A stretch of DNA of 64,000 nt from Candidatus Saccharimonadota bacterium (GTDB lineage Bacteria > Patescibacteriota > Saccharimonadia > Saccharimonadales > Saccharimonadaceae), in contig JAFRCN010000004.1 in assembly GCA_017404335.1 (NCBI GenBank), forward strand, positions 1-64,000, in the 5' to 3' direction. A program made the translations under genes and the position numbers. Positions 1 through 64,000 of this stretch are shown piece by piece. The notes beneath the pieces were generated by a model. The model worked only from the letters and a program-made list of their open reading frames with translations. It was not told the origin of the DNA and made no database searches. The stretch's first letter is position 1. Each line of letters opens with the position of its first letter.

Positions 1-2
1 GG

Positions 3-824
3 GAGGAAGAGAAGACTATCGCCAACTCTACTACTATGCAAGAAGTCACTTCTTGTCCAGAAACAATTCCACTAGAAACCGTATATACTTTAACTGACCC
101 TCGTGATAGTCAGACTTACAAAGTAGCTAGACTTGCCGACGACAAATGCTGGATGTTAGACAACCTCGCCCTAGACCTCACAAATAGTACAGTCCTAAGC
201 GGTATGACGCAAGACAATACGAATGCATCCAACACCACGCTTGGCTATCTCAAAGGCACTACTACCGGCACCACTTCTGATCAATATGCTACCGCCGCAG
301 TCTCTAACTGGACCAGTAGCTACAGCTACTCCGCTCCGCTCGTCAGTATGGCAGACAAAGACAAAACTGCTCCAGAAGGAACCAGTAGCGATCCTAAACA
401 ATCACTAGCCACATCCGATAATTGGAAATACGGTGGTTACTATAACTACTGCGCCGCTTCTGCAGGCTCCTACTGCTATGGCAACGGTACCAGTGCAGGC
501 ACTTCGTCTGGTAACGCCACTGAAGACATCTGCCCGAAAGGTTGGCGAATGCCTACTGGGAATTCCGGCGAATATCAAACCTTATACAATAATGCTAGTT
601 ACAATACCTATGACAAATACAGAGAAGCTCTACGCCTACCTCTTTCGGGCTATTTCTACAATGGCTCGGCGGGCAATCAGGGTAGCTACGGCAGCTGGTG
701 GTCTTCTACTCGCGGCAATAACAACTACATGTACCGCCTCATCGCGAATACGAGCAATATCTACCCAGCCAGCAACTACAATCGCAACCTCGGTTACTCT
801 GTCCGTTGTGTGCTAGGGTCTTAG
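3..824 (+). CDS. FISUMP-domain surface protein, DGR target (5' partial)
   Basis: The reading frame is open to the left edge, so the N-terminus lies outside the window; the first internal ATG is at 36. The visible part has hallmarks of the Fibrobacter succinogenes major paralogous (FISUMP) domain: a KCWMLDNLALDL block, a CPKGWRMPT block, and a WWSST...SVRCV C-terminus, which in this family is thought to adopt a C-type-lectin-like fold. The last 64 residues are encoded by the variable repeat of the retroelement; 14 codons there differ from the template copy, 13 of them AAC in the template. The protein is therefore the diversified target, most likely an exposed binding protein, though no ligand can be inferred. 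Codons are mostly C-ending (ACC, GCC, ATC), unlike the G-ending style of the two genes that follow. Export signals would lie outside the window. Confidence 0.9.
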   Translation, partial: EEEKTIANSTTMQEVTSCPETIPLETVYTLTDPRDSQTYKVARLADDKCWMLDNLALDLTNSTVLSGMTQDNTNASNTTLGYLKGTTTGTTSDQYATAAVSNWTSSYSYSAPLVSMADKDKTAPEGTSSDPKQSLATSDNWKYGGYYNYCAASAGSYCYGNGTSAGTSSGNATEDICPKGWRMPTGNSGEYQTLYNNASYNTYDKYREALRLPLSGYFYNGSAGNQGSYGSWWSSTRGNNNYMYRLIANTSNIYPASNYNRNLGYSVRCVLGS

Positions 825-893
825 CCCTAGCAGTGGAGCGTACCGGGAGTAGGCCCCGTTTTCCGGGTTCCTTCTTCTCCCTCCCCGCCCTTT
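632..893 (+). repeat. DGR variable repeat (VR)
   Basis: This 262-base segment is an inverted copy of 3373-3634. Reading the other copy on the minus strand, every base matches except 18. At all 18 the template has A and this copy has T (8), G (8) or C (2). Differences run from 657 to 795; the following 98 bases (796-893), which pass the stop codon, are identical. That one-sided adenine pattern is the signature of mutagenic retrohoming. Bases 798-893 act in the position of the initiation of mutagenic homing (IMH) region and end in a pyrimidine-rich tract (about 866-893). Confidence 0.97.
811..832 (+). promoter_or_regulatory. Hairpin/cruciform of the DGR target site
   Basis: TGCTAGGG and CCCTAGCA form a perfect 8-bp stem around a 6-base loop. 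The stop codon (822-824) lies at the loop. The same hairpin occurs in the template repeat at 3434-3455. In the Bordetella phage BPP-1 element a short cruciform just downstream of VR promotes target recognition; the position here, 15 bases past the last mutated base, fits that role by analogy. Confidence 0.75.
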
Positions 894-912
894 TCAACAT
901 TGGAAAATCTAA

Positions 913-939
913 GGAGTTCCCGCCTAGAGCGGGAACTCC
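913..939 (+). terminator. Strong hairpin between target gene and accessory gene
   Basis: GGAGTTCCCGC pairs perfectly with GCGGGAACTCC (11 bp) around a 5-base loop. No clear U-tract follows on the plus strand, so it may be a weak terminator, an RNA processing or stabilising element, or part of the retroelement target structure. It is not present in the template copy, which diverges from the target at 893. Confidence 0.5.
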
Positions 940-983
940 GGGAAAAGTGCGCAAAAAAATACTGAATGAAAGGATAAAATAGA

Positions 984-1997
984 ATGGTAAAAAAGTCAAC
1001 TTCCAGAGCCGGTTCAAAACAGGGGACATTGTTCGGAACCGAAAAGAGTAACCGAGAGCCGGCTTCGGAGTTGATGAAGATTGTGGCGGAGAAGGTGCCG
1101 TCGAGAAAGAAGATTCTGAAAGATTTTGCGCCTGAAGAGGCGCGAATGATTTTGTCTAAGCTTGAACAAAACAAAAATGAGAACGAGAAAATGGAAACTG
1201 GGGCGGATAAGGGTAAGAGTGAATGGGGTGAAGAGAAGGAACGAGAGTCGTTACGGAAAGATAGAATCCGCGAAGTCAAAAGAATTGCGAAAGAAATGGA
1301 GATTGGGAATAGGAGTAAGTTGATACTCTTTCCGTCGTATTCAAGGAATAGAGACCAGGTAGAATGGTACAAAATGGGGAACTTTTCTGCGCTTTACTAT
1401 GTGTATAGGATGGCGGACCGGATGGGGAAAACACCGAAGATTCAGCGAGACAACGACCGGTTTTCCAAGATGCATGGGATAGTCTGTATCAATGGGATTG
1501 AGAAGTTTTTGGAGCGTACGATGAAGCTGAATGAGTTTGAGAAATATGAGAAGACACTAGACGGGCTTTATATTGTGTATATGAAACAGGCTTTGTCCGA
1601 CGCGGATTTGGCACTCCTTAGGAAGACGGGAGAGTTACAGAAAGAAGCAATGCATAATGTTTTAAGACCAAAGAAAGCTTCGCCAGAACTATATTTGACG
1701 ATTCTGATGCTGGGACGTCAGATTATGCGGATAGTAGAGAAAATGGATATTGTTTATAGGAGCAGTATTGGGGATACGATTTATCGGACTGTGTTGGAGT
1801 TAATGGAGGTTTACTTTTTATTCATGGATAAGAAAATAGACATTGAGAAAGCTAAGGATGATATGATTAGGAAACTGTTTCGGATACGGGCGGGGATGAC
1901 GTTACTTGGTGAGGATGAGATAGCTTCGGCAGTAAAAATATGCGCGGTCGGGGAGACGATTGTGAAAATAGAGATACTAGTTAATGGGTTAAGATAG
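984..1997 (+). CDS. DGR accessory protein: MutS-domain-I-like and Avd-like fusion
   Basis: This 337-residue protein ends one base before the reverse transcriptase. Residues 1-115 are charged and probably disordered. Residues about 125-190 resemble MutS domain I: WYKMGNF matches the MutS RMGDF motif, and KMHGI followed by an amphipathic helix matches the downstream part. The MutS mismatch motif FxE reads F134-S-A136, so Phe is kept and Glu is lost. Residues about 215-335 are helical and resemble the four-helix bundle of Avd, the accessory factor that binds RT and template RNA in known DGRs. Near the N-terminus, Q13-G-T-L-F17 fits the bacterial sliding-clamp-binding pattern QxxLF. MutS-like accessory proteins have been reported for DGRs; that both modules sit in one chain here is read from sequence and needs profile searches. 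A GAAAGGA ribosome site lies 11 bases upstream of the start. Confidence 0.75.
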   Translation: MVKKSTSRAGSKQGTLFGTEKSNREPASELMKIVAEKVPSRKKILKDFAPEEARMILSKLEQNKNENEKMETGADKGKSEWGEEKERESLRKDRIREVKRIAKEMEIGNRSKLILFPSYSRNRDQVEWYKMGNFSALYYVYRMADRMGKTPKIQRDNDRFSKMHGIVCINGIEKFLERTMKLNEFEKYEKTLDGLYIVYMKQALSDADLALLRKTGELQKEAMHNVLRPKKASPELYLTILMLGRQIMRIVEKMDIVYRSSIGDTIYRTVLELMEVYFLFMDKKIDIEKAKDDMIRKLFRIRAGMTLLGEDEIASAVKICAVGETIVKIEILVNGLR

Positions 1998-1998
1998 A

Positions 1999-3309
1999 AT
2001 GGCTACAAAAGAAGAGAGAAATAAGGCTAGGAAGGCAGAAGTCGCCGAGATAAGAGAGAAGCTAAAGGTGATGCGTAGGGCAATTCAGCTTGCAGAGATT
2101 CCGGCGCAGATGCAAGTTGGGAAAGAGTTTCAGGATTTGTTTGGATTTATAAAGATAGAGGATGAGGAGGAGGTGCGAGACTGGCTGAGGGAGCCGAAGA
2201 ATTTGCTATTAGTAGAGCTATATATCGCGGAGAGATTGGCGCGACGGGGCGGGAAGCGAAAAACGATGGATACGCACGGGTTTGAGGCGAATTTGTTTGA
2301 GAATCTGGTCAAACTTCGTGATGCGCTTTGGAGTGGGAATTATTACCCTAATCGTGGGACGGTACATGTAATTTTTGATCCGGTGCAAAGGGAGATATTT
2401 GCGGCGCCGTATGTTGACAGGATTCTACATCATTGGATAGTTGGTACGATTATGAAATGGCAAGATAAGCGACTGATTTATGATTCGTATTCTTGCCGAA
2501 AAGGAAAGGGAACGCTGTTTGGTGTTAAAAGATTACAACATCATATTCTTTCGGTTTCTTGCAACATGAAGAAAAAAGCATATGTGGTACAGCTGGATAT
2601 TACGGGTTATTTTATGCATATTCGGCGAGATGTGCTTTTTAGTCTAGTTAAAGAGAATATTGACAGGCAATTTCCGGAAGAGACGAGAGATAAGCGTTAC
2701 ACGATACTAATTTGGGCGGTTACGGAAGTGGTTTTTGATGATCCGACAGAAGGGGCGAGATTGCAAGGATCGTATCGAGATTGGATAGGGCTTCCAGATG
2801 ACAAGAGCTTAATGACTCAGCCAAAGGGGCAAGGAATGGTAATCGGGAATTTTACTTCGCAGACGTTTTCAAATATCTATTTGGATCCATTGGATCGATT
2901 TATCCATTTTGTGTTGGGGTATAAGCACTATGGAAGATATGTAGATGACTTTTTTATTGTTGTTACAGAGGAGGAGTTGCCGCAGGTCATGAGAGATATT
3001 AAGGCGATTGAGGCGTTTCTGTCCGGTTTGGGCCTAGGGCTTAATCGAAAGAAGACAAAGGTTACGGAGGTGCATAAGGGAGTGAAGTTTTTAGGTGTAA
3101 TCGTTCGAGGATTTCGGCTGTTTCCGTGCCGAAGGTTAGTGAGGAATTTTCGGAAAGCGACATATCTTGTCGCAGTCGGAAAGAAGGATCCTGAAGTGAT
3201 CGTTTCATATCTTGGGATGTTTTCACACCTTGATGCGGGAAAGATCATACGTAAGGTATTTTTGAGTGTCGGGTGGGATTATGTTTACGGTAAAAAAGTT
3301 GCTTATTGA
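1999..3309 (+). CDS. DGR reverse transcriptase
   Basis: This 436-residue protein copies the template RNA into adenine-mutagenised cDNA. Visible RT motifs in order are an N-terminal FDPVQREIFAAPYVDRILHH block (about 126-145), SYSCRKGKGT (about 173-182), the motif A strand VVQLDITGYF with D200, the DGR-diagnostic IGNFTSQ at 282-288 (group II intron and retroviral enzymes have QGxxxSP here), the catalytic YVDD at 314-317, and the GLGLNRKKTKV...KFLGVIV motifs at about 343-368. No maturase or endonuclease domain follows, and the length suits the compact DGR class. The start is one base after the accessory stop, so the two are translationally coupled. The template repeat lies 63 bases downstream in opposite orientation. 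Confidence 0.96.
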   Translation: MATKEERNKARKAEVAEIREKLKVMRRAIQLAEIPAQMQVGKEFQDLFGFIKIEDEEEVRDWLREPKNLLLVELYIAERLARRGGKRKTMDTHGFEANLFENLVKLRDALWSGNYYPNRGTVHVIFDPVQREIFAAPYVDRILHHWIVGTIMKWQDKRLIYDSYSCRKGKGTLFGVKRLQHHILSVSCNMKKKAYVVQLDITGYFMHIRRDVLFSLVKENIDRQFPEETRDKRYTILIWAVTEVVFDDPTEGARLQGSYRDWIGLPDDKSLMTQPKGQGMVIGNFTSQTFSNIYLDPLDRFIHFVLGYKHYGRYVDDFFIVVTEEELPQVMRDIKAIEAFLSGLGLGLNRKKTKVTEVHKGVKFLGVIVRGFRLFPCRRLVRNFRKATYLVAVGKKDPEVIVSYLGMFSHLDAGKIIRKVFLSVGWDYVYGKKVAY

Positions 3310-3372
3310 TAAGAAAATTGATACAGCTGACAGAATTGGTTGCCTACCTCTTGTAGGAATTTAACCTTTACT

Positions 3373-3634
3373 AAAGGGCGGGGAGGGAGAAGAAGGAACC
3401 CGGAAAACGGGGCCTACTCCCGGTACGCTCCACTGCTAGGGCTAAGACCCTAGCACACAACGGACAGAGTTACCGTTGTTGCGATTGTTGTTGTTGGCTG
3501 GGTTGATATTGCTCGTATTCGCGTTGAGGTTGTACATGTTGTTGTTATTGTTGCGAGTAGAAGACCACCAGTTGCCGTTGCTACCCTGATTGTTTGCCGA
3601 GCCATTGTTGAAATAGCCCGAAAGAGGTAGGCGT
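3373..3634 (-). repeat. DGR template repeat (TR)
   Basis: Read on the minus strand this is the donor copy of the variable repeat at 632-893. It would encode an asparagine-saturated version of the target tail (runs such as NNNNNM and NNNNRNNG), the expected form of a template rich in AAC codons. The copy includes the stop-codon hairpin (3434-3455) and the pyrimidine-rich tail. An open frame over it (3442-3687, minus) joins it to a garbled CPKGWR-like segment, so the template probably descends from a duplicated target gene. It is very unlikely to be translated usefully; its product is the template RNA. It is transcribed toward, and antisense to, the RT gene. Confidence 0.96.
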
Positions 3635-4090
3635 TTTATATGCTTTTTTGGCGATTCAGAGTGGCCGGCCTTCGGGGACACCAACAATATACATACAGCA
3701 TGGGTTAAACCAAGACGGCGAATATGATTTTCGCATATAGCGACAGTGAACCCGCTAACGGACTAACAATCCCACAAAGGTTGCGAGGAGACATTTTGAT
3801 TCATCCTTTACGCCGTAGAGTAAGAGGATTAGACTTTTGCTTCAGCTTTGGTCGAAGACTCTGCTTTTGGCAGAGTATGCTCCTTGCCCTTTAATGTTTA
3901 AAGGTGCTACAGCAGGGATAAGTTTCTTTTAGGCTCTGCTGGGGTGCATTCCCTTGTCATTTTAGCATATACTTTGAATTTGGCGCATAGGCTGACCTTT
4001 TGGAATAGCGGGGAGAATGGTCTTGACTAGGGATTTGGATGACTTTTGTTAAGGCTTTAGACAACCGATAGGGACGATGTAAATGCCGTC
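3635..4090. other. Non-coding stretch beside the template repeat
   Basis: No credible gene is seen in either strand. Around 3655-3690 the minus strand retains a degraded echo of the FISUMP CPKGWRMPT coding region. A candidate minus-strand -10 with extended TGc (TGCTAAAAT) lies near 3958-3966 and could drive the template RNA, giving a 5' leader of roughly 320 bases; its -35 is poor. I searched by eye for tmRNA, RNase P and SRP RNA signatures here and found none. Confidence 0.4.
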
Positions 4091-4180
4091 TTTTCGGAAA
4101 TTAGATACTTGACTTTTTGGAAGTTAGACCTTTGACTTTTTGGAAGTTAGACCCTTGACTTTTCGGAAATCATATCATAT
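4091..4180 (+). repeat. 23-bp tandem repeat, nearly four copies
   Basis: Units begin at 4091, 4114, 4137 and 4160. Each reads TTTT(C/T)GGAA(A/G)TTAGA followed by a variable triplet and TTGAC; the last unit runs into the -10 region. A 23-base period puts the copies roughly two helical turns apart. The TTGAC that closes the third unit is the -35 of the promoter for the next gene, so the array may be a multi-site operator. There are no unique spacers, so it is not CRISPR. Confidence 0.8.
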
Positions 4181-4195
4181 AATAAGCAAAAGGAG
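4155..4195 (+). promoter_or_regulatory. Consensus promoter and ribosome site of the AAA ATPase gene
   Basis: TTGACT (4155-4160) and TATAAT (4178-4183) are separated by 17 bases, close to the ideal housekeeping sigma promoter. AAGGAG (4190-4195) lies six bases before the ATG at 4202. The predicted transcript start is so close to the ribosome site that the 5' leader is very short. Confidence 0.85.
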
Positions 4196-4201
4196 TATAT
4201 A

Positions 4202-5413
4202 ATGTACGAACGAACAATTACTAAGCGTATAAAGCAAATTAATGACACTTTTCGAGTGTTGGTTTTGACGGGACCAAGGCAGGTTGGCAAAAGTACTTTG
4301 CTTGGCAGTTTGATACCTGATGGTATGACTAAAGTTTCTTTGGACGATTTATCCTTGAGAGAGCTGGCTAAGAATGATCCTAGGATGTTTCTCGAAACTT
4401 ATCCTGCCCCGCTTTATATTGATGAGGCTCAATATGCTCCAGAGCTTTTTCCTTATATTAAAATGCGTGTGGACGCGAATCCGGCTCGAGGTCAATACTG
4501 GCTGTCTGGTTCGCAACGATTTGAACTGATGAAAAACGTCACGGAGTCTTTGGCGGGGAGGGCTGGTATTTTGAATATGAATAGTTTTAGCTATAGCGAG
4601 ATTCGGCGTCATGCAGATTGCGAAGCATTTGACCCGGAGCATTTAAGGCAACGTGATACTATCGATGTTAATCAGGTTTTTGAACTGATTTATGCTGGAG
4701 GTATGCCAGAATTATATGCCATACGGGGCTTAGACCGTGACATTTTCTACGACTCTTATGTCAAGACTTACATTGAGCGAGATGTGATGCATATCAAAGA
4801 TATAGGCAATACTCGTGACTTTAAACGCTTCATGCGCGAGATGGCCATACGCGTGGGTACAACCTTGAACTACGCTGACGTTGCTAAGGAGATTGGCGTT
4901 TCTGGTCATACCGTGCAGAGCTGGCTATCGATACTGGAGAGCACCGGGTTAGTTTATTTGCTGGAGGCATATTCATCGAATTTATTGAAGCGTCTTACTC
5001 AGTCGCCCAAGATTATTTTTATGGACATGGGGCTGTGCGCGTATTTGGCTGGTTGGCAGAGTGCGCGCGATTTACAGCTTAGTGATGCCTCGGGGCATTA
5101 TCTTGAATCCTACATTGTTTCCGAAATCATTAAGAACTATCAGAATTTGGGCGTAAATGCCCATTTGTATCATCTTCGCAACAAAGAGACTAACGAAATT
5201 GACCTTATTATTGAAAAGAATAATACATTTTATCCTATTGAAATTAAGAAGACTTCCACTCCTCGACGGGAAATGCTTAAAGATTTCCGTATGCTTGAAG
5301 GTATCAAGACGAAACTTGGTAAAGGTGGAATCGTCTGCACTTATGATAAGCTTATGCCATTAGATGGCAATGGTAATAGCATTATTCCTGTTTCAAGCGT
5401 GATAGATTTATAG
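4202..5413 (+). CDS. AAA ATPase with DUF4143 (AAA_14 family)
   Basis: A 403-residue ATPase of a family common in CPR bacteria and archaea but without a settled function. Residues 24-32 form a Walker A (GPRQVGKST) and 71-77 a Walker B (LYIDEAQ). A winged-helix-like region follows the ATPase core (about 220-255), and the C-terminus contains NEIDLIIE...PIEIKKT, the DUF4143 part that resembles PD-(D/E)xK nuclease cores. The gene has its own strong promoter within a tandem repeat and no co-directional partner, so it looks autonomous. Whether it has anything to do with the adjacent retroelement is unknown; proximity alone is weak evidence. The stretch from 5414 to 5522 that follows shows no gene. 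Confidence 0.85.
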   Translation: MYERTITKRIKQINDTFRVLVLTGPRQVGKSTLLGSLIPDGMTKVSLDDLSLRELAKNDPRMFLETYPAPLYIDEAQYAPELFPYIKMRVDANPARGQYWLSGSQRFELMKNVTESLAGRAGILNMNSFSYSEIRRHADCEAFDPEHLRQRDTIDVNQVFELIYAGGMPELYAIRGLDRDIFYDSYVKTYIERDVMHIKDIGNTRDFKRFMREMAIRVGTTLNYADVAKEIGVSGHTVQSWLSILESTGLVYLLEAYSSNLLKRLTQSPKIIFMDMGLCAYLAGWQSARDLQLSDASGHYLESYIVSEIIKNYQNLGVNAHLYHLRNKETNEIDLIIEKNNTFYPIEIKKTSTPRREMLKDFRMLEGIKTKLGKGGIVCTYDKLMPLDGNGNSIIPVSSVIDL

Positions 5414-5522
5414 AATTGCTGATTAGATTTAGAGGGTATTCGACTGAGTGGAAATTTAGGATTTTCGCGCGGAAGGTTTGAGAGTTAGCCGACTAAATGA
5501 ACGGATATTGAGTAATAAAAAA

Positions 5523-5599
5523 TGGTGCGAATGAAGAGACTCTAACTCTCGACCTCTTCCTTGGCAAGGAAGCGCTCTAAACAACTGAGCTACATTCGC
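5523..5599 (-). tRNA. tRNA-Gly(GCC)
   Basis: On the minus strand a full cloverleaf can be folded: acceptor GCGAATG/CATTCGC, anticodon stem CTTCC/GGAAG with loop TTGCCAA giving anticodon GCC, and an encoded CCA end (5523-5525). Confidence 0.95.
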
Positions 5600-5654
5600 A
5601 CGATAGAACAATTATAGCACACTTTTTTAGATTTTGGGAAAAATATAGTAGATG

Positions 5655-5663
5655 TGTTATAAT
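5655..5663 (+). promoter_or_regulatory. Extended -10 promoter of lemA
   Basis: TGT-TATAAT lies 24 bases before the lemA ATG, leaving room for the Shine-Dalgarno site AAAGGAG at 5676-5682. No good -35 is seen. Confidence 0.65.
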
Positions 5664-5687
5664 AGAGGGGTAATAAAGGAGATAAAA

Positions 5688-6266
5688 ATGTCCACTGGTG
5701 GAATAATAGCAATTGTAATTGTCTTGGTAATCGTTGCGATTATTGGGATGATTATCGGTATATATAATAGCTTAGTGAAGCTCGACGAGCGAGTAAATGA
5801 AGCATGGAGCGATATTACAGTCCAGCTTAAATATCGTGCAGATTTGATCCCGAATGTTGTCGAGACGGTAAAAGGTTACGCGAAGCACGAAAACGAAACG
5901 TTTAAGATGGTGACCGAAGCGCGTTCGGCAGTGATGGGCGCGAAAACGGTGAAACAAGCCGCCGAGGCCGAGAAGGAAATGCAAGGCGCGCTCGGGCGAA
6001 TTTTTGCGATTGCGGAGTCGTATCCGGAGCTTAAAGCGAATACTAATTTCGTCAAACTTCAAGAGCAACTTCAAGACGTTGAGGATAAAATCCAAGCGGC
6101 TCGCCGGTTTTACAACGCGGGAGCAAAAGAGCTTAATACGAAAATTAAAACTTTCCCGACTAACTTTGTGAATAATATGATTGGGCATTTTAAGAAACGC
6201 GATTATTTCGAAGTTGCGGAAAGCGAAAAAGCGAAAATCGAAAAAGCGCCGGAAGTAAAATTCTAA
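5688..6266 (+). CDS. lemA: LemA family membrane protein
   Basis: A 192-residue LemA-type protein: a short exposed N-terminus, one membrane helix (about 6-28), the NSLV..DERVNEAWSDI segment typical of the family, then a long helical bundle with LIPNVVETVKGYA and a C-terminal FNxxI-type helix. The start at 5688 is chosen because AAAGGAG precedes it at proper spacing; an upstream in-frame extension to 5652 overlaps the promoter. LemA is commonly encoded beside the membrane protease HtpX, as here. Its molecular role is not settled; envelope stress or protease partnership is inferred from context. Confidence 0.92.
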   Translation: MSTGGIIAIVIVLVIVAIIGMIIGIYNSLVKLDERVNEAWSDITVQLKYRADLIPNVVETVKGYAKHENETFKMVTEARSAVMGAKTVKQAAEAEKEMQGALGRIFAIAESYPELKANTNFVKLQEQLQDVEDKIQAARRFYNAGAKELNTKIKTFPTNFVNNMIGHFKKRDYFEVAESEKAKIEKAPEVKF

Positions 6267-6278
6267 AGCATGTTTTTG

Positions 6279-6317
6279 AATCATACTAGTATGTTTATAA
6301 AACATACTAGTATGATT
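6279..6317 (+). promoter_or_regulatory. 18-bp perfect hairpin built from two CATACTAGTATG palindromes
   Basis: Bases 6279-6296 are the exact reverse complement of 6300-6317, with a 3-base loop. Each arm contains the self-palindrome CATACTAGTATG (6282-6293 and 6303-6314). It sits between lemA and htpX, 16 bases before the htpX start. It could be an RNA hairpin that trims htpX expression or a pair of operators for a dimeric regulator. The U-tract is poor, so a full terminator is less likely. Confidence 0.7.
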
Positions 6318-6332
6318 TTATGAAAGGCGGAT

Positions 6333-7211
6333 ATGTATAAGCAGATTGCAGAAAATAAGCGTCGGACTATATATATTATCATCGGGTTTGTAATTTTGAT
6401 TGGGCTAATTGCTGGAGTAATCGCCTATTTTTATCGGGATCCGTGGATTGCGGTTTGGACTATTGTAATTGCTGGGATTTATGCGGTTTTTCAATATTAT
6501 ACAGCGAGCGCGACGGCGATGATGATGACGGGGGCGAGGGAAATCTCGAAAAAAGATAACCCGAGGCTTTACAACGCGGTAGAGAATTTGTCGATTACGA
6601 CAGGGCTGCCGATGCCGAAAGTCTATATTATTGAGGATAAGGCGCCAAATGCGTTCGCGACGGGGCGTGACCCGAAGCACGCTTCGGTTGCGGCGACGAC
6701 GGGGCTAATCGATATTATGAGCGATAAGGAGCTTACGGCGGTGATGGCGCACGAAATGTCGCACGTTAAAAACTACGACATTCGGGTGTCGATGATTGTG
6801 TTTGGATTGGTTTGCGTAATAGGCTTAATTACGGACATTGCGTTTCGGATGATGTTCTACGGGAGTCGGCGGAGAGATAATGAGGGGAGTCCGGTTGGGT
6901 ACGTTTTGGTATTAATTGCGGCGATTTTGTCGCCGATTGTGGCGGCAGTAGCACAAATGGCGGTATCGAGACAACGGGAATATCTTGCAGATGCGTCGGC
7001 GGTAAATATTACGCGATATCCGGAGGGAATGATTAATGCTTTGAAGAAATTGCAGTCACATTCGCAACCAATGAAAAGTCAAAACATTGCGACGGAAGCG
7101 ATGTATATAAATAGCCCATTGAAAAAAGGGTTCTTCAGCAATCTTTTTTCGTCGCATCCGCCAATCGAAAAACGGATTGAAAGATTAGAGCATGGGAAAA
7201 CGACATTTTAA
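6333..7211 (+). CDS. htpX: M48 family membrane zinc metalloprotease HtpX
   Basis: A 292-residue protein with two N-terminal membrane helices (about 15-57), the zinc motif HEMSH followed by KNYDIR, two more helices (about 155-215) and the third zinc ligand in REYLADASAV. This layout matches HtpX, which degrades damaged membrane proteins with its active site facing the cytoplasm. A GAAAGG site precedes the ATG. It follows lemA after the palindromic hairpin and overlaps the next gene by 20 bases. Confidence 0.95.
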   Translation: MYKQIAENKRRTIYIIIGFVILIGLIAGVIAYFYRDPWIAVWTIVIAGIYAVFQYYTASATAMMMTGAREISKKDNPRLYNAVENLSITTGLPMPKVYIIEDKAPNAFATGRDPKHASVAATTGLIDIMSDKELTAVMAHEMSHVKNYDIRVSMIVFGLVCVIGLITDIAFRMMFYGSRRRDNEGSPVGYVLVLIAAILSPIVAAVAQMAVSRQREYLADASAVNITRYPEGMINALKKLQSHSQPMKSQNIATEAMYINSPLKKGFFSNLFSSHPPIEKRIERLEHGKTTF

Positions 7212-8214
7212 CCTCCGGAGATCCCTCAGAACACTGCCTAGTCGTTTTGAACGTCCGTCTAAAGTCCGTTTGCATAAATCTTTCAAACGGTCGTATCGGG
7301 AAGATTATAAAAGAGAGTTAAAAGTTCCGGGGATTATGCATCATATTTTTGTGACGTTTCGAATAATTTTTCAGAATTGGAAACTGTTTTTGCCGTTTTT
7401 GATTATCTTGATATTACTTAATGTTATTTTGGTCGGGATTATGTCGGAAGACACTTATAAACAGTTCCAGGAAATTCTCGACCAGACGAACGCGAAGCTT
7501 GCGGGCGGAGAAATCGGGACGGTCGCGCGGGCGGGGCTTTTACTTCTCTCGACAGTAACTACTGGGGGCCTTGCGGGAGATTCGAGCGAAGCAACGACGG
7601 TGTTTATGGTTTTGATATTTATAATTACTTGGCTAGTGACGATTTATTTATTAAGGCATCGTTTGGCAGAGCATAAGGTGAAACTTCGCGACGGACTTTA
7701 TAATGCCCTGACGCCGTTTATATCGACGCTGGTGGTGTTTCTCGTGGCTTTAGTGCAGTGCGTGCCGATTTTCCTTCTCATTATCGTTTACTCGGCGGCG
7801 GTGCAGACGGAGTTTCTCGCGACGCCGTTTTATGCGTTATTATTTTTTATCTTTGCGATGTTGATGATAATTCTATCTGGATACCTACTCTCTTCGTCTT
7901 TAATCGCTTTAGTTGCGGTGTCGGCGCCGGGGCTGTATCCCATGAAAGCGCTTCATACGGCGTCGGATTTGATGGCGGGGAGGAGAGTGCGGTTTATTTT
8001 GAGGCTCATAGCTTTATTGTTGACACTCGGGGTGATGTGGGTGGTAGTAATGGTGCCTTTGATTGTGTTTGATTTATTCATGAAACAATTTGAGTGGACG
8101 GCAGGGATACCGTTCGTTTCGATTTGTCTTGTGATTATGACGTGTTTTTCTTGTATATATATTACGGCGTATCTATATTTATATTACCGGTGGATGTTAA
8201 AAAATCCGAGCTAG
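7192..8214 (+). CDS. Polytopic membrane protein of unknown function
   Basis: 340 residues. The start at 7192 overlaps the htpX end; an alternative start at 7336 would remove a basic N-terminal tail (RRSLRTLPSRFERPSK) of about 48 residues. Around six hydrophobic helices are visible (about 64-84, 138-160, 178-206, 212-236, 262-290 and 300-328). I recognise no catalytic motif. Because it overlaps htpX it is probably co-expressed with the lemA-htpX pair. It converges on pyk with six bases between the stops. Confidence 0.75.
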   Translation: MGKRHFNLRRSLRTLPSRFERPSKVRLHKSFKRSYREDYKRELKVPGIMHHIFVTFRIIFQNWKLFLPFLIILILLNVILVGIMSEDTYKQFQEILDQTNAKLAGGEIGTVARAGLLLLSTVTTGGLAGDSSEATTVFMVLIFIITWLVTIYLLRHRLAEHKVKLRDGLYNALTPFISTLVVFLVALVQCVPIFLLIIVYSAAVQTEFLATPFYALLFFIFAMLMIILSGYLLSSSLIALVAVSAPGLYPMKALHTASDLMAGRRVRFILRLIALLLTLGVMWVVVMVPLIVFDLFMKQFEWTAGIPFVSICLVIMTCFSCIYITAYLYLYYRWMLKNPS

Positions 8215-8220
8215 AAAATT

Positions 8221-9654
8221 TTATACAGTTCGAACTTTAATCGTGTCGGTACCGAATTTGTTTTTGTCGCCGGAAACGATGACGGCGAGAAGGTTGTTTT
8301 TGCCTTCTTCAGTTTGAAGGTAGTTGCCTTTTAATTCTTTCGCTAGGTCATAGCCGAAATCTTCGGAGTATGGCCGAACGAAGGCGGCGTTGGCGTAAGT
8401 TAAGGCGAGCTGGTTGGCGACGCGGGGATTTGGAGTGACGGAAATAATCGGGACGTTCGGGCGCATCGCGGCCATGGTCGTTGCGGTAACGCCGGAAGCG
8501 GTTTGAGCGACGATGACGTCGGCGTTGATCTTCTCTGCGAGGCGAGCAGCGGTGTTCGAGATCGCATCGTAGATTTCAGACTTTTCGCCGACGGGGGACT
8601 TTGAAATCGGAGCGACTTTAGAATGGTTTTGGGTGTAGAGAATTACTTTTTTCATGGCTTTGACGGTCTCGAGCGGGTATTTACCATTCGCGGTTTCGTC
8701 GGAAAGCATAACGACGTCAGCGCCTTGGACAACGGCGGTAGCAACATCGGAAACTTCGGCACGGGTTGGCTCGGGAGAGTCGACCATTGAGCTTAGCATT
8801 TGGGTTGCGACGATGCAGAGTTTAGAATGCGCACGACACATTGCGATAAGTTTTCGCTGAACCATGGGGACAACTTCGGCGCCGGCTTCGACCGCCATGT
8901 CGCCACGTGCAACCATAATGCCGTCGGAAGCTTTGACGATTTCTTCGAGATGTTCGTCGGAGGAAATGGCTTTTTTGGTTTCGATTTTGGCAATTACCTT
9001 TGCGGTAGAGCCGAGGGAAAGAAGACTCTGTTTCAGACTCACAATATCGCTAGCGGATTGAACAAAGGAAAGGGAAACGTAGTCGTAGTCGCAATTTGCG
9101 CCGTATTCGATGTCGGAAATGTCTTTAGGGGTTAGAATGTCGCCGCCAAAATCGGTATCAGGAAGATTGAGACCTTTTTTCGACATAATGAAACCGTCGT
9201 TTTTTACTTTTACTTTAATGGCGGTATCGGAAACAATTTCGATAACTTCGGATTTTACCTTGCCGTCGAACATCGAGAGAGGTTCGCCGACTTTGACCTT
9301 TTTTGCTAAATTGTATTGGACCGGGACGGTCATTCCGCCGTTATGTTCGAAGCCTTCGGCGGATTCGAGAATTAACTCGTCGTCGGTTTTAAGGTCTAGG
9401 TGATTATCCTTTAGGAAACCAAGGCGGATTTTCGGACCTTGGAGGTCTTGTAGAATGGCGACGGAGCGGCCTTTTTTGGCGGCGGCTTCGCGAATCCATT
9501 TGATTTGCTGGTCGCGTTCTTCGTTTGAACCATGTGAACAGTTTAAACGGCAACCGTTGGCGCCGGCCATGATTACTTCTTCAATTTTTTCCGCCGAGTT
9601 GGTCGACGGACCGATAGTAGCTAAGATTTTTGTTCTTTTAAAAAGTTTACTCAT
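8221..9654 (-). CDS. pyk: Pyruvate kinase
   Basis: A 477-residue enzyme making pyruvate and ATP from phosphoenolpyruvate. Visible family blocks are TKILATIGPSTNS at the N-terminus, a B-domain insertion, the active-site MVARGDMAVE, the RAEVSDVATAV and MLSDETANGKYPLE blocks, and a C-terminal regulatory-type domain. With pgk, pgi and gpmI in the same window it indicates a working lower glycolysis. On the minus strand the start lies six bases after a TGA-TAAGAT box, so the message is probably leaderless. Confidence 0.97.
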   Translation of the reverse strand: MSKLFKRTKILATIGPSTNSAEKIEEVIMAGANGCRLNCSHGSNEERDQQIKWIREAAAKKGRSVAILQDLQGPKIRLGFLKDNHLDLKTDDELILESAEGFEHNGGMTVPVQYNLAKKVKVGEPLSMFDGKVKSEVIEIVSDTAIKVKVKNDGFIMSKKGLNLPDTDFGGDILTPKDISDIEYGANCDYDYVSLSFVQSASDIVSLKQSLLSLGSTAKVIAKIETKKAISSDEHLEEIVKASDGIMVARGDMAVEAGAEVVPMVQRKLIAMCRAHSKLCIVATQMLSSMVDSPEPTRAEVSDVATAVVQGADVVMLSDETANGKYPLETVKAMKKVILYTQNHSKVAPISKSPVGEKSEIYDAISNTAARLAEKINADVIVAQTASGVTATTMAAMRPNVPIISVTPNPRVANQLALTYANAAFVRPYSEDFGYDLAKELKGNYLQTEEGKNNLLAVIVSGDKNKFGTDTIKVRTV

Positions 9655-9660
9655 ATATTT

Positions 9661-9691
9661 ATCTTATCATATTTTTAGCCTGTGTTATAAT
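9661..9691. promoter_or_regulatory. Divergent leaderless promoters for pyk and the 9698 gene
   Basis: Minus strand: TGA-TAAGAT (9661-9669), six bases before the pyk ATG at 9654. Plus strand: TGT-TATAAT (9683-9691), six bases before the ATG at 9698. Transcription from either should start at or next to the start codon. Confidence 0.75.
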
Positions 9692-9697
9692 AATTAT

Positions 9698-10141
9698 ATG
9701 GCTTATGCTAAAAGTAAAAATGCGCGTGCAATGCATGTTAGGATTCCTGCTAGGCCGAAGAAAACGATTCCGATGACAGGAAAGATAATTTTGGGTGTCA
9801 TTTTGATAGCAACGATTATGGTGGTGGTTGCGGTTTTGATAGCATATTTTTCTAACCCTGAGAGACTTACGAAAAATGAATTCGGAGCATTGGTCTCGAA
9901 CTATTACGAGGATTATTTTTACGAAAAAATTACGGATGCGAAAGCTTTGGATAAATATAAGAAGACCGGGCTTTCGGTGTTGACTTTGCGGCAGCTGGTT
10001 TTACACGAACCGTCGCTCGGTGGGACGGAGAATGTAGAAAAGTATTGTGACCTTAATTTGTCTTATGCAAAAATTTTCCCGGAGGAGCCCTACGGGAAAA
10101 AAGATTATCGAGTTGAATATAAATACGTTTGCGATTGGTGA
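9698..10141 (+). CDS. Small single-helix membrane protein
   Basis: 147 residues. A basic cytoplasmic N-terminus (RIPARPKK) is followed by one membrane helix (about 26-50) and an outward domain with two cysteines (CDLNLSYA... and a near-terminal YKYVCDW). I recognise no family. The design (short tail, one helix, small cysteine-bearing exterior) recurs in the small proteins of the secretion blocks. The start at 9698 is chosen because it follows the -10 box by six bases; the upstream frame runs through pyk antisense and is not used. Confidence 0.7.
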   Translation: MAYAKSKNARAMHVRIPARPKKTIPMTGKIILGVILIATIMVVVAVLIAYFSNPERLTKNEFGALVSNYYEDYFYEKITDAKALDKYKKTGLSVLTLRQLVLHEPSLGGTENVEKYCDLNLSYAKIFPEEPYGKKDYRVEYKYVCDW

Positions 10142-10189
10142 CCTCAGCGAGAGTAACTTCGTTTCTCCCTTCTCGTCACCAATAAAAAC

Positions 10190-10210
10190 AAGACGCAAGC
10201 GTCTTCTTTT
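10190..10210. terminator. Bidirectional intrinsic terminator
   Basis: AAGACGC and GCGTCTT form a 7-bp stem around AA. T-rich tracts follow on both strands (CTTTTTA on plus, GTTTTTATT on minus), so it can end both the 9698 gene and tRNA-Glu transcripts. Confidence 0.85.
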
Positions 10211-10213
10211 TAT

Positions 10214-10288
10214 TGGTGATCTCGGCGGGAGTCGAACCCGCGTTGTCGGGATGAAAACCCGATGTACTAACCGTTATACTACGAGACC
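10214..10288 (-). tRNA. tRNA-Glu(TTC)
   Basis: Minus-strand cloverleaf with acceptor GGTCTCG/CGAGATC (one G-U), anticodon stem TCGGG/CCCGA with loop TTTTCAT giving TTC, T-loop GGTTCGACTCC and encoded CCA. Confidence 0.95.
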
Positions 10289-10348
10289 GTGTAGATATTA
10301 TAACAAAAGTTGGCGAGAAGCGCAAGAGTAGCGAGCGGAAAGCTAGTG

Positions 10349-10357
10349 TGCTACAAT
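10349..10357 (+). promoter_or_regulatory. Leaderless promoter of pgk
   Basis: Extended -10 TGC-TACAAT ends six bases before the pgk ATG at 10364; there is no Shine-Dalgarno site. Confidence 0.75.
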
Positions 10358-10363
10358 TAAGAT

Positions 10364-11416
10364 ATGAAAACTATTCGCGATTTAGATTTAAAAGATAAAA
10401 CTGTTTTAGTCAGGGTCGACTACAATGTGCCTTTAAAAGGAAAGAAAGTCGAGAGTGATTTAAGGATTCGGGCGAGCTTGCCGACGATTGAGTTACTACT
10501 CGAGAAGAAAGTTTCGAAAATTGTTTTGATTTCACATCTCGGGCGACCGGAAGGAAAGGAAAACTTCGATTTTACGCTTTCGCCCGTGGCGGAAGTATTA
10601 AAAAAGCTTCTTCCGGCACAAAAAGTCGGTTTTTATCCTTTACCGAAGGCTGGCGAGAAGGTGAAAATTCCCGAAGATGTAAAAATTGCCCTATTAGAGA
10701 ATTTACGTTTTGACCCGCGCGAAGAAGAAAACGACGAGGAATTTATTAAAAACATTGTGGAGTCGGTTGGGGCGGAAGTTTATGTACAGGATGGGTTTGC
10801 GGTAGTTCATCGGGCGCATGCGTCGACGGATGCGATTTCAAAAGTTTTGCCGGTCTATGCTGGACTACTCCTTGAGAAAGAAGTCGAAAACTTAGAAAAA
10901 GCAACGAAAAAGCCGGAAAAACCGGTACTTCTGATTATCGGCGGGGCGAAAGTTGAAGATAAACAGCCTTTGATTGATAAGTTTTTGGGTTTAGCGGATA
11001 AAATTGTCGTTGGTGGAAAAATCGCCGCGGATGGTTATAAATCCGAGAATGAAAAAATCTACGTGGCGGAGGATTTTGACGAAGATGCCGAGGGAAAGAA
11101 GCTTGATATTGGCCCGCTTGCGACGGCGAAAATCGCAAATTTCGTGACCGATGCGAAGACGATTATTTGGAATGGACTTCTTGGGTATGCAGAGGACCCG
11201 GCTTATGCGACCGCGTCGGTAATTACCGCAGAGATGATTGGTGAAAAGGCGGAAGCAGAGACGATTATTTGTGGTGGTGATACGGCGGGATTTGTCGAGA
11301 ATTTAATGAAAGACCATCCGAACTTGAATTATTCGTTGGTTTCGACGGGTGGTGGAGCATCGCTGGAGTTTTTGCTCGGTAAGAAATTGCCTGGAATCGA
11401 AGCGGTGGAGAAATAG
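10364..11416 (+). CDS. pgk: Phosphoglycerate kinase, compact form
   Basis: Makes ATP and 3-phosphoglycerate from 1,3-bisphosphoglycerate. The N-terminal substrate domain is clear (RVDYNVPLK, SHLGRPEG, LLENLRFDPREE, HRAHAST), as is the C-terminal GGDT...STGGGASLEFLLGKKLPGIEAV. At 350 residues it is about 40-45 shorter than the usual 390-400. The shortage is in the C-terminal domain, where the segment between the VGGKIAADGY and DIGPLA blocks is much reduced. The usual NGPMG reads NGLLG and DAFGTAHRAHAST reads DGFAVVHRAHAST. ligA follows after three bases, so the two share a message. Confidence 0.95.
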   Translation: MKTIRDLDLKDKTVLVRVDYNVPLKGKKVESDLRIRASLPTIELLLEKKVSKIVLISHLGRPEGKENFDFTLSPVAEVLKKLLPAQKVGFYPLPKAGEKVKIPEDVKIALLENLRFDPREEENDEEFIKNIVESVGAEVYVQDGFAVVHRAHASTDAISKVLPVYAGLLLEKEVENLEKATKKPEKPVLLIIGGAKVEDKQPLIDKFLGLADKIVVGGKIAADGYKSENEKIYVAEDFDEDAEGKKLDIGPLATAKIANFVTDAKTIIWNGLLGYAEDPAYATASVITAEMIGEKAEAETIICGGDTAGFVENLMKDHPNLNYSLVSTGGGASLEFLLGKKLPGIEAVEK

Positions 11417-11419
11417 AAA

Positions 11420-13414
11420 ATGGAACGGGAAGAAGCCGAAAAAAGAATAATTAAATTGCGCGAGCTGATTAACGATTATCGTTATCATTATCACGTTTTA
11501 GACGAGTCGATTATGAGTGAAGCGGCGGCGGATTCCTTGAAGCACGAATTAACGCTTCTCGAAGAAAAGTATCCAGGTTTAATTACGCCGGATTCGCCGA
11601 CGCAACGCGTCGCGGGAAGACCTCTAGATAAATTCACAAAAGTTCGGCACGAAAGGAGGATGATTAGCCTCGCGGACGTTTTTTCGGAGGAGGAGGTTTC
11701 GGACTGGATCTCTCGAAACGAGAAGTTAATTTCGGGCGGAGAAATTAAAGAGTTCTTTACGGATATTAAAATGGACGGACTGGCTTGCGCTTTAAAATAC
11801 CGTGACGGGTTGTTCTATCAGGCGGTGACGAGAGGCGACGGGCTTGTTGGCGAAGATGTAACCTTAAATGTTCGAACGATTGAAAATATTCCTTTTCGGG
11901 TTGAAGAAAAAGGTGATGTAGAGGTTAGGGGTGAAATTGTGATTTTTAAAGAAGATTTCGAGCGGTTAAATGAGCTTCAACGGAAGAAAGGCGAGCCGGA
12001 ATTCGCAAATCCGCGGAATCTCGCGGCGGGGACGATTCGGCAATTAGACCCGAAAGTTGCGGCTTTGAGACCTTTGAAGTTTATTGCTTATGATTTAGTG
12101 AAACCGGATTTGCCGACTTGGTATGAGGCGTATGAGATGCTCCGAAGGCTAGGCTTTAGAACTTCGAACGAAGACAAGGTGTTTAAAAATTCCGAGCGAA
12201 AGGAACTGTTTAAATACATTCAAGATTTGGACGAATACCGGAAGGGGTTGAAGTTTAATACCGATGGAATGGTGATTAAAATTAACGACCGAAAAGTATA
12301 TGATAAACTCGGGATTGTCGGGAAGACGCCGCGCGGGGCGGTAGCGTTTAAATTTCCGGCGGAAGAATCGACGACGGTTGTTCGCGATATCGTGATTTCG
12401 ATTGGGCGGACGGGGGCGGCGACGCCGGTCGCGATTCTCGACCCGGTAGTGGTTGCGGGTTCGACGGTTCGGCACGCGACGCTCCATAATGCGGACGAGA
12501 TTTCTCGACTGGATTTACGGATTGGAGATACGGTTATTATATATAAAGCCGGAGATATTATTCCGCAGGTGAAGGAAGTTTTGACTGCACTTCGACCGAA
12601 TGGGGCAGAAAAGTACAATTTCGAGGAGGCTCTAAAACGGCAATATCCGGAGCTTAAGTTTTCGCGACCGGAGGGGGAAGTAGTTTATCGGGTTGAGGGG
12701 GAGTCGGCGGATTATATTCTGAAACGTTCGGTTGAATACTACGCTTCGAAGGGGGCGCTAGATATCGAAGGATTAGGAGAAAAAAACGTCGATGCTTTGG
12801 TTGGAGCGGGATTAGTTGCGGGAATTCCGGATTTGTATCGCCTGAAAATCTCGGAAGTAGCGAAATTGGAGCGATTTGGCGAACTTTCGGCGAAGAATTT
12901 AATTACGGCGATTGAACAATCGAAAACGCCGAGACTCGCGAAATTTATTACGGCGCTTGGGATTCGACATGTTGGGGCTAGTACGGCGACGGCACTGGCG
13001 CGGACGTTTAAAACTTTAGATAAACTAGTTGAGGCGACGGAAAATGACTTGCTTAGCGTTCCGGACATCGGTGGAGTGGTAGCGGAGTCGATTTTGGCTT
13101 GGTTTAGTGACGAGGATAATTTAAAAATGCTTGCTGAGCTAAAGGAGCTAGGAGTTTCGCCGATTCCGGAAACCGATTCGGACCTTCCACTCGCGGGTAA
13201 ATCCTATATCGTTTCGGGAACCTTAGAATCGATGGGGCGTGAGGAAGCGGAGGATAGGCTAAGGGCGCTCGGAGCGACGGTGACTTCGTCGGTTACGAAA
13301 ACCACGACGGCGTTAATTTTAGGCGAAAAACCTGGTAAATCGAAGCTAGAAAAGGCGCAAAAATTAAACATTCCGACGATCAATGAAGATGAATTCAAAA
13401 AGCTGATTTCGTAA
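11420..13414 (+). CDS. ligA: NAD-dependent DNA ligase lacking the zinc finger
   Basis: Joins nicks in DNA using NAD. The 664-residue protein has the usual order: NAD-binding Ia domain with YRYHYHVLDESI, adenylation domain with the nucleotidyl lysine in DIKMDGLA, OB fold with GRTGAATPVAIL, helix-hairpin-helix domain with ALDIEGLGEKNVDALV, and a C-terminal BRCT domain from about residue 590. Between RPNGAEKY and KGALDIEGLG, where typical LigA has four zinc-binding cysteines, no cysteine remains; the segment reads as a plain linker with similar length. The gene is coupled to pgk. Confidence 0.96.
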   Translation: MEREEAEKRIIKLRELINDYRYHYHVLDESIMSEAAADSLKHELTLLEEKYPGLITPDSPTQRVAGRPLDKFTKVRHERRMISLADVFSEEEVSDWISRNEKLISGGEIKEFFTDIKMDGLACALKYRDGLFYQAVTRGDGLVGEDVTLNVRTIENIPFRVEEKGDVEVRGEIVIFKEDFERLNELQRKKGEPEFANPRNLAAGTIRQLDPKVAALRPLKFIAYDLVKPDLPTWYEAYEMLRRLGFRTSNEDKVFKNSERKELFKYIQDLDEYRKGLKFNTDGMVIKINDRKVYDKLGIVGKTPRGAVAFKFPAEESTTVVRDIVISIGRTGAATPVAILDPVVVAGSTVRHATLHNADEISRLDLRIGDTVIIYKAGDIIPQVKEVLTALRPNGAEKYNFEEALKRQYPELKFSRPEGEVVYRVEGESADYILKRSVEYYASKGALDIEGLGEKNVDALVGAGLVAGIPDLYRLKISEVAKLERFGELSAKNLITAIEQSKTPRLAKFITALGIRHVGASTATALARTFKTLDKLVEATENDLLSVPDIGGVVAESILAWFSDEDNLKMLAELKELGVSPIPETDSDLPLAGKSYIVSGTLESMGREEAEDRLRALGATVTSSVTKTTTALILGEKPGKSKLEKAQKLNIPTINEDEFKKLIS

Positions 13415-13451
13415 AAAAGTTGAAATTTTTGCTTTACAAATATTCATCTCG

Positions 13452-13460
13452 TGATATAAT
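13452..13460 (+). promoter_or_regulatory. Leaderless promoter of the XRE-MurA gene
   Basis: TGA-TATAAT ends seven bases before the ATG at 13468. This makes the upstream in-frame ATG at 13420 unlikely, because it would precede the promoter. Confidence 0.75.
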
Positions 13461-13467
13461 TTTAGTT

Positions 13468-15018
13468 ATGAAAAAGACGAAGACTTACCAGGAGGTAATT
13501 GGGGAGGCTATCGAGGCTTTGCGGGATGAGCGGGGATGGACGCAGGAAGAACTCGCGGAAAAAGTCGGGTCGAGCCAATCGGCAATCCATCGAATCGAAA
13601 AAGGCGGGCAGAATATTTCTCTCACGATGATAAATAAACTCTCGGAGGCGTTCGGGACGCAAATTCTCTCTATAAATGATACGGTTTCGCAAAGTTTTCG
13701 GATTCGCGGAGGGAAAGAGCTCGCTGGTGAAATTACGGTTAATACTTCGAAAAATGCGGCGGTTTCGATACTTTGCGCGTCGCTTTTAAATACCGGCAGG
13801 ACGGTTTTACATCGCGTCGCGAGAATCGAGGAAGTGTTTAGAATTATTGAAGTTTTGGAGTCGATTGGGGTGAAATGTCGCTGGATGAACCGGCGAAGAG
13901 ACCTCGAAATTATCTCACCACGTGAATTGAAATTAGAGGAGATGGACGTCGAAGCGGCGAGAAAAACGCGCTCGATTATCATGTTTTTAGGGCCTTTACT
14001 CCACCGATATTCGAAATTTACGATACCTTATGCGGGGGGATGCTCACTCGGGACGCGGACGGTTGAGCCGCATCTCAAAGCTTTGGAGTCTTTCGGGCTT
14101 TCGGTCGACGCGGAGAAAAATAGCGGGTTTTATGAAGTTGAGGTGGACCAGAAAATTTTACATGGTAAGTCAGAGAGATATATTGTACTCGCGGAGCGGG
14201 GCGATACGGTGACGGAGAATGTTTTGATGGCGGCGGCGCTTTCTAGTGGAAAAACGACGATTGTCGGAGCTTCGCCGAACTATATGGTGCAGGATTTATG
14301 CTTCTTTTTGGAAAAGCTCGGCGTTTCGATTACAGGAGTAGGGACGACGAAGCTAATTGTACGCGGACGCCCGGTGATTTCAGAGGATGTTGAGTATCAT
14401 TTATCGGAAGATCCGATTGAGGCGATGAGTTTTATCGCGGTGGCGCTGGTTACGAATTCGGAGATTAAAATTTCGCGGGCGCCGATTGAGTTTTTGGAGA
14501 TTGAGCTTGAGGTTCTCAAAAATATGCACATGAGGTTTGAGAAGTCGGCTGAATATTATTCGGCGAATGGGCGGACGCGGCTGGTCGATTTAGTGATTAA
14601 AAAATCGGAGTTGGTCGCGCCGGTCGATAAGGTACATCCGATGCCGTTTCCGGGGTTGAATATCGATAATTTACCATTTTTCTCGGTAATCGCGGCGGTC
14701 GCCGAGGGGCGGACTTTGATACATGACTGGGTGTTTGAGAATCGGGCAGTATATATTACGGAACTTTCGAATTTAAACGTTAAGGTTGAGCTACTCGACG
14801 CGCATCGAGTTTATATTGAGGGGCCGACGAATTTTCGGTCGGCGGAATTGGTCGCGCCGCAGGCTTTGCGTCCGGCGGTAGTGGTCTTAATTGCGATGCT
14901 CGCGGCGCCGGGAACGTCGATACTCCGGAATATTTATTCGATTAACCGAGGATACCAAGATTTTGCCGCGCGTTTGAGGCATTTAGGGGCTGACATTGAG
15001 CCGCTAATTGGTATATAA
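13468..15018 (+). CDS. murA: UDP-N-acetylglucosamine 1-carboxyvinyltransferase with N-terminal XRE helix-turn-helix
   Basis: Residues 1-65 form an XRE/Cro-type helix-turn-helix (RDERGWTQEELAEKVGSS, then SAIHRIEKGGQNIS). From about residue 75 the chain is a full EPSP-synthase-fold MurA: RIRGGKELAGEI, NTSKNAAVSILCASLL, the catalytic loop YAGGCSLGTRTVEPHL with the cysteine equivalent to E. coli Cys115, and a C-terminal ALRPAVVVLIAM block. MurA commits UDP-GlcNAc to peptidoglycan synthesis. The fused DNA-binding domain suggests the enzyme may also sense or regulate; that is inference. 516 residues. The uvrD promoter overlaps its stop codon. Confidence 0.93.
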   Translation: MKKTKTYQEVIGEAIEALRDERGWTQEELAEKVGSSQSAIHRIEKGGQNISLTMINKLSEAFGTQILSINDTVSQSFRIRGGKELAGEITVNTSKNAAVSILCASLLNTGRTVLHRVARIEEVFRIIEVLESIGVKCRWMNRRRDLEIISPRELKLEEMDVEAARKTRSIIMFLGPLLHRYSKFTIPYAGGCSLGTRTVEPHLKALESFGLSVDAEKNSGFYEVEVDQKILHGKSERYIVLAERGDTVTENVLMAAALSSGKTTIVGASPNYMVQDLCFFLEKLGVSITGVGTTKLIVRGRPVISEDVEYHLSEDPIEAMSFIAVALVTNSEIKISRAPIEFLEIELEVLKNMHMRFEKSAEYYSANGRTRLVDLVIKKSELVAPVDKVHPMPFPGLNIDNLPFFSVIAAVAEGRTLIHDWVFENRAVYITELSNLNVKVELLDAHRVYIEGPTNFRSAELVAPQALRPAVVVLIAMLAAPGTSILRNIYSINRGYQDFAARLRHLGADIEPLIGI

Positions 15019-15019
15019 T
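15014..15019 (+). promoter_or_regulatory. Leaderless promoter of the UvrD/PcrA gene
   Basis: TATAAT overlaps the murA stop codon and ends six bases before the ATG at 15026. Confidence 0.65.
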
Positions 15020-15025
15020 ATTGGA

Positions 15026-17071
15026 ATGAATTCGATTTTTGAGGGGCTAAACGAGAGACAGAGGGAGGCGGTCGAGACGCTGGAGGGGCCGGTGTTGATT
15101 CTCGCGGGGGCGGGGAGCGGGAAGACCAAAACTTTGACGCATCGGATTGCGAATTTAATCGCGCACGGGGTTTCGCCGTATAATATCCTCGCGGTGACGT
15201 TTACCAATAAGGCAGCGAATGAAATGCGAACGCGGTTGTGGTCGCTCATACATACAACTAAACCTACTGATCAGCCGCCGCGGTCATTTATGCCTTATAT
15301 GGGGACGTTTCACGGGATTGCGGTAAGGATTCTAAGGCAAGAGGCGGAAGCGGCGGGACTAGACCGGAATTTTGTGATTTACGATATGGACGACCAGGTT
15401 TCGCTGATTCGGAGAATTATACGAGAATTGAAATTTTCTGACGATAAAAATTTGAAGCCGAAGTCGGTGCAGTCGATTATCTCGAGTGAAAAAAATCAGG
15501 GAAATACACCGGAAGATTACGAAGCGAGGGCATTTTATCCGAACCAAAAGAAAATTACGAAGATTTTTTATGCTTACGAGAAGGAAAAGTCGCGGTCGGG
15601 GGCGCTGGATTTCGACGATTTATTGTTGAAAGAATTAGAGCTTTTAAAAAATAATCCAGAAGTTCGGAAAAAGTGGCAAGATAAGTTCGAGCATATTTTG
15701 ATTGACGAATACCAGGATACGAATATTGTGCAATATAATATAGTGCGGCTTTTGGTGAACGAAAAGCGGAATATTTGCGTGGTGGGGGATGATTGGCAGT
15801 CAATTTATTCTTGGCGAGGGGCGGATTTTCGGAATATTTTACATTTCGAGGCGGATTTTCCGGGTGCGAAGGTGATAAAACTCGAACAGAATTACCGTTC
15901 GACAGGAAACATTCTCGAGGCGTCGCAGAAAATTATTAACCATAATAAGACGCGGACGGAGAAAAGTCTGTTTACGGATTTTGGGAAGGGGGAGCCGGTT
16001 GAAATTGAATCTTTGAGGGACGAGACGGAAGAGGCGAGGTTCGTCGCGCGGACGATTGTAAGGCTTCAGAAGGCGGGTTTTTCAGATTATTCGGATTTTG
16101 CGATTTTATATCGGACGAATGCGCAGTCGTATAATTTTGAAAAAGTGTTTATTAACGCTGGGATTCCGTACAAGATTATCGGCGGGGTGAGGTTTTATGA
16201 TCGGAAGGAAGTAAAGGATGTGCTTGCGATTCTGCGTTTGGTAGTTAACCAGCGGGATAAGGTGAGTTTAGAGCGAGTGATGCGTAACGTTTTGTCGGGG
16301 CTAGGGGAAGTTTCGATTACGAAGGTCGTAATGGCTTTGGATGCGATAGCTAATGAGGAGAAGCCTTTAGAGGATGATTCGTTGATAGATGCTCTAAAGA
16401 CGGCGAAAGCGAAGAATGGGTTGATGAAATTAGTTGGTTTTATTCGAGGCTTAGATGAGAGTGAAAATCCAGGCGAGATAGTGCGAAATATTGTTGAGCA
16501 TTTTAATTTTAGAGCTTTAACGGACGACGGGACGCCGGTGGCGGAGGATAGGATGCGAAACCTGGAGGTCTTAGCTTCGACAGCTTCGGAATATGATAGT
16601 TTAGAGGAGTTTTTGGCGGATGCGTCTTTGATGTCGAGTGCGGACGAAGCTGCGGCGAAAAACGCGGTGACTTTGATGACGATGCATGCGGCGAAGGGGC
16701 TCGAGTTTCCGGTAGTGTTTTTGGTCGGGATGGAGGAGGGGCTATTTCCGAGTGGAAGGTGCGCGGAAGACGAGGCGGAGTTAGAGGAGGAGCGAAGACT
16801 AGCTTACGTCGGGATGACGCGGGCGATGCGGAGACTGTTTTTAACCTATGCGGTGTCGAGGATGTCGTTTGGAAGTCGGAATTATTCGATGCCGTCGAGG
16901 TTTTTGACGGAGCTTGGGTATAATCCGTACGGGTCGTCGGGGTACGGTGGGGGATCTGGCGGTTTTCGAGACGAAGACGGAGATGGGTTTACGGATTATA
17001 ATGACGGATTTGACGATTTTTCGGAGGAGGATTTTGATCCGTTTCCGGACGACGTGCCGATTTTTGAATAA
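15026..17071 (+). CDS. UvrD/PcrA-type 3'-5' DNA helicase
   Basis: A 681-residue superfamily 1 helicase. Motif Q LNERQREAVE and Walker A GAGSGKTKTLTHRI are near the N-terminus, followed by TFTNKAANEM (Ia), DEYQDTN (II), GDDWQSIYSWRGA (III), LEQNYRS (IV), TMHAAKGLEFPVVFL (V) and YVGMTRA (VI). The C-terminal tail is rich in glycine and acidic residues. It serves DNA repair and removal of protein-DNA blocks. The earlier in-frame ATG at 15008 lies upstream of the -10 box, so 15026 is preferred. pcrA and uvrD cannot be separated from sequence alone. Confidence 0.95.
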   Translation: MNSIFEGLNERQREAVETLEGPVLILAGAGSGKTKTLTHRIANLIAHGVSPYNILAVTFTNKAANEMRTRLWSLIHTTKPTDQPPRSFMPYMGTFHGIAVRILRQEAEAAGLDRNFVIYDMDDQVSLIRRIIRELKFSDDKNLKPKSVQSIISSEKNQGNTPEDYEARAFYPNQKKITKIFYAYEKEKSRSGALDFDDLLLKELELLKNNPEVRKKWQDKFEHILIDEYQDTNIVQYNIVRLLVNEKRNICVVGDDWQSIYSWRGADFRNILHFEADFPGAKVIKLEQNYRSTGNILEASQKIINHNKTRTEKSLFTDFGKGEPVEIESLRDETEEARFVARTIVRLQKAGFSDYSDFAILYRTNAQSYNFEKVFINAGIPYKIIGGVRFYDRKEVKDVLAILRLVVNQRDKVSLERVMRNVLSGLGEVSITKVVMALDAIANEEKPLEDDSLIDALKTAKAKNGLMKLVGFIRGLDESENPGEIVRNIVEHFNFRALTDDGTPVAEDRMRNLEVLASTASEYDSLEEFLADASLMSSADEAAAKNAVTLMTMHAAKGLEFPVVFLVGMEEGLFPSGRCAEDEAELEEERRLAYVGMTRAMRRLFLTYAVSRMSFGSRNYSMPSRFLTELGYNPYGSSGYGGGSGGFRDEDGDGFTDYNDGFDDFSEEDFDPFPDDVPIFE

Positions 17072-17073
17072 TA

Positions 17074-17082
17074 TGCTAATAT
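17074..17082 (+). promoter_or_regulatory. Leaderless promoter of the first secretion block
   Basis: TGC-TAATAT ends six bases before the ATG at 17089. Confidence 0.65.
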
Positions 17083-17088
17083 ATAATT

Positions 17089-17697
17089 ATGGGACCGACA
17101 ATTGAAAGTAGATTTACTAGTGGGGCGCCAGATATGACCACGGGGACATCGGGGGCGAATTTGGGTGGGGGTGGATTAGCTCAACCTGGAGTAGGTTCTA
17201 GCTCAAGAAATAGATGGCTAATAATTACGGCAATTTCAAGCGCGCTTCTATTAGTTGTGGTTGCAATTCTTTTAGTAATGCTTTTGGGACGAGAGGAAAA
17301 AGTTTGTACCTATGAAGATGTCGTTGAAACTGTAGAAAAAGAAACTTCGCCGAGTGAAAACTGGAGAATATATGAGGACTTTATGTTTGATGTTCAAGAG
17401 GAGGCTTTGAGGGTCTATGCGGAAGCGATGACGAATGGGAAATTGGCGGAGGAAGGGGTCGAGACAATAAGGAGTTGGTCAGAAAAATATGCAGGGAAAT
17501 TTGGGGGAGAAGCGATAGATGAAACGACGGAGATTGTAGGGGTAGAAACATTTATGTTTTTAGATGAAGATGAGACTGTTTGGAGGATGATTGCGGGGAC
17601 GAGCGAGGGGTGTGTACGATTTGATTTTAGTACGGATTTTATGTTTTTGGAAAAATATAGTTTAACGGCGGGGAATTGCGATGAATTTCGTGAATAG
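17089..17697 (+). CDS. Small single-helix membrane protein, EGCxxFDF family
   Basis: 202 residues: a Gly/Thr/Ser-rich cytoplasmic tail, one membrane helix (about 42-65), and an exterior domain ending in EGCVRFDF...SLTAGNCDEF. The same ending, with paired cysteines, occurs in the proteins at 45343 and 46109-46672, so this is a paralogous family in the window. The last 17 bases overlap the next gene, a VirB2-like/metallo-beta-lactamase fusion, so the two are translated together. A partner, chaperone or immunity role is possible but unproven. The function is not recognised. Confidence 0.8.
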   Translation: MGPTIESRFTSGAPDMTTGTSGANLGGGGLAQPGVGSSSRNRWLIITAISSALLLVVVAILLVMLLGREEKVCTYEDVVETVEKETSPSENWRIYEDFMFDVQEEALRVYAEAMTNGKLAEEGVETIRSWSEKYAGKFGGEAIDETTEIVGVETFMFLDEDETVWRMIAGTSEGCVRFDFSTDFMFLEKYSLTAGNCDEFRE

Positions 17698-19039
17698 TGT
17701 TCTCGGAATTTTTGCAGAGGATAACTGTGTTTCTACGGCGCTTTTTGGAGAAGTTTGTGACGCTTGTAATGGGGGTGGTATTAATTTTGTGTTAATGTAT
17801 ACCATTGAGGCGATGATTTTCGGGATTGGAATTTTGGCGGTGATCGGGCTTTCGGTATTTGGGATTCAGTATTTAACGGCGGGGTCGAATTCGGGGCAGA
17901 CGGCGAAGGCGAAGGGCAGACTTAGGAATATGATTATTGGCGTGATTACCTATGTTGTATTGGTCGCGGGATTGCAGTTTTTGATGCCTGGAGGGATAAA
18001 AGGACTAGTTGTAACGACGGCGGATAAATGCCCGGAAAAGAAGACTACCGATATTACGGTCATTGAGCCTAAAGAGCGGGAAGATGACTTGAGTGGGAGT
18101 GGTTCTAGCGGAGGTTCTTCTGACGGTGGCCCTTCTGGTGGGAGTTCTTCTGGTGGAGATGAAGGTGAAGGTGGGACGGTTGAGCCGGCTAATGTAAAAG
18201 ATCGGCTGGAGGTGCATTTTATTTCGGCGGGTCATTATGACGATGTGATAATTTTACGAAATAAAAACGGGTCAATTTTAATAGATGGGGGGAGGATGAG
18301 CGCGGCGAGTTTAATAAACTACATAAAAGGGATTGGATTAACTAATATAGATTATATGATTGGGTCGCATATTGAAGAGGACCATGTTAGAGTTCAGCGA
18401 GATATTGCGAAGGAATTTTCGGTAAAGAAAGCGTTTTATCCGATTCAGCCGAGTAGTTGTTCGCCCTGGTGTAATTTAAACGGAAAGACACCGTTAGTCA
18501 AGGCGCAGCAGGCAGGGTTGAATATTTCGATTCCGGCTCCAGGAAGTACGCGATTTAATCTAGGTGATACGAATGTATACTTTATTGGTACCGATACGCA
18601 GACTTGGGGTAAAGATGCTAACTATTCTTCGATTGTAAACTTAGTCAAATATGGAAATACATCTTTTATGTTTACTGGGGACAAGGAAAATATTTGCAAT
18701 AATGATAATGTTTCGCTTTTGCATTCAGCAGCGGCAAAATTTGGGATTACGTCTTTAAAAGTGGATGTTTACAAATGGCCGCACCACGGGAATGCTGGGT
18801 GCACGAATAGAACGTTTTTAAGCGAGCTATCGCCGAAATACGTAATCATACCGAATGATAAGGCAAGTTGGGCAATTTGTAAGGAAGATAAGTGCAATGT
18901 TGCTAAGAGTGTTTGGGGGAGTAGGACGACTTGGCTAACTATGAAGGCTTATACTTATGTTGTTTTTGTTTCGGATGGAAAAACTGTTACGGTTGAATAT
19001 AATAAAGAGCCGTCATATTGGGCGAATTATTGGAAATAG
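17681..19039 (+). CDS. VirB2-like module fused to ComEC-type metallo-beta-lactamase domain
   Basis: 452 residues. The N-terminus carries NCVSTALFGEVCDACNG (15-31), two membrane helices (about 37-63 and 84-103) and LMPGG, the layout of TrbC/VirB2 pilin-like proteins of Saccharibacteria-type secretion loci. A Gly/Ser-rich linker (about 138-172) leads to a metallo-beta-lactamase fold with ILIDGG, a metal motif SHIEEDH (219-225), FMFTGDKE and KWPHHGN. The HxExDH form recalls the HxDxDH form of ComEC/Rec2 exonuclease domains. The domain should be outside the membrane, so extracellular DNA or phosphoester cleavage is a reasonable guess. Confidence 0.85.
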   Translation: MNFVNSVLGIFAEDNCVSTALFGEVCDACNGGGINFVLMYTIEAMIFGIGILAVIGLSVFGIQYLTAGSNSGQTAKAKGRLRNMIIGVITYVVLVAGLQFLMPGGIKGLVVTTADKCPEKKTTDITVIEPKEREDDLSGSGSSGGSSDGGPSGGSSSGGDEGEGGTVEPANVKDRLEVHFISAGHYDDVIILRNKNGSILIDGGRMSAASLINYIKGIGLTNIDYMIGSHIEEDHVRVQRDIAKEFSVKKAFYPIQPSSCSPWCNLNGKTPLVKAQQAGLNISIPAPGSTRFNLGDTNVYFIGTDTQTWGKDANYSSIVNLVKYGNTSFMFTGDKENICNNDNVSLLHSAAAKFGITSLKVDVYKWPHHGNAGCTNRTFLSELSPKYVIIPNDKASWAICKEDKCNVAKSVWGSRTTWLTMKAYTYVVFVSDGKTVTVEYNKEPSYWANYWK

Positions 19040-19071
19040 TTGTTTTAATCATTGCGGCGGGATTGCGGTTG

Positions 19072-19080
19072 TGGTAAAAT
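19072..19080 (+). promoter_or_regulatory. Leaderless promoter of the 19087 gene
   Basis: TGG-TAAAAT ends six bases before the ATG at 19087. Confidence 0.7.
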
Positions 19081-19086
19081 GGAAGT

Positions 19087-20049
19087 ATGTATCCAAATCA
19101 ACCTAATTTTGGCGGGCAGAATAATGCTGGTACGGGTGGGGCGCCGGGAGATTTTGGTGGCTTTGGAATGAGCGGAGGAGCGGGGACTCCAGGTATGAAT
19201 CCTAGTATGAATTCGGGTGGGGATATAGTTTTTACGTCGGCGGGGATTCCTGAGAAGAAAAGTAAGAAGAAGTTCATTATAATGGGGATTGTAGTTGGAG
19301 TTTTAGTGGTTTTGTTGGTGGTTTTGGCGTTAGTTTTTAGTCGTGGTGGCTCTGGCGGGTTGTTCGGAGGAGGAGCGCCGGCGGGATTTAATGAACTCCG
19401 GGAGTTTATTGAGAAAGGGGATGCGGAGACGCAGGCGCTGTTTGAGGATGGAGACGGTGAGGAGTCTAGCGACGAGGAGAACACTGAGGGTGATTCCGGA
19501 GAATCGGAGTATATTATGGCGATTAGGATTTCCGAGCAGGGAGAGACAGAGGTGCGGAAGTATTATGCGAAATTAGCGAAATTAGAACAGGAATTTTATA
19601 ATAAGTCGGCGACGAAGGTGGATTCGGAGCTTCTTGCGGAATACGGGAATGCGCTAAAGGTTTTACGGAATGCAATAAATTATTATGAGGCGAAGGAGGG
19701 GCTAATTTTGTCTTACGAGAATGGCGGGGAGAGCGGAGCGGAGGCGTATTTTGGCGAGAATATAAGTTGTAATAAGGATTCGGGGGATTTGAAAGATGTG
19801 TGTAGTTTGGAGGAGAAATATTATACAGCAGTTTTGACGGAGCATAAAGTTTATGCGGAGGCGGGGTGTTATAAAAATAATGAGTACGACACTATGTGTG
19901 TTAAAAATTATTATGGTGTAGTAGAATTTGAAATAAAAAGAGCCGAAGATGGTTATGCGCTGGAATTTTTAAACAGTATATATAATGGCAGCAAAGGATT
20001 ATCAATGAGCATTTTACAATTAAATATAGATATGGTGGAAGGAAAATGA
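19087..20049 (+). CDS. Membrane-anchored protein with Gly/Asn-rich tail
   Basis: 320 residues. Residues 1-58 are rich in Gly, Asn, Pro and Ser; a KKSKKKF stretch precedes one membrane helix (about 62-84). An acidic linker (about 118-142) leads to a helical exterior domain with a possible cysteine pair around SCNKDSGDLKDVC and another around GCYKNNEYDTMC. No family is recognised. The stop overlaps the start of the VirB6-like gene (ATGA), so it probably belongs to the same apparatus. Confidence 0.75.
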   Translation: MYPNQPNFGGQNNAGTGGAPGDFGGFGMSGGAGTPGMNPSMNSGGDIVFTSAGIPEKKSKKKFIIMGIVVGVLVVLLVVLALVFSRGGSGGLFGGGAPAGFNELREFIEKGDAETQALFEDGDGEESSDEENTEGDSGESEYIMAIRISEQGETEVRKYYAKLAKLEQEFYNKSATKVDSELLAEYGNALKVLRNAINYYEAKEGLILSYENGGESGAEAYFGENISCNKDSGDLKDVCSLEEKYYTAVLTEHKVYAEAGCYKNNEYDTMCVKNYYGVVEFEIKRAEDGYALEFLNSIYNGSKGLSMSILQLNIDMVEGK

Positions 20050-23000
20050 CGAAGGTATTTTACGGAAAAATAAGGGTAATGAGGCTTGTTTTGCTGATAT
20101 TTTCGTTTTTTGCGTTTGTAGGCGTTTTTATGGAAAATAATGTTAGCGCCGTTATAAAAGGTGAAGATAAGATTTATAAGCTAGCGATTTTGAAGGGTGT
20201 AAAAAAATGTTATGAATCGTTTGGGAAAAGCAAAGTCGCAGATTCCGTATATCAGTTTACCAATCTGTTCCCATGGGATGACGATAGCAATTTTGCTAAA
20301 TCTAATGCCAGCCACGTTTATATTCCGACAGGCATTGGTGGGAAATATAATAAACTTCAGGGCAGTCGGGAGCAAAAAAGCGACTTAAGTTGTAGGCAAG
20401 TTTTTGCGGGGTGGAAGTGGGACGCTGGAGATGAAGCAACTGGTTTATTTGGGACTAACGGCGCATTGGATGGCGGATTGTATAGACCAGTAGCTAGCTA
20501 CGCTGATGCAGGATATGTTCAGTCTAGTGATAGTTCTAGTGATAGTTCTAGTGATAGTTCTAGTGATAACCTCGATAATAGTTATGCAAAAATTAGCTTC
20601 GTGAGCGAACCGATAACGATAAGCATAGGAACGTATGAGTCTACAATCAGTGCTAGCGGTGAGATATATGCTGGATCGAAATTTAATAACAGTAATTTGA
20701 TAGATGGTAGTCCTATGGGTAGTGGAAAAATTTTTTATGAGGGTAAAATTACTATAAATACAACAAACGATGGCGGTGTTTATTATATTGAACCTGAGGC
20801 AGACGGGATTAATATTAAGATAAGCTCTGGAACTGGCGACAATGCTAATGTTTATTTGTGTGGAGATGCAAACGTTTCTAAGTCGACTTTTGCTGAATAC
20901 TTGACGGCGGGTGGTGTTGCCTGCGATGGTAGTGAAGAGAGGCTGCCGCTTGATACTATGATAGCTAATAAAATTAGTGGTATGTTACAAAAGCGGTTTT
21001 GTGAAGGAGACTCACTTTGTTTTGATAATAGTGGTTTAGCAGCAAAAGTTGAGGGGTATTCGGGGAGTGGCACGACGGAAGGTGGCGGTACGTATGTACC
21101 GATAAAAAATGTAAAAGGGGTTGCAGCTGGGAACATGCTTTATAATTTGGGGGTTGATGAAAATTTGCCAAATGCTGTACACGATATTGCTGGAACTGAT
21201 AAAAAGTATGTGGATTATTATTGGAGTGACAGTTTTACTTATTCGCTTTATTATTTATATCTTAATGAAATTATGACACGATACAACGGAGAGGCGCAGG
21301 GTACTATTTCGTTGGGTGGTAAGGATAAATGTGGTAGTGATAAAAGCGCATTGTTGGCGATGGAAGGAGTGAAATATGTTTTCAGAAATGCCAATTCGCA
21401 CTCTGATGGAATTCCGCAGTGGTGTGCAATAAACATTCTTGATAGTAAGTTGTCAGATGTTGAGGGGGAATATGTTTCGTACGTAAATCATAGTGATACT
21501 AATGGGGAGCTTGCTGGTGGTAAATTTGTGAAGGTTTTAGAGTGGTTTAAAAACGGTGCGTATACGAATATGGAGGATAATGATTTTGCAAATCTGAATT
21601 TGCAAGGTGATTATCTTGAGGGGGCGGCGGAGACGGAGCAGTCGACTGCGGCGGTAGACCAAGGGGAGAACGCGTCCGGGACGGCGGCGGCGACGTGCCA
21701 GAGTTCTGGTGGGGCGGGGGCGGTAGGTTGGATTGTTTGCCCGATTTTGGAGTGGATGGGTAATTCGGCGACGCATTTATATACGGATTATGTTGAGCCG
21801 AGATTAAAGATTAACCCTAAGCTATTCCAGACTTTAGAGAGCGGGAATGAGAACCCGACGCAAAATGCTTGGGGAACCTTCCAGACGATTGCAAATGTGG
21901 TGTTCATTATTCTGCTTCTCGTCGTAATCTTTTCGCAACTTACCGGAATCGGGATTGATAATTATGGCATTAAGCGGATTTTGCCGAAGTTGATAGTAGT
22001 TGCGATTTTGGTAAATTTGTCTTATCTCATTTGTGTGATTTGTGTTGATCTTTCGAATATTCTTGGTGGTAGTTTAAAGGGGCTATTTGATAGCCTTGGG
22101 GCTTCGTTGGGCGACATTGCGGTCGATACTGGTGTCGCAAGTACGCCAGTGCTTGGAAATGATAGCTGGATTCCGGTCGTATTGTTCGGCATACTGGTTA
22201 CGTTTATTATTGTCGGGGCGGCTTCGATTGTATTTAATCCGGCAATATTACTTACGTTATTGATTTCTGGGCTTGGGGTTGTGATTTCGGTGTTGTTCAT
22301 CTTTGTTTTGTTTGCAGTTAGGGAGGCGGCGATTGTGGTTTTGACTGTTGTGGCGCCGATTGCGTTTGTTTGTTATGCACTGCCTAATACGAAAAAGATG
22401 TTTGATAAATGGCTGAAGGCTTGGGAAGGGCTACTACTCGTTTATCCGATATGTGGGCTCCTAATTGGTGGTGGGGATTATATCTCTAGACTTCTGATTA
22501 CGGTAGAGGGAGCTGGAACTAACGAAACCGGATTTTTCCCGTTGATGACGGCGATGGTGGTCGGAATTGCTCCGATATTCTTTATTCCGTCGCTTCTTAA
22601 AGGTTCGTTCGCAGCGATGGGGAATATCGGAGCGAAAGTATCGGGAATTGGGAAGACGCTTGGAGGGAAGGCGACGGGTCGACTTGCGAATTCGGGGGTT
22701 AATAAGCGATTACAGCAAAGGGGGTCGGAACGTAGAACTAGAGTTCAAGCTGGAGTAGATAGGGATGGGAATATAAGGGAGTTAGGGAGATTTGGTCGAT
22801 TTGTACGCGGAGGAAGACACAATATTGCTTCATCTAGAGCACAATATCTAAGCAATCAAAAAACAAGGAATCGCGAGAATAGTTTGATGGGAGGAGGATT
22901 TGCGGCTGGTATTGCTGGAATTGAAGATGAAACACGGCTGCAGGCTAGTAGGGAACGAACAACGTTGGCGATGAATCAATATCGAGATATGGGCGCTGGC

Positions 23001-23981
23001 GAGATGCAACATGAATGGGAAGATGCATTTAGGAGTGGAGACACTAACCGTTTGGATGCTATAACAAATGTAATGAATAGTAGATTCGGAACTACAGCTG
23101 CGAATCTAATAGGTCAAAGTTTGAGTGGCATGAATGGTGTTGCAACTAACGCTAACTATCAAGCTTCGCTACGTTCTTTGCAACAAACAATGAATGATAA
23201 CTCTGCTTTTGCAAATAATATGAAGAATAAAGCTTCGGACGCTTTTCAGATGATTTCTGATGCGGGGACGCATTATGACGCTGCGACGGGGACGAGGACG
23301 TATGAGGATTTGAATTATTTTTCAGCGAATAATCCCGTGTCGACTGATATAAAGGATTGGTCGACGCAATCTACTGCAACGTTGCAACGAGCGATCACTA
23401 GTGGCAAGCTTGATAATGATATGATTCAACAGATATTAAATAGCAAAGATCCATCAATACAATCCGGTATACAGAGTGATGCCGGGAAAAGGAATCTACT
23501 GCAGGGGCAGCTATATCGTTCGCAGAATCCTACTGCTGCTGCAGGAATGTCGGATGACGCCGCCGCGCAAGCCTATCGTGATTCTGTGGCAAGTGCTGCT
23601 GATTGGAGTGGGCGCTCTACGGCTGATTTGCAAGCAGCAATATCTAGTGGGGCATTGTCTGATGATATGGTACAGAATATTGTAAATAGTTCAGATGAAA
23701 ATGTACGAACCAATCTATTGAATGATCCGAGCAAGCGCGATATGTTGCAGGCCCATGTTTGGAATCAACAACATGGTCCGGCTATCGGCCCGCCCCTAAA
23801 TGATGCTATGGCAGCGGAAAGGTTCCGTAATGCGCAAAATGCGCCAACGATTCGAAGTAGCGGTGCTTACAGTGATACGGCGACTGGTACGGTGGTACAG
23901 CTAAATGAGATGTCTGATGGCAGCTTCGTGAATGCTGCTGATGGCTCGCCTGTGGATATTACGAAGTATAGGAGACATTAG
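20046..23981 (+). CDS. VirB6/TrbL-like polytopic secretion protein
   Basis: 1,311 residues. A signal-like helix (about 13-33) is followed by a large exterior domain (about 35-590) with a Ser-Asp repeat and several cysteines. Residues about 610-860 contain six or more membrane helices (FIILLLVVIFSQ, LIVVAILVNLSYLICVI, VVLFGILVTFIIVGAA, then VREAAIVVLTVVAPIAFVCYALPNT), the arrangement of VirB6/TrbL channel components. The C-terminal 440 residues are Gln/Ser/Ala-rich and hydrophilic, with two related copies of a STxxLQxAIxSGxLxxDMxQxI motif (around 1125 and 1190). It is probably the inner-membrane channel of the secretion-like system; no VirB4 or VirD4 ATPase is in this window. Confidence 0.85.
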   Translation: MTKVFYGKIRVMRLVLLIFSFFAFVGVFMENNVSAVIKGEDKIYKLAILKGVKKCYESFGKSKVADSVYQFTNLFPWDDDSNFAKSNASHVYIPTGIGGKYNKLQGSREQKSDLSCRQVFAGWKWDAGDEATGLFGTNGALDGGLYRPVASYADAGYVQSSDSSSDSSSDSSSDNLDNSYAKISFVSEPITISIGTYESTISASGEIYAGSKFNNSNLIDGSPMGSGKIFYEGKITINTTNDGGVYYIEPEADGINIKISSGTGDNANVYLCGDANVSKSTFAEYLTAGGVACDGSEERLPLDTMIANKISGMLQKRFCEGDSLCFDNSGLAAKVEGYSGSGTTEGGGTYVPIKNVKGVAAGNMLYNLGVDENLPNAVHDIAGTDKKYVDYYWSDSFTYSLYYLYLNEIMTRYNGEAQGTISLGGKDKCGSDKSALLAMEGVKYVFRNANSHSDGIPQWCAINILDSKLSDVEGEYVSYVNHSDTNGELAGGKFVKVLEWFKNGAYTNMEDNDFANLNLQGDYLEGAAETEQSTAAVDQGENASGTAAATCQSSGGAGAVGWIVCPILEWMGNSATHLYTDYVEPRLKINPKLFQTLESGNENPTQNAWGTFQTIANVVFIILLLVVIFSQLTGIGIDNYGIKRILPKLIVVAILVNLSYLICVICVDLSNILGGSLKGLFDSLGASLGDIAVDTGVASTPVLGNDSWIPVVLFGILVTFIIVGAASIVFNPAILLTLLISGLGVVISVLFIFVLFAVREAAIVVLTVVAPIAFVCYALPNTKKMFDKWLKAWEGLLLVYPICGLLIGGGDYISRLLITVEGAGTNETGFFPLMTAMVVGIAPIFFIPSLLKGSFAAMGNIGAKVSGIGKTLGGKATGRLANSGVNKRLQQRGSERRTRVQAGVDRDGNIRELGRFGRFVRGGRHNIASSRAQYLSNQKTRNRENSLMGGGFAAGIAGIEDETRLQASRERTTLAMNQYRDMGAGEMQHEWEDAFRSGDTNRLDAITNVMNSRFGTTAANLIGQSLSGMNGVATNANYQASLRSLQQTMNDNSAFANNMKNKASDAFQMISDAGTHYDAATGTRTYEDLNYFSANNPVSTDIKDWSTQSTATLQRAITSGKLDNDMIQQILNSKDPSIQSGIQSDAGKRNLLQGQLYRSQNPTAAAGMSDDAAAQAYRDSVASAADWSGRSTADLQAAISSGALSDDMVQNIVNSSDENVRTNLLNDPSKRDMLQAHVWNQQHGPAIGPPLNDAMAAERFRNAQNAPTIRSSGAYSDTATGTVVQLNEMSDGSFVNAADGSPVDITKYRRH
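20523..20570 (+). repeat. 12-bp in-frame tandem repeat, four copies
   Basis: TCTAGTGATAGT repeated four times (last copy altered at two bases) encodes SSDS units in the exterior domain of the VirB6-like protein. Such perfect repeats can change copy number by slippage without shifting the frame. Confidence 0.85.
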
Positions 23982-24026
23982 GTATTAATGCCGGCGGGAT
24001 GTTGATTAGATAAAAAATTTCGCTTA

Positions 24027-24035
24027 TGGTATAAT
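24027..24035 (+). promoter_or_regulatory. Leaderless promoter of the 24043 gene
   Basis: TGG-TATAAT ends seven bases before the ATG at 24043. The in-frame ATG at 24034 overlaps the box and is rejected. Confidence 0.75.
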
Positions 24036-24042
24036 GAGAAGT

Positions 24043-27000
24043 ATGGATGACGGGCTGAGAGAACATGATCCGTATCGGGGAATGAGGAGCGCGGAAGATG
24101 AGACGCGGCCGGATTTTTTACGAAATCCGAGGGGGGTAGCGAGCGGAGAACAGGGGTCGGGAGAGAATGGGAGCGCGTCGAAAGCTGCCGTAAAAAATGA
24201 CCGGGCGGCGCAGGATTTAGCATCGGCGGAAGAGGGGGCTTCGGGGGTGACGCCGAAAAATATTGCGGATAGTGTTAGCGGAACGCGAGAAAACGAAGAG
24301 GAGGCGGGGGGATTTTATTCGGGTTCAGGAAAAGAAAAAAAACAAAAGTTAGGTCGAAGCGGCGGGATAGGTTTTAAAGGATTTCTTAAGAAACGCGCGC
24401 CGATTCTAGCGATTTTTATAACAATTTGCGGAATCGGGGGAGCGATGTTTGGGGCGCAGTCGCTATTGCCGTTTGCAATAAGTGAGCTTTTGATCGAGAA
24501 GTTCAATTCGATTGGGGTTTCGGCGACGATCGTTAGTGATGAGATGTTTGATTTGCAATTAAACCAAGGGATTCGGCAGGGTGCGCCGGATCCATCGAAT
24601 AAGGATACGCTATTCGGGCTATCGGAATACCAGGTTCAGCAGTTTAAGATAAACGGAATTGATGCGTACAATATTGAGGCGGGTGAAAGTAAGGGGGCGG
24701 TGATGCTATATAAGAAAAACGGTAGAACGGCGACGATACCAGTAGTTGGAAGTACGATGCTCGGAGTGGCGTCGGCTAAGGAAATAAAAGACGGTGTTGT
24801 AAAGGCTTCGGGAATTGATTTTGCGAGTATTAAAGATCCAGTCGGAGTAAAGGATGCGCTAGACGATAAAGATTTTTATGTGCCTTATACGTCGGCGAGT
24901 AAAGTTTGGCGGAATGGGACGAGTAGTTGGTTTGATAAGATTATGAAGAATGTGACGGAAGCTAAGCTAGGTATTACGCGGTCGAGATGGGCGAATTTTG
25001 TTGCAAGAAAAATTACGGATATTGATGCGGATTTTAAGGAAAAATTTAATAAAACGGCAGCGGGGACCAAAAAGGTTGATGACAATGGGGGGATAGTTCG
25101 GGGAGAAAAGCAGGATGTTGAAAAAGAAGTTGTTGATGCAGAGACTGGAGAGACAAAACGAATAACTGATAGTGAATATGTGGATGTTGATTCAAATAAG
25201 GATAAAATAAGTGGTGATAGTTTGCCTGATTCTGGAAGCGCAAAACTTTCTGATTCGACTGGGATGGAAAGGGTTAAGGATGTTTTGAATAGTAAGGCTG
25301 TACGTGCGGCTCAAGCGGCGGGAAATACTGTTTGTGCGTTGGCGGATGCGGCGGTGGTAATTTATACCACTGTGCAGGCTTACCAGGGGTTGCAGTTTTT
25401 GAACCTCGTAACTGGATTCTTGGAATCCGTAGATAGAGTAAAGGCTGGAGATGGGGATACGAGCCCAGTGATGGAATATACTGCAAATCTAACTACGGCT
25501 ACGAGTACTGTTGATGGAAAAGGAAAAACGTTGGCCGACTCAAACGAAAAAGCTGTGAAGCGCACGGCGATTGCGTCGGCTGGGATGAGTTGGCTTTTTG
25601 GTAATACGAAAATAAACTCCGATGACCCGAGCGTAAAAAATACCAATTTTGAATCAGTAATGTCGAAATTGACTGGAATAACTAGCGATTATAGTACTTT
25701 TTCAAAAATATTGGAAGGGTGTGGCTATTTTCGGATTGCGAGTTCGGTGGTTGATCTAACTGTTGATATGATAATGTTGGTCGGAACGCTCGGGGCGGGA
25801 AATGTAGTGGGCTTTTTCGTAAAGAAAATATTTGGGGCGGCGATTGCGATCGGAGTGGGAGTGGTAGTTAGTGCAATACTCAGCGAAACGATCCACGGAA
25901 TTGCAAAATTAATAATGAAAAATGCGGCGACGGAGTGGTTCGGGGAAGATTTAGGAAATGCAATGATTTCGGGAGCGGGTAGGTATCTCGGAGGAAACGG
26001 GACGAGCGGTGGGCAAGGGCCGGGGACAAAAGAGTCTGTAGTGGCGTATCTCGTGGCCCAACAAGGAGTTATAGCGAAAGAAGCGGAATATCAGCGAGCA
26101 ATCCGCAGTCCATTTGATGCTACTTCGCAGTATACATTCCTAGGGAGTTTAGTGTATTCGCTAATGCCGTTGGCGTTTTCTGGAGGAGGGATAATGTCAT
26201 TTTTGAAGGATGCGGCCAGTACGACTTCTAATTCGATCGTTGCAATGTTGCCGACGGTAAATGCGATTGAGACGAATAATGATTTGAGTTCGGTTGGAGA
26301 GTGTAATATCTTGGACGGAGCGGGGATTGTTGGGGATGCGTATTGTAACCCTTATATTATTACCGACGTGAATACGTCGAACTTGATCGCAACGGATGTG
26401 TATAACGCCGTAGCTCGCGGATTTGGAGGCGAGGTTGCAAGTGCGGGACGCTCATATGTCGGAAGTGGTAATATTGACGACAATGGGCAAATTGTAGATA
26501 ATTCTAGCTTATCGAAATATGTAACATATTGTGGGCAAAGGACTTCGCAGTATAATCTGTATGATGCATCGATTGCGGGGAGGATTACCGGAAGTTCTTC
26601 TAGGAGTAAGATTTTGGATTATCTGCCAGGGGCAAGTGAGGTTATTTCTATAATGGATAATACGGCGATTGTAGACAATATAGATTGGATTAACGGAATG
26701 GAATGTGTTGTTGGCGGTACCCATTGGAGTGAAAATAAATACTATCAGCGCTACACTGAGAACGAGCGCCTGCTTGAGGGGATGAATCCAAATTACACTT
26801 CGCCGGTGACGGCTTACCTTGAGGATTACTATAAGGAAAATCCGCTTGATACGTCGTTCGAGGGGACTTTGGCGAGGTTTTCGGGACAGACGAAGGAGGA
26901 CGTTGAGTTGGCGCTTGATTTGATTGAATATTACGATTATATTGAAAATTACAATCCTGAGACGCGGTATGCGTTTGTTGAAAAAGAAGAGCCGGAGCCG

Positions 27001-27108
27001 ATTTATTATGAGAGTGATACGAGATTTGCGGTAATTTCGGACGCGCTAGCATTAACTCCATTGAGAATAGTTTATGCGGATCTTCGCGGGAGGTATTATA
27101 CGGTTTAA
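24043..27108 (+). CDS. Large membrane protein of the secretion block
   Basis: 1,021 residues. A long hydrophilic N-terminus (about 1-105) with many Glu, Gly and Ser precedes a first membrane helix (about 119-143). A mid-chain hydrophobic region with two or three helices (about 560-620, VVDLTVDMIMLVGTLG and AIAIGVGVVVSAI) and another near residue 705 follow, then an exterior C-terminus with scattered cysteines. I recognise no enzyme motif. Its position between the VirB6-like gene and the next VirB2-like fusion suggests a structural part of the same apparatus. Confidence 0.75.
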   Translation: MDDGLREHDPYRGMRSAEDETRPDFLRNPRGVASGEQGSGENGSASKAAVKNDRAAQDLASAEEGASGVTPKNIADSVSGTRENEEEAGGFYSGSGKEKKQKLGRSGGIGFKGFLKKRAPILAIFITICGIGGAMFGAQSLLPFAISELLIEKFNSIGVSATIVSDEMFDLQLNQGIRQGAPDPSNKDTLFGLSEYQVQQFKINGIDAYNIEAGESKGAVMLYKKNGRTATIPVVGSTMLGVASAKEIKDGVVKASGIDFASIKDPVGVKDALDDKDFYVPYTSASKVWRNGTSSWFDKIMKNVTEAKLGITRSRWANFVARKITDIDADFKEKFNKTAAGTKKVDDNGGIVRGEKQDVEKEVVDAETGETKRITDSEYVDVDSNKDKISGDSLPDSGSAKLSDSTGMERVKDVLNSKAVRAAQAAGNTVCALADAAVVIYTTVQAYQGLQFLNLVTGFLESVDRVKAGDGDTSPVMEYTANLTTATSTVDGKGKTLADSNEKAVKRTAIASAGMSWLFGNTKINSDDPSVKNTNFESVMSKLTGITSDYSTFSKILEGCGYFRIASSVVDLTVDMIMLVGTLGAGNVVGFFVKKIFGAAIAIGVGVVVSAILSETIHGIAKLIMKNAATEWFGEDLGNAMISGAGRYLGGNGTSGGQGPGTKESVVAYLVAQQGVIAKEAEYQRAIRSPFDATSQYTFLGSLVYSLMPLAFSGGGIMSFLKDAASTTSNSIVAMLPTVNAIETNNDLSSVGECNILDGAGIVGDAYCNPYIITDVNTSNLIATDVYNAVARGFGGEVASAGRSYVGSGNIDDNGQIVDNSSLSKYVTYCGQRTSQYNLYDASIAGRITGSSSRSKILDYLPGASEVISIMDNTAIVDNIDWINGMECVVGGTHWSENKYYQRYTENERLLEGMNPNYTSPVTAYLEDYYKENPLDTSFEGTLARFSGQTKEDVELALDLIEYYDYIENYNPETRYAFVEKEEPEPIYYESDTRFAVISDALALTPLRIVYADLRGRYYTV

Positions 27109-27110
27109 TG

Positions 27111-27119
27111 TGGTATTAT
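27111..27119 (+). promoter_or_regulatory. Leaderless promoter of the 27127 gene
   Basis: TGG-TATTAT ends seven bases before the ATG at 27127; a second TATAAT abuts the ATG itself. Confidence 0.6.
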
Positions 27120-27126
27120 ATATAAT

Positions 27127-28140
27127 ATGGAGACGATTTTAACAGGATTAAGGATTTTCGGGGCAGGTAATTGTATTGATACGGTTTTTTGGGGGCAGGT
27201 GTGCGATTCTTGTAACGGGAGCGCAATACTTAAAATTATGTCGTTTGTGATAGAGCTTTTGGGATATGGAATTGGTATTGTCGGAATAATTGCGATTACG
27301 GTGGTCGGGACACAGTACTTAACCGCAAGTGGTTCGCCAGAAAAAGCGATGAAAGCGCGGATGCGATTTGTGAATATGGCGATTGGGCTCGTCGTTTACG
27401 TTGCGATTTTTGGGATTTTCAACTTCTTAATGCCGATGGGGAAGCTCGGGATGTCGGTACTTGTCGCAAGTGAGGAAGTTTGTCCGGAAAAGACGGCGAC
27501 TACAATTCAAGTTGATTATCCGATAGATGAGGAGCTTTATGCACGTGGGACGACGCCGAGTGCAGGGAGTACTCAGCTTTCGGTGACGGCGGCAGATAAA
27601 CCGATTACGCCGCTAAATGCAGACTCGACAGACATAGGATGTGACCCAAGAACGAAATTTTCGCGAATAGCGACCGACGCATATTACCGCGGTAAGAAAC
27701 ATTCGATTAATCTTTGTAAAGTGGCTGAGATAAGCGGTCAGAACGAGGTGAACTCGCGGGTGTCGGGAGCATTTGCGGCATTGGCGAAGGCTCGCGTGGA
27801 TACTGGTTCTGGTAAATTGAGGAGCTCAGGCACATATCGAACTATGGCTAAACAACAAGAGCTATATAGTCGATATGGAAGTAAGCGGGCGGCGAGACCG
27901 GGTTATTCGAATCATCAGATGGGATACGCGATTGATTTTGCGATAAGCGCGGATTCTCAGCCTAAGTTTTCAACTTGTAATTCGACGAGTAGGTTTACGA
28001 CTTCAACTGATCCGTTCGGGAGCGGAAAAAACAGGTGGTTTTATTCTAGTTTGTCGAAATGGTTTTGTGATTATTCGGCAAACTTCGGACTTTACCGTAA
28101 TGTACATAACGAGCCATGGCATATGGATCCAGATCATTAA
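27127..28140 (+). CDS. VirB2-like module fused to M15 D,D-carboxypeptidase
   Basis: 337 residues. The N-terminus repeats the VirB2-like plan: NCIDTVFWGQVCDSCNG (15-31), helices about 38-64 and 83-103, then the FLMPMGK segment. The C-terminal half is a VanY/M15B peptidase: SGTYRT, the zinc motif SNHQMGYAID (H263, D270) and EPWHMD (H322). Such enzymes cut D-Ala-D-Ala ends of peptidoglycan stem peptides. Membrane-anchored with the enzyme outside, it could trim its own wall or that of a host cell. A ribosome site for the next gene overlaps its end. Confidence 0.9.
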   Translation: METILTGLRIFGAGNCIDTVFWGQVCDSCNGSAILKIMSFVIELLGYGIGIVGIIAITVVGTQYLTASGSPEKAMKARMRFVNMAIGLVVYVAIFGIFNFLMPMGKLGMSVLVASEEVCPEKTATTIQVDYPIDEELYARGTTPSAGSTQLSVTAADKPITPLNADSTDIGCDPRTKFSRIATDAYYRGKKHSINLCKVAEISGQNEVNSRVSGAFAALAKARVDTGSGKLRSSGTYRTMAKQQELYSRYGSKRAARPGYSNHQMGYAIDFAISADSQPKFSTCNSTSRFTTSTDPFGSGKNRWFYSSLSKWFCDYSANFGLYRNVHNEPWHMDPDH

Positions 28141-28148
28141 GGAGGGAG

Positions 28149-29069
28149 ATGGAAAAGGATAAAGAAAAAATAAAAAAACAGAGAATCAGGGCATTGGTGA
28201 TAGGTGGGATGGTTGGACTAGTTTTAGTACTGACTGGAATATTGTTGTTTTTAATTTTTAACGATAAAAACGGGGATGAGGCAACAAAAATTGATGAAAC
28301 GCTATTTGCGCGGGAAGAGACGAAGGTTGCGATTTTTGTCGCGCCAATGAGTGCGGAAGTAAAAATTGATGGGGAAGCTTATCAGAACGGAGTTTATAGG
28401 ATTGAGCCGGGAATGCATACGGTACAAATTACAGCGACGGGGTATAATCCGAGAGTTTATAACTTTGAAGTGAAATCGGATCGAGTAACGCTTCTATATG
28501 ATTATTTGGAGAAAGTTACAGGAGATTTAGACGAAAAAGAAATTGACGTTTTGAGATATCTTTCGAACGATGACGACACTAACTGGAAAATTACAGAGTA
28601 TATGTTGAGTTTGCCAGACGAATATATTTTTGCGTCGGAATCTAGTACTCCGGTTAGAGATTTTGGCAAAATACGCGAAAAATATGGTGATAAGATAAGT
28701 GAGCATTCTTATCGGGTGATTAGAGAAACATTGAATGCATATTTTTATTTTGCACGCAGTGGGACAAAAAATGTAAGATTCGTTGACGATAGCTTCCAAG
28801 AAATAGAGTTTACGGAAGGGGATTATTTGACAAAAACTGAGTTTAGGGTTTCGGCAGATGGGCGTGAAGAATATCGTGTAAGGTTGGAGGTTACACAATC
28901 ACAAGCAGAGCCGGAAAGAGCCTATGAAGTTTGGCGGGTGACAGTTTTGACTAAGGCAGGTACAGCGCTTTTTCAATATGATGGGTGTTTTACGTTTGAT
29001 GAGTCGGAGGGCGATACGGATGTAGATATGGACGATTTATTAAATGAAGATGGAATGATTTGGGGGTAA
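28149..29069 (+). CDS. PEGA-domain membrane-anchored protein
   Basis: 306 residues. A Lys/Glu-rich tail, one membrane helix (about 16-40), then a PEGA-like beta domain (IFVAPMSAEVKIDGEAY...RIEPGMHTVQITATGYNP) and a longer exterior domain of unknown type. A GGAGGGAG site just before the ATG at 28149 decides the start over 28116. It follows the carboxypeptidase fusion by eight bases and is probably in its operon. The similarly built protein at 32161 is a likely paralog. PEGA domains are usually extracytoplasmic. Confidence 0.8.
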   Translation: MEKDKEKIKKQRIRALVIGGMVGLVLVLTGILLFLIFNDKNGDEATKIDETLFAREETKVAIFVAPMSAEVKIDGEAYQNGVYRIEPGMHTVQITATGYNPRVYNFEVKSDRVTLLYDYLEKVTGDLDEKEIDVLRYLSNDDDTNWKITEYMLSLPDEYIFASESSTPVRDFGKIREKYGDKISEHSYRVIRETLNAYFYFARSGTKNVRFVDDSFQEIEFTEGDYLTKTEFRVSADGREEYRVRLEVTQSQAEPERAYEVWRVTVLTKAGTALFQYDGCFTFDESEGDTDVDMDDLLNEDGMIWG

Positions 29070-29080
29070 AACTTACTTTG

Positions 29081-29089
29081 TGATAAAAT
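29081..29089 (+). promoter_or_regulatory. Leaderless promoter of the wall hydrolase gene
   Basis: TGA-TAAAAT ends six bases before the ATG at 29096. Confidence 0.7.
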
Positions 29090-29095
29090 AATAGT

Positions 29096-31645
29096 ATGAG
29101 GAAAAAGCTCGTCTTTGTTTTGTTAATGGTAGTAGCGGGCTTTTTGCCGACTAGTATGACTTCGGCGTTGACGACGACGGAACTCTATAATAATGCGGCA
29201 AACAATATTTTCTTTTACGTAAAGGGCGACGACGCTTGTAATCCTTCGACGCTCGCGGAATATGTTGCAACGGTAACGGGAGATCAGATTACTTGGATTG
29301 GTGATGCGTATTCAGTTTTTGCGAGGCTGATTATAGAAACAAAATACCCTGGGGTGAGTATATTTGCGGAAAATGGGCGTAATTTTTCGGTAGCTGGAGG
29401 GACGGAGTCGGGAATTGATGTTGCAAAACGTTTGGCGGGGGGTGGGGCGCTTAGAAAATATGTAGTATTTATGCTTGGAACGAATGGCGGAGACAACAAA
29501 AGCGAAGAAGAAGTAAAGACTATGATTTCGGATTTAATATCGGCGGTTGGAGAGGATAGGATGATTGTACTAATGACGCCATATACAAGAACGAGAAAAT
29601 ATGAAAACTTTGGTAAGGTAGTTAAGGAAATTGCAAAGAGCAACGAGAAGGTTTTGGTAGCGGATTGGGCGGCAGCGGCAAAAGATAAAATTGATGATTA
29701 TTTTGAGGAAGATAAGGATTCTATGACCGAGAAGGGTCTAAATGCGTTAGTTGCGGTAGTTGCGGCGACTTTAGACAAATATACTGAGTCAAAAAAGAAA
29801 AATGCCACTTCGACGGTCGGAGCGAGTTTGACGGGTTCGGTAAATGTGACGACTTCTTCTGGTACTGACCAAAACGCTCTCACCATTGCGCAGTGGTTGC
29901 GTGGTGCTGGGTATGATGGCGATGCGATAGCCGCGATTCTTGGTAATCTCCAGGGTGAGTCTAGCATCATCCCGAATAAACTAGAGGGAGGGAAATTAGT
30001 AACTGACCCGAATTGGAAGATTAAAAATTGGGAAAAGTATGGTAAGAAAGGCTTTGGGATTGCACAGTGGACTACTTCGGGCCGTCAAAACAAGCTTCAA
30101 GCTTTTGCCGATCTAAAGGCTTTGCCAATTATTAGCCTAGAAGCACAGGGTGGGTATTTAATTGAAGAACTTAAGATCTCAAATTATAAGTCTAGAGTGG
30201 AAGACATAAATGGAAAGGGGATAGCTTATGCGACATATATGTTTTGGCGCTATTTTGAAACTCCGGGAGCATCGTTTTGGACAACGCATAACGGAACTTA
30301 TTACAACAGTTGTGCTCCAACTGGTTTGGATAGCGGAAGCTGTCCACTTTCTGAAAGCAGGACTCCTGCGGCATATAAGTCTTACACGAAACGGTTGGGT
30401 TACGCAAAACATTTTTTGGAATTGATTGAGCAAAATGGGATTGCGCAGGGGTCTGGGATAACTTGGGACGGGAGCAGTAGCTCGTCGGGCTCAAATGGTG
30501 CGGTTTGTTCAACGAATTTACAAGGAGGAAAGAGCTTAGCCCAATTAGCGGTAGATATGGCCTGGCCAAATCAGGCAGATGGCACTTGTTTGGATGAAAA
30601 CGGAGGGGTTCACGATTTTAAGAATGAGAAAAGTTCTTGTAAATCTGGTATAAAAGCAAAGAATAAGGAAGTTGTTCAATCGGTTTATGGTGCAGGAGCT
30701 AATCTGCTATCTAAAATGCAGGATTGTTCTCACTTTGTCTATGCTGCTATACAGTATTCTGGTTTGGATAAGAATTGGAAGGACGGTTCGACACCAGCTT
30801 GGGAATATGCGCAGGGTAAAGGAAAAAGTCTTTGGACGGAGATTGAGAATAAAGGAAATACCAGTAATTTGATGCCGGGAGATGTCTTCATTTATCCACA
30901 TATTGGGGACCACTACGGACACGTCATGATCTATGTGGGAGAGTATGGTGGAAAATATGGTGATATGGCTGGAGCTTCGGCTCCTGATACTGTTGCGAGA
31001 GTGCACAATGCATATTTTACGCATACTGATACAGGGGCAGGAAGTAACTTTAAGATTTTTAGGTATAGTGGTTCATCGGTAGAAGGTTCAAGTACACCGG
31101 CAGGAAATTGTAACTATAATAGCGTCAATGCTGAGGGATGCACAATTTATAGTCAATCAGATAGTCCTTGGGGAAGTACGTCTTATGGTACCGGTAGTAG
31201 TTGTTCAAAATATAGTAGCGCCGGGTGTGCACCGACGGTTTACGCGATGGTGATAGCAAATTTGACAGGTAATAGTAGCATAACTCCTAAGACTATTGGA
31301 GATAAGGCTGTAAGTATCGGCGCGCGAAGCTGTGGTGGAGGGACCAATGGGTCAAAAATTGTTGGAGTCGTGAAAGATTACGGACTAAACTATGAAAAAA
31401 TATCATTTAGTGAAAATTCAATTAACCAGGCATTATCACAAGGAAAAATAGTAGTTCTTAGCGCGAGTGGCAGCCCTCCGTTTAGTAGTAATGGACATTT
31501 TGTTGCAGTTCGAGGTAAGACGTCATCAGGAAAATGGTTGTTATTCAACAACCGGAGTGGCTCCAAGAAGGAATATACTCCGAGCGCATTTATTAACGCC
31601 GCTGGCGGAAAGGCAAATTCGGGACCATATGCGATTTGGAAATAA
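29096..31645 (+). CDS. Secreted multidomain cell-wall hydrolase
   Basis: 849 residues with a signal peptide (about 1-25). Four modules follow in order. About 40-230 resembles an SGNH-type esterase (VFMLGTNGGDN). About 265-450 is a phage-tail-lysozyme/VirB1-like glycan hydrolase (IAAILGNLQGESSI, GFGIAQWT). About 520-665 is an NlpC/P60-like or CHAP-like amidase (QDCSHFVYAA, PGDVFIYP, YGHVMIYVG). About 685-849 resembles a C39-like cysteine peptidase (YSQSDSPWGS, SAGCAPTVYAMV, GHFVAVRG). One chain could therefore attack sugar, peptide and ester bonds of a wall. The lysozyme module is typical of type IV secretion loci. Domain assignments come from motifs and need profile confirmation. Its end overlaps the next gene by 17 bases. 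Confidence 0.85.
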   Translation: MRKKLVFVLLMVVAGFLPTSMTSALTTTELYNNAANNIFFYVKGDDACNPSTLAEYVATVTGDQITWIGDAYSVFARLIIETKYPGVSIFAENGRNFSVAGGTESGIDVAKRLAGGGALRKYVVFMLGTNGGDNKSEEEVKTMISDLISAVGEDRMIVLMTPYTRTRKYENFGKVVKEIAKSNEKVLVADWAAAAKDKIDDYFEEDKDSMTEKGLNALVAVVAATLDKYTESKKKNATSTVGASLTGSVNVTTSSGTDQNALTIAQWLRGAGYDGDAIAAILGNLQGESSIIPNKLEGGKLVTDPNWKIKNWEKYGKKGFGIAQWTTSGRQNKLQAFADLKALPIISLEAQGGYLIEELKISNYKSRVEDINGKGIAYATYMFWRYFETPGASFWTTHNGTYYNSCAPTGLDSGSCPLSESRTPAAYKSYTKRLGYAKHFLELIEQNGIAQGSGITWDGSSSSSGSNGAVCSTNLQGGKSLAQLAVDMAWPNQADGTCLDENGGVHDFKNEKSSCKSGIKAKNKEVVQSVYGAGANLLSKMQDCSHFVYAAIQYSGLDKNWKDGSTPAWEYAQGKGKSLWTEIENKGNTSNLMPGDVFIYPHIGDHYGHVMIYVGEYGGKYGDMAGASAPDTVARVHNAYFTHTDTGAGSNFKIFRYSGSSVEGSSTPAGNCNYNSVNAEGCTIYSQSDSPWGSTSYGTGSSCSKYSSAGCAPTVYAMVIANLTGNSSITPKTIGDKAVSIGARSCGGGTNGSKIVGVVKDYGLNYEKISFSENSINQALSQGKIVVLSASGSPPFSSNGHFVAVRGKTSSGKWLLFNNRSGSKKEYTPSAFINAAGGKANSGPYAIWK

Positions 31646-32168
31646 AATATATTATGTCATTATTGGTGCGGGAATAGTCACATTGATTTTGGGGGGGACG
31701 CTGATTTCTCTTTTACTAAGGGGGGATGCTGAAGTGGTTCGAGATATTGTTGCGCCAACGGAAGAGTTCGTTTATGATACCGATGAAGAATATGGCGAAC
31801 CATTGCAGTTTTCGTCCAGTTTAGAGGCGGCTTTCGATGATTTTTATATAAGCTCATATCACGAGATTCTTTATAGAATTTCGGCATTCTTCGCAATTAA
31901 TTATCCGGAGCATACGAGTTTTTCTATGGTGAAAGATTCATATAAAAAGACAGAAAATGACGCAAAAACAAAGATTAGTATGGGGATGGTTTCTAACCTG
32001 GGGGCAGTAGTTTGGTTAGAACTGGACGAGACGAATTATACTAGTAGTGAAACAAAATTAAGGTTAAGTAATGATGCTAGAGAGGTAATCTATGAAGCTA
32101 CTATAAAGTGGAGCGAAATGGAAAAAATAGATGGGGGTGGCGAACCCTTAGAGGAGGAAAATGTATAA
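31629..32168 (+). CDS. Small single-helix membrane protein
   Basis: 179 residues: a very short tail, one membrane helix (about 6-30) and an acidic exterior domain without obvious cysteines. The start at 31629 falls inside the end of the wall-hydrolase gene; the open frame extends farther upstream but only in that gene's shadow. It in turn overlaps the next gene by eight bases, so the three are co-translated. No family is recognised; by position it could be a partner of the hydrolase. Confidence 0.7.
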   Translation: MRFGNKIYYVIIGAGIVTLILGGTLISLLLRGDAEVVRDIVAPTEEFVYDTDEEYGEPLQFSSSLEAAFDDFYISSYHEILYRISAFFAINYPEHTSFSMVKDSYKKTENDAKTKISMGMVSNLGAVVWLELDETNYTSSETKLRLSNDAREVIYEATIKWSEMEKIDGGGEPLEEENV

Positions 32169-33162
32169 CGAGAATTATAATACGCGAAATACCGAATTTC
32201 GAGAAAGACTTCGAGCGTTTCTGGAGCCGACTTCGACGCGGATTATTTTGGTAATTATTTTTGTGATTTTGTTTTTGATTTTGCCGATTGCACTCGGAGT
32301 TTATAATTCGCGATTTTCGGCTTCGGTTAAGCTGACTGTGGCGCCGTCGGATGCAAAAATTAGGATTGGTGAGAGTACGGCGCGGCCGGGAGACACAGTG
32401 CGATTGGAGCCGGGTGATTATACGGTGATTATTACGAGAACAGGTTTTTTTCCCTATGCGGAGCAAATCAGTTTGGAAAATGGTGATGAGAAGTTGGTTT
32501 TGGCGGCACTAGAATCAAGCGATGAGTCGACGGCGAATTGGTATTATGAACATCCAGAGGATGATTCGATCGCTACTGGAGTGATTTCCGAACAGGTAAC
32601 TCAATCGGCGGAGGAATACACAAAGAAATACCCAATTACTTCGGTTTTGCCGATTTTTGAGGATTTTTATCGAATAGATTATGGTCTTTGTCAAGCGACG
32701 GACGATGAATTTTGTATTTTTATTACGGCGCTGGCGGGTGCACGGTCGACGGCGGCGAATCGATTGATGGGGCTTTCGGGCTACGATCCGGCAGAATATC
32801 ATATTGAATATCAGCAATACGTTAATCCGTTCGGCTCGGTTTTGGCTTCTCCAAATGGGGGTGGAGTATCGATTTCGGATTTAACGGGAGCGAGAGCGGT
32901 TTTGGAAAGCCTAATTTCACCGTATAATGCTGAAGGATATAATTTTACAGTAGAGAGTATTGAAGTGGCAAACGAAAAATATCCCAGTTATGTGATAGGA
33001 AAGATTATCCATCATATTTCGGATGGAAGCATAAATACTTACAAAGTGATTTTACAATTTCAAGAAGAAGGATGGAAAATCGTCGCGGCACCGAGGTTGG
33101 TCTATTCTTATTTAGATTATCCGAATTTGCCAAGAGAGGTGGTTTTTAGGGCTAACCATTGA
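32161..33162 (+). CDS. PEGA-domain membrane-anchored protein
   Basis: 333 residues. One membrane helix (about 28-52) is followed by a PEGA-like domain (KLTVAPSDAKIRIGES...RLEPGDYTVIITRTGFFPY) and a C-terminal exterior domain with two close cysteines (CQATDDEFC). The plan matches the protein at 28149. An AGGAGG-type site lies immediately upstream, within the end of the preceding gene. Confidence 0.8.
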   Translation: MYNENYNTRNTEFRERLRAFLEPTSTRIILVIIFVILFLILPIALGVYNSRFSASVKLTVAPSDAKIRIGESTARPGDTVRLEPGDYTVIITRTGFFPYAEQISLENGDEKLVLAALESSDESTANWYYEHPEDDSIATGVISEQVTQSAEEYTKKYPITSVLPIFEDFYRIDYGLCQATDDEFCIFITALAGARSTAANRLMGLSGYDPAEYHIEYQQYVNPFGSVLASPNGGGVSISDLTGARAVLESLISPYNAEGYNFTVESIEVANEKYPSYVIGKIIHHISDGSINTYKVILQFQEEGWKIVAAPRLVYSYLDYPNLPREVVFRANH

Positions 33163-33187
33163 CTTTTTTAGCGAAGTGTGCTATAAT
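33159..33187 (+). promoter_or_regulatory. Consensus promoter of the 33366 gene
   Basis: TTGACT (33159-33164) and TATAAT (33182-33187) with a 17-base spacer, beginning inside the preceding stop codon region. Confidence 0.85.
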
Positions 33188-33193
33188 TAAAGC

Positions 33194-33365
33194 ATAATCT
33201 TGTAAATATTATATAATAATTGCGAGGTTGGAGATTTAACAATCGATTCATCTCAGGTTTTTAAACCTGAGTGCTATCTTGTATCTTTCAACTCCCCCGT
33301 ACACCGGGGGCGAAGGCCTCCGGAAAACTGCACAATTTCGACAGATTTATAAGGAGGTCTTAGGT
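33194..33365 (+). promoter_or_regulatory. Long structured 5' leader
   Basis: About 170 transcribed bases without a gene. Two clear hairpins are seen: CTCAGGTTT/AAACCTGAG (33252-33271, 9 bp) and CCCCCG/CGGGGG near 33295-33311 (6 bp). The leader ends in a strong AAGGAGGT ribosome site (33351-33358) seven bases before the ATG. Most other genes in the window are leaderless, so this leader stands out and may regulate translation or stability. I do not recognise a known riboswitch. Confidence 0.6.
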
Positions 33366-35174
33366 ATGTTGGTACAGAATGGTGTTTTGATGGGGCTTTT
33401 GTATGGACTTTGGTACATACTCAGCCTCACGTTGGCTATGCATCTGATGCATGGAGGAGTATGGTCGAGGCCGTTCTTGCGAGCAAGACGGCGTGAAGTG
33501 ATTGGGACTGCGATTGTGGGCGTAGCGCTCTTCGGGGCGCGAGCGGTTCTCCAGTATCTCGTTTACGAGAATCTCTGGATTGCGGTTTTTGGGATGCTGG
33601 TCGGAATCGTGGCCATCTTCCAAATTGGATATTTGTGGTATTACTATCACGATGACTCTGATATGGGCTGGCCGTTGATTCTCATGATCTTCGCATTGCT
33701 TCCGGCTGGACAGGTAGTTTGGACGACTACGATGACTTGGTCTTTCATGGTGAATAGTTGGTTCTGGTTGACAGTAGTGCAAGCGCTTCCGGTGTTGATT
33801 TTCATTGCGGCGGTGGCGTTTGTCGTAGCCGAGTATTTCTTCTATCAGTATGCGGAATACCGAAACGAAGATTCGCATTTCGCATCTGAGCGAAGGGTGT
33901 GCGGTTGGGCAACTGTTTTCGCGGCGATACTTGCCATGGTTCTGTTTGTGGTCGGTGTAATTCCGGGTGCACAGATTGATTGGCAGTCTCTGGGCGAAGG
34001 TGAGCAGTGGCAAGAAGAACAGCAGGATCCAAAGTTGGAGTGGTCTGAGGATAAAACGCCGTCGTTGGCGGGTGAGGGATGGATGTTTTACAATAACTAT
34101 CTCCAAAAACCATATGACGATGACCCTTTGAATGACTACAACTTTGGTGCGAGTTCGATTTGGGATGATGCGACTGCTGAGGACTGGTATGACCCGGATT
34201 TCCGGGCGCGAATCGTGAGAGACCCAGCGCTTGGTGCGGCTGATATTGCGTGGTTTGACTGCGTGATGGGCACGAGAGTGCTGGGGCATTTCCATGCGTC
34301 GATCCAGGGAAATTGGCCGACCGCGATTAATGAAGCAAAGGAGAGCTTCATCGCTAATCCGGAGCTTTATAATCAGGTTTGCCAGAATTTCTTCTCTTGG
34401 TTGGACGCGGCAGAAGTGTCGATCCAGTATGATGACGGCTTGACCGATCAGATGTACATGGATCCGCACACGGGTTCGAATGTGCCGGACGTTATCCTGA
34501 TGGAGACGACGGAGCATGAGGGCTGGTTCCTCGTTTATCGGTTCCAAGTAAAGGAAAATTTCGCTGAGGTAAAGTATCGGCTTGAGTGCGGATACCAGCC
34601 GACGAATTGTTCCGAGAAGATGCAGTGGACTCCGGCTCGGCGTGAGTCGACAGGGGTTCTTAGTCCGACCAAGAAGCCGGACAAGCCAGACCCGACCAAG
34701 AAGCCGGACAAGCCAGACCCGACCAAGAAACCGGGTAAGCCAGACCCGACCAAGAAGCCGAGCAAGCCAGATCCGACTCCTAGACCGAAGAAGGATCCGT
34801 CGAAGGGGACGCAGGGTGATCCGGTTGGGAAGCAGGATAATCCGGGTGCAGGTGAAGATACCAATACTGGGTCTGGTTCACAGAAATCTTCTAAGCACGA
34901 AAAAGAGTCTTCGACGAATGGTAATTACGAAGAGTATAAGCAGAAAGTTGAAGAAAAGAAGCAGGTGAATGAGGAGCAGAAGAAGGGGGGAGACGATAAT
35001 AAGCCAGCGGCAGCTCCAGCTCCTGAAGCTAAGGTAGACAATAATGGGAGTACAGGAACTGGAAATGGTTCGGCCGATGCGGCTACTCCTGTACAGGAGA
35101 AGGCGCATGAAGCCGATACCGGTAACACTATTTCTGATCAGCCGGGTGAGGCTTGGGGAGGCCCTTCGGATTAG
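33366..35174 (+). CDS. Polytopic membrane protein with Lys-Pro-Asp repeat region
   Basis: 602 residues. The start is fixed by AAGGAGGT. The N-terminal 215 residues hold about six membrane helices; a domain of about 215 residues follows, likely on one face of the membrane, containing FDCVMGTRVLGH and two cysteines near CGYQPTNC. Residues about 434-470 are PTKKPDKPD repeats, and the rest is hydrophilic (Lys, Asn, Gly, Pro). No family is recognised. The codon style (CGG, GAC, ATC, TTC mixed) is unlike the neighbours, and promoter, leader and ribosome site are all strong, which suggests high expression. Confidence 0.75.
   Translation: MLVQNGVLMGLLYGLWYILSLTLAMHLMHGGVWSRPFLRARRREVIGTAIVGVALFGARAVLQYLVYENLWIAVFGMLVGIVAIFQIGYLWYYYHDDSDMGWPLILMIFALLPAGQVVWTTTMTWSFMVNSWFWLTVVQALPVLIFIAAVAFVVAEYFFYQYAEYRNEDSHFASERRVCGWATVFAAILAMVLFVVGVIPGAQIDWQSLGEGEQWQEEQQDPKLEWSEDKTPSLAGEGWMFYNNYLQKPYDDDPLNDYNFGASSIWDDATAEDWYDPDFRARIVRDPALGAADIAWFDCVMGTRVLGHFHASIQGNWPTAINEAKESFIANPELYNQVCQNFFSWLDAAEVSIQYDDGLTDQMYMDPHTGSNVPDVILMETTEHEGWFLVYRFQVKENFAEVKYRLECGYQPTNCSEKMQWTPARRESTGVLSPTKKPDKPDPTKKPDKPDPTKKPGKPDPTKKPSKPDPTPRPKKDPSKGTQGDPVGKQDNPGAGEDTNTGSGSQKSSKHEKESSTNGNYEEYKQKVEEKKQVNEEQKKGGDDNKPAAAPAPEAKVDNNGSTGTGNGSADAATPVQEKAHEADTGNTISDQPGEAWGGPSD
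34665..34772 (+). repeat. 27-bp in-frame tandem repeat, four copies
   Basis: Units start at 34665, 34692, 34719 and 34746 and encode PTKKPDKPD, with Gly and Ser replacing the second Asp-linked position in the last two. The region is a rigid, charged stalk-like segment. Confidence 0.85.
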
Positions 35175-35238
35175 ACTTTAGATAGAGGATAGCATTTTTT
35201 AGGGCGAGTGGTTTTACTGCGATAGCCCTAGTACCTTT

Positions 35239-35263
35239 GCCCCGACGGTTTATCTGTCGGGGC
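35239..35263 (+). terminator. Hairpin downstream of the 33366 gene
   Basis: GCCCCGAC and GTCGGGGC form an 8-bp stem around nine bases. The following tract (GTTATCC) is not U-rich, so it may stabilise the 3' end more than terminate. Confidence 0.55.
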
Positions 35264-35314
35264 GTTATCCAAATTAAAGACTGAGACGAGGCGATTGTTA
35301 AATTGAAGTTTTAA

Positions 35315-35345
35315 CGCAAGAAAAGGCTTGCGGTTATTTTGTTTT
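35315..35345 (+). terminator. Intrinsic terminator
   Basis: CGCAAG/CTTGCG stem around AAAAGG, followed by a T-rich tract (ATTTTGTTTTT). It lies immediately before the promoter of the next gene. Confidence 0.7.
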
Positions 35346-35350
35346 TGCGC

Positions 35351-35356
35351 TATAAT
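35351..35356 (+). promoter_or_regulatory. -10 box of the large surface protein gene
   Basis: TATAAT, ten bases before the ATG at 35367. The leader would be only a few bases long; an in-frame ATG at 35355 overlaps the box. Confidence 0.6.
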
Positions 35357-35366
35357 GGAGTTATCC

Positions 35367-38300
35367 ATGTATAGTCGAAGCAAACGGGCTATAGAATGGG
35401 TTCGAAGAACGGGGAAAGTTAAAGGTTTGATTTTTAGTATGGTCATTTCTTTAGTAGGAATGGCTTTTTTGATGGTACTTGCGGTTAAGGATGTGAGGGC
35501 GGAAGGGGGTGCATACATTGGGACTGGGACGGTGATTAGCGGTGGTGGTGGTGGTGATAGTGAACCGGGACCTCCGGGATGTAATAAGGACTATGATAAT
35601 TCGGTGGAGTGTCGGGGTGTGTCCTGGGTATTTTACGAAGCGACGGGAAATGCGGGAGAAGAGGGGATAAATATGGTATTTCCGGCTACTTACGATAAAA
35701 GTGAAAATAAAATAACCATTCCAAAAGAGTGTTCATTAAGTGGAAGAGGCTTTTGGCACTTTGGAAGGACGGCAATTGCGCGACATTATAATAAACACGG
35801 CTATAATTTTGCTTATTTTTCGGATTTTAATCGAGTTTTAAGTTATGAATTGATAAATTTCGCGGAGCGAAAAAGGAGTTCTGGTTATAGTACATCTTTG
35901 GGTAAATATGGACATATGAAAACTTATAACTGGGGATATAATAGATATGCGAATGGATATCAGACAGGAAGTTTTACGCACCCTAACGGAAACGGCGGAT
36001 TACAAAACGAATTATATAAGATAAATAGTAAAAAGGATTACAAGAAGATTTATAGAGCAACTAAATATGGACACATTGGAGGTAGCCGGAACGGAAAAAT
36101 AAATGCTTATAATTTGAATCTAAATGAAAGCAACCCAGAAGTCTGGCGGAATTTTAAGACTGCCTGGAAATATGCGAATGGGGAAGAATATACAAGGACG
36201 AACTTCCCAAATAACTTGAAATTTTTCTGTTATTGGGAAGAGATGAATGGAGTGACGTTATCGGGACAGGCGATTAGAGATTCGGATGGGAGAAAACTGG
36301 TTTGGTCGAATTCGAATACGGTTGAAACTGGAAAAACCGCTTCGGTAACTGCGCCGAAGAAAACTAATTCTAACACGGGTGGAGAGTATGGCTTTATGTA
36401 TTGGCAAAATGAGGCCGGCGATAAGGTGGAAGTGGTTTGTCCGAGAAAGGAAGGATCAAAGCATTATGCATGTTTAGACCCCAATAATAATAGAAAACTG
36501 ACGATAGAGGAGATGCAGAGAGATAGGGAGTTTAGCGCGGTTTATGGGCGGAGAACTATGAGAGCGGCGGCAAAAGATATTTCTTCGGGGAACGCTTTGA
36601 CTTGGCCGGCGTCTATCGTTAGATCTTTGACTGTGCCGTATGGCGATGCGGCGGGGTTAGTAGCGCCAAGTACGATCACGAGTGGCGGGAGAATTTATAA
36701 GTTTTTGTATTGGGAAAATGAAGGCGGCAATGAGGTGGTGGCGAGTTGCCCTAGACCAGATGAGAATGCGACTTATGCGTGTATCGATAAAAATAATAAT
36801 AAGAAGATTTCGATATCAACATTAAAGAGTGATAGAAATTTTTACGCAATATATGAAAGAAATGAATTTGCTGGTAGAGTAAGAGCATTTGAGGGGGCTA
36901 GTACGAGTGGGACGAACTCGACGAATACGGGTTGGGTGGAGACTAATACAGATTCGTCGCTCTCGATTCCTTGTGCGAACGACGGATGCAGAACGACCTT
37001 TGACCTGTATCTAAAGACGATTACCGGGACGGGGAAGACGTACTATTCGGTTTCGCGAAGTAAAAACAACGGAAGTTTTTCATCAGTTTCGGTTTTGCCG
37101 GCTTCGCCTCTGGCGCCTTCAGTGAACGGGACAGCGATTCGGAAAACGACGGGGAATTTTACAGAAACCTTGAAACCTGGCGAAAAGGTATGTTATCGGT
37201 TAACTTTTAGACCGTATGGAAGGTATGACGATACGGCAACGGCTAACGCGACAGTTTGTGTTACGGCGAAAACGTCAGTTTACGAAGGGAAATCTTCGGT
37301 TACGGGCGCAACGAACGGGACGACGGATTGGCAGAGAATCGATAAGACTGATACGTTTTTCGTCTACGGTTGTTCATCGACGGTGGGGTGTAGTGTTTCG
37401 TTTAATCATCGGATTCGGGCGGTGGAAGAAGGGGGTGGTTCGACCGATTATATGATTGCTAGGACTTCGAATTTAACTGAAACGACGAGGAAAATTGAGA
37501 ATAATCCTAACGTAAAAAGTGGTCGTTTTAGCGGAGCGGAGAGTGAAGTCGGGGCGTCGGGGCCATTTACGCTTTATCCGGGGATGGTAGTTTGTGAAAC
37601 TTTGACATTTAGGGTAAGTAATGCTTCGGTTGGGAATGCGACGACGAAAATTTGTGCTTCGGCTTTGGGGAAAGCGCAGCCAGATGACCCAAACGATCCA
37701 AATGACCCGGACTATCCAGAAAATGACCCGAACGGAAACGATGGGAGTAATGCGCTGGTTGATATTGAAGTGAGAAATAATAGTGTAACAAAATATAATA
37801 CTTATCGGAGAATCGTATACGCGAAGCCGAGAGATTCTCTGACTTATCGGGCGAGCTATAATCCGAATTTGCAATATACATATTATTTGAAGCCAGAGCA
37901 GATGCGGGTTGATGGGGGAACGATTTATCCTTCGGCGACTGGAGTAAATACTTCGAGAAGTTTGGCAACGATGTTTAATGCGGTCAAAACGCCGGGGTGG
38001 AATAATGATATATATGTATATAGTGTGAATTTTGTAGGAAGTGCGTTTTCTCGGGCGTATGATTATCCAAACGGGCAATTTTCGAAACGGACCGAGACGA
38101 ACGGACATAACGTGGTAGCGGGAGAAGTGGGGCGGAGCCTGAATGAGTACGCCGAAATTAATTATTCAAGAAACGAAACGGTTAAAACTACGCCGACGCA
38201 GGTGAGGTTTACGGCGAACGGAACGAGAAATTTGGGGAATGTTTTGACTAGTAGGCGTTACAAGGTAGCTTACGCGAGAATTCCGTATAATTATACTACC

Positions 38301-39860
38301 GATATTGAAGTACCGAAGCCAGAAGGCCCAAACCATCCGGGTAATAATTCACCAGCGCCGGAAATTGTTTACGCGGGAGAAGATAAACAGATAAATATTA
38401 AAGTTGATGTTTTGCCGAAGAATAACAATATGACGATGAATCCAGGAGACTCTCCTTACGCGACGAAGACAGGGAAGTCAACAGTAAAAGTAATTGTATA
38501 TGTGACAGACGATCCGAAGGGCGGGACGTCTAGCTACGCGGGAGATAGAAATAGCGATTTGTGTGCGTATTATGGAACGACTGCAGATAAGTCGGGAGAT
38601 AGTTGGGATTGTGGAAGTTATACCGCGAAAGAATCGAGTTTGAATAATGTCGGGAATTTGAATGGAGAAACGACGACTTTTCCAACGACCTTTAACGCCC
38701 CGGATGTGGACGCCGGGAAGAAAATTTGTGTTGCTGCCGCCATCTTTCCTGCTAATTCCGGTCTAGATACCAATTATTCCAGTCTAGATGGCGGTAGAAT
38801 ATGGAGGATTTCGGATTCTCGGTGCTTTGTGGTTGCAAAGCGACCGAGCTTGCAGGTTGTCGGGGGAGGATTGTATTCGGTGGGGAATTTGGTGACTTCA
38901 GTTGCGGCGAAGCGGAACGTGTTTGGATTTTATCCAGTGCTACTTTCTTCTCGAGCAAATACGACGATTTTTGGATCCTGGGTTGAGCACCAAATTGTTG
39001 CGGTTGGGAATACGGCGGGGATTTCTTCGGGGGCTTCGACGGGATATTTTGGAAGTAGCTCCTCGACGGTGCCGGCGTCGGGTAGGACGCCGAAGGTGGG
39101 TCTAGGCGGAAGTTTTGAGGGGACTCGAGTAGATTATTGTGTCAGGGTGCCTCTTACTGTGGCGAATACGAATTCGGCAATTCCTTGTAAAGGACGTTCG
39201 ATTGCGGGTGGATATATTATGAAAAGTAATGCGACTCTACCATCGGATAAGGAAAAACTGATAGCGAAGTTTATGGAAGAAAACGAAGACGAGGCGATCG
39301 AATACAATAAAATAAATGGGAATCACGTGGTAGACGCGACGACGGTTCCGAAAAGTTTGACTAGGATTATTCATGCTACTTCTAATATTACGATTGCGGG
39401 GAATATAGTTTATGCGGACGGGTATGGTAGTTTAGGGGAGATTCCGAAGTTGATAATTTATGCGGAAGGAAATGTGGATATTAGTTGTAACGTAACGCGA
39501 ATCGACGCAGTAATAATTGCTGGGAGGGATAGTAGAAATGGCGTAGTGAATACTTGCCCGACGAGTTTTTCGGCCTACACTGGAGATATAACTTCAGCGG
39601 TAAACTGGGAGCATAATTATATAACACTGATTAATACACGAGCGAATTCGAATCCGCTTCGGATAAACGGGGCGATTATTGCGAATCGGTTAATTGCGAA
39701 TCGTACTTACGGCGCGGCAAAAGGGGCTAATTCGGTGGTGCCGGCGGAAGTGATTAACTTTGATGCGACTTTATACGGATGGGGGATGAATAAATCGGAA
39801 GCAACGGCTTCGGGGAAAATGCGGACGGTTTATCAACATGAACTAGCGCCAAGATATTAA
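35367..39860 (+). CDS. Giant secreted surface protein
   Basis: 1,497 residues. A membrane-spanning signal segment (about 24-44) is followed by an exterior chain. Two related modules around residues 310-390 and 415-490 (KTNSNTGGEYGFMYWQNE... and ITSGGRIYKFLYWENE..., each ending in an EFSAVY/NFYAIY strand) resemble Listeria-Bacteroides/InlB-type repeats. Later modules around 510-600 and 630-760 share a CxxTxTFxxxLRxxxG-like strand pattern. Residues about 760-785 are an Asp-Pro-Asn linker. The C-terminal 180 residues include a beta-helix-like run (NITIAGNIVYADGYGS, IDAVIIAGRD). No sortase signal is seen. An adhesin role is inferred from size, repeats and export. Confidence 0.8.
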   Translation: MYSRSKRAIEWVRRTGKVKGLIFSMVISLVGMAFLMVLAVKDVRAEGGAYIGTGTVISGGGGGDSEPGPPGCNKDYDNSVECRGVSWVFYEATGNAGEEGINMVFPATYDKSENKITIPKECSLSGRGFWHFGRTAIARHYNKHGYNFAYFSDFNRVLSYELINFAERKRSSGYSTSLGKYGHMKTYNWGYNRYANGYQTGSFTHPNGNGGLQNELYKINSKKDYKKIYRATKYGHIGGSRNGKINAYNLNLNESNPEVWRNFKTAWKYANGEEYTRTNFPNNLKFFCYWEEMNGVTLSGQAIRDSDGRKLVWSNSNTVETGKTASVTAPKKTNSNTGGEYGFMYWQNEAGDKVEVVCPRKEGSKHYACLDPNNNRKLTIEEMQRDREFSAVYGRRTMRAAAKDISSGNALTWPASIVRSLTVPYGDAAGLVAPSTITSGGRIYKFLYWENEGGNEVVASCPRPDENATYACIDKNNNKKISISTLKSDRNFYAIYERNEFAGRVRAFEGASTSGTNSTNTGWVETNTDSSLSIPCANDGCRTTFDLYLKTITGTGKTYYSVSRSKNNGSFSSVSVLPASPLAPSVNGTAIRKTTGNFTETLKPGEKVCYRLTFRPYGRYDDTATANATVCVTAKTSVYEGKSSVTGATNGTTDWQRIDKTDTFFVYGCSSTVGCSVSFNHRIRAVEEGGGSTDYMIARTSNLTETTRKIENNPNVKSGRFSGAESEVGASGPFTLYPGMVVCETLTFRVSNASVGNATTKICASALGKAQPDDPNDPNDPDYPENDPNGNDGSNALVDIEVRNNSVTKYNTYRRIVYAKPRDSLTYRASYNPNLQYTYYLKPEQMRVDGGTIYPSATGVNTSRSLATMFNAVKTPGWNNDIYVYSVNFVGSAFSRAYDYPNGQFSKRTETNGHNVVAGEVGRSLNEYAEINYSRNETVKTTPTQVRFTANGTRNLGNVLTSRRYKVAYARIPYNYTTDIEVPKPEGPNHPGNNSPAPEIVYAGEDKQINIKVDVLPKNNNMTMNPGDSPYATKTGKSTVKVIVYVTDDPKGGTSSYAGDRNSDLCAYYGTTADKSGDSWDCGSYTAKESSLNNVGNLNGETTTFPTTFNAPDVDAGKKICVAAAIFPANSGLDTNYSSLDGGRIWRISDSRCFVVAKRPSLQVVGGGLYSVGNLVTSVAAKRNVFGFYPVLLSSRANTTIFGSWVEHQIVAVGNTAGISSGASTGYFGSSSSTVPASGRTPKVGLGGSFEGTRVDYCVRVPLTVANTNSAIPCKGRSIAGGYIMKSNATLPSDKEKLIAKFMEENEDEAIEYNKINGNHVVDATTVPKSLTRIIHATSNITIAGNIVYADGYGSLGEIPKLIIYAEGNVDISCNVTRIDAVIIAGRDSRNGVVNTCPTSFSAYTGDITSAVNWEHNYITLINTRANSNPLRINGAIIANRLIANRTYGAAKGANSVVPAEVINFDATLYGWGMNKSEATASGKMRTVYQHELAPRY

Positions 39861-39897
39861 AACTATGGATTTGTAATGTAGGAATGGAAAAGACTCG

Positions 39898-39906
39898 TGC
39901 TATAAT
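39898..39906 (+). promoter_or_regulatory. Leaderless promoter of the 39913 gene
   Basis: TGC-TATAAT ends six bases before the ATG at 39913. Confidence 0.75.
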
Positions 39907-39912
39907 AATTTT

Positions 39913-40755
39913 ATGAACGAACGCTTGCCCAACCATAATGATAACAAACGAATTTCATGGGAAAATATTGCTACGGGGTTAAGTTTTAATCCTGAGGCGG
40001 CAGAAAAACGAATTCAGTTTGCCAAAGGCGAGAGACTAATCGAATCTGAATCCATAGTAGGACGCGAGGAGGAAATACATAATTGGCTAACGAGGGTATA
40101 CGACAATAAGAGCTTCAAGAGTATTGCTCCATACAGACGATACGTTAGTTTACTGGAAATAACCAATAATCCGATTGTCTTTTTAGATAATAGTCTTGAG
40201 GAACGATATTCTAAAGAAGTAAGACTTCAGTATCTGAATGAAATACGCAGATTACCGGAAAAAGCTAAACGAAATCTGGAGCAATATAAAAAATATCTGG
40301 ATGAGATTCTTGAAACAACTCCTATTCAAGAACCCTATGGAGACGAATACGACTTATCACCCGAAGAAATATATAGATTCCGCCCGATTGATTTCTTTGA
40401 GATGGGAAAACGCTTAATTGACCGTGGTCTCGTGAAAAAGCACGAAGGTGAGTTGAGGACGTGGTTGGACAGTTTTGAATATAATCCAGAAACTTTTCAA
40501 GCTAGATTATTTGACTCTAGAGATGAATTGGAAGGAGCCGAGATGTTTAATGCGCGAAACTACCAAGAGTATTATAATATGAGTTATAATGCACAAGTGG
40601 CGGGAAAAACTGTTGAGCAATACTATGAAGACTACTATGGACATCTCGGTCATAAACAATATGCTCTTGAAAGATTCGACTCTGTGCCTGCTCAAGCTAA
40701 AAAATCATTGGATTATCTTGCAAGCTATAAAGTAGCTTTCGATTCAGAGGGCTGA
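39913..40755 (+). CDS. Soluble protein of unknown function
   Basis: 280 residues, rich in Glu, Arg and Tyr, without membrane helices or signal peptide, mostly helical by eye. No motif is recognised. Its codon use is more A/T-rich and less GCG/GGG-biased than its neighbours, which may mark a different origin. It is monocistronic, with its own -10 box and terminator. Confidence 0.7.
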   Translation: MNERLPNHNDNKRISWENIATGLSFNPEAAEKRIQFAKGERLIESESIVGREEEIHNWLTRVYDNKSFKSIAPYRRYVSLLEITNNPIVFLDNSLEERYSKEVRLQYLNEIRRLPEKAKRNLEQYKKYLDEILETTPIQEPYGDEYDLSPEEIYRFRPIDFFEMGKRLIDRGLVKKHEGELRTWLDSFEYNPETFQARLFDSRDELEGAEMFNARNYQEYYNMSYNAQVAGKTVEQYYEDYYGHLGHKQYALERFDSVPAQAKKSLDYLASYKVAFDSEG

Positions 40756-40790
40756 TTGTCGGGTCCAGCCACCAAATTAGCATATAAAAT

Positions 40791-40813
40791 AAGCCCTAAA
40801 GGGCTTCTTTTAT
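40791..40813 (+). terminator. Intrinsic terminator of the 39913 gene
   Basis: AAGCCC/GGGCTT stem around TAAA, followed by CTTTTAT. Confidence 0.8.
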
Positions 40814-40817
40814 ATGT

Positions 40818-40857
40818 TGGTCTGGGTGACTGGGCTCGCATCTTTAGATTCGAGCCC
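40818..40857 (-). repeat. Partial copy of the tRNA-Pro 3' end
   Basis: Bases 40818-40838 repeat the last 21 bases of tRNA-Pro(TGG), including CCA, in the same orientation (compare 40896-40916). The copied GGGCTCG now pairs with CGAGCCC at 40851-40857 as a new 7-bp hairpin. It could be a relic of integration at a tRNA gene or of a local duplication. Confidence 0.75.
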
Positions 40858-40861
40858 CCAA

Positions 40862-40886
40862 ACAAAAAATGCCTGCTGGAGGCATT
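40862..40886 (-). terminator. Intrinsic terminator of tRNA-Pro(TGG)
   Basis: On the minus strand AATGCC/GGCATT form a stem around seven bases, followed by a run of T (TTTTTTGTTT). Confidence 0.8.
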
Positions 40887-40895
40887 GGATTTTCG

Positions 40896-40971
40896 TGGTC
40901 TGGGTGACTGGGCTCGAACCAGCGACCTCGCGCTCCCAAAGCGCGTGCGCTACCAACTGCGCTACACCCAG
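40896..40971 (-). tRNA. tRNA-Pro(TGG)
   Basis: Minus-strand cloverleaf: acceptor CTGGGTG/CACCCAG, anticodon stem CGCGC/GCGCG with loop TTTGGGA giving TGG, T-loop GGTTCGAGCC and encoded CCA. Confidence 0.95.
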
Positions 40972-41004
40972 GACTTTTTAATTATAGCATGAAAAGCGAT
41001 AATA

Positions 41005-41013
41005 TGGTAATAT
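41005..41013 (+). promoter_or_regulatory. Leaderless promoter of ftsH
   Basis: TGG-TAATAT ends seven bases before the ftsH ATG at 41021. Confidence 0.65.
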
Positions 41014-41020
41014 ATTATAT

Positions 41021-42976
41021 ATGGCAGAGAAGAGTAATACGAACAAGAATAAATTTACTGGTACGGGGAAAAATCCTAGCGGGGCGATGCAGGGAATGGG
41101 TACGAGCTCAAACATGATTCGGAGTTTTTTCTTTATTATGATTATGGCGGTTTTGGTTGGGCTCTTGATTTCGAACTTTAATTCGACTTCGGTAAAGAAA
41201 ACGGAGGTGGCGCTTTCGGAAGTAATCGCGAGGGCGAACGACCCGGAGGGTAATATCGCGAAAATTACGGTGACGGGGCAGACTCTAGATATTACGCTAA
41301 AAGGAAAAGATCAGCCGACCGAGACGTCGAGAAAAGACGGGTCGGGGACTCTATACGAGCAGGGCTTGATAAATTATTGCGAGGGAATGTCGGGAGAAGA
41401 CTTTACGAAATGCAATGAAAAATATCCGAAGATTGAGTATAAAGAAGACATCGATACTTTTGGAATCATTTTAAATGTTGCTCTTACGGTGCTTCCGATT
41501 GTGGCGATTGTGATATTCTTTTCGTGGATGATGCGCCAGGCGACTTCGGCAAACAATCAATCGCTAAGCTTCGGAAAGTCGCGGGCGAAATTATATGGGC
41601 CGGATAAGAAAAAGGTGACGTTTGTCGATGTCGCGGGAAACGAAGCGGCGAAACAGGATTTGACGGAGATTGTAGACTTTTTGAAAAACCCGAAGAAATA
41701 CGAAAAACTTGGTGCGAAGATCCCGCGCGGGGTTTTACTAGCGGGGAATCCTGGTACGGGTAAGACTTTGATGGCGCGGGCGGTCGCAGGGGAGGCGAAT
41801 GTGCCGTTCTTCTCGATTTCAGGGTCAGAGTTCGCGGAGATGTTCGTTGGGGTAGGCGCGTCGAGGGTGCGAGATTTGTTTTCGAAAGCAAAGAAAAATG
41901 CGCCGTCGATTATCTTTATTGACGAAATCGACGCGGTGGCACATAAGCGTGACGCGCGGGGTGGAGCAGGGCGCGAAGACGAGCAAACCTTGAACCAGAT
42001 TCTCGTAGAGATGGACGGGTTTGATAATGATTCGGGAGTCATCGTGATGGCGGCGACGAACCGAGTCGATATGCTCGATAAGGCGCTACTTCGGCCAGGG
42101 CGATTTGACCGGCACGTTAATGTGACCTTGCCGGAGCGAAAGGATAGGCTGGAGATTTTGAAGGTGCATTTTAAGGGTAAACCGGTAGAAGCGGATATTG
42201 ATTTAGAAGCGCTCGCCAAAAAGACAGCAGGTTCGTCGGGAGCGGACCTTGCGAATATCGCGAACGAGGCGGCGATTACCGCGGCGCGCGAAGGACACAA
42301 GGCGATTTCGAACGCAGATTTAACCGAGGCGTTTGAGCGGGTGGCAATTGGACCGGAGCGGAAGTCGAAAGTAATGAACGAGAAAGAACGAAAGATTACG
42401 GCGTATCACGAGGCGGGGCACGCGGTGGTCGGGCACGTTTTGCCAGATTCGGATCCAGTACATAAAGTCACGATTATCCCGCGAGGTTCGACGGGTGGGG
42501 TAACTTGGTTTTTGCCGCCGGAGGATAGAAGTTATAAAAACGTTTATGAGTTAAAGGACATTCTCGCGCGAGCAATGGGTGGGAGAATTGCGGAGAAGCT
42601 AATTTTTGGGAAGGATGCGATTACGACGGGGGCATCGTCAGATTTGAAGAACGTTGCGGAGCTTGCTAAATCGATGATTGTCGAGGAGGGAATGGGCGAT
42701 GCGCTTCGGAATATGGTGTTCCCGGAGGGGGAGACGGGTTATTATACGATTACAACGGGTAAACCGTATTCGGAGAAGACGGCGGAAGTGATTGACCTCG
42801 AAATTAAGAAGTTAGCTGAAGAGGCGGCGAAGCGAGCGGAAGAGGTTTTGAAGGCGAATAAAGCGGTGCTTGATAAACTAGCTGAGGAATTACTCGCACA
42901 CGAGACGCTCGAAGAAAAAGAATTAGAACCGATTCTTAAAAATACTAAGTTACCAGAAACTGCGAAGCTATATTAA
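41021..42976 (+). CDS. ftsH: ATP-dependent zinc metalloprotease FtsH
   Basis: 651 residues. Two membrane helices (about 30-50 and 150-168) flank a short exterior domain. The AAA module has Walker A GNPGTGKT, Walker [11 protein letters not shown] and the second region of homology ending RPGRFDR. The protease part has the zinc motif HEAGHA and the downstream acidic ligand in the SSDLKNV segment. FtsH degrades misassembled membrane and regulatory proteins. The aminopeptidase gene starts two bases after its stop, so the pair forms an operon. Confidence 0.97.
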
Positions 42977-42977
42977 A

Positions 42978-45329
42978 ATGGAAAGATTAATAAAATATTT
43001 TAAACCGGAAAGATATATTTTAGACTTAACGGTTGATAAAAAGAAAAAATACATTGGCGGGGAAGTGACGGTAGTCGGAGAGGTTTTGGGTGAGGTTGTG
43101 AAATTTCATGCGGTGAATATGAAGATAAAAAAGGTCGTAGTTGATGAGGAAGAAGCCGAATTTGAACACAAGGACGGTGTTTTAAATGTTAATGTTAAGT
43201 TTTTAAAACATAACAATAAGAATTTAAAACATACTTTTAAGATTTTTTATGACGGGAAACTAAACGAAAATATGGAGGGGGCGTATTTGTCGACGTATGA
43301 GTATAACGGGAAGACGGAGACGATTGTTGCGACGCAGTTTGAGAGTCATTATGCGAGGGAGGCGTTTCCGTGTGTTGATGAGCCGGAAGCGAAGGCGGTG
43401 TTCGAACTTTCGATTACGACGGATTCGGATGATTTAATTCTGACAAACGTAGCTCTCGGCGAGCCGACACCGAGGATGTCGACGTATCTACTTGCGTTCG
43501 TGATTGGGAAATTTCACGGTAAGACGATAAAGAATAAGCACGGGGTGGAGATTACGACGTATTGTTCATTGGCGCAGGATCTAGATGCGGTAGATTTCGC
43601 GAATGAGGTTGCGGCGCGGTCGCTCGAGTTTTATGATGATAATTTTGGGATAGCGTATCCTTTGAAGAAATTAGACCAAGTGGCGCTGCCGGATTTTGAG
43701 GCGGGGGCGATGGAAAACTGGGGGTTGGTGACATATCGAGAATCGATGATGCTAGCCGGGAAGACGGCGACACTCGGGACGAAGAAGTCGGTGGCGTTGA
43801 CGGTGGCACATGAACTTTCGCATCAGTGGTTTGGGGATCTCGTGACGATGGAATGGTGGGACGATCTTTGGCTGAATGAATCGTTTGCGAGTGTGATGGA
43901 ATATTATGCGGTAGACTATGCTTATCCGGAATTTAAGATTTTTGAAGGATTCTATACGGGTGATTCGTATTTGGCTTTGCTTCGCGACGCGTATGAAGAT
44001 GTCCAGTCGGTGCACCAGGATGTTAATGACCCGGCGGAGATTGCGACGCTGTTCGACTCGGCGATTGTATATTCGAAGGGGGCGAGACTGATGCTTATGC
44101 TAATCCGGGCGATGGGGTGGGAGAAATTCTGCGAGGGGATTAAGGATTATTTTGAAAAGTTTCAATACCAAAATACGATTGGAGACGATTTGTGGGAGGC
44201 GCTGGCGCCGTACGCGGAGTTTGATGTAAAGAAATTGATGCATGCGTTTATCGACCGGCCGGGGTATCCGGTAGTTATGGAAGATGGCTCGCAGAAGAGA
44301 TTTCTGATCGACGGAGAACTTCGGGCGGAGAGCTGGCCGATTCCGAAAATTACGGAAGACATGAGCGGGCACTATATTTTAGATTTAACGGATAAAGAAT
44401 TCGCTGAGAGATTAGGTAGATTTGACGAACTGGATTTAGAGGGGAAGATTCGGCTCTTGGTTGACCGGAATTTGGTTGCGAAGACGAGTTTGGCGAGTTC
44501 GGCATCGCTTCTTGCTTTGGTTTCGAAATTTAAAAACGAAAATTCGGCGGCGGTGTGGGGGATTATTCTTTCGATTATTTCGGGGCTAAAGATATTTTTC
44601 GAGCCGGACTCTAAAGAAGAGACGAGTTTTAAGAAATTCGTCGGGGAATTAGTTAAACCGAAACTTACGGAGATTGGACTATTTACGAGGAAAACCGACG
44701 ACGAAAATACGATTCGGCTTCGGGTAATCTTACGCGGGCTAGATTTCTACGCGGAGACGAAGGAAAATATTAAAAAGTTAGCGGAAAAGTATAATGAAGA
44801 CTACGGTAAAATTGACGCGGAGATTCGGGAGGACGTTTTGGATGCGAAACTATACTTAGAGCCGGAGTTGATTGATAAGTATCTAGAAGATTATCAAAAA
44901 ATTGCGGACCCGGAAGTGAAATTTGAATTACTGTTCGCGGGGACGATTATGAAAGATGGGACGGTTTTAGATAAAATGGTTAAGCTTCTCGATAAACCGG
45001 AAGTGGTAAAACCGCAAGACCAACTGTATTTATATGTATATTTATATCGGAATCCAAAGACGCGGGAAAGAGTGTTTAGTTGGTTGAAAGAACATTGGGA
45101 ATACGTAAAGGGAATGGCGGGGGATAAGTCGCTTGAAAATTATCCGCGATATATGGCAAATACGATTCGAACGGAGAAGGAGTTTAAGGATTGGCAAGAA
45201 TTCTTCGGGGCGATGAAAGACGACCCGGCCATGTCTCGCGCGATTAAAATTGGAACGAAAGAAATCAAGGCGAGATTAAAAACGATAGAAGAAGACAAAG
45301 CCGGGGTTTATAAAGCTTTAGCGGGATGA
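42978..45329 (+). CDS. M1 family aminopeptidase
   Basis: 783 residues. The substrate motif GAMENWG and the zinc motif HELSHQWFGD...WLNESFA are complete; the N-terminal beta domain and the C-terminal helical ERAP-like domain are present. No signal peptide is seen, so it should act in the cytoplasm, trimming peptides, plausibly those released by FtsH with which it is co-transcribed. An organism that scavenges amino acids would benefit from this pairing. Confidence 0.95.
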   Translation: MERLIKYFKPERYILDLTVDKKKKYIGGEVTVVGEVLGEVVKFHAVNMKIKKVVVDEEEAEFEHKDGVLNVNVKFLKHNNKNLKHTFKIFYDGKLNENMEGAYLSTYEYNGKTETIVATQFESHYAREAFPCVDEPEAKAVFELSITTDSDDLILTNVALGEPTPRMSTYLLAFVIGKFHGKTIKNKHGVEITTYCSLAQDLDAVDFANEVAARSLEFYDDNFGIAYPLKKLDQVALPDFEAGAMENWGLVTYRESMMLAGKTATLGTKKSVALTVAHELSHQWFGDLVTMEWWDDLWLNESFASVMEYYAVDYAYPEFKIFEGFYTGDSYLALLRDAYEDVQSVHQDVNDPAEIATLFDSAIVYSKGARLMLMLIRAMGWEKFCEGIKDYFEKFQYQNTIGDDLWEALAPYAEFDVKKLMHAFIDRPGYPVVMEDGSQKRFLIDGELRAESWPIPKITEDMSGHYILDLTDKEFAERLGRFDELDLEGKIRLLVDRNLVAKTSLASSASLLALVSKFKNENSAAVWGIILSIISGLKIFFEPDSKEETSFKKFVGELVKPKLTEIGLFTRKTDDENTIRLRVILRGLDFYAETKENIKKLAEKYNEDYGKIDAEIREDVLDAKLYLEPELIDKYLEDYQKIADPEVKFELLFAGTIMKDGTVLDKMVKLLDKPEVVKPQDQLYLYVYLYRNPKTRERVFSWLKEHWEYVKGMAGDKSLENYPRYMANTIRTEKEFKDWQEFFGAMKDDPAMSRAIKIGTKEIKARLKTIEEDKAGVYKALAG

Positions 45330-45335
45330 TATAAT
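45327..45335 (+). promoter_or_regulatory. Leaderless promoter of the second secretion block
   Basis: TGA-TATAAT overlaps the aminopeptidase stop codon and ends seven bases before the ATG at 45343. Confidence 0.75.
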
Positions 45336-45342
45336 AGACAGT

Positions 45343-46071
45343 ATGGACAGTGCGAACGTGGGTGGGAATCACGGGGGATACTCTGGATATGGGGGAGTTA
45401 ATGGCGGGATGAATAACGGAGGGTCGGATTTTGAAACACAATTTAGAAATATGGTTGCAATGTCGGGTTCGGATAAGCAGTATACGGAGGCTTTAAGTCC
45501 AGAGAATTCTCCAATTCAAGAAAAAAGAAAAAACGGATTGGCCTTGATAGTGATGGTTACTCTAGCGGTAATAGGTGCGATAGGAGTAGTAATAACTGCT
45601 GGAATTTATGTTGGAGCTTTGGTGGAAAAAAGAAATAATGAAGAGCTTGAAGCTTCTTTGGCTGTTGACGAACAAGATGATGCAGCATTTTATAAGGATT
45701 TAAGTTTTAGCGCAGAAGGGGTTTCGGATATACCGATTTTGGTTTACGCGGCGGTAAAGAACGGAGAAGCGGTTTCGGCGGATTGGCTGGAAGAGTTTAA
45801 GACTGCTTCGGAAAGATACAGTAATAATTATAATAATAGATTACCGATTCCGCGCGATGCAACATTCGAAGAGGTTACTGTGGAATCAGATTTGGTTGGT
45901 GAGTTGTATCCTAATGTGGGCATTAGGAGGTTTATCTTGGAGACCTCAGAAGGGTGCGCGAGGTTTGACTTTTACGATGATTTATTGGTTATATATGATT
46001 ATGAGTTTTTGAAACAAAAGTGTGCGGGGGTGGAGTGGAATGTTTTAAAAGGCGATGAAACAACATATTAA
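45343..46071 (+). CDS. Small single-helix membrane protein, EGCxxFDF family
   Basis: 242 residues: Gly/Asn-rich tail (about 1-35), one membrane helix (about 65-90), exterior domain ending in SEGCARFDFYDD...LKQKCAG. The ending matches the proteins at 17089 and 46109-46672. The downstream region (46072-46108) separates it from a convergent paralog. Function unknown; context is the second cluster of VirB2-like fusions. Confidence 0.8.
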   Translation: MDSANVGGNHGGYSGYGGVNGGMNNGGSDFETQFRNMVAMSGSDKQYTEALSPENSPIQEKRKNGLALIVMVTLAVIGAIGVVITAGIYVGALVEKRNNEELEASLAVDEQDDAAFYKDLSFSAEGVSDIPILVYAAVKNGEAVSADWLEEFKTASERYSNNYNNRLPIPRDATFEEVTVESDLVGELYPNVGIRRFILETSEGCARFDFYDDLLVIYDYEFLKQKCAGVEWNVLKGDETTY

Positions 46072-46108
46072 AAATCAAGCTAGTTTTTAAACGGCAACGA
46101 TTGTCGTG

Positions 46109-46672
46109 TTAGCTAGGGTTGTCGCAACTTCCTTCTAATAGTTCATAATCTTGAAGTAGGGAAAAATCGGGTGAGAAATCGAAAATTGCGCATCCTTCAT
46201 TGGGAATATCGATTCGTATGCTGCGAAGATAGTTAAATGGATAGCGATCTTTGCTGGATTCAATTTCTCGGTTTATAGCATGGTACATTACTGGTTCATT
46301 TTTGCCAGAAATTGGGTCGTAATAAAAATTGTCCCCGAAGGAATTTGAGAGTGCGACAAAAAGCATAAAGCTATCATGTGAGATTTGTGTTTTGTTGAGG
46401 ATAGAAGCGTATATGAGAGGGAGAAAGTCTTTTGAAGCTTCTTGGCTAATTGGGATATTATAAAAAAAATCGGTTTTTGGATTGTCGTCCTGATATTCTT
46501 CGCAGTTTTCATCATCGTAGATTTGGCAGTATTCATTTAGACTATCGAACTCGTCCATTATGCTGTATTTTTTGGGTTCTAAATTGAATTTAAGCATGAT
46601 TAGGATAACGGCGGCAACTACTTCTAGAATTGTTATGGCGGACAGGGTTAAGATTCTTTTATCTTTTAGCAT
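46109..46672 (-). CDS. Small single-helix membrane protein, EGCxxFDF family
   Basis: 187 residues on the minus strand: short tail, one membrane helix (about 8-29), then an acidic exterior domain with a cysteine pair (CQIYDDENC) and the family ending NEGCAIFDFSPD...LLEGSCDN. It is a paralog of 45343, which it faces, and is divergent from the VirB2-like gene at 46778. Confidence 0.8.
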   Translation of the reverse strand: MLKDKRILTLSAITILEVVAAVILIMLKFNLEPKKYSIMDEFDSLNEYCQIYDDENCEEYQDDNPKTDFFYNIPISQEASKDFLPLIYASILNKTQISHDSFMLFVALSNSFGDNFYYDPISGKNEPVMYHAINREIESSKDRYPFNYLRSIRIDIPNEGCAIFDFSPDFSLLQDYELLEGSCDNPS

Positions 46673-46678
46673 AAGTTT

Positions 46679-46687
46679 ATTTTATCA
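46679..46687 (-). promoter_or_regulatory. Leaderless promoter of the 46109-46672 gene
   Basis: On the minus strand TGA-TAAAAT ends six bases before the ATG at 46672. Confidence 0.7.
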
Positions 46688-46759
46688 AATGTACTTATCT
46701 CAGTCAATTTGCCGGAGAATAGTAGGGTTTATAAAACTATTGTTAAAACTCATCGTGTA

Positions 46760-46768
46760 TGGTATGAT
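46760..46768 (+). promoter_or_regulatory. Probable -10 box of the 46778 gene
   Basis: TGG-TATGAT ends nine bases before the ATG at 46778, leaving almost no leader. Confidence 0.5.
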
Positions 46769-46777
46769 GATATAAGA

Positions 46778-48103
46778 ATGGGGAAAAAGGTCAGATTTTG
46801 TTTTGGGTTTACGTTAGGTCTTTTAATTTTAGGTAGCATTTTTTGTCGTAATGTTTTTGCTGATTGTGGAAATGTTGAAACTTCCGTTATAGATTGTCCG
46901 ACGATTGGCATGGAGACATCAAGGTATCTTGCTATGGATATTGTAAATATTTTGTCAGTTGGGATTGGGGTTGTGGGAGTCATTGGGATTACATTATTTG
47001 GAATTAGAGTCTTGACTGCGCGGGACAACCAGGCGCAAATTGCGGAGGCAAGGAAGAGATTTTTTCAGATATTCTTTGGTTTGGGTGTTTATCTGTTAAT
47101 GTGGACGGGAATAAACTGGTTGCTCCCAGGTGGGGTTATATATGGGAGAATCGAGGCCGAGAGTATTATGATTAGTCCATCAGTGAAGGAGATAGTACTA
47201 GGTCAAACTGGTAAACTAACTGTAGTTTTTTTTCCGTTGAACGCAGACAGTCAAGTAGTGGAGTGGGAATCATCGGATCCAAAAGTTGCTACAATTGATG
47301 AGTCTGGGAATGTGACCGGAATTTCTATTGGCGAGTCTACGATTACTGCAACGGCGGCGAATGGTTTAAGCTACCAGTCTACAGTGCGTATTGTTGCCGG
47401 TTATGATGAAACGGTAATAGATAGTGGCTCCGAGGCTTCTGATGCTTCTGATGCTTCTGATAGCTCTGATAGCGGGGGGTCTGATGGGGCGAGAAAAATA
47501 GCTAGTTCAAAGGCCGATGCGGTTTTTAAGGGTCCATATAATAATTATTGCAGTGATCAAGTAATTTTTCCTGGGAAAAAATATAATTTAACAGAAGGAC
47601 AGATTAGCAAGATTGCTAGGCGTGTTGAACACGAAGATTGTGCTAATCTATTGTCTTGTAGATTTTTAGCGTCACAGATAATAAACCTTTATGAATATCG
47701 CTTCAATCATAATCACAAAGAGGCAAGAGGGAAAACTTTTTGGGAATGGTTTAAAGCAACTGGGTGGTATAGAACTGGGTATTATGGACTTACGAATGCC
47801 AAAATGAAAAGGTCGGTTAAAGCCGTAATTGATGTGATTGTGGAGGGAAATCGAGTATTGCCGGCTGGGGTAGCTGGGTTTGATACTTTGGAACTAAATT
47901 ATCCGGGACACAAGTATAATATAGTGGGTTTCTACAATGAGAAAGGGAAGAGGCTCGATCTTACGAAGGCAACGGTTAATCAATTAATTCCTGGAAAAAC
48001 CATTTTGACTAGGCGTGGAGCAAGCAGTAAAAAGTTTTGGTGTATTACGACACGAAGCAGCAAAAAACACCCCTATGGTACGGCGTATACTTTTGGGGAT
48101 TAG
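46778..48103 (+). CDS. VirB2-like module with Ig-like (BIG2) and hydrolase-like domains
   Basis: 441 residues. A signal peptide (about 1-28) precedes a divergent VirB2-like pair of helices (about 55-75 and 95-115) and LLPGG; the CDxCNG motif is absent but cysteines occur at DCGN and DCPT. A BIG2-type Ig fold follows (about 130-210: VVEWESSDPKVATIDESGNVTGISIGESTITATA), then an Ala/Ser/Asp linker with ASD repeats and a C-terminal domain (about 255-441). That domain has ISKIARRVEHEDCANLL...ASQIINLYEYRF, loosely reminiscent of SleB-type wall hydrolases; this is a weak assignment. ATG at 46778 is preferred over an upstream TTG at 46709, which lies before the promoter. Confidence 0.75.
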   Translation: MGKKVRFCFGFTLGLLILGSIFCRNVFADCGNVETSVIDCPTIGMETSRYLAMDIVNILSVGIGVVGVIGITLFGIRVLTARDNQAQIAEARKRFFQIFFGLGVYLLMWTGINWLLPGGVIYGRIEAESIMISPSVKEIVLGQTGKLTVVFFPLNADSQVVEWESSDPKVATIDESGNVTGISIGESTITATAANGLSYQSTVRIVAGYDETVIDSGSEASDASDASDSSDSGGSDGARKIASSKADAVFKGPYNNYCSDQVIFPGKKYNLTEGQISKIARRVEHEDCANLLSCRFLASQIINLYEYRFNHNHKEARGKTFWEWFKATGWYRTGYYGLTNAKMKRSVKAVIDVIVEGNRVLPAGVAGFDTLELNYPGHKYNIVGFYNEKGKRLDLTKATVNQLIPGKTILTRRGASSKKFWCITTRSSKKHPYGTAYTFGD

Positions 48104-48117
48104 GATTGGATAAGGCG

Positions 48118-48600
48118 ATGAGAAATAACCGAATTAATACAAAAAGTAAAATAACTGTCGGAGTGGTGGCTGTTTTGACATTAGGTATTTTGGTTGGTAT
48201 TTTTGTTACCGTTATGGTTCGGTCGGAGAGCTTGGCTGAAAAAGGATACTGGGAGGAAAATGTTGTATTGTCTGAAGATTTTGATGAATTTTTGCATGAT
48301 AATTTTTATAGTTGTGTTATAGTCGCAATTGAAGGAGCACTGAGTGAGTATTTCTCGTCTATTTATCCGGAAGGTATAGGTTTGAGTTTGGTCGACCAAG
48401 ATGAGGAAATAGAAAATATAGACAATTTTAGGATTGTAGCTTCGGACGGAACTTTTCACACCGTCAGAAACTTAGTTGAGGTCGAGAAGTTGCGGGTCTA
48501 TGTTGGGGTGGATGAATTTGAAAAGGTTTATTCGCTCGAATGCTTTGATCGGGATGGAGAAGGTTTGGCAGAAGGAGATACAGATGGAGACGAGTTGTGA
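48118..48600 (+). CDS. Small single-helix membrane protein
   Basis: 160 residues: basic tail, one membrane helix (about 11-33), acidic exterior domain with two cysteines (FYSCVIVA and LECFDRD). Its stop TGA overlaps the ATG of the next VirB2-like fusion (TGATG), so translation is coupled, as for the 17089/17681 pair. No family is recognised. The upstream in-frame codons overlap the preceding gene and are not needed. Confidence 0.75.
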   Translation: MRNNRINTKSKITVGVVAVLTLGILVGIFVTVMVRSESLAEKGYWEENVVLSEDFDEFLHDNFYSCVIVAIEGALSEYFSSIYPEGIGLSLVDQDEEIENIDNFRIVASDGTFHTVRNLVEVEKLRVYVGVDEFEKVYSLECFDRDGEGLAEGDTDGDEL

Positions 48601-50504
48601 TGAGTAGCGTATATAATATTGGACTTTCTTTTTTCGCAGATTGCATTAACTCTATATTTTTTGGAGAGGTCTGCGATAATTGTGATGGGGCGGCGATTTA
48701 TAGTTTGTTGGCGGCGTCTATTCGGGTCTTAACTATTGGGGTAGGAATATTGGCCGTTATTGGAATTATGATAGTAGGAGTTTGCTATTTAAAGGCGGCT
48801 GGCGACCCCGCTAAACATAATAAGGCACGTTCTCGCTTGATAAATATTGGGATAGGGATTATGGTATACATTGTGCTTTTTGGTTTGGCTGAATTCTTGT
48901 TGCCTGGGGGGGTAATAAACCACCCAATTTCTTCAGACGAGGAAACCTCTTGTCCTGAGATTACTTACACTGATATTAAGATAAAAAGGCCAGAAAATCC
49001 CGGCAATGCTTATTGCGCTGAAGGTAAAAGCTTTGAGGCAAAATTGGCTAATGAACCTTATCCAAAAACTTCGGTTGGAAATTCTGGTGGGAATATTGAA
49101 TCATATTGGATTAATGTTCCGGCGGGGGCACATAGCGGAATGCCATTAGTGGTATTTTTACATGGTAGCTCCGAAAGTAAGAGTGCTAGTAGCGTTAAAA
49201 GGTTAGTCCAGGTAAAAAAGATGATTGAGCGAACAGATTTTATTTCTCTAGCACCAGTTAAAGGCGTAAGTGGGCTACATTCTTGGTCAAAAGATGCGGT
49301 ATTAGGTTTGATTGGTAAAGTTATTAATGACTATCAGATTGACTCTGCAAGAGTATATATTATGGGTTTCAGTCTTGGATCGCAAGCAACTTGGGGTATA
49401 GTTAGTAATTCTCCAGACTTGTTTGCGGCAGCTGCGCCTATTAGCGCTTGCTATTCTAGCGTGTCGAAGAGTGCTTTCTCTAAAGTTAAGCTAAGAGCTT
49501 ATGTTGGCACAAAGGATACAAACTGCAATGGGTATAAAACAATACGCGACTTTACAACAAGTGTAGGTGGCGAATTTATTTCATTAAAAGGAAAAGATCA
49601 CGGAGCGACTAGCGGGGCAATAGATTATGGGAATTTATTTGATTGGTTTTTGTCGCAAAGAAAGCAAGATTCTATTTATTCCGTTATCTCTTGCCCTTCG
49701 TCTGGTTCTTCGTCTAATTCTGCTGTTTCGACGGACCGGAGGTCTTTAATGGGTAGCGCTCCGATAATAACAAAAACCACGAAGGTTTATAACACAAAGA
49801 ATGGCGGTACAAACTATACATATATTGAGGCTAGGAACGCTATTCTTTATACATATCTTCATCGCGTTAATGGTCAAAATATAATTCTTCCAAATGTGGT
49901 AAAAGCCATAGAAAGAAAAAAGGCTAATTCAAATATTCTGGTGATATCTAATGGTTCTTTGGACAGCGGTCCTTTTATTGCCAACGGAAAGAAAAGGGAG
50001 CCAAATGCAAATCCTACATCTGGTCGTTTGACTTTGGTCACCGATGAATTTGGAAATACTGGATATGCACCCAAGAAGATTACGAGCGAGACTTTACTTA
50101 GTGGTGAGTCATCATATACTGACGCGGCAACTGGACAAACTATACAGGGTCGTAAAATTTTTTCGGCGCTCAATGGATTTGGGCCTATTTATCCTAAATG
50201 GGAGAGTGCTGATCCTGGTAGTAACCGTAGGTCTAGACAATTGTTGTGTGTGAAAGCCGATCAGACTTTTGCTATAATAACAAATTCACACGATAAAGAT
50301 AACGGCTGGGTAAAAGAAGATATGTTGGGTGTCGTTAAGGAAAACCAATGTTTTTCGGCTTACATGTTGGACGGAGGAGCCTCTGTTGGTACTGCGTGGA
50401 GAAGTAGTGCGGGCCAATCTTTTAATAAAGATTTTTATCCTGGTCTGGATAGAGGGTTAGGGTTATATATCGTCTTTACCTCTGACAATAATCCGCCTAA
50501 ATAA
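48600..50504 (+). CDS. VirB2-like module fused to esterase and phosphodiester glycosidase domains
   Basis: 634 residues. The N-terminus has DCINSIFFGEVCDNCDG (about 14-30), helices about 37-62 and 80-102 and LLPGG. An alpha/beta hydrolase follows (about 155-365): VVFLHGSSES, nucleophile motif GFSLGS, and KGKDHGA near its end, resembling polyhydroxybutyrate-depolymerase/feruloyl-esterase-type enzymes. The last 240 residues resemble the phosphodiester glycosidase (NAGPA-like) family, with NGFGPIYP and the signature YMLDGGAS. The enzymes should sit outside the cell. Substrates may be acylated or phosphodiester-linked wall sugars; that is inference. Confidence 0.82.
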   Translation: MSSVYNIGLSFFADCINSIFFGEVCDNCDGAAIYSLLAASIRVLTIGVGILAVIGIMIVGVCYLKAAGDPAKHNKARSRLINIGIGIMVYIVLFGLAEFLLPGGVINHPISSDEETSCPEITYTDIKIKRPENPGNAYCAEGKSFEAKLANEPYPKTSVGNSGGNIESYWINVPAGAHSGMPLVVFLHGSSESKSASSVKRLVQVKKMIERTDFISLAPVKGVSGLHSWSKDAVLGLIGKVINDYQIDSARVYIMGFSLGSQATWGIVSNSPDLFAAAAPISACYSSVSKSAFSKVKLRAYVGTKDTNCNGYKTIRDFTTSVGGEFISLKGKDHGATSGAIDYGNLFDWFLSQRKQDSIYSVISCPSSGSSSNSAVSTDRRSLMGSAPIITKTTKVYNTKNGGTNYTYIEARNAILYTYLHRVNGQNIILPNVVKAIERKKANSNILVISNGSLDSGPFIANGKKREPNANPTSGRLTLVTDEFGNTGYAPKKITSETLLSGESSYTDAATGQTIQGRKIFSALNGFGPIYPKWESADPGSNRRSRQLLCVKADQTFAIITNSHDKDNGWVKEDMLGVVKENQCFSAYMLDGGASVGTAWRSSAGQSFNKDFYPGLDRGLGLYIVFTSDNNPPK

Positions 50505-50529
50505 CGGGCAAAACTTTAAAGGTGGTAAA

Positions 50530-51603
50530 TTAGCGAATTTTACAGTCTTTAATGTCAGCAGCTTTTTTATTTGGATATTGGTAGTATAAACTATAGCTCT
50601 TGCTATCTTTAAAAGTTCCCCAACCTGTGCCGTGGACGCCATCCCATTTGCTGGTTGCGCTAGTCCCTCCGGTGTTTAGTGCAAAGAATTCTTCTTGACC
50701 ATTTTTTGTGCGGTAGTCCGTAATAAGAAACCAATGGGTCCCTTTACTTCCCCAAGAAGCATGGACTATCACAACGCCGTTTTGGTCAATGGTGCATTTA
50801 ATCTTTTGACTCCTATTGCCCGAGCAACGGTTTTGGTCTTTCGTGAAATTACCAGAATGGTTGCCGTCGGCATTGGTCGTAGGGATATATCGTTTTCCAG
50901 ACGAGTATGATTGGGATACCATGGCGTAAGTGGTGACCGCGCAGCCGGCCGAACCGATAGAAGATTTTCCGGCGTGATGTGGTTTAGATCCCCAGCGACT
51001 ATCTTTTTGGTTATATTGGTAAAAAGTGCGTCCAACCGAATTTGTATAAACCCAAACATTATGATTGTCTTCGTCTTTCTGTTTGGTTAAAGTTTGAAAA
51101 TCGCTGGGAATACCAGGACCACATTCACGAGGGCGAGTGCCAGATTTCCAGCCAAGCGAAGCAGAAGCGGAATCGGATGGGGATGTCGAGCTAGTAGAAG
51201 TATCGGTTCCTTTGCTGTCGACGTCGGTGCTAGTTTCGTTGGGGCAAACTTCGGGGGAACCGCCAAGCATGGTAGTGGTTAAATTTCCGGGTAGGAGCCA
51301 GCTTATAGCTAAGACTAGAATAATATATGTCACTAGCCCTAATAAAACTTGAAAAAGATGGCGACGAGCTTTTAGGGCGAGATTTTCATCTCCGCGAGAG
51401 GTTAGGTAACGAATTCCGAAGACCATAATGCCAATGACGGCGAGAATGCCGACGCCGATAGTCATGGCGCGGATTACATAGGCGAGAACTTGTATGACGG
51501 CTGAACCGTTACAATTATCGCAGACTTCGCCAAAAATGACGGTATTAATGCAGTTTTTAGTGGTCTCATTGGCGAAGATAGTGAAAAGATTGGTTAAGCT
51601 CAT
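50530..51603 (-). CDS. VirB2-like module fused to C39-like cysteine peptidase domain
   Basis: 357 residues on the minus strand. The N-terminus repeats NCINTVIFGEVCDNCNG (about 17-33), helices about 40-66 and 85-107 and LLPGN. A Ser/Thr linker leads to a peptidase_C39-like domain: FYQYNQKDSRWGS, SIGSAGCAVTTYAMV with the probable catalytic cysteine, and THWFLITDY with the histidine. The C39-like part of the wall hydrolase at 29096 is similarly built. A GGAAGAG site precedes the start. The gene converges on the 48600 gene with 25 bases between the stops. Confidence 0.82.
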   Translation of the reverse strand: MSLTNLFTIFANETTKNCINTVIFGEVCDNCNGSAVIQVLAYVIRAMTIGVGILAVIGIMVFGIRYLTSRGDENLALKARRHLFQVLLGLVTYIILVLAISWLLPGNLTTTMLGGSPEVCPNETSTDVDSKGTDTSTSSTSPSDSASASLGWKSGTRPRECGPGIPSDFQTLTKQKDEDNHNVWVYTNSVGRTFYQYNQKDSRWGSKPHHAGKSSIGSAGCAVTTYAMVSQSYSSGKRYIPTTNADGNHSGNFTKDQNRCSGNRSQKIKCTIDQNGVVIVHASWGSKGTHWFLITDYRTKNGQEEFFALNTGGTSATSKWDGVHGTGWGTFKDSKSYSLYYQYPNKKAADIKDCKIR

Positions 51604-51696
51604 TGCAATTCTCTTCCTTTATTTTATAATTATATTCTATTAAGGTGGTTTGCAGACAGTTACTAATTATGTTATTGTTCAATTTAAGTCAAAATT

Positions 51697-51783
51697 TGGT
51701 GCCCGAGACAGGGGTTGAACCTGCACGTCCGTGAGGACACTAGCACCTGAAGCTAGCGCGTCTGCCAATTCCGCCACTCGGGC
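51697..51783 (-). tRNA. tRNA-Leu(CAG)
   Basis: Minus-strand class II tRNA of 87 bases with a long variable arm (TGTCCTCACGGACG), acceptor GCCCGAG/CTCGGGC, anticodon stem CTAGC/GCTAG with loop TTCAGGT giving CAG, and encoded CCA. Confidence 0.95.
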
Positions 51784-51800
51784 TTGGGGTTATTATAGCA

Positions 51801-51831
51801 CAAAAATTCCCCGACGACTAGGTCGTCGGGG
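51801..51831 (-). terminator. Intrinsic terminator of the 51861-52187 gene
   Basis: CCCCGACGAC/GTCGTCGGGG, a perfect 10-bp stem with a 3-base loop (51809-51831), followed on the minus strand by AATTTTTG. Confidence 0.9.
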
Positions 51832-51860
51832 AGGTAGGTAAGGTGCTAGTGAGAAAGGGT

Positions 51861-52187
51861 TTAACCCGGGACTTCATCGGAAAGTGATTTGACGCGCTTC
51901 TTGATGTACAGAAACTCAATCACCGACAGATGACTCTCGATTCGATTCCGGAGATACGCCCATTCCTTCGGGTCACGCTCGCCGTTGTAGTAGGTGACAA
52001 AGGTTGCCCCGTCGTCAATGTTGCCGTCCTCGTCGAGACGAATGCGATGGTTGACCTTTTCGAGCGAATGACCCGCCGGGATTTCCCGGAAAATGTCAAA
52101 CCCACATTCTTCAAGGTAATTCCTCAGCCCAGCGCTTCCGTTCTTCTCGAGACGGACCTTAATCTCAATCTTCTCTACCATCTGCAT
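51861..52187 (-). CDS. Small soluble protein of unknown function
   Basis: 108 residues, charged and cytoplasmic, with alternating beta and helix patterns (KIEIKVRLEKNGS..., HRIRLDEDGNIDDGATFVTYYNGE, then a C-terminal helix). The first part recalls CYTH-like or small RNA-binding folds, but no family is claimed. It has a near-ideal promoter, a very strong ribosome site (AAGGAGGGG) and a strong terminator, so it is probably abundant. Translation may begin at 52187 or at the second ATG, 52181. Codon use is C-rich, unlike most of the window. Confidence 0.75.
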   Translation of the reverse strand: MQMVEKIEIKVRLEKNGSAGLRNYLEECGFDIFREIPAGHSLEKVNHRIRLDEDGNIDDGATFVTYYNGERDPKEWAYLRNRIESHLSVIEFLYIKKRVKSLSDEVPG

Positions 52188-52219
52188 AAATCACCCCTCC
52201 TTAATACAGATATAACTCT

Positions 52220-52248
52220 ATTATATCACACTTATGTTAAAAAGTCAA
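52220..52248 (-). promoter_or_regulatory. Consensus promoter of the 51861-52187 gene
   Basis: On the minus strand TTGACT (52243-52248), a 17-base spacer and TATAAT (52220-52225), then AAGGAGGGG ahead of the start. Confidence 0.85.
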
Positions 52249-52270
52249 GAGTTTCATCCTTTTGGGGGCG

Positions 52271-52294
52271 TGGTATAATGAAATAAACGGAGGT
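52271..52294 (+). promoter_or_regulatory. -10 box and ribosome site of pgi
   Basis: TGG-TATAAT (52271-52279) followed by GGAGGT ahead of the ATG at 52298. The ribosome site excludes the upstream frame start at 52262. Confidence 0.7.
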
Positions 52295-52297
52295 AAT

Positions 52298-53422
52298 ATG
52301 ATAAAACTTAATTTTAGCCCGAAGGTCGATGAAGCTATTTCAAAGCGGATTTTAGACGAAGTTTATCAGGATCCGATGGGAGGCTGGGCGGAGTTACCAG
52401 GAAGAATTAACATGGAAGAACTCGCCGAAATTCGTAAATCTGCGCAGAAAATCCAAAACGAGTCGGAAGTCTTAGTACTAATCGGTATTGGCGGGTCCTA
52501 TCTTGGGCACCGCGCACTAATCGAAGCCCTCCGTCCAAAATCTGAGCTCAAAATTGTTTACGCGGGAAACTCTCTCTCAAAACGAGAATTGGATTTCGCT
52601 CTAGACGAAGTCGGTGAGGCGGATTTTTCGGTCATCGTGATCTCAAAATCTGGTACTACTCTTGAGCCGGCAGTTGCTTTCGAGGCTTTTAAGAAGAAGC
52701 TTGTTGAAAAATATGGCGAGAAAGAGGCCTATTCTAGAATCTACGCAACGACCGACGCGAATTCTGGCGCCCTACATGACGAAACTGTCGCGAATGGCTA
52801 TACTCGGTTTGTTGTTCCGGACAATATCGGCGGGAGGTATTCTGTCTTGACTGCAGTGGGTTTACTTCCTCTTGCGGCGGCGGGAGTTAATATTGAGGAA
52901 TTGCTTGTTGGGGCGGCGGAGGCGATGCGCGAGAACTCTACGGCGGTGTTGTATGGCTTTATGAGGTATGCTTTAGGTAAAAAAGGTTACAACACGGAGG
53001 TATTTGCAAGTTTTGAGCCGGCGACGATGTATTTTAACGAATGGCTGAAGCAGTTATTCGGGGAATCGGAGGGGAAGAATAGGCAAGGGATTTTTCCGGC
53101 TTCAGTGGTTTATTCGACGGATTTACATTCACTTGGGCAATTTATGCAAGATGGGAGGCGAGACTTATTTGAGACGATTATTGATTATCCGACTGACGAA
53201 ATGAATGCGAAAGTCGTAACAGCAGTAGTTAAAGCCCATACCGCCGGTGGAATTCCGGTCCTCTTAATTAAACCTTCGTCGTTTGATGAACGCGGTTTCG
53301 GCGAACTAATTTACTTTTTCGAGCTTTCTTGCGCGATTTCGGCGAAATTATTTGGAGTTAATCCTTTTGACCAGCCGGGGGTCGAGGCGTACAAAAAGGA
53401 ATTGAAAAAACTTCTTTCGTAG
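52298..53422 (+). CDS. pgi: Glucose-6-phosphate isomerase
   Basis: 374 residues. Interconverts glucose-6-phosphate and fructose-6-phosphate. The SIS-type fold shows IGIGGSYLGHRA, the phosphate-binding VISKSGTTLEPA, IGGRYSVLTAVGLLP, and the LHSLGQFMQDGRRDLFET and HTAGGIPV blocks near the active site. At about 375 residues it is shorter than the 450-550 typical of many bacteria, but all core blocks are present. It stands alone with its own promoter. Confidence 0.95.
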   Translation: MIKLNFSPKVDEAISKRILDEVYQDPMGGWAELPGRINMEELAEIRKSAQKIQNESEVLVLIGIGGSYLGHRALIEALRPKSELKIVYAGNSLSKRELDFALDEVGEADFSVIVISKSGTTLEPAVAFEAFKKKLVEKYGEKEAYSRIYATTDANSGALHDETVANGYTRFVVPDNIGGRYSVLTAVGLLPLAAAGVNIEELLVGAAEAMRENSTAVLYGFMRYALGKKGYNTEVFASFEPATMYFNEWLKQLFGESEGKNRQGIFPASVVYSTDLHSLGQFMQDGRRDLFETIIDYPTDEMNAKVVTAVVKAHTAGGIPVLLIKPSSFDERGFGELIYFFELSCAISAKLFGVNPFDQPGVEAYKKELKKLLS

Positions 53423-53500
53423 TGATTGGCTTTGAAATGGCTACATTTCTTCGTAATAGCGTCGTCACTTTTTGTGAAATGTGATATAATAATGAGTGTT

Positions 53501-53576
53501 CAGGGTGTGGCGCAGTTGGTAGCGCGCAGCGTTCGGGACGCTGAGGTCGTCAGTTCAAGTCTGATCACCCTGACCA
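53501..53576 (+). tRNA. tRNA-Pro(CGG)
   Basis: Acceptor CAGGGTG/CACCCTG, anticodon stem CAGCG/CGCTG with loop TTCGGGA giving CGG, T-loop AGTTCAAGTCT and encoded CCA. A TATAAT box at 53485-53490 lies just upstream. Confidence 0.95.
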
Positions 53577-53596
53577 TTTGTTTTGAATTAATAAAT

Positions 53597-53673
53597 CTGG
53601 GATTGGCGCAGTTCGGTAGCGCGCACGCATGGGGTGCGTGAGGTCAGGAGTTCAAATCTCCTATCCCAGACCA
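53597..53673 (+). tRNA. tRNA-Pro(GGG)
   Basis: Acceptor CTGGGAT/ATCCCAG, anticodon stem CACGC/GCGTG with loop ATGGGGT giving GGG, T-loop AGTTCAAATCT and encoded CCA. With the TGG and CGG genes, all three usual proline anticodons occur in this window. Confidence 0.93.
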
Positions 53674-53736
53674 TTTTTTAGACCGAAAATTTTAAAAACG
53701 CTTGCTATTATTGTTCGATGCGTGTTATAATAGAGA

Positions 53737-53869
53737 GGCAAACATCTAGTAATGGTTATGAGCCGATTAAAGTATAACGGTCTAACAAAGAAATGGCACC
53801 ATGAGGTGTCCATTGTTGGACCGTTTAGGCTGATTATTGGATGTTTGCACCCTCGCGGTGCCATTTTTT
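53737..53869 (+). ncRNA. Rod-shaped structured RNA with own promoter and terminator
   Basis: TGT-TATAAT (53723-53731) predicts a start near 53737. The ends close by GCAAACATC (53738-53746) pairing with GATGTTTGC (53840-53848). Further inward AAT/ATT, AGCC/GGCT, TAAA/TTTA, CGGTC/GACCG, AACAA/TTGTT and CACC/GGTG can stack into one rod with bulges and a loop ATGA near 53801. GCACC-CTCGC-GGTGC followed by CATTTTTT (53847-53869) is an intrinsic terminator. The rod with an internal bubble recalls 6S RNA, but no class is assigned. It lacks SRP, tmRNA and RNase P signatures. Confidence 0.65.
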
Positions 53870-53914
53870 ATCACAAATCGCATGCTTTTCAAAAAACCAA
53901 CTAAATGGCACCGC
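53855..53914 (+). promoter_or_regulatory. 12-bp inverted repeat linking the RNA terminator to the FISUMP leader
   Basis: GCGGTGCCATTT (53855-53866) is the exact complement of AAATGGCACCGC (53903-53914), and AAATGGCACC also occurs at 53791-53800 inside the RNA. The terminator arm thus has two alternative partners, one of them in the leader of the gene starting at 53942. This would allow switching between termination and read-through, or base-pairing in trans. Confidence 0.6.
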
Positions 53915-53941
53915 CCGAATAAAACTAAAAGGGAAGGTATT

Positions 53942-55588
53942 ATGATTAGAAGATGGGGCTTGTTTGGGGGCATTGCGCTAATAAGTGTTTTCGTGGGCGG
54001 ATGTTTGAATATAGGAGCGTTTGCGAATAATTTGACTTATCAAACACGGGTGCCGGTAGAATTTACTTTTAATGATACATTGAATTTAACAGTTTCAGGG
54101 GATTTGGTGATACCGGAGCTTTTTCCAGGGATATTCATGGATAGTAACGTGATTACGGTAACGGTTAATACGAACAACGATTATGGATATACTCTCTCGG
54201 CGACGGTGGGGGATACATCTAATCCTTCGAGGGAGATAAGACATTCAGGCTATGCGATTTTGGGCGACCCGATTTTTAGTAATCTTGCGATAGGAGCGAA
54301 TCTGACGCGGGAGGTTTTTTCTAGTAATAGTAGTTACGACAATTATTGGGGTTTTTCGACAAACAAAGTCGGGTCGGCATATAGCGGGAAGTATAATGGG
54401 TTGCCGCTTTATAATGATTTAGCGGCAGAGTCGGTGGTTCTGGATTCTTCGGGTTATATGCCGAGTGGGGGGAGTTCGACGACGGATTTTTGGATTGGGG
54501 CGAAAGCGTCGGCGAATAAGGAAGCCGGGGTTTATACGAATGTGATAAACTTTATTGCGGTGGGGGGAGTAGCACCGATAGGTTTAGAAGATGCTTACGC
54601 GGCGGCGGGAAAAACGAAGATAAGCGTAAACGGTAAAAGATATTACAGAATGCAAGATATGAATAGTGGTATTTGCGCAGTGGTGGAGCTTTTGGATTCT
54701 TCGATTCAAGCGGTAGATATTAGAGATAACAAAGTTTATTGGATTACGAAACTGCGTGATGGAAAATGTTGGATGACGCAGAACCTGGATTTAGATTTAG
54801 ACAGTTCGGTTACTTATACGCATGCGGATACGGATTTGGGCTGGGGCTCAGATACGGCGACGACGAGTTGGACGCCGGCGAACGCGACGATAAAGTTAAA
54901 TGCGGATGGAAAGACTTTTTCTAGTCTTGGTACTACGGATGCCGATAATAATGTTCCCAAATCACTTGATGTAGGAGACTACTACTATGCGGGTTTTGAT
55001 GGAACGAATCTTCTCCCTTCAGTAACAACGAATTATCTAACTATTGCTAAAGATTCTAATGGTGACGTAATTAATAGTAATAACAACAGGGTTTACTTTT
55101 CGATCGACCCGAATAGGGTGAACGGTGGAACGCATGAACATCTCGGGAACTACTATAACTGGTCGGCAGCGGTAGCTAGTAATGATACGAGTGGGTATAC
55201 GAGTAGTACGTATGATAATATAGACAACAACCCGCAGAATTCAATTTGTCCGGCGGGGTGGAGATTACCTACGATTTCACTTGAAGGTCCAAGTTATACT
55301 GAAGTTGAAACGAAAAATGAGCTTGCGAGATTAGTTTATCTTTATAATGGGGATAGCTATGAAATAAATTCGTCGGCTAAACTGGAGCCGTCGCCATTGT
55401 TCTTTGCTCGTGGGGGCTACGTAGAGCGAGATCGGTTGCGCTTCACTGGTAATTATGGCTATTATTGGTCCAGTACCGTTTCTGATAGCTCCAATGCTGC
55501 ACTTTTGTACTTCAGCAACACGGTTGTCCGGCCATCAATTAATGGCGATCGCTACTTCGGTCGGTCCGTTCGTTGTGTGGCGCGGTAA
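53942..55588 (+). CDS. FISUMP-domain surface protein
   Basis: 548 residues. A signal peptide (about 1-29) ends near FANN; a VGGC within it might alternatively act as a lipobox. A beta-rich domain follows (about 30-215). Then comes the FISUMP domain: GKCWMTQNLDLDLD, HLGNYYNWSAA, SICPAGWRLPT and the ending YYWSST...GRSVRCVAR. The C-terminal 65 residues change to a different codon style around base 55390, and the WSST...RCV tail aligns with the DGR-diversified tail of the first gene. Its DNA does not match the template repeat in this window, so if it is diversified a different template is needed. A GGGAAGG site precedes the ATG. Confidence 0.85.
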   Translation: MIRRWGLFGGIALISVFVGGCLNIGAFANNLTYQTRVPVEFTFNDTLNLTVSGDLVIPELFPGIFMDSNVITVTVNTNNDYGYTLSATVGDTSNPSREIRHSGYAILGDPIFSNLAIGANLTREVFSSNSSYDNYWGFSTNKVGSAYSGKYNGLPLYNDLAAESVVLDSSGYMPSGGSSTTDFWIGAKASANKEAGVYTNVINFIAVGGVAPIGLEDAYAAAGKTKISVNGKRYYRMQDMNSGICAVVELLDSSIQAVDIRDNKVYWITKLRDGKCWMTQNLDLDLDSSVTYTHADTDLGWGSDTATTSWTPANATIKLNADGKTFSSLGTTDADNNVPKSLDVGDYYYAGFDGTNLLPSVTTNYLTIAKDSNGDVINSNNNRVYFSIDPNRVNGGTHEHLGNYYNWSAAVASNDTSGYTSSTYDNIDNNPQNSICPAGWRLPTISLEGPSYTEVETKNELARLVYLYNGDSYEINSSAKLEPSPLFFARGGYVERDRLRFTGNYGYYWSSTVSDSSNAALLYFSNTVVRPSINGDRYFGRSVRCVAR

Positions 55589-55594
55589 GCTGGA

Positions 55595-57229
55595 CTATTT
55601 TAGGAGGCTGGGGGAGTAGGGCTCGGGAGCGTCGAGACCGAGGAGGAAGAGGATGGTCGAGGCGAGGTTCTTGAGGCCGGGGTTTTCGACATTATTAAGG
55701 GTATATTTAGCGCGATTACTAGTCTTGTCGTAGATAATTAGAGGGACTTTGTTAAGAGTATGGGAAGTTTTTTTCGCACCGTTTTCGTCGAGGAGCTCTT
55801 CGGCGTTGCCGTGGTCGGCGACGACGATAAGGATGCCCTTTCGCTTGCGAACTTCGGTGGCGAGGCGAGCGAGCTCGAGGTCGATGGTTTCCATCGCGAT
55901 AATTGTCGCTTCCATGTTCGCGGTATGGCCGACCATGTCGCCACCGGGGAAATTCAGGCGGATAAATTGATAATTGTCGAGATTTTCGATAACTTTATCG
56001 GTGATTTCGGCGGTCTTCATCCAAGGGCGAGTATCGAGCGGGACGGTGTCGGAAGGAATTTCGATGAAATCTTCTTTATCGGCCTTTTCGTAGCTGTTGC
56101 CGTTGAAATAATAAGTAATATGACCGAATTTGACGGTTTCGGAAATCGCGAGTTGACTGACGCCGTTTTCGCCGAGGACTTTGTTTAAAGGTTTCTCGAT
56201 ATTAATTGGCTCGACGAGGCGATGTTCGGGGACGTGGGTGTCAGAGTTATATTCGGTCATGCCGGCGAAGTAGACGTCATTCGGGGAATAATTGCCACGA
56301 TTAAAATACGGGAAATCGTAGTAGGTAAAGGCCTGGGCGATTTCGATTGCACGGTCGGCGCGAAAGTCGAAATAGATAAGGGCGTCGCCTTTTTCGACTT
56401 TACCGACGGGGGTGTCTTTATCGTCGACGACAACGAAAGCAGGGAGGTATTGGTCTTGAACTTCAGGGTTAATCCGGCGGAGGATTTGGATGGCTTCTTC
56501 GGGCGTTTTGAAATAATAGTCGGCTTTGCCGTTGACCATCATGTCCCAACCACGGGCGACGATTTCCCAGTTTGACTCGTAACGGTCGGCGACGGTTACC
56601 ATACGACCGCCACCGGAGGCGATTTTAATGTCGGCGCCAGGGAAATCTTTGGCAAAAATCTCAAATTCTTTAATGTATTTTGGCTCGGACTGAGGTGGGA
56701 CATCGCGACCGTCGAAAACGGCGTGGACGCGAATTTTACGGACGCCTTCGGAGTAGGCTCTTTCGATCAGACGTTTGAGGTGGTCGAGGTGACTATGAAC
56801 ACCACCGTCGGAAAAGATACCGGCGAAATGCAGAGTGCGAGGACTGATGTCTTTATTATACCATATATCAGTAGAATTGTCAACTCCAACAGAGGTGGAA
56901 GTGAGGCGATTGATGATATCGTGCCAAGCCTTCGACTCAAATATTTCGCCAGTTCTGAGGGCTTCGTCGATACGGGCGATACCTTGCTTAATAGCGCGAC
57001 CGGCACCCATGGTGTTGTGACCGACTTCGGAATTTCCCATAACGCCCGGAAGTAACCCGACGGCTTCGCCGGAAGCTTCGAGAGCGATATGCAGACAGTC
57101 GCGAGTAGCATTACCGAGGAAAGGGGTGCGCGCTTTAGAAACGGCATTGCCGGGCGAGTCGGGCGCGAGACCGACTCCGTCTAAGATTGCGAGCACTACA
57201 GGCCCATCATACTGCAGCTTTTCATTCAT
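55595..57229 (-). CDS. gpmI: 2,3-bisphosphoglycerate-independent phosphoglycerate mutase
   Basis: 544 residues. Interconverts 3- and 2-phosphoglycerate using two metal ions. The alkaline-phosphatase-type core shows ILDGVGLAP at the N-terminus, the catalytic serine in GNSEVGH, FDGRDVPPQS, FDFRADR and VADHGNAEEL near the C-terminus. The second ATG (57229) is preferred over 57235 because it lies six bases after the -10 box. It converges on the FISUMP gene with six bases between the stops. Confidence 0.96.
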   Translation of the reverse strand: MNEKLQYDGPVVLAILDGVGLAPDSPGNAVSKARTPFLGNATRDCLHIALEASGEAVGLLPGVMGNSEVGHNTMGAGRAIKQGIARIDEALRTGEIFESKAWHDIINRLTSTSVGVDNSTDIWYNKDISPRTLHFAGIFSDGGVHSHLDHLKRLIERAYSEGVRKIRVHAVFDGRDVPPQSEPKYIKEFEIFAKDFPGADIKIASGGGRMVTVADRYESNWEIVARGWDMMVNGKADYYFKTPEEAIQILRRINPEVQDQYLPAFVVVDDKDTPVGKVEKGDALIYFDFRADRAIEIAQAFTYYDFPYFNRGNYSPNDVYFAGMTEYNSDTHVPEHRLVEPINIEKPLNKVLGENGVSQLAISETVKFGHITYYFNGNSYEKADKEDFIEIPSDTVPLDTRPWMKTAEITDKVIENLDNYQFIRLNFPGGDMVGHTANMEATIIAMETIDLELARLATEVRKRKGILIVVADHGNAEELLDENGAKKTSHTLNKVPLIIYDKTSNRAKYTLNNVENPGLKNLASTILFLLGLDAPEPYSPSLLK

Positions 57230-57235
57230 AAGCAT

Positions 57236-57244
57236 ATTGTAGCA
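57236..57244 (-). promoter_or_regulatory. Leaderless promoter of gpmI
   Basis: On the minus strand TGC-TACAAT ends six bases before the ATG at 57229; an ATG at 57235 abuts the box. Confidence 0.7.
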
Positions 57245-57315
57245 TGAAATTGACGGGCAGACAAGGGTAGTTTTTTTGAAATGAGTGTGATAGAATGTTG
57301 AAAAAGGATTAAATT

Positions 57316-58143
57316 ATGATTACGAAAGCTATCATCCCGGTTGCGGGTTGGGGGACGAGGCGTCTCCCAATTACTAAAATTATTGAAAAATCGATGCTTC
57401 CAGTTGGAAATCGGCCACTCGTCGACTATTCGGTTCAGGAGCTCATCGAGGCTGGCGTAAAAGACATTTATATGGTGATTTCCAATGTCGAACCTTGCCA
57501 GGTTCAAGAATTCTATAAGGATAATTTGGCGCTTAATCAATATTTAATTGATCGTGGCAAAGAAGACAGGTTGAAGCTCGCCAAGACTCTTCCCGACGAC
57601 GTAACGATTCACTATACTGTGCAAGACCCTGCTGGGAAATATGGGACTGCGGTCCCGATTGCGATGGTAGTCGAGGAATATAAAATCGACGAACCGGTTC
57701 TTGTTTTTATGGGTGATGATTTTATTTGGAACCCAGGTGGGCAGTCGGCAGCGGAAGCCCTGATTAAAGCTTCCGGTGAAAACGGCGACTCGGCGATTCT
57801 TGGCGTTGAAATTGAAAAGGACAAAGTCGAAAAATATGGCGTCCTTTCAGAAAAAGACGGCCATTTAGTTGGTGTGGTTGAAAAACCAACCCCTGAGGAA
57901 GCACCTTCGAATCTAATTAACGTCTCTAAATATATTATGTCGCCGGAGCTTCTTAGGAGAATTGTTAAATACGTCAATGAGCATGATTTTGGTCCGCTAG
58001 ACCAAGAGTATATGGTCACTGACCCGATTGATGACTTCATTAAAAATGGTGGAATTATCAAGGTCGCCCCGACGAATGGCGAGTACCTCGACGGCGGCTC
58101 AGTCGAGGGTTGGCTCCATGCGAATAATGTAGTTTGCGGTTAA
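57316..58143 (+). CDS. galU: UTP-glucose-1-phosphate uridylyltransferase
   Basis: 275 residues. Makes UDP-glucose for surface polysaccharides. Nucleotidyltransferase motifs are visible: PVAGWGTRRLPITKIIEKSMLPVGNRPLVDYSVQE at the N-terminus, FMGDDFIWN, GVVEKPTPEEAPSNLINVSKYI and the C-terminal YLDGGSVEGWLHAN. A TGA-TAGAAT box and an AAAGGA ribosome site lie upstream. Its stop overlaps the end of the convergent ligase gene by four bases. Confidence 0.95.
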   Translation: MITKAIIPVAGWGTRRLPITKIIEKSMLPVGNRPLVDYSVQELIEAGVKDIYMVISNVEPCQVQEFYKDNLALNQYLIDRGKEDRLKLAKTLPDDVTIHYTVQDPAGKYGTAVPIAMVVEEYKIDEPVLVFMGDDFIWNPGGQSAAEALIKASGENGDSAILGVEIEKDKVEKYGVLSEKDGHLVGVVEKPTPEEAPSNLINVSKYIMSPELLRRIVKYVNEHDFGPLDQEYMVTDPIDDFIKNGGIIKVAPTNGEYLDGGSVEGWLHANNVVCG

Positions 58144-59843
58144 AGTTCTCGCGCCATTTTTTCGAGTTTACGGAAGTCTGTTTTGTTCGCTCGCGTAACC
58201 GGAAGGTCATCAAGGAAGATGACCTTTCTTGGTATTTCATATGACTTTAAGACCATCCGACGTTTACCGAGATAAAATGGTTCGGTTGCCTGTTTCGCGA
58301 TGGCGCGGCGAGTCTCGTTATTTTTAGGTATTCCTTCGTTTAGAACGACGAAAGCATACGAAGCTAGTTTGAGTTTTTTGTCCGGGCCTTTGACGACGTA
58401 GCATTTTTTAACCATATCGGATTTTGAAACCGCAGTACGAACAACTTCATAATAAATTTTAGCTGGAAGATTATTGATAAAGAAGGTAGCTCGGCCAACT
58501 AGAGTAACGTAACCCGTTTCCGAAACGTAGGCGAGATCGCCGGTTTTAGCAAATCTTTTACCTTTTACGGTGATGATTTTTTCTTCATTGAGCTCGGGGC
58601 GATTGTAGTAGCGATTTAAGAGATGTTTACCAGTAGCGCAGAGAAGCCCAGTTTTGCCAAACCCTAATTCTTCGCCGGTTTCTGGGTCAACTACCATAAC
58701 ATGAACTCCTGCCGGGATGCGCCCGACTGAATCGGGATTATAAGCGACATTGCCTACGGCGGTCGAAATAAGCCCGAGGGCTTCACCGGTACCGTAACCG
58801 TTGCTAATTTTAACATGATTTAGCCCGCGAGATTTAAAAAACTCTAACGCCGAAAGCGAGGCGGATTTCTCGAGTCTTTCCCCACCCGAAGCAAACATTT
58901 TTAAATTAGAGATGTCGGTATCTTCTTTCAAAGATGGCATTGCCTCAAGTAACTGCGGGATTCCGAAAATCGTATTTGGACTTTTGCCAATATAATAATC
59001 TAGGTTATTATCATTTATATCTGGAGTCAAAATCACTTCTCCTCCTCCGCATATCGGTGCCAAAACCGACACTACAAACCCATAGGGGCAATCGAATTTC
59101 ACATAACTCATCCAAGTGTGGAGCTCTTTGTCCCACATTTTTACGTTACTAGCAACTTTTGAATAAATTGCCGAAGCAATTAAATTTTTGTTCGTGAAGA
59201 CCATTGGCTTTGGACCGGAAGTTGAACCAGAGGTAAAAGAAATTAAAGCTTCGTTGTTGGCTCCGAAAATAGTTTTAGGAACTCTTCCTTTGTATCTTTC
59301 GGCAATTTTACGGATATTCTGCTTTCCAAGCCAAATCGAGTCGAGTGCTGACATTTCGATAACCTCAGTCTGTGTTTCGTCTGGGTCGCCAGCGTCAATA
59401 ATTGCGCCGTCTAAATTTAAGACATGTTTTAGTGATTTCGCGTCGCGCTTTAGCTCTTTTATACGTTTATCACTATACTTATAAGTAATAGCAAGCGAAC
59501 AATTAAATTCGTTTAAATAAAACACTATTGTGTCGCGTGCGGTTTTTTCGTCGAGAAAGGAAACAATCGCACCAATTCGGTTGGCGGCGAGAAAAATCAA
59601 AATATTTTCATACATTGAACGTCCAGTTAAGACAAGAATGATATCGCCTTTTTTAACTCCAAGTTCTAAAAAAGCTTTTGCAAGCACCTTTTGATCGGAT
59701 TTTAATTCGCGACGGGTGAAGTCAAATTCCTTTTGATTGACGACGACGTCATTCCAATGACGGAAACTTGAAAGGTTAAATAAAGTTGATATACTAACGG
59801 GCGGGACAAAAGGGTCACGTTTTTGGTTTTTAATTTTTAACAT
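58140..59843 (-). CDS. AMP-forming acyl/aryl-adenylate ligase
   Basis: 567 residues of the ANL superfamily (acyl-CoA synthetases, adenylation domains). Motifs run in order: SFTSGSTSGPKPMVFTN (ATP phosphate loop), SNGYGTGEALG, KTGDLAYVSETGY with the ribose-binding Asp, and the C-terminal PVTRANKTDFRKLEKM with the probable catalytic Lys. Substrate cannot be read from sequence; fatty acid activation or attachment to a carrier are both possible. The start at 59843 is fixed by a GGAGG site five bases upstream; the frame extends farther but only into the promoter. Confidence 0.88.
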   Translation of the reverse strand: MLKIKNQKRDPFVPPVSISTLFNLSSFRHWNDVVVNQKEFDFTRRELKSDQKVLAKAFLELGVKKGDIILVLTGRSMYENILIFLAANRIGAIVSFLDEKTARDTIVFYLNEFNCSLAITYKYSDKRIKELKRDAKSLKHVLNLDGAIIDAGDPDETQTEVIEMSALDSIWLGKQNIRKIAERYKGRVPKTIFGANNEALISFTSGSTSGPKPMVFTNKNLIASAIYSKVASNVKMWDKELHTWMSYVKFDCPYGFVVSVLAPICGGGEVILTPDINDNNLDYYIGKSPNTIFGIPQLLEAMPSLKEDTDISNLKMFASGGERLEKSASLSALEFFKSRGLNHVKISNGYGTGEALGLISTAVGNVAYNPDSVGRIPAGVHVMVVDPETGEELGFGKTGLLCATGKHLLNRYYNRPELNEEKIITVKGKRFAKTGDLAYVSETGYVTLVGRATFFINNLPAKIYYEVVRTAVSKSDMVKKCYVVKGPDKKLKLASYAFVVLNEGIPKNNETRRAIAKQATEPFYLGKRRMVLKSYEIPRKVIFLDDLPVTRANKTDFRKLEKMAREL

Positions 59844-59908
59844 GGTACCTCCTTGTAATAATTTTAACATATTTGTGGTACAATGGTAAGCATAAGGAGA
59901 AATAATAA

Positions 59909-60463
59909 ATGGAACCAAATCAAAATGTAATGGGGGATAATGGCTTAAATGTAGTTTCGGCTACGGAACAAAGTCCAGTCGAGAAGAAAAAAAGTGGAAA
60001 CGGGATGCTGATCGGTATGATTGTAGCTATGGTTGTTGCTGTCGGTGGAATTGGGTTCGGAGTTTGGGCGATGATGGACGGAAATAGCCAGAAGGAGCAG
60101 CTAAACCAACAAATAAGCGCTTTAAAACAGCAAAAAGACGCTTTGGAGAAGCAGGTAGAGGAATTAAACGAGAAGATTAACAAAGAAGAAGACGAGAGCA
60201 ATTTTGTTAGCGAGATAGTAGCGCCGGAATGGGGTGAGGCGGAAGCGGTAATCGAGAATGGCGTGTTTACGATTACGAACGCGGACGGAGAGTTTTATCT
60301 CCAGCTCGATGATTATGTGATCGAAGAAATTTTGTCGTGTGATTCTGGGACGGAAGAAGCGCCACTCCCAATGACGTGCGTCGTTAAAACTGCGAATGGT
60401 GAAGCCAAGATTAGATATGATTATGATGAGCGGTCTTTGGAATATACCGAGGCGGCAAATTAG
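59909..60463 (+). CDS. Small membrane protein with coiled coil
   Basis: 184 residues: cytoplasmic tail, one membrane helix (about 32-56), a coiled coil (about 62-95, KEQLNQQISALKQQKDALEKQ), and an exterior beta domain with two cysteines (LSCDSG and MTCVVK). AAGGAG precedes the ATG by eight bases. The plan resembles the small proteins of the secretion blocks, but no sequence family is recognised. It is divergent from the ligase gene. Confidence 0.75.
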   Translation: MEPNQNVMGDNGLNVVSATEQSPVEKKKSGNGMLIGMIVAMVVAVGGIGFGVWAMMDGNSQKEQLNQQISALKQQKDALEKQVEELNEKINKEEDESNFVSEIVAPEWGEAEAVIENGVFTITNADGEFYLQLDDYVIEEILSCDSGTEEAPLPMTCVVKTANGEAKIRYDYDERSLEYTEAAN

Positions 60464-60465
60464 AA

Positions 60466-60503
60466 TTAGCACTCTTGACTGACGAGTGCTAATTTGCTAC
60501 AAT
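60466..60503 (+). promoter_or_regulatory. CIRCE operator and promoter of clpC
   Basis: TTAGCACTC-N9-GAGTGCTAA (60466-60492) is a perfect CIRCE element, the binding site of the heat-shock repressor HrcA. The spacer contains the -35 TTGACT (60475-60480), which pairs with TGC-TACAAT (60498-60503) at 17 bases. HrcA binding would therefore directly block the promoter. Confidence 0.95.
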
Positions 60504-60512
60504 GGGGGTATT

Positions 60513-62978
60513 ATGCATGAAGAATTTAATGAGATTATGAATAGACTATCCGAGAATGCGCGGTTTGCACTGCAAAAATCGGATTTTTACGCAAAAAGAT
60601 ATAATAACGGCTACATGGGGACGGAGCATCTACTACTCGGAATTATCTCGATGGATAATTCGACGGGAGCGAAAATGCTTCGCGAAGCTGGGGCGACGAC
60701 GGAGGAAATCGAAAAAGCCTTAAACAAAGTCGCGGTGGAAGTCCCGGGTTCAGATATGGCGATGATGTCTCTATCGGAGGCGGTGATTTTGACGCTTCGG
60801 ATGGCGCAGAATTTTACCAAGGAACAGGGGCTAACCGTCATCGGAACGGAGCATATATTATATTCGCTTTTGTCCCAGCCGAATTCGCGAGCGTCTCTGA
60901 TTCTCGAGGGGCTTGAGGTGAACTGCGAGAAATTGATGGACGAAATCGAGAAGATGGTCGAGGAACAGACGAAAGACGAGAAGCTGAAGGCGGAAAAAGC
61001 GAAGTATCTTAAGAAGTCGCCTTTGAGGTTCTTGAGCAAATACGGGAAGGATTTGACCGAGGAAGCGAAGCAGGGGCATCTCGACACGGTAATCGGGCGC
61101 GAGAATGAAATCGAGCGGGTGATTACGGTTTTGTCGCGACGGACGAAATCGAACCCGGTTTTAATCGGCGAGGCGGGAGTTGGGAAGACGGCGATTGTTG
61201 AGGGGCTTGCGACGAGGATTGTAAAGAACGAAGTGCCGGGAAATCTAATCGGGAAGCATATTTATCAGGTGGATTTGTCTTCCCTCGTTGCGGGGACGAA
61301 ATTCCGGGGGGAATTTGAAGAGAGGATAAAGGGGGTAATCGACGAAGCGACGGGAGACGACTCGATTTTACTTTTTATCGACGAGATACATCTACTTAGT
61401 GGTGCGGGGTCTTCTGAGGGGAGTATGGACGCGGCGAATATCTTGAAGCCGGCTTTAGCTAGAAATACGATTAATCTAATCGGAGCGACGACTCTAGATG
61501 AATATCGGAAGTCAATTGAGAAGGACAAGGCTTTATCTAGGAGATTTCAGACGGTGATGGTTGAGGAGCCGAGCGCGGCGGTGACCTTAAGGATTCTAAA
61601 AGGAATTAAAGGGCATTACGAAAAGCACCACGGAGTTATTATTCCGGACGAATGTCTCGAAACGGCGATTACGATGGGGCAGAGGTATATCAACGACCGG
61701 TTTATGCCAGATAAGGTGATAGATATTATCGATGAGGCTTCGGCGATTTGTAAGGTCGCGGCGGATAAAAAGGGCGGGGGTAAATATAAAAAGATGAAAA
61801 TCGAGAAATCGACGCTTGAGGAGAAGATTACGGCGGCGGCGGAAGCGGAGGATTACGAAAAAGCGGCCGGGTACAAGACGGAGCTGGCGAAGCTTGAGAA
61901 AGAAATCAAGGCGCTCGAAAAAGCCGGAGTAAAGGAGACGGAGAATCCGACGCTCTCCGAGGAGAATCTCGCGACGGCAGTGTCTCTTAAGACTGGGATT
62001 CCGGTCTCAAAGGTGCACGGGAGCGAGATGAAAATGCTCCTTTCGCTCGAGGACGAACTGAAAAAGTCAATCATCGGGCAGGACGAGGCGGTCGAGGCGG
62101 TGGCGAAGGCGATTCGGCGAGGACGTTCCGGAATTACGGACCCCAAAAGACCGATTGGTTCGTTTCTATTTATGGGCCCGACGGGAGTCGGGAAAACTGA
62201 GCTCGCGAGGGTGATTGCGCGGGAAGTGTTTGGTGGAGAAAATGCGCTAATTAAGATTGATATGTCGGAGTTTGGCGAAAAGCATAATGTTTCTAGGCTG
62301 GTTGGGGCGCCGGCGGGATATATTGGCTACGATGACGGCGGAAAACTGACCGAAGCGGTAAGGCGGAAGCCCTATTCGGTGATTTTGTTCGACGAGATTG
62401 AAAAGGCTCATCCGGATGTGTTTAATTTACTACTCCAGATTCTCGAAGACGGAGTTTTGACCGACGGGCAGGGGAATAAGGTGAAGTTTAATAATACGAT
62501 TGTAATTCTGACTTCGAACCTTGGGTCGGCGGATATGTATCGAGAGAGCGAGCTCGGGTTTACGGCGAAGACGGCGAAAGATAAGAAAGCTCTAGAGCAG
62601 GAATACGAGGAGAATAAGTCTTATGCGATGAAGGCGCTCAAGAAGGTAATGCGACCGGAGCTAATTAACCGGCTTGATTCGATATTGGTATTCCACGCTT
62701 TGACGCGAAAGAATGTTGAAAAAATCTTTGATAATTTAATCGATGATTTAAGGAAGCGGCTTGCGACGAAGGGAATTTCGATTAAAATCGACGAAAAGGC
62801 GAAGGACTATCTCATCAACGAGGGGTATGACCCGAAAAACGGGGCGAGACCTTTAAGGCGGAAGATTGAGGAAGACGTCGAATCGCTACTTTCGGAGAAG
62901 ATTATTAGCGAGGAGCTAAAGAAGGGCGATATTCCTGTATTAGTATATAATAATAAGAAATTAAGATTGGAGAAATAA
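60513..62978 (+). CDS. clpC: ClpC-type AAA+ unfoldase
   Basis: 821 residues. Two Clp N-repeats (about 1-140) lead to a first AAA domain with Walker A GEAGVGKT, a central UVR-like helical pair (about 435-470), and a second AAA domain with Walker A GPTGVGKT and [12 protein letters not shown]. It unfolds substrates for ClpP, which is encoded one base downstream. CIRCE control places it in the heat-shock response. The start at 60513 follows the -10 box by nine bases, leaving almost no leader; 60486 would lie inside the operator. Confidence 0.95.
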
Positions 62979-62979
62979 G

Positions 62980-63561
62980 ATGAAAAACTATTTAGTACCG
63001 ACAGTAGTCGAAGAAACCAATAAAGGGGAAAGGGCTTATGATATTTATTCGCGGCTTTTAAATGACCGGATTGTGTTTTTGGGCGAGGAAGTAAATGCAC
63101 ATACGGCGAATCTCGTGATTGCGCAACTACTTTATCTTGCGCATGAAGATTCGAAGAAACCGATTAAACTATATATCAACTCGCCTGGTGGGTCGGTCTA
63201 TGATGGGTTGGCGATTATCGATACGATGAACTTTATTGAACCGGAAGTCGAGACTATTGGAATCGGGCTTCAGGCGAGCATGGGGGCGATGTTACTGAGT
63301 TCGGGTGCGAAGGGGAAGAGATATTGCTTGCCGAATGCGCGGGTGATGATACATCAGCCATCGTCAGGGACTGAGGGGAAGATTACGGACCAGGAGATTA
63401 TGTTAAAAGAAGGGGTGTTTTTAAAGAAGCGCCTGGCGGAGATTTTTGCAAAAAATACGGGTAAGTCGCTCGAGCAGGTCGAGAAAGATATGGACCGAGA
63501 CCATTGGATGAGTGCCGAAGAAGCGGTGAAATACGGGATTATTGACGAGATTATAAAATAG
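62980..63561 (+). CDS. clpP: ATP-dependent Clp protease proteolytic subunit
   Basis: 193 residues, usual ClpP length. Catalytic triad motifs are present: serine in [10 protein letters not shown], histidine in MIHQPSSG and aspartate in the KDMDRDHWM region. The N-terminal [19 protein letters not shown] is typical. It is in one operon with clpC under CIRCE control and forms the degradation chamber of that machine. Confidence 0.97.
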
Positions 63562-63577
63562 AAACTTTATAAAGTTT
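63562..63577 (+). terminator. Perfect 16-bp AT-rich palindrome after clpP
   Basis: AAACTTTATAAAGTTT begins right after the clpP stop and is followed by further T. It may be a weak terminator of the clpC-clpP message. Confidence 0.45.
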
Positions 63578-63933
63578 TTGAAGTCAATACTACAGCTGAG
63601 TTCTACCTTCTAGGTAAAGCAATCATGAATAACGTAGAGCCAGATCAAAATGCGTCAAATGGCTACGGCCATTACGGGAATAGCGTAACTAACACAGCAG
63701 GTAAAACCGCTACCGTTGCACTTAGAAGTTATCCGAACAACTTCCTCTACTCCGGCTACCTCAGTGGCTCGAGGGCGTACCGTAGAGGTAGTGGCGTGAG
63801 CTATTGGTCGTCTACTGCGAGCGATAACTACTATTCGTACTACCTGAGCCTGAATAGCTCTATCGTCGTCCCAGGTACGAATACCATCGATAAGTACAAC
63901 GGCTTTAGTATTAGGTGCGTCAGTGGCTCCTAG
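63578..63933 (+). pseudogene. Headless FISUMP C-terminal fragment
   Basis: The frame is open from directly after the clpP stop and reads a FISUMP-like tail (EFYLLGKAIMNN..., then SYWSST...GFSIRCVSGS). An ATG at 63625 would give 102 residues, but there is no ribosome site, signal peptide or N-terminal FISUMP part. It is most simply a broken 3' end of a FISUMP gene joined to clpP, possibly a stored or translocated cassette. Its tail aligns in protein with the DGR target but not in DNA. The last 67 bases of the window (63934-64000) show no feature. Confidence 0.7.
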
Positions 63934-64000
63934 TACCGGCGGTTAGTTGGTTTTTCGCTTAGGTTTTCCTGAAACTCGGGGCGGATGATTATAAGATTGA

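Follow-up and report, generated by a model that had tools for sequence, protein, structure and literature searches.

A diversity-generating retroelement of Saccharibacteria with an antisense template unit and an Avd-containing accessory protein

The locus, its template and its two targets

The beginning of the analysed DNA, a stretch of 64,000 nucleotides hereafter called the window, carries a diversity-generating retroelement (DGR) to which the following features are assigned:

3..824 (+), 3' part of the target gene, 273 aa, with a FISUMP domain
632..893 (+), VR1, the variable repeat, with changed sites at 657-795
811..832 (+), hairpin TGCTAGGG-TCTTAG-CCCTAGCA over the target stop codon, present also in the template
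913..939 (+), target-side hairpin with an 11-bp stem and a 5-nt loop, located beyond the end of the TR/VR identity, with no counterpart next to the template
984..1997 (+), accessory protein, 337 aa, with an N-terminal domain (about residues 84-214) and a C-terminal Avd domain (230-337)
1999..3309 (+), DGR-type reverse transcriptase (RT), 436 aa
3338..3366 (-), short hairpin immediately 3' of the template, containing the motif AGGTTAAATTCC, its role being putative
3373..3634 (-), TR, the template repeat, antisense to both RT and target
3759..3909 (-), predicted structured 5' leader core of the template RNA
3959..3967 (-), extended -10 promoter-like box TGCTAAAAT

The RT was assigned by domain, PHROG and PDB matches. 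The protein contains the motifs IGNFTSQ and YVDD, with the SQ signature of the DGR clade, and the profile comparison suggested in the original prediction gave PHROG 1423 (reverse transcriptase) at E 3e-70 and, as the nearest PDB structure, the DGR RT 8ub7 (E 1.3e-21, the next match being at 1.9e-5). In the RT tree the Saccharibacterial RTs form one supported clade, with those of Bacteroidota outside. A viral origin was considered and rejected, a single IMG/VR contig being found at 38% identity and phage RTs reaching at most 33%. Those relatives that have names belong to Candidatus Saccharibacteria and come for the most part from the guts of goat, sheep and roe deer, and the host of the window's bacterium is probably an animal of this kind. 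As for the target gene, its FISUMP domain scores 59.2 bits against TIGR02145 (cut-off 41.65) and falls just below the cut-off of PF09603 (E 2e-7); the variable domain may adopt a C-type-lectin fold. Since the first base of the window is also that of contig C2, the N-terminus of the target is missing, so that the element, originally described as complete, is a genuine DGR whose target gene lacks its 5' end at the contig start.

VR1 and TR were detected by a repeat search of the window (arms of 262 nt each, 93% complementary) and then compared base by base. The alignment is ungapped over 262 bp and has 18 differences, all 18 at an A of the TR, opposite which VR1 carries T eight times, G eight times and C twice; furthermore, 14 codons are altered from TR to VR1, 13 of them AAC and one GCA. 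On all these counts the original prediction was borne out. As A accounts for 67 of the 262 template bases, the probability that all 18 differences fall on A is 3.2e-12, or 7.8e-9 when only the variable stretch is counted. The differences are confined to 657-795, and the 98 bp at 796-893 are identical in the two copies. The repeat had been described as the 3' end of a FISUMP gene, which holds for its main part, the target ORF ending at 824 and the last 69 bp lying behind the stop codon. An A-free pyrimidine tract occupies the 3' end of the TR/VR identity (868-893 on the plus strand, 3373-3398 on the minus strand); comparable tracts are found at this place in many relatives, and the tract is a possible counterpart of the IMH region.

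A search of the same genome with the template identified a second target, VR2, on another contig (C4:60637-60855), at the C-terminal FISUMP domain of a long, secreted-looking protein. Over the 201 bp aligned, VR2 has 29 differences from the template, 28 of them at template A, and the single non-A change, T to C, lies in the stop-codon hairpin, within its loop. The variable part has 58 A sites, of which 33 differ from the template in one target or in both; at 12 sites VR1 and VR2 are both changed. Because 5 of these 12 sites carry different bases in the two targets, at least two homing events must have taken place. That the repeats are two diverged copies of a FISUMP gene end, produced without retrohoming, could be argued from the many FISUMP paralogues of this genome and from the two target genes themselves, which are 78% identical along 131-832, mostly outside the repeat; however, 46 of 47 differences fall at template A beside a DGR RT, which ordinary divergence would not produce, and the probability of this reading is practically negligible. 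As far as the DNA itself can tell, the comparison establishes that the 3' ends of targets have been replaced in an adenine-specific manner, both in cis and in trans, beside a DGR RT with an Avd-type partner.

Adenine specificity is not limited to this element. A family set of 43 Saccharibacterial DGRs with a detected TR/VR pair was assembled, to which one further locus was added, and over these 44 loci 915 of 982 TR/VR differences (93%) fall at template A. Many differences at non-A template positions in relatives had been named in advance as an observation that would speak against the original prediction of adenine-specific mutagenic retrohoming; the prediction is instead supported by the DGR-type RT, by the A-only pattern at two targets and by 43 other loci. 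This pattern is the definition of a DGR, and compared with it the inverted template unit and the accessory fusion described below are the less familiar parts. Whether the element still works is a separate matter. A DGR that once worked and is now silent, its parts looking intact, would leave the same traces, as a sequence is a record of past events only; against this, both the RT and the accessory frames are intact, and the change of just 1 of 138 non-A sites across the two targets argues for recent homing. A silent element is judged decidedly unlikely, and the DGR may be active at the present day.

The hairpin over the stop codon lies within the 98 bp that TR and VR1 share. Since the two copies are identical there, hairpin included, no barrier that would prevent TR from homing onto itself is evident, and this is counted against the model presented here. 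The hairpin at 913-939 is a candidate for a hairpin or cruciform of the BPP-1 kind, with a putative role in homing; a target-side hairpin is strong in the window and in some loci, and weak elsewhere, and it was not found to be a general rule.

Three more DGRs are present in this 686-kb genome (0.69 Mb), which brings the number of RT genes to four, every one of them accompanied by an accessory gene, a template and a target of its own. The other three RT genes (G000:C1:15271-16308, C5:1487-2575 and C5:71385-72461) have antisense templates, with 26/30, 13/13 and 18/20 of the respective TR/VR differences at A, and belong to distant branches of the RT tree. The window itself contains further FISUMP genes or fragments at 53834-55586 (+) and 63562-63931 (+), neither of which has an A-only match to any current template of the genome (in the best template match of 53834-55586, 35 of 76 differences are at A). 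The other TRs are therefore ruled out as their makers by the lack of an A-only pattern, and the two may be retired targets.

The antisense template and its upstream region

The template had been noted as inverted in the original prediction, and this orientation proved to be both real and conserved. An antisense template is the rule in the Saccharibacterial DGR family: TR is antisense to the RT in 41 of 43 loci, in 40 of which it lies just downstream of the RT. Among these 40, the target is upstream on the RT strand in 29, as in the window, and downstream on the template strand in 11. The outgroup locus L103 has the usual arrangement, with a sense template upstream of the RT.

From a transcriptional perspective, the box at 3959..3967 would provide the template with a promoter of its own, and the template RNA would likely start near 3952. 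The box was recognised in the sequence and by the enrichment of TATAAT across loci. In fact, a perfect TATAAT occurs 140-400 bp upstream of the template on the template strand in 29 of 44 loci, and on the other strand in 13, against 5.8 expected.

The leader core is supported by covariation, covariance models and folding. Six close sequences were aligned with MAFFT alone, the structure not being used, and in the resulting consensus nine pairs are changed on both sides; 93% of the alignment cells are paired, compared with 35-59% when the partners are slid. In its topology, a closing stem (AGGAG...CTCCT) encloses three hairpins, and TTGTTRGTC comes next. The window's leader, folded alone, takes the consensus shape, and 3755-3952 has an energy z of -2.05, while a fixed stretch of 220 nt upstream of the template gives z +0.6 in the window because it cuts the leader. 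Across the set, stretches upstream of templates are more stable than the rest of the loci (P 2e-7). No tmRNA or other known RNA was found by ARAGORN or Rfam in 3635-3965.

When a covariance model built from the six sequences was run over 673 kb of loci, five of the six next matches were directly upstream of templates, on the template strand, and a second model yielded two further matches at this position, in L037 and L074. Moreover, when 60 whole genomes of the genus were scanned, each of the seven matches at E <=0.05 proved to be a DGR leader, and one DGR (genome G073) was found blind in this way, its contig containing an RT and a template with 15 of 15 differences at A. As the models miss most other lineages, the leader can be regarded as established in the lineage of the window and in some further ones, though not in the family as a whole. 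For other RT lineages, small unsupervised alignments hint at one long covarying stem. The model detected no leader for the three remaining DGRs of the genome, which is counted against the best explanation.

The leader keeps its position relative to the template when the template is flipped. In L034 and L083 the template is in the sense of the RT and the leader is still directly upstream in the template sense, and L084 has the same leader-template order, judged by template similarity. Since leader and template flip together in these three loci, the leader is part of the template unit rather than of the region downstream of the RT. It could still be proposed that the conserved upstream region is a DNA element, either promoter or regulatory, or an RNA acting alone: the leader structure is a predicted one, and a promoter-like box sits at the 5' edge of the conserved region. 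Compensatory changes in the stems, the agreement of the window's fold with the consensus, the constant order of box, leader and template, and the flipping of the leader with the template all speak against this, and it is regarded as rather improbable compared with a leader of the template RNA. On the opposite side of the template, the motif AGGTTAAATTCC was recognised by sequence and is common to L080, L081 and L084, and partly to L034.

The region beyond the template unit shows two further features. At 4048-4096 (-), 49 bp are 92% identical to a gene end on G000:C1, reading ...RRKDGVYIVPIGCLKP and a stop, and, judging from this match, what remains of a gene end appears to lie next to the template unit. 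Positions 4090-4168 are taken up by three tandem 23-bp repeats (TTGACTTTTTGGAAGTTAGAC...), which separate the template unit from the divergent AAA_14/DUF4143 gene at 4202-5413; the last repeat copy contains a sigma-70-like site (TTGACT, TATAAT).

The accessory protein

The original prediction of an unusual accessory protein also turned out to be well founded, the protein being real and conserved and consisting of an Avd plus an added N-terminal domain. A single-sequence Pfam search gave no significant match for it. Many genomes of the genus have a relative of it adjoining the RT, compared with 0 of 24 genomes of other genera, and an iterated profile of the accessory reaches 123-aa bAvd-like genes upstream of the RTs in L103 and L104. 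The AF2 model has a pLDDT of 90.6, and the fold of residues 230-337 matches 4dwl, 8ub7, 2gsc and 2rld, structures of Avd and related proteins, with Z 14-17, unrelated bundles reaching at most 11.5. Membership in the Avd family is thus indicated by both the iterated profile and the four-helix fold, the Avd structures 4dwl and 8ub7 scoring Z 14-15.

The N-terminal domain, modelled alone, has a pLDDT of 94.5, and its first four fold matches are MutS domain I (Z 5.1-5.5), followed by GFRP at 4.9. Comparison with MutS domain I (PF01624) gave sub-threshold Pfam matches and hhalign probabilities of 7% and 0.5%, so that kinship with MutS found no support by profile comparison. No MutS domain I or V above cut-off was detected in 25 genomes of the order; the best sub-threshold MutS_I match in these genomes lies inside a DGR accessory gene (G009:C24:204152-204259). 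A 107-aa protein with MutS_I above cut-off is encoded in a Prevotella genome (L124:101-1791) right behind a gene with a DGR-target-like Lcl_C end, the RT of that genome being on another contig. In Alistipes (L105), a 218-aa gene weakly similar to the N-terminal domain (E 0.024) stands directly before, and slightly overlaps, a separate 135-aa Avd gene. These similarities suggest that the Saccharibacterial accessory arose when two adjacent genes were joined, although for its N-terminal half the connection is tentative.

Proposed mechanism and comparison with known systems

The explanation considered very probable is a DGR in which a template RNA unit on the minus strand, together with an RT and an Avd accessory encoded on the plus strand, would replace the ends of FISUMP genes in cis and in trans, with errors at A. 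We lean, with some reserve, towards a more specific form of it, in which the template would be a free-standing, promoter-driven RNA gene whose conserved, multi-branched 5' leader recruits the RT together with an Avd fused to a second, possibly MutS-I-like domain, whose targets lie genome-wide and which flips as a module. The promoter near 3960 would drive a separate minus-strand template RNA, arranged as a folded 5' leader, the template and a short 3' motif. The RT and the Avd-containing accessory would bind this RNA, with the leader as the likely docking site, and the complex would copy the template with errors at A. Synthesis of the cDNA may start at the 3' end of the template, close to the AGGTTAAATTCC motif and the pyrimidine tract, and homing may take place near the stop-codon hairpin. 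The cDNA would then take the place of the 3' end in FISUMP surface-protein genes, in cis at the adjacent VR1 and in trans at VR2, which lies on a different contig. Being convergent, the RT and template transcripts might regulate each other.

In the BPP-1 system (brt, avd, TR, mtd) the TR has sense orientation and is flanked by avd and brt; RT and Avd are recruited there by a structured RNA, the spacer 3' of TR (PMC12875486), and the hairpin lies beyond the end of the TR/VR homology (PMC3240598). The window resembles BPP-1 in the RT family, the A-specific differences, the Avd-fold accessory, the variable region at a gene 3' end and a candidate hairpin element downstream of it. It differs in that TR is an antisense unit of its own, downstream of the RT and with a structured 5' leader, in that TR and VR1 are identical over 98 bp at their 3' ends and both contain the stop-codon hairpin, and in that Avd carries an extra domain. 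Where BPP-1 has its 3' spacer, the window has a short conserved hairpin, the large conserved structure being 5' of the template.

Inverted DGRs are known from Shewanella, Vibrio and Photobacterium (Group 4), where TR, VR and target are all opposite to the RT strand (PMC3521204). In Group 4 as in the window, TR is antisense to the RT and therefore template and RT cannot share one transcript; in the window, however, the target stays on the RT strand and the template unit alone is inverted, as in 28 relatives, the Group 4 arrangement being found in 11 other Saccharibacterial relatives. DGRs in CPR bacteria, several per genome, are already known (PMC8144416, clade 2; PMC10907252), and the genome studied here likewise has several cellular DGRs. 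In the literature searched, no description of the structured leader or of the Avd fusion was found; an earlier mention of the fusion or of template-only inversion is possible. MSL (MutS-like, PF01624) is a named type of DGR accessory protein (PMC10053308), and the N-terminal domain of the window's accessory recalls it weakly, with MutS domain I as its first fold matches; it differs in being joined to Avd in one protein, and profile comparison lends the likeness no support.

Much of DGR biochemistry is known from one phage system, in which the recognised RNA is 3' of the template. In the Saccharibacterial family the large conserved RNA structure seems to be 5' of the template, and the template seems to have become an independent gene. 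If true, this would be a trans-acting, portable mutagenesis module and a natural comparison for defining the essential RNA parts. Moreover, a bacterium of less than 0.7 Mb keeps four DGRs whose targets are surface proteins, with possible consequences for attachment to the host or for escape from phages.
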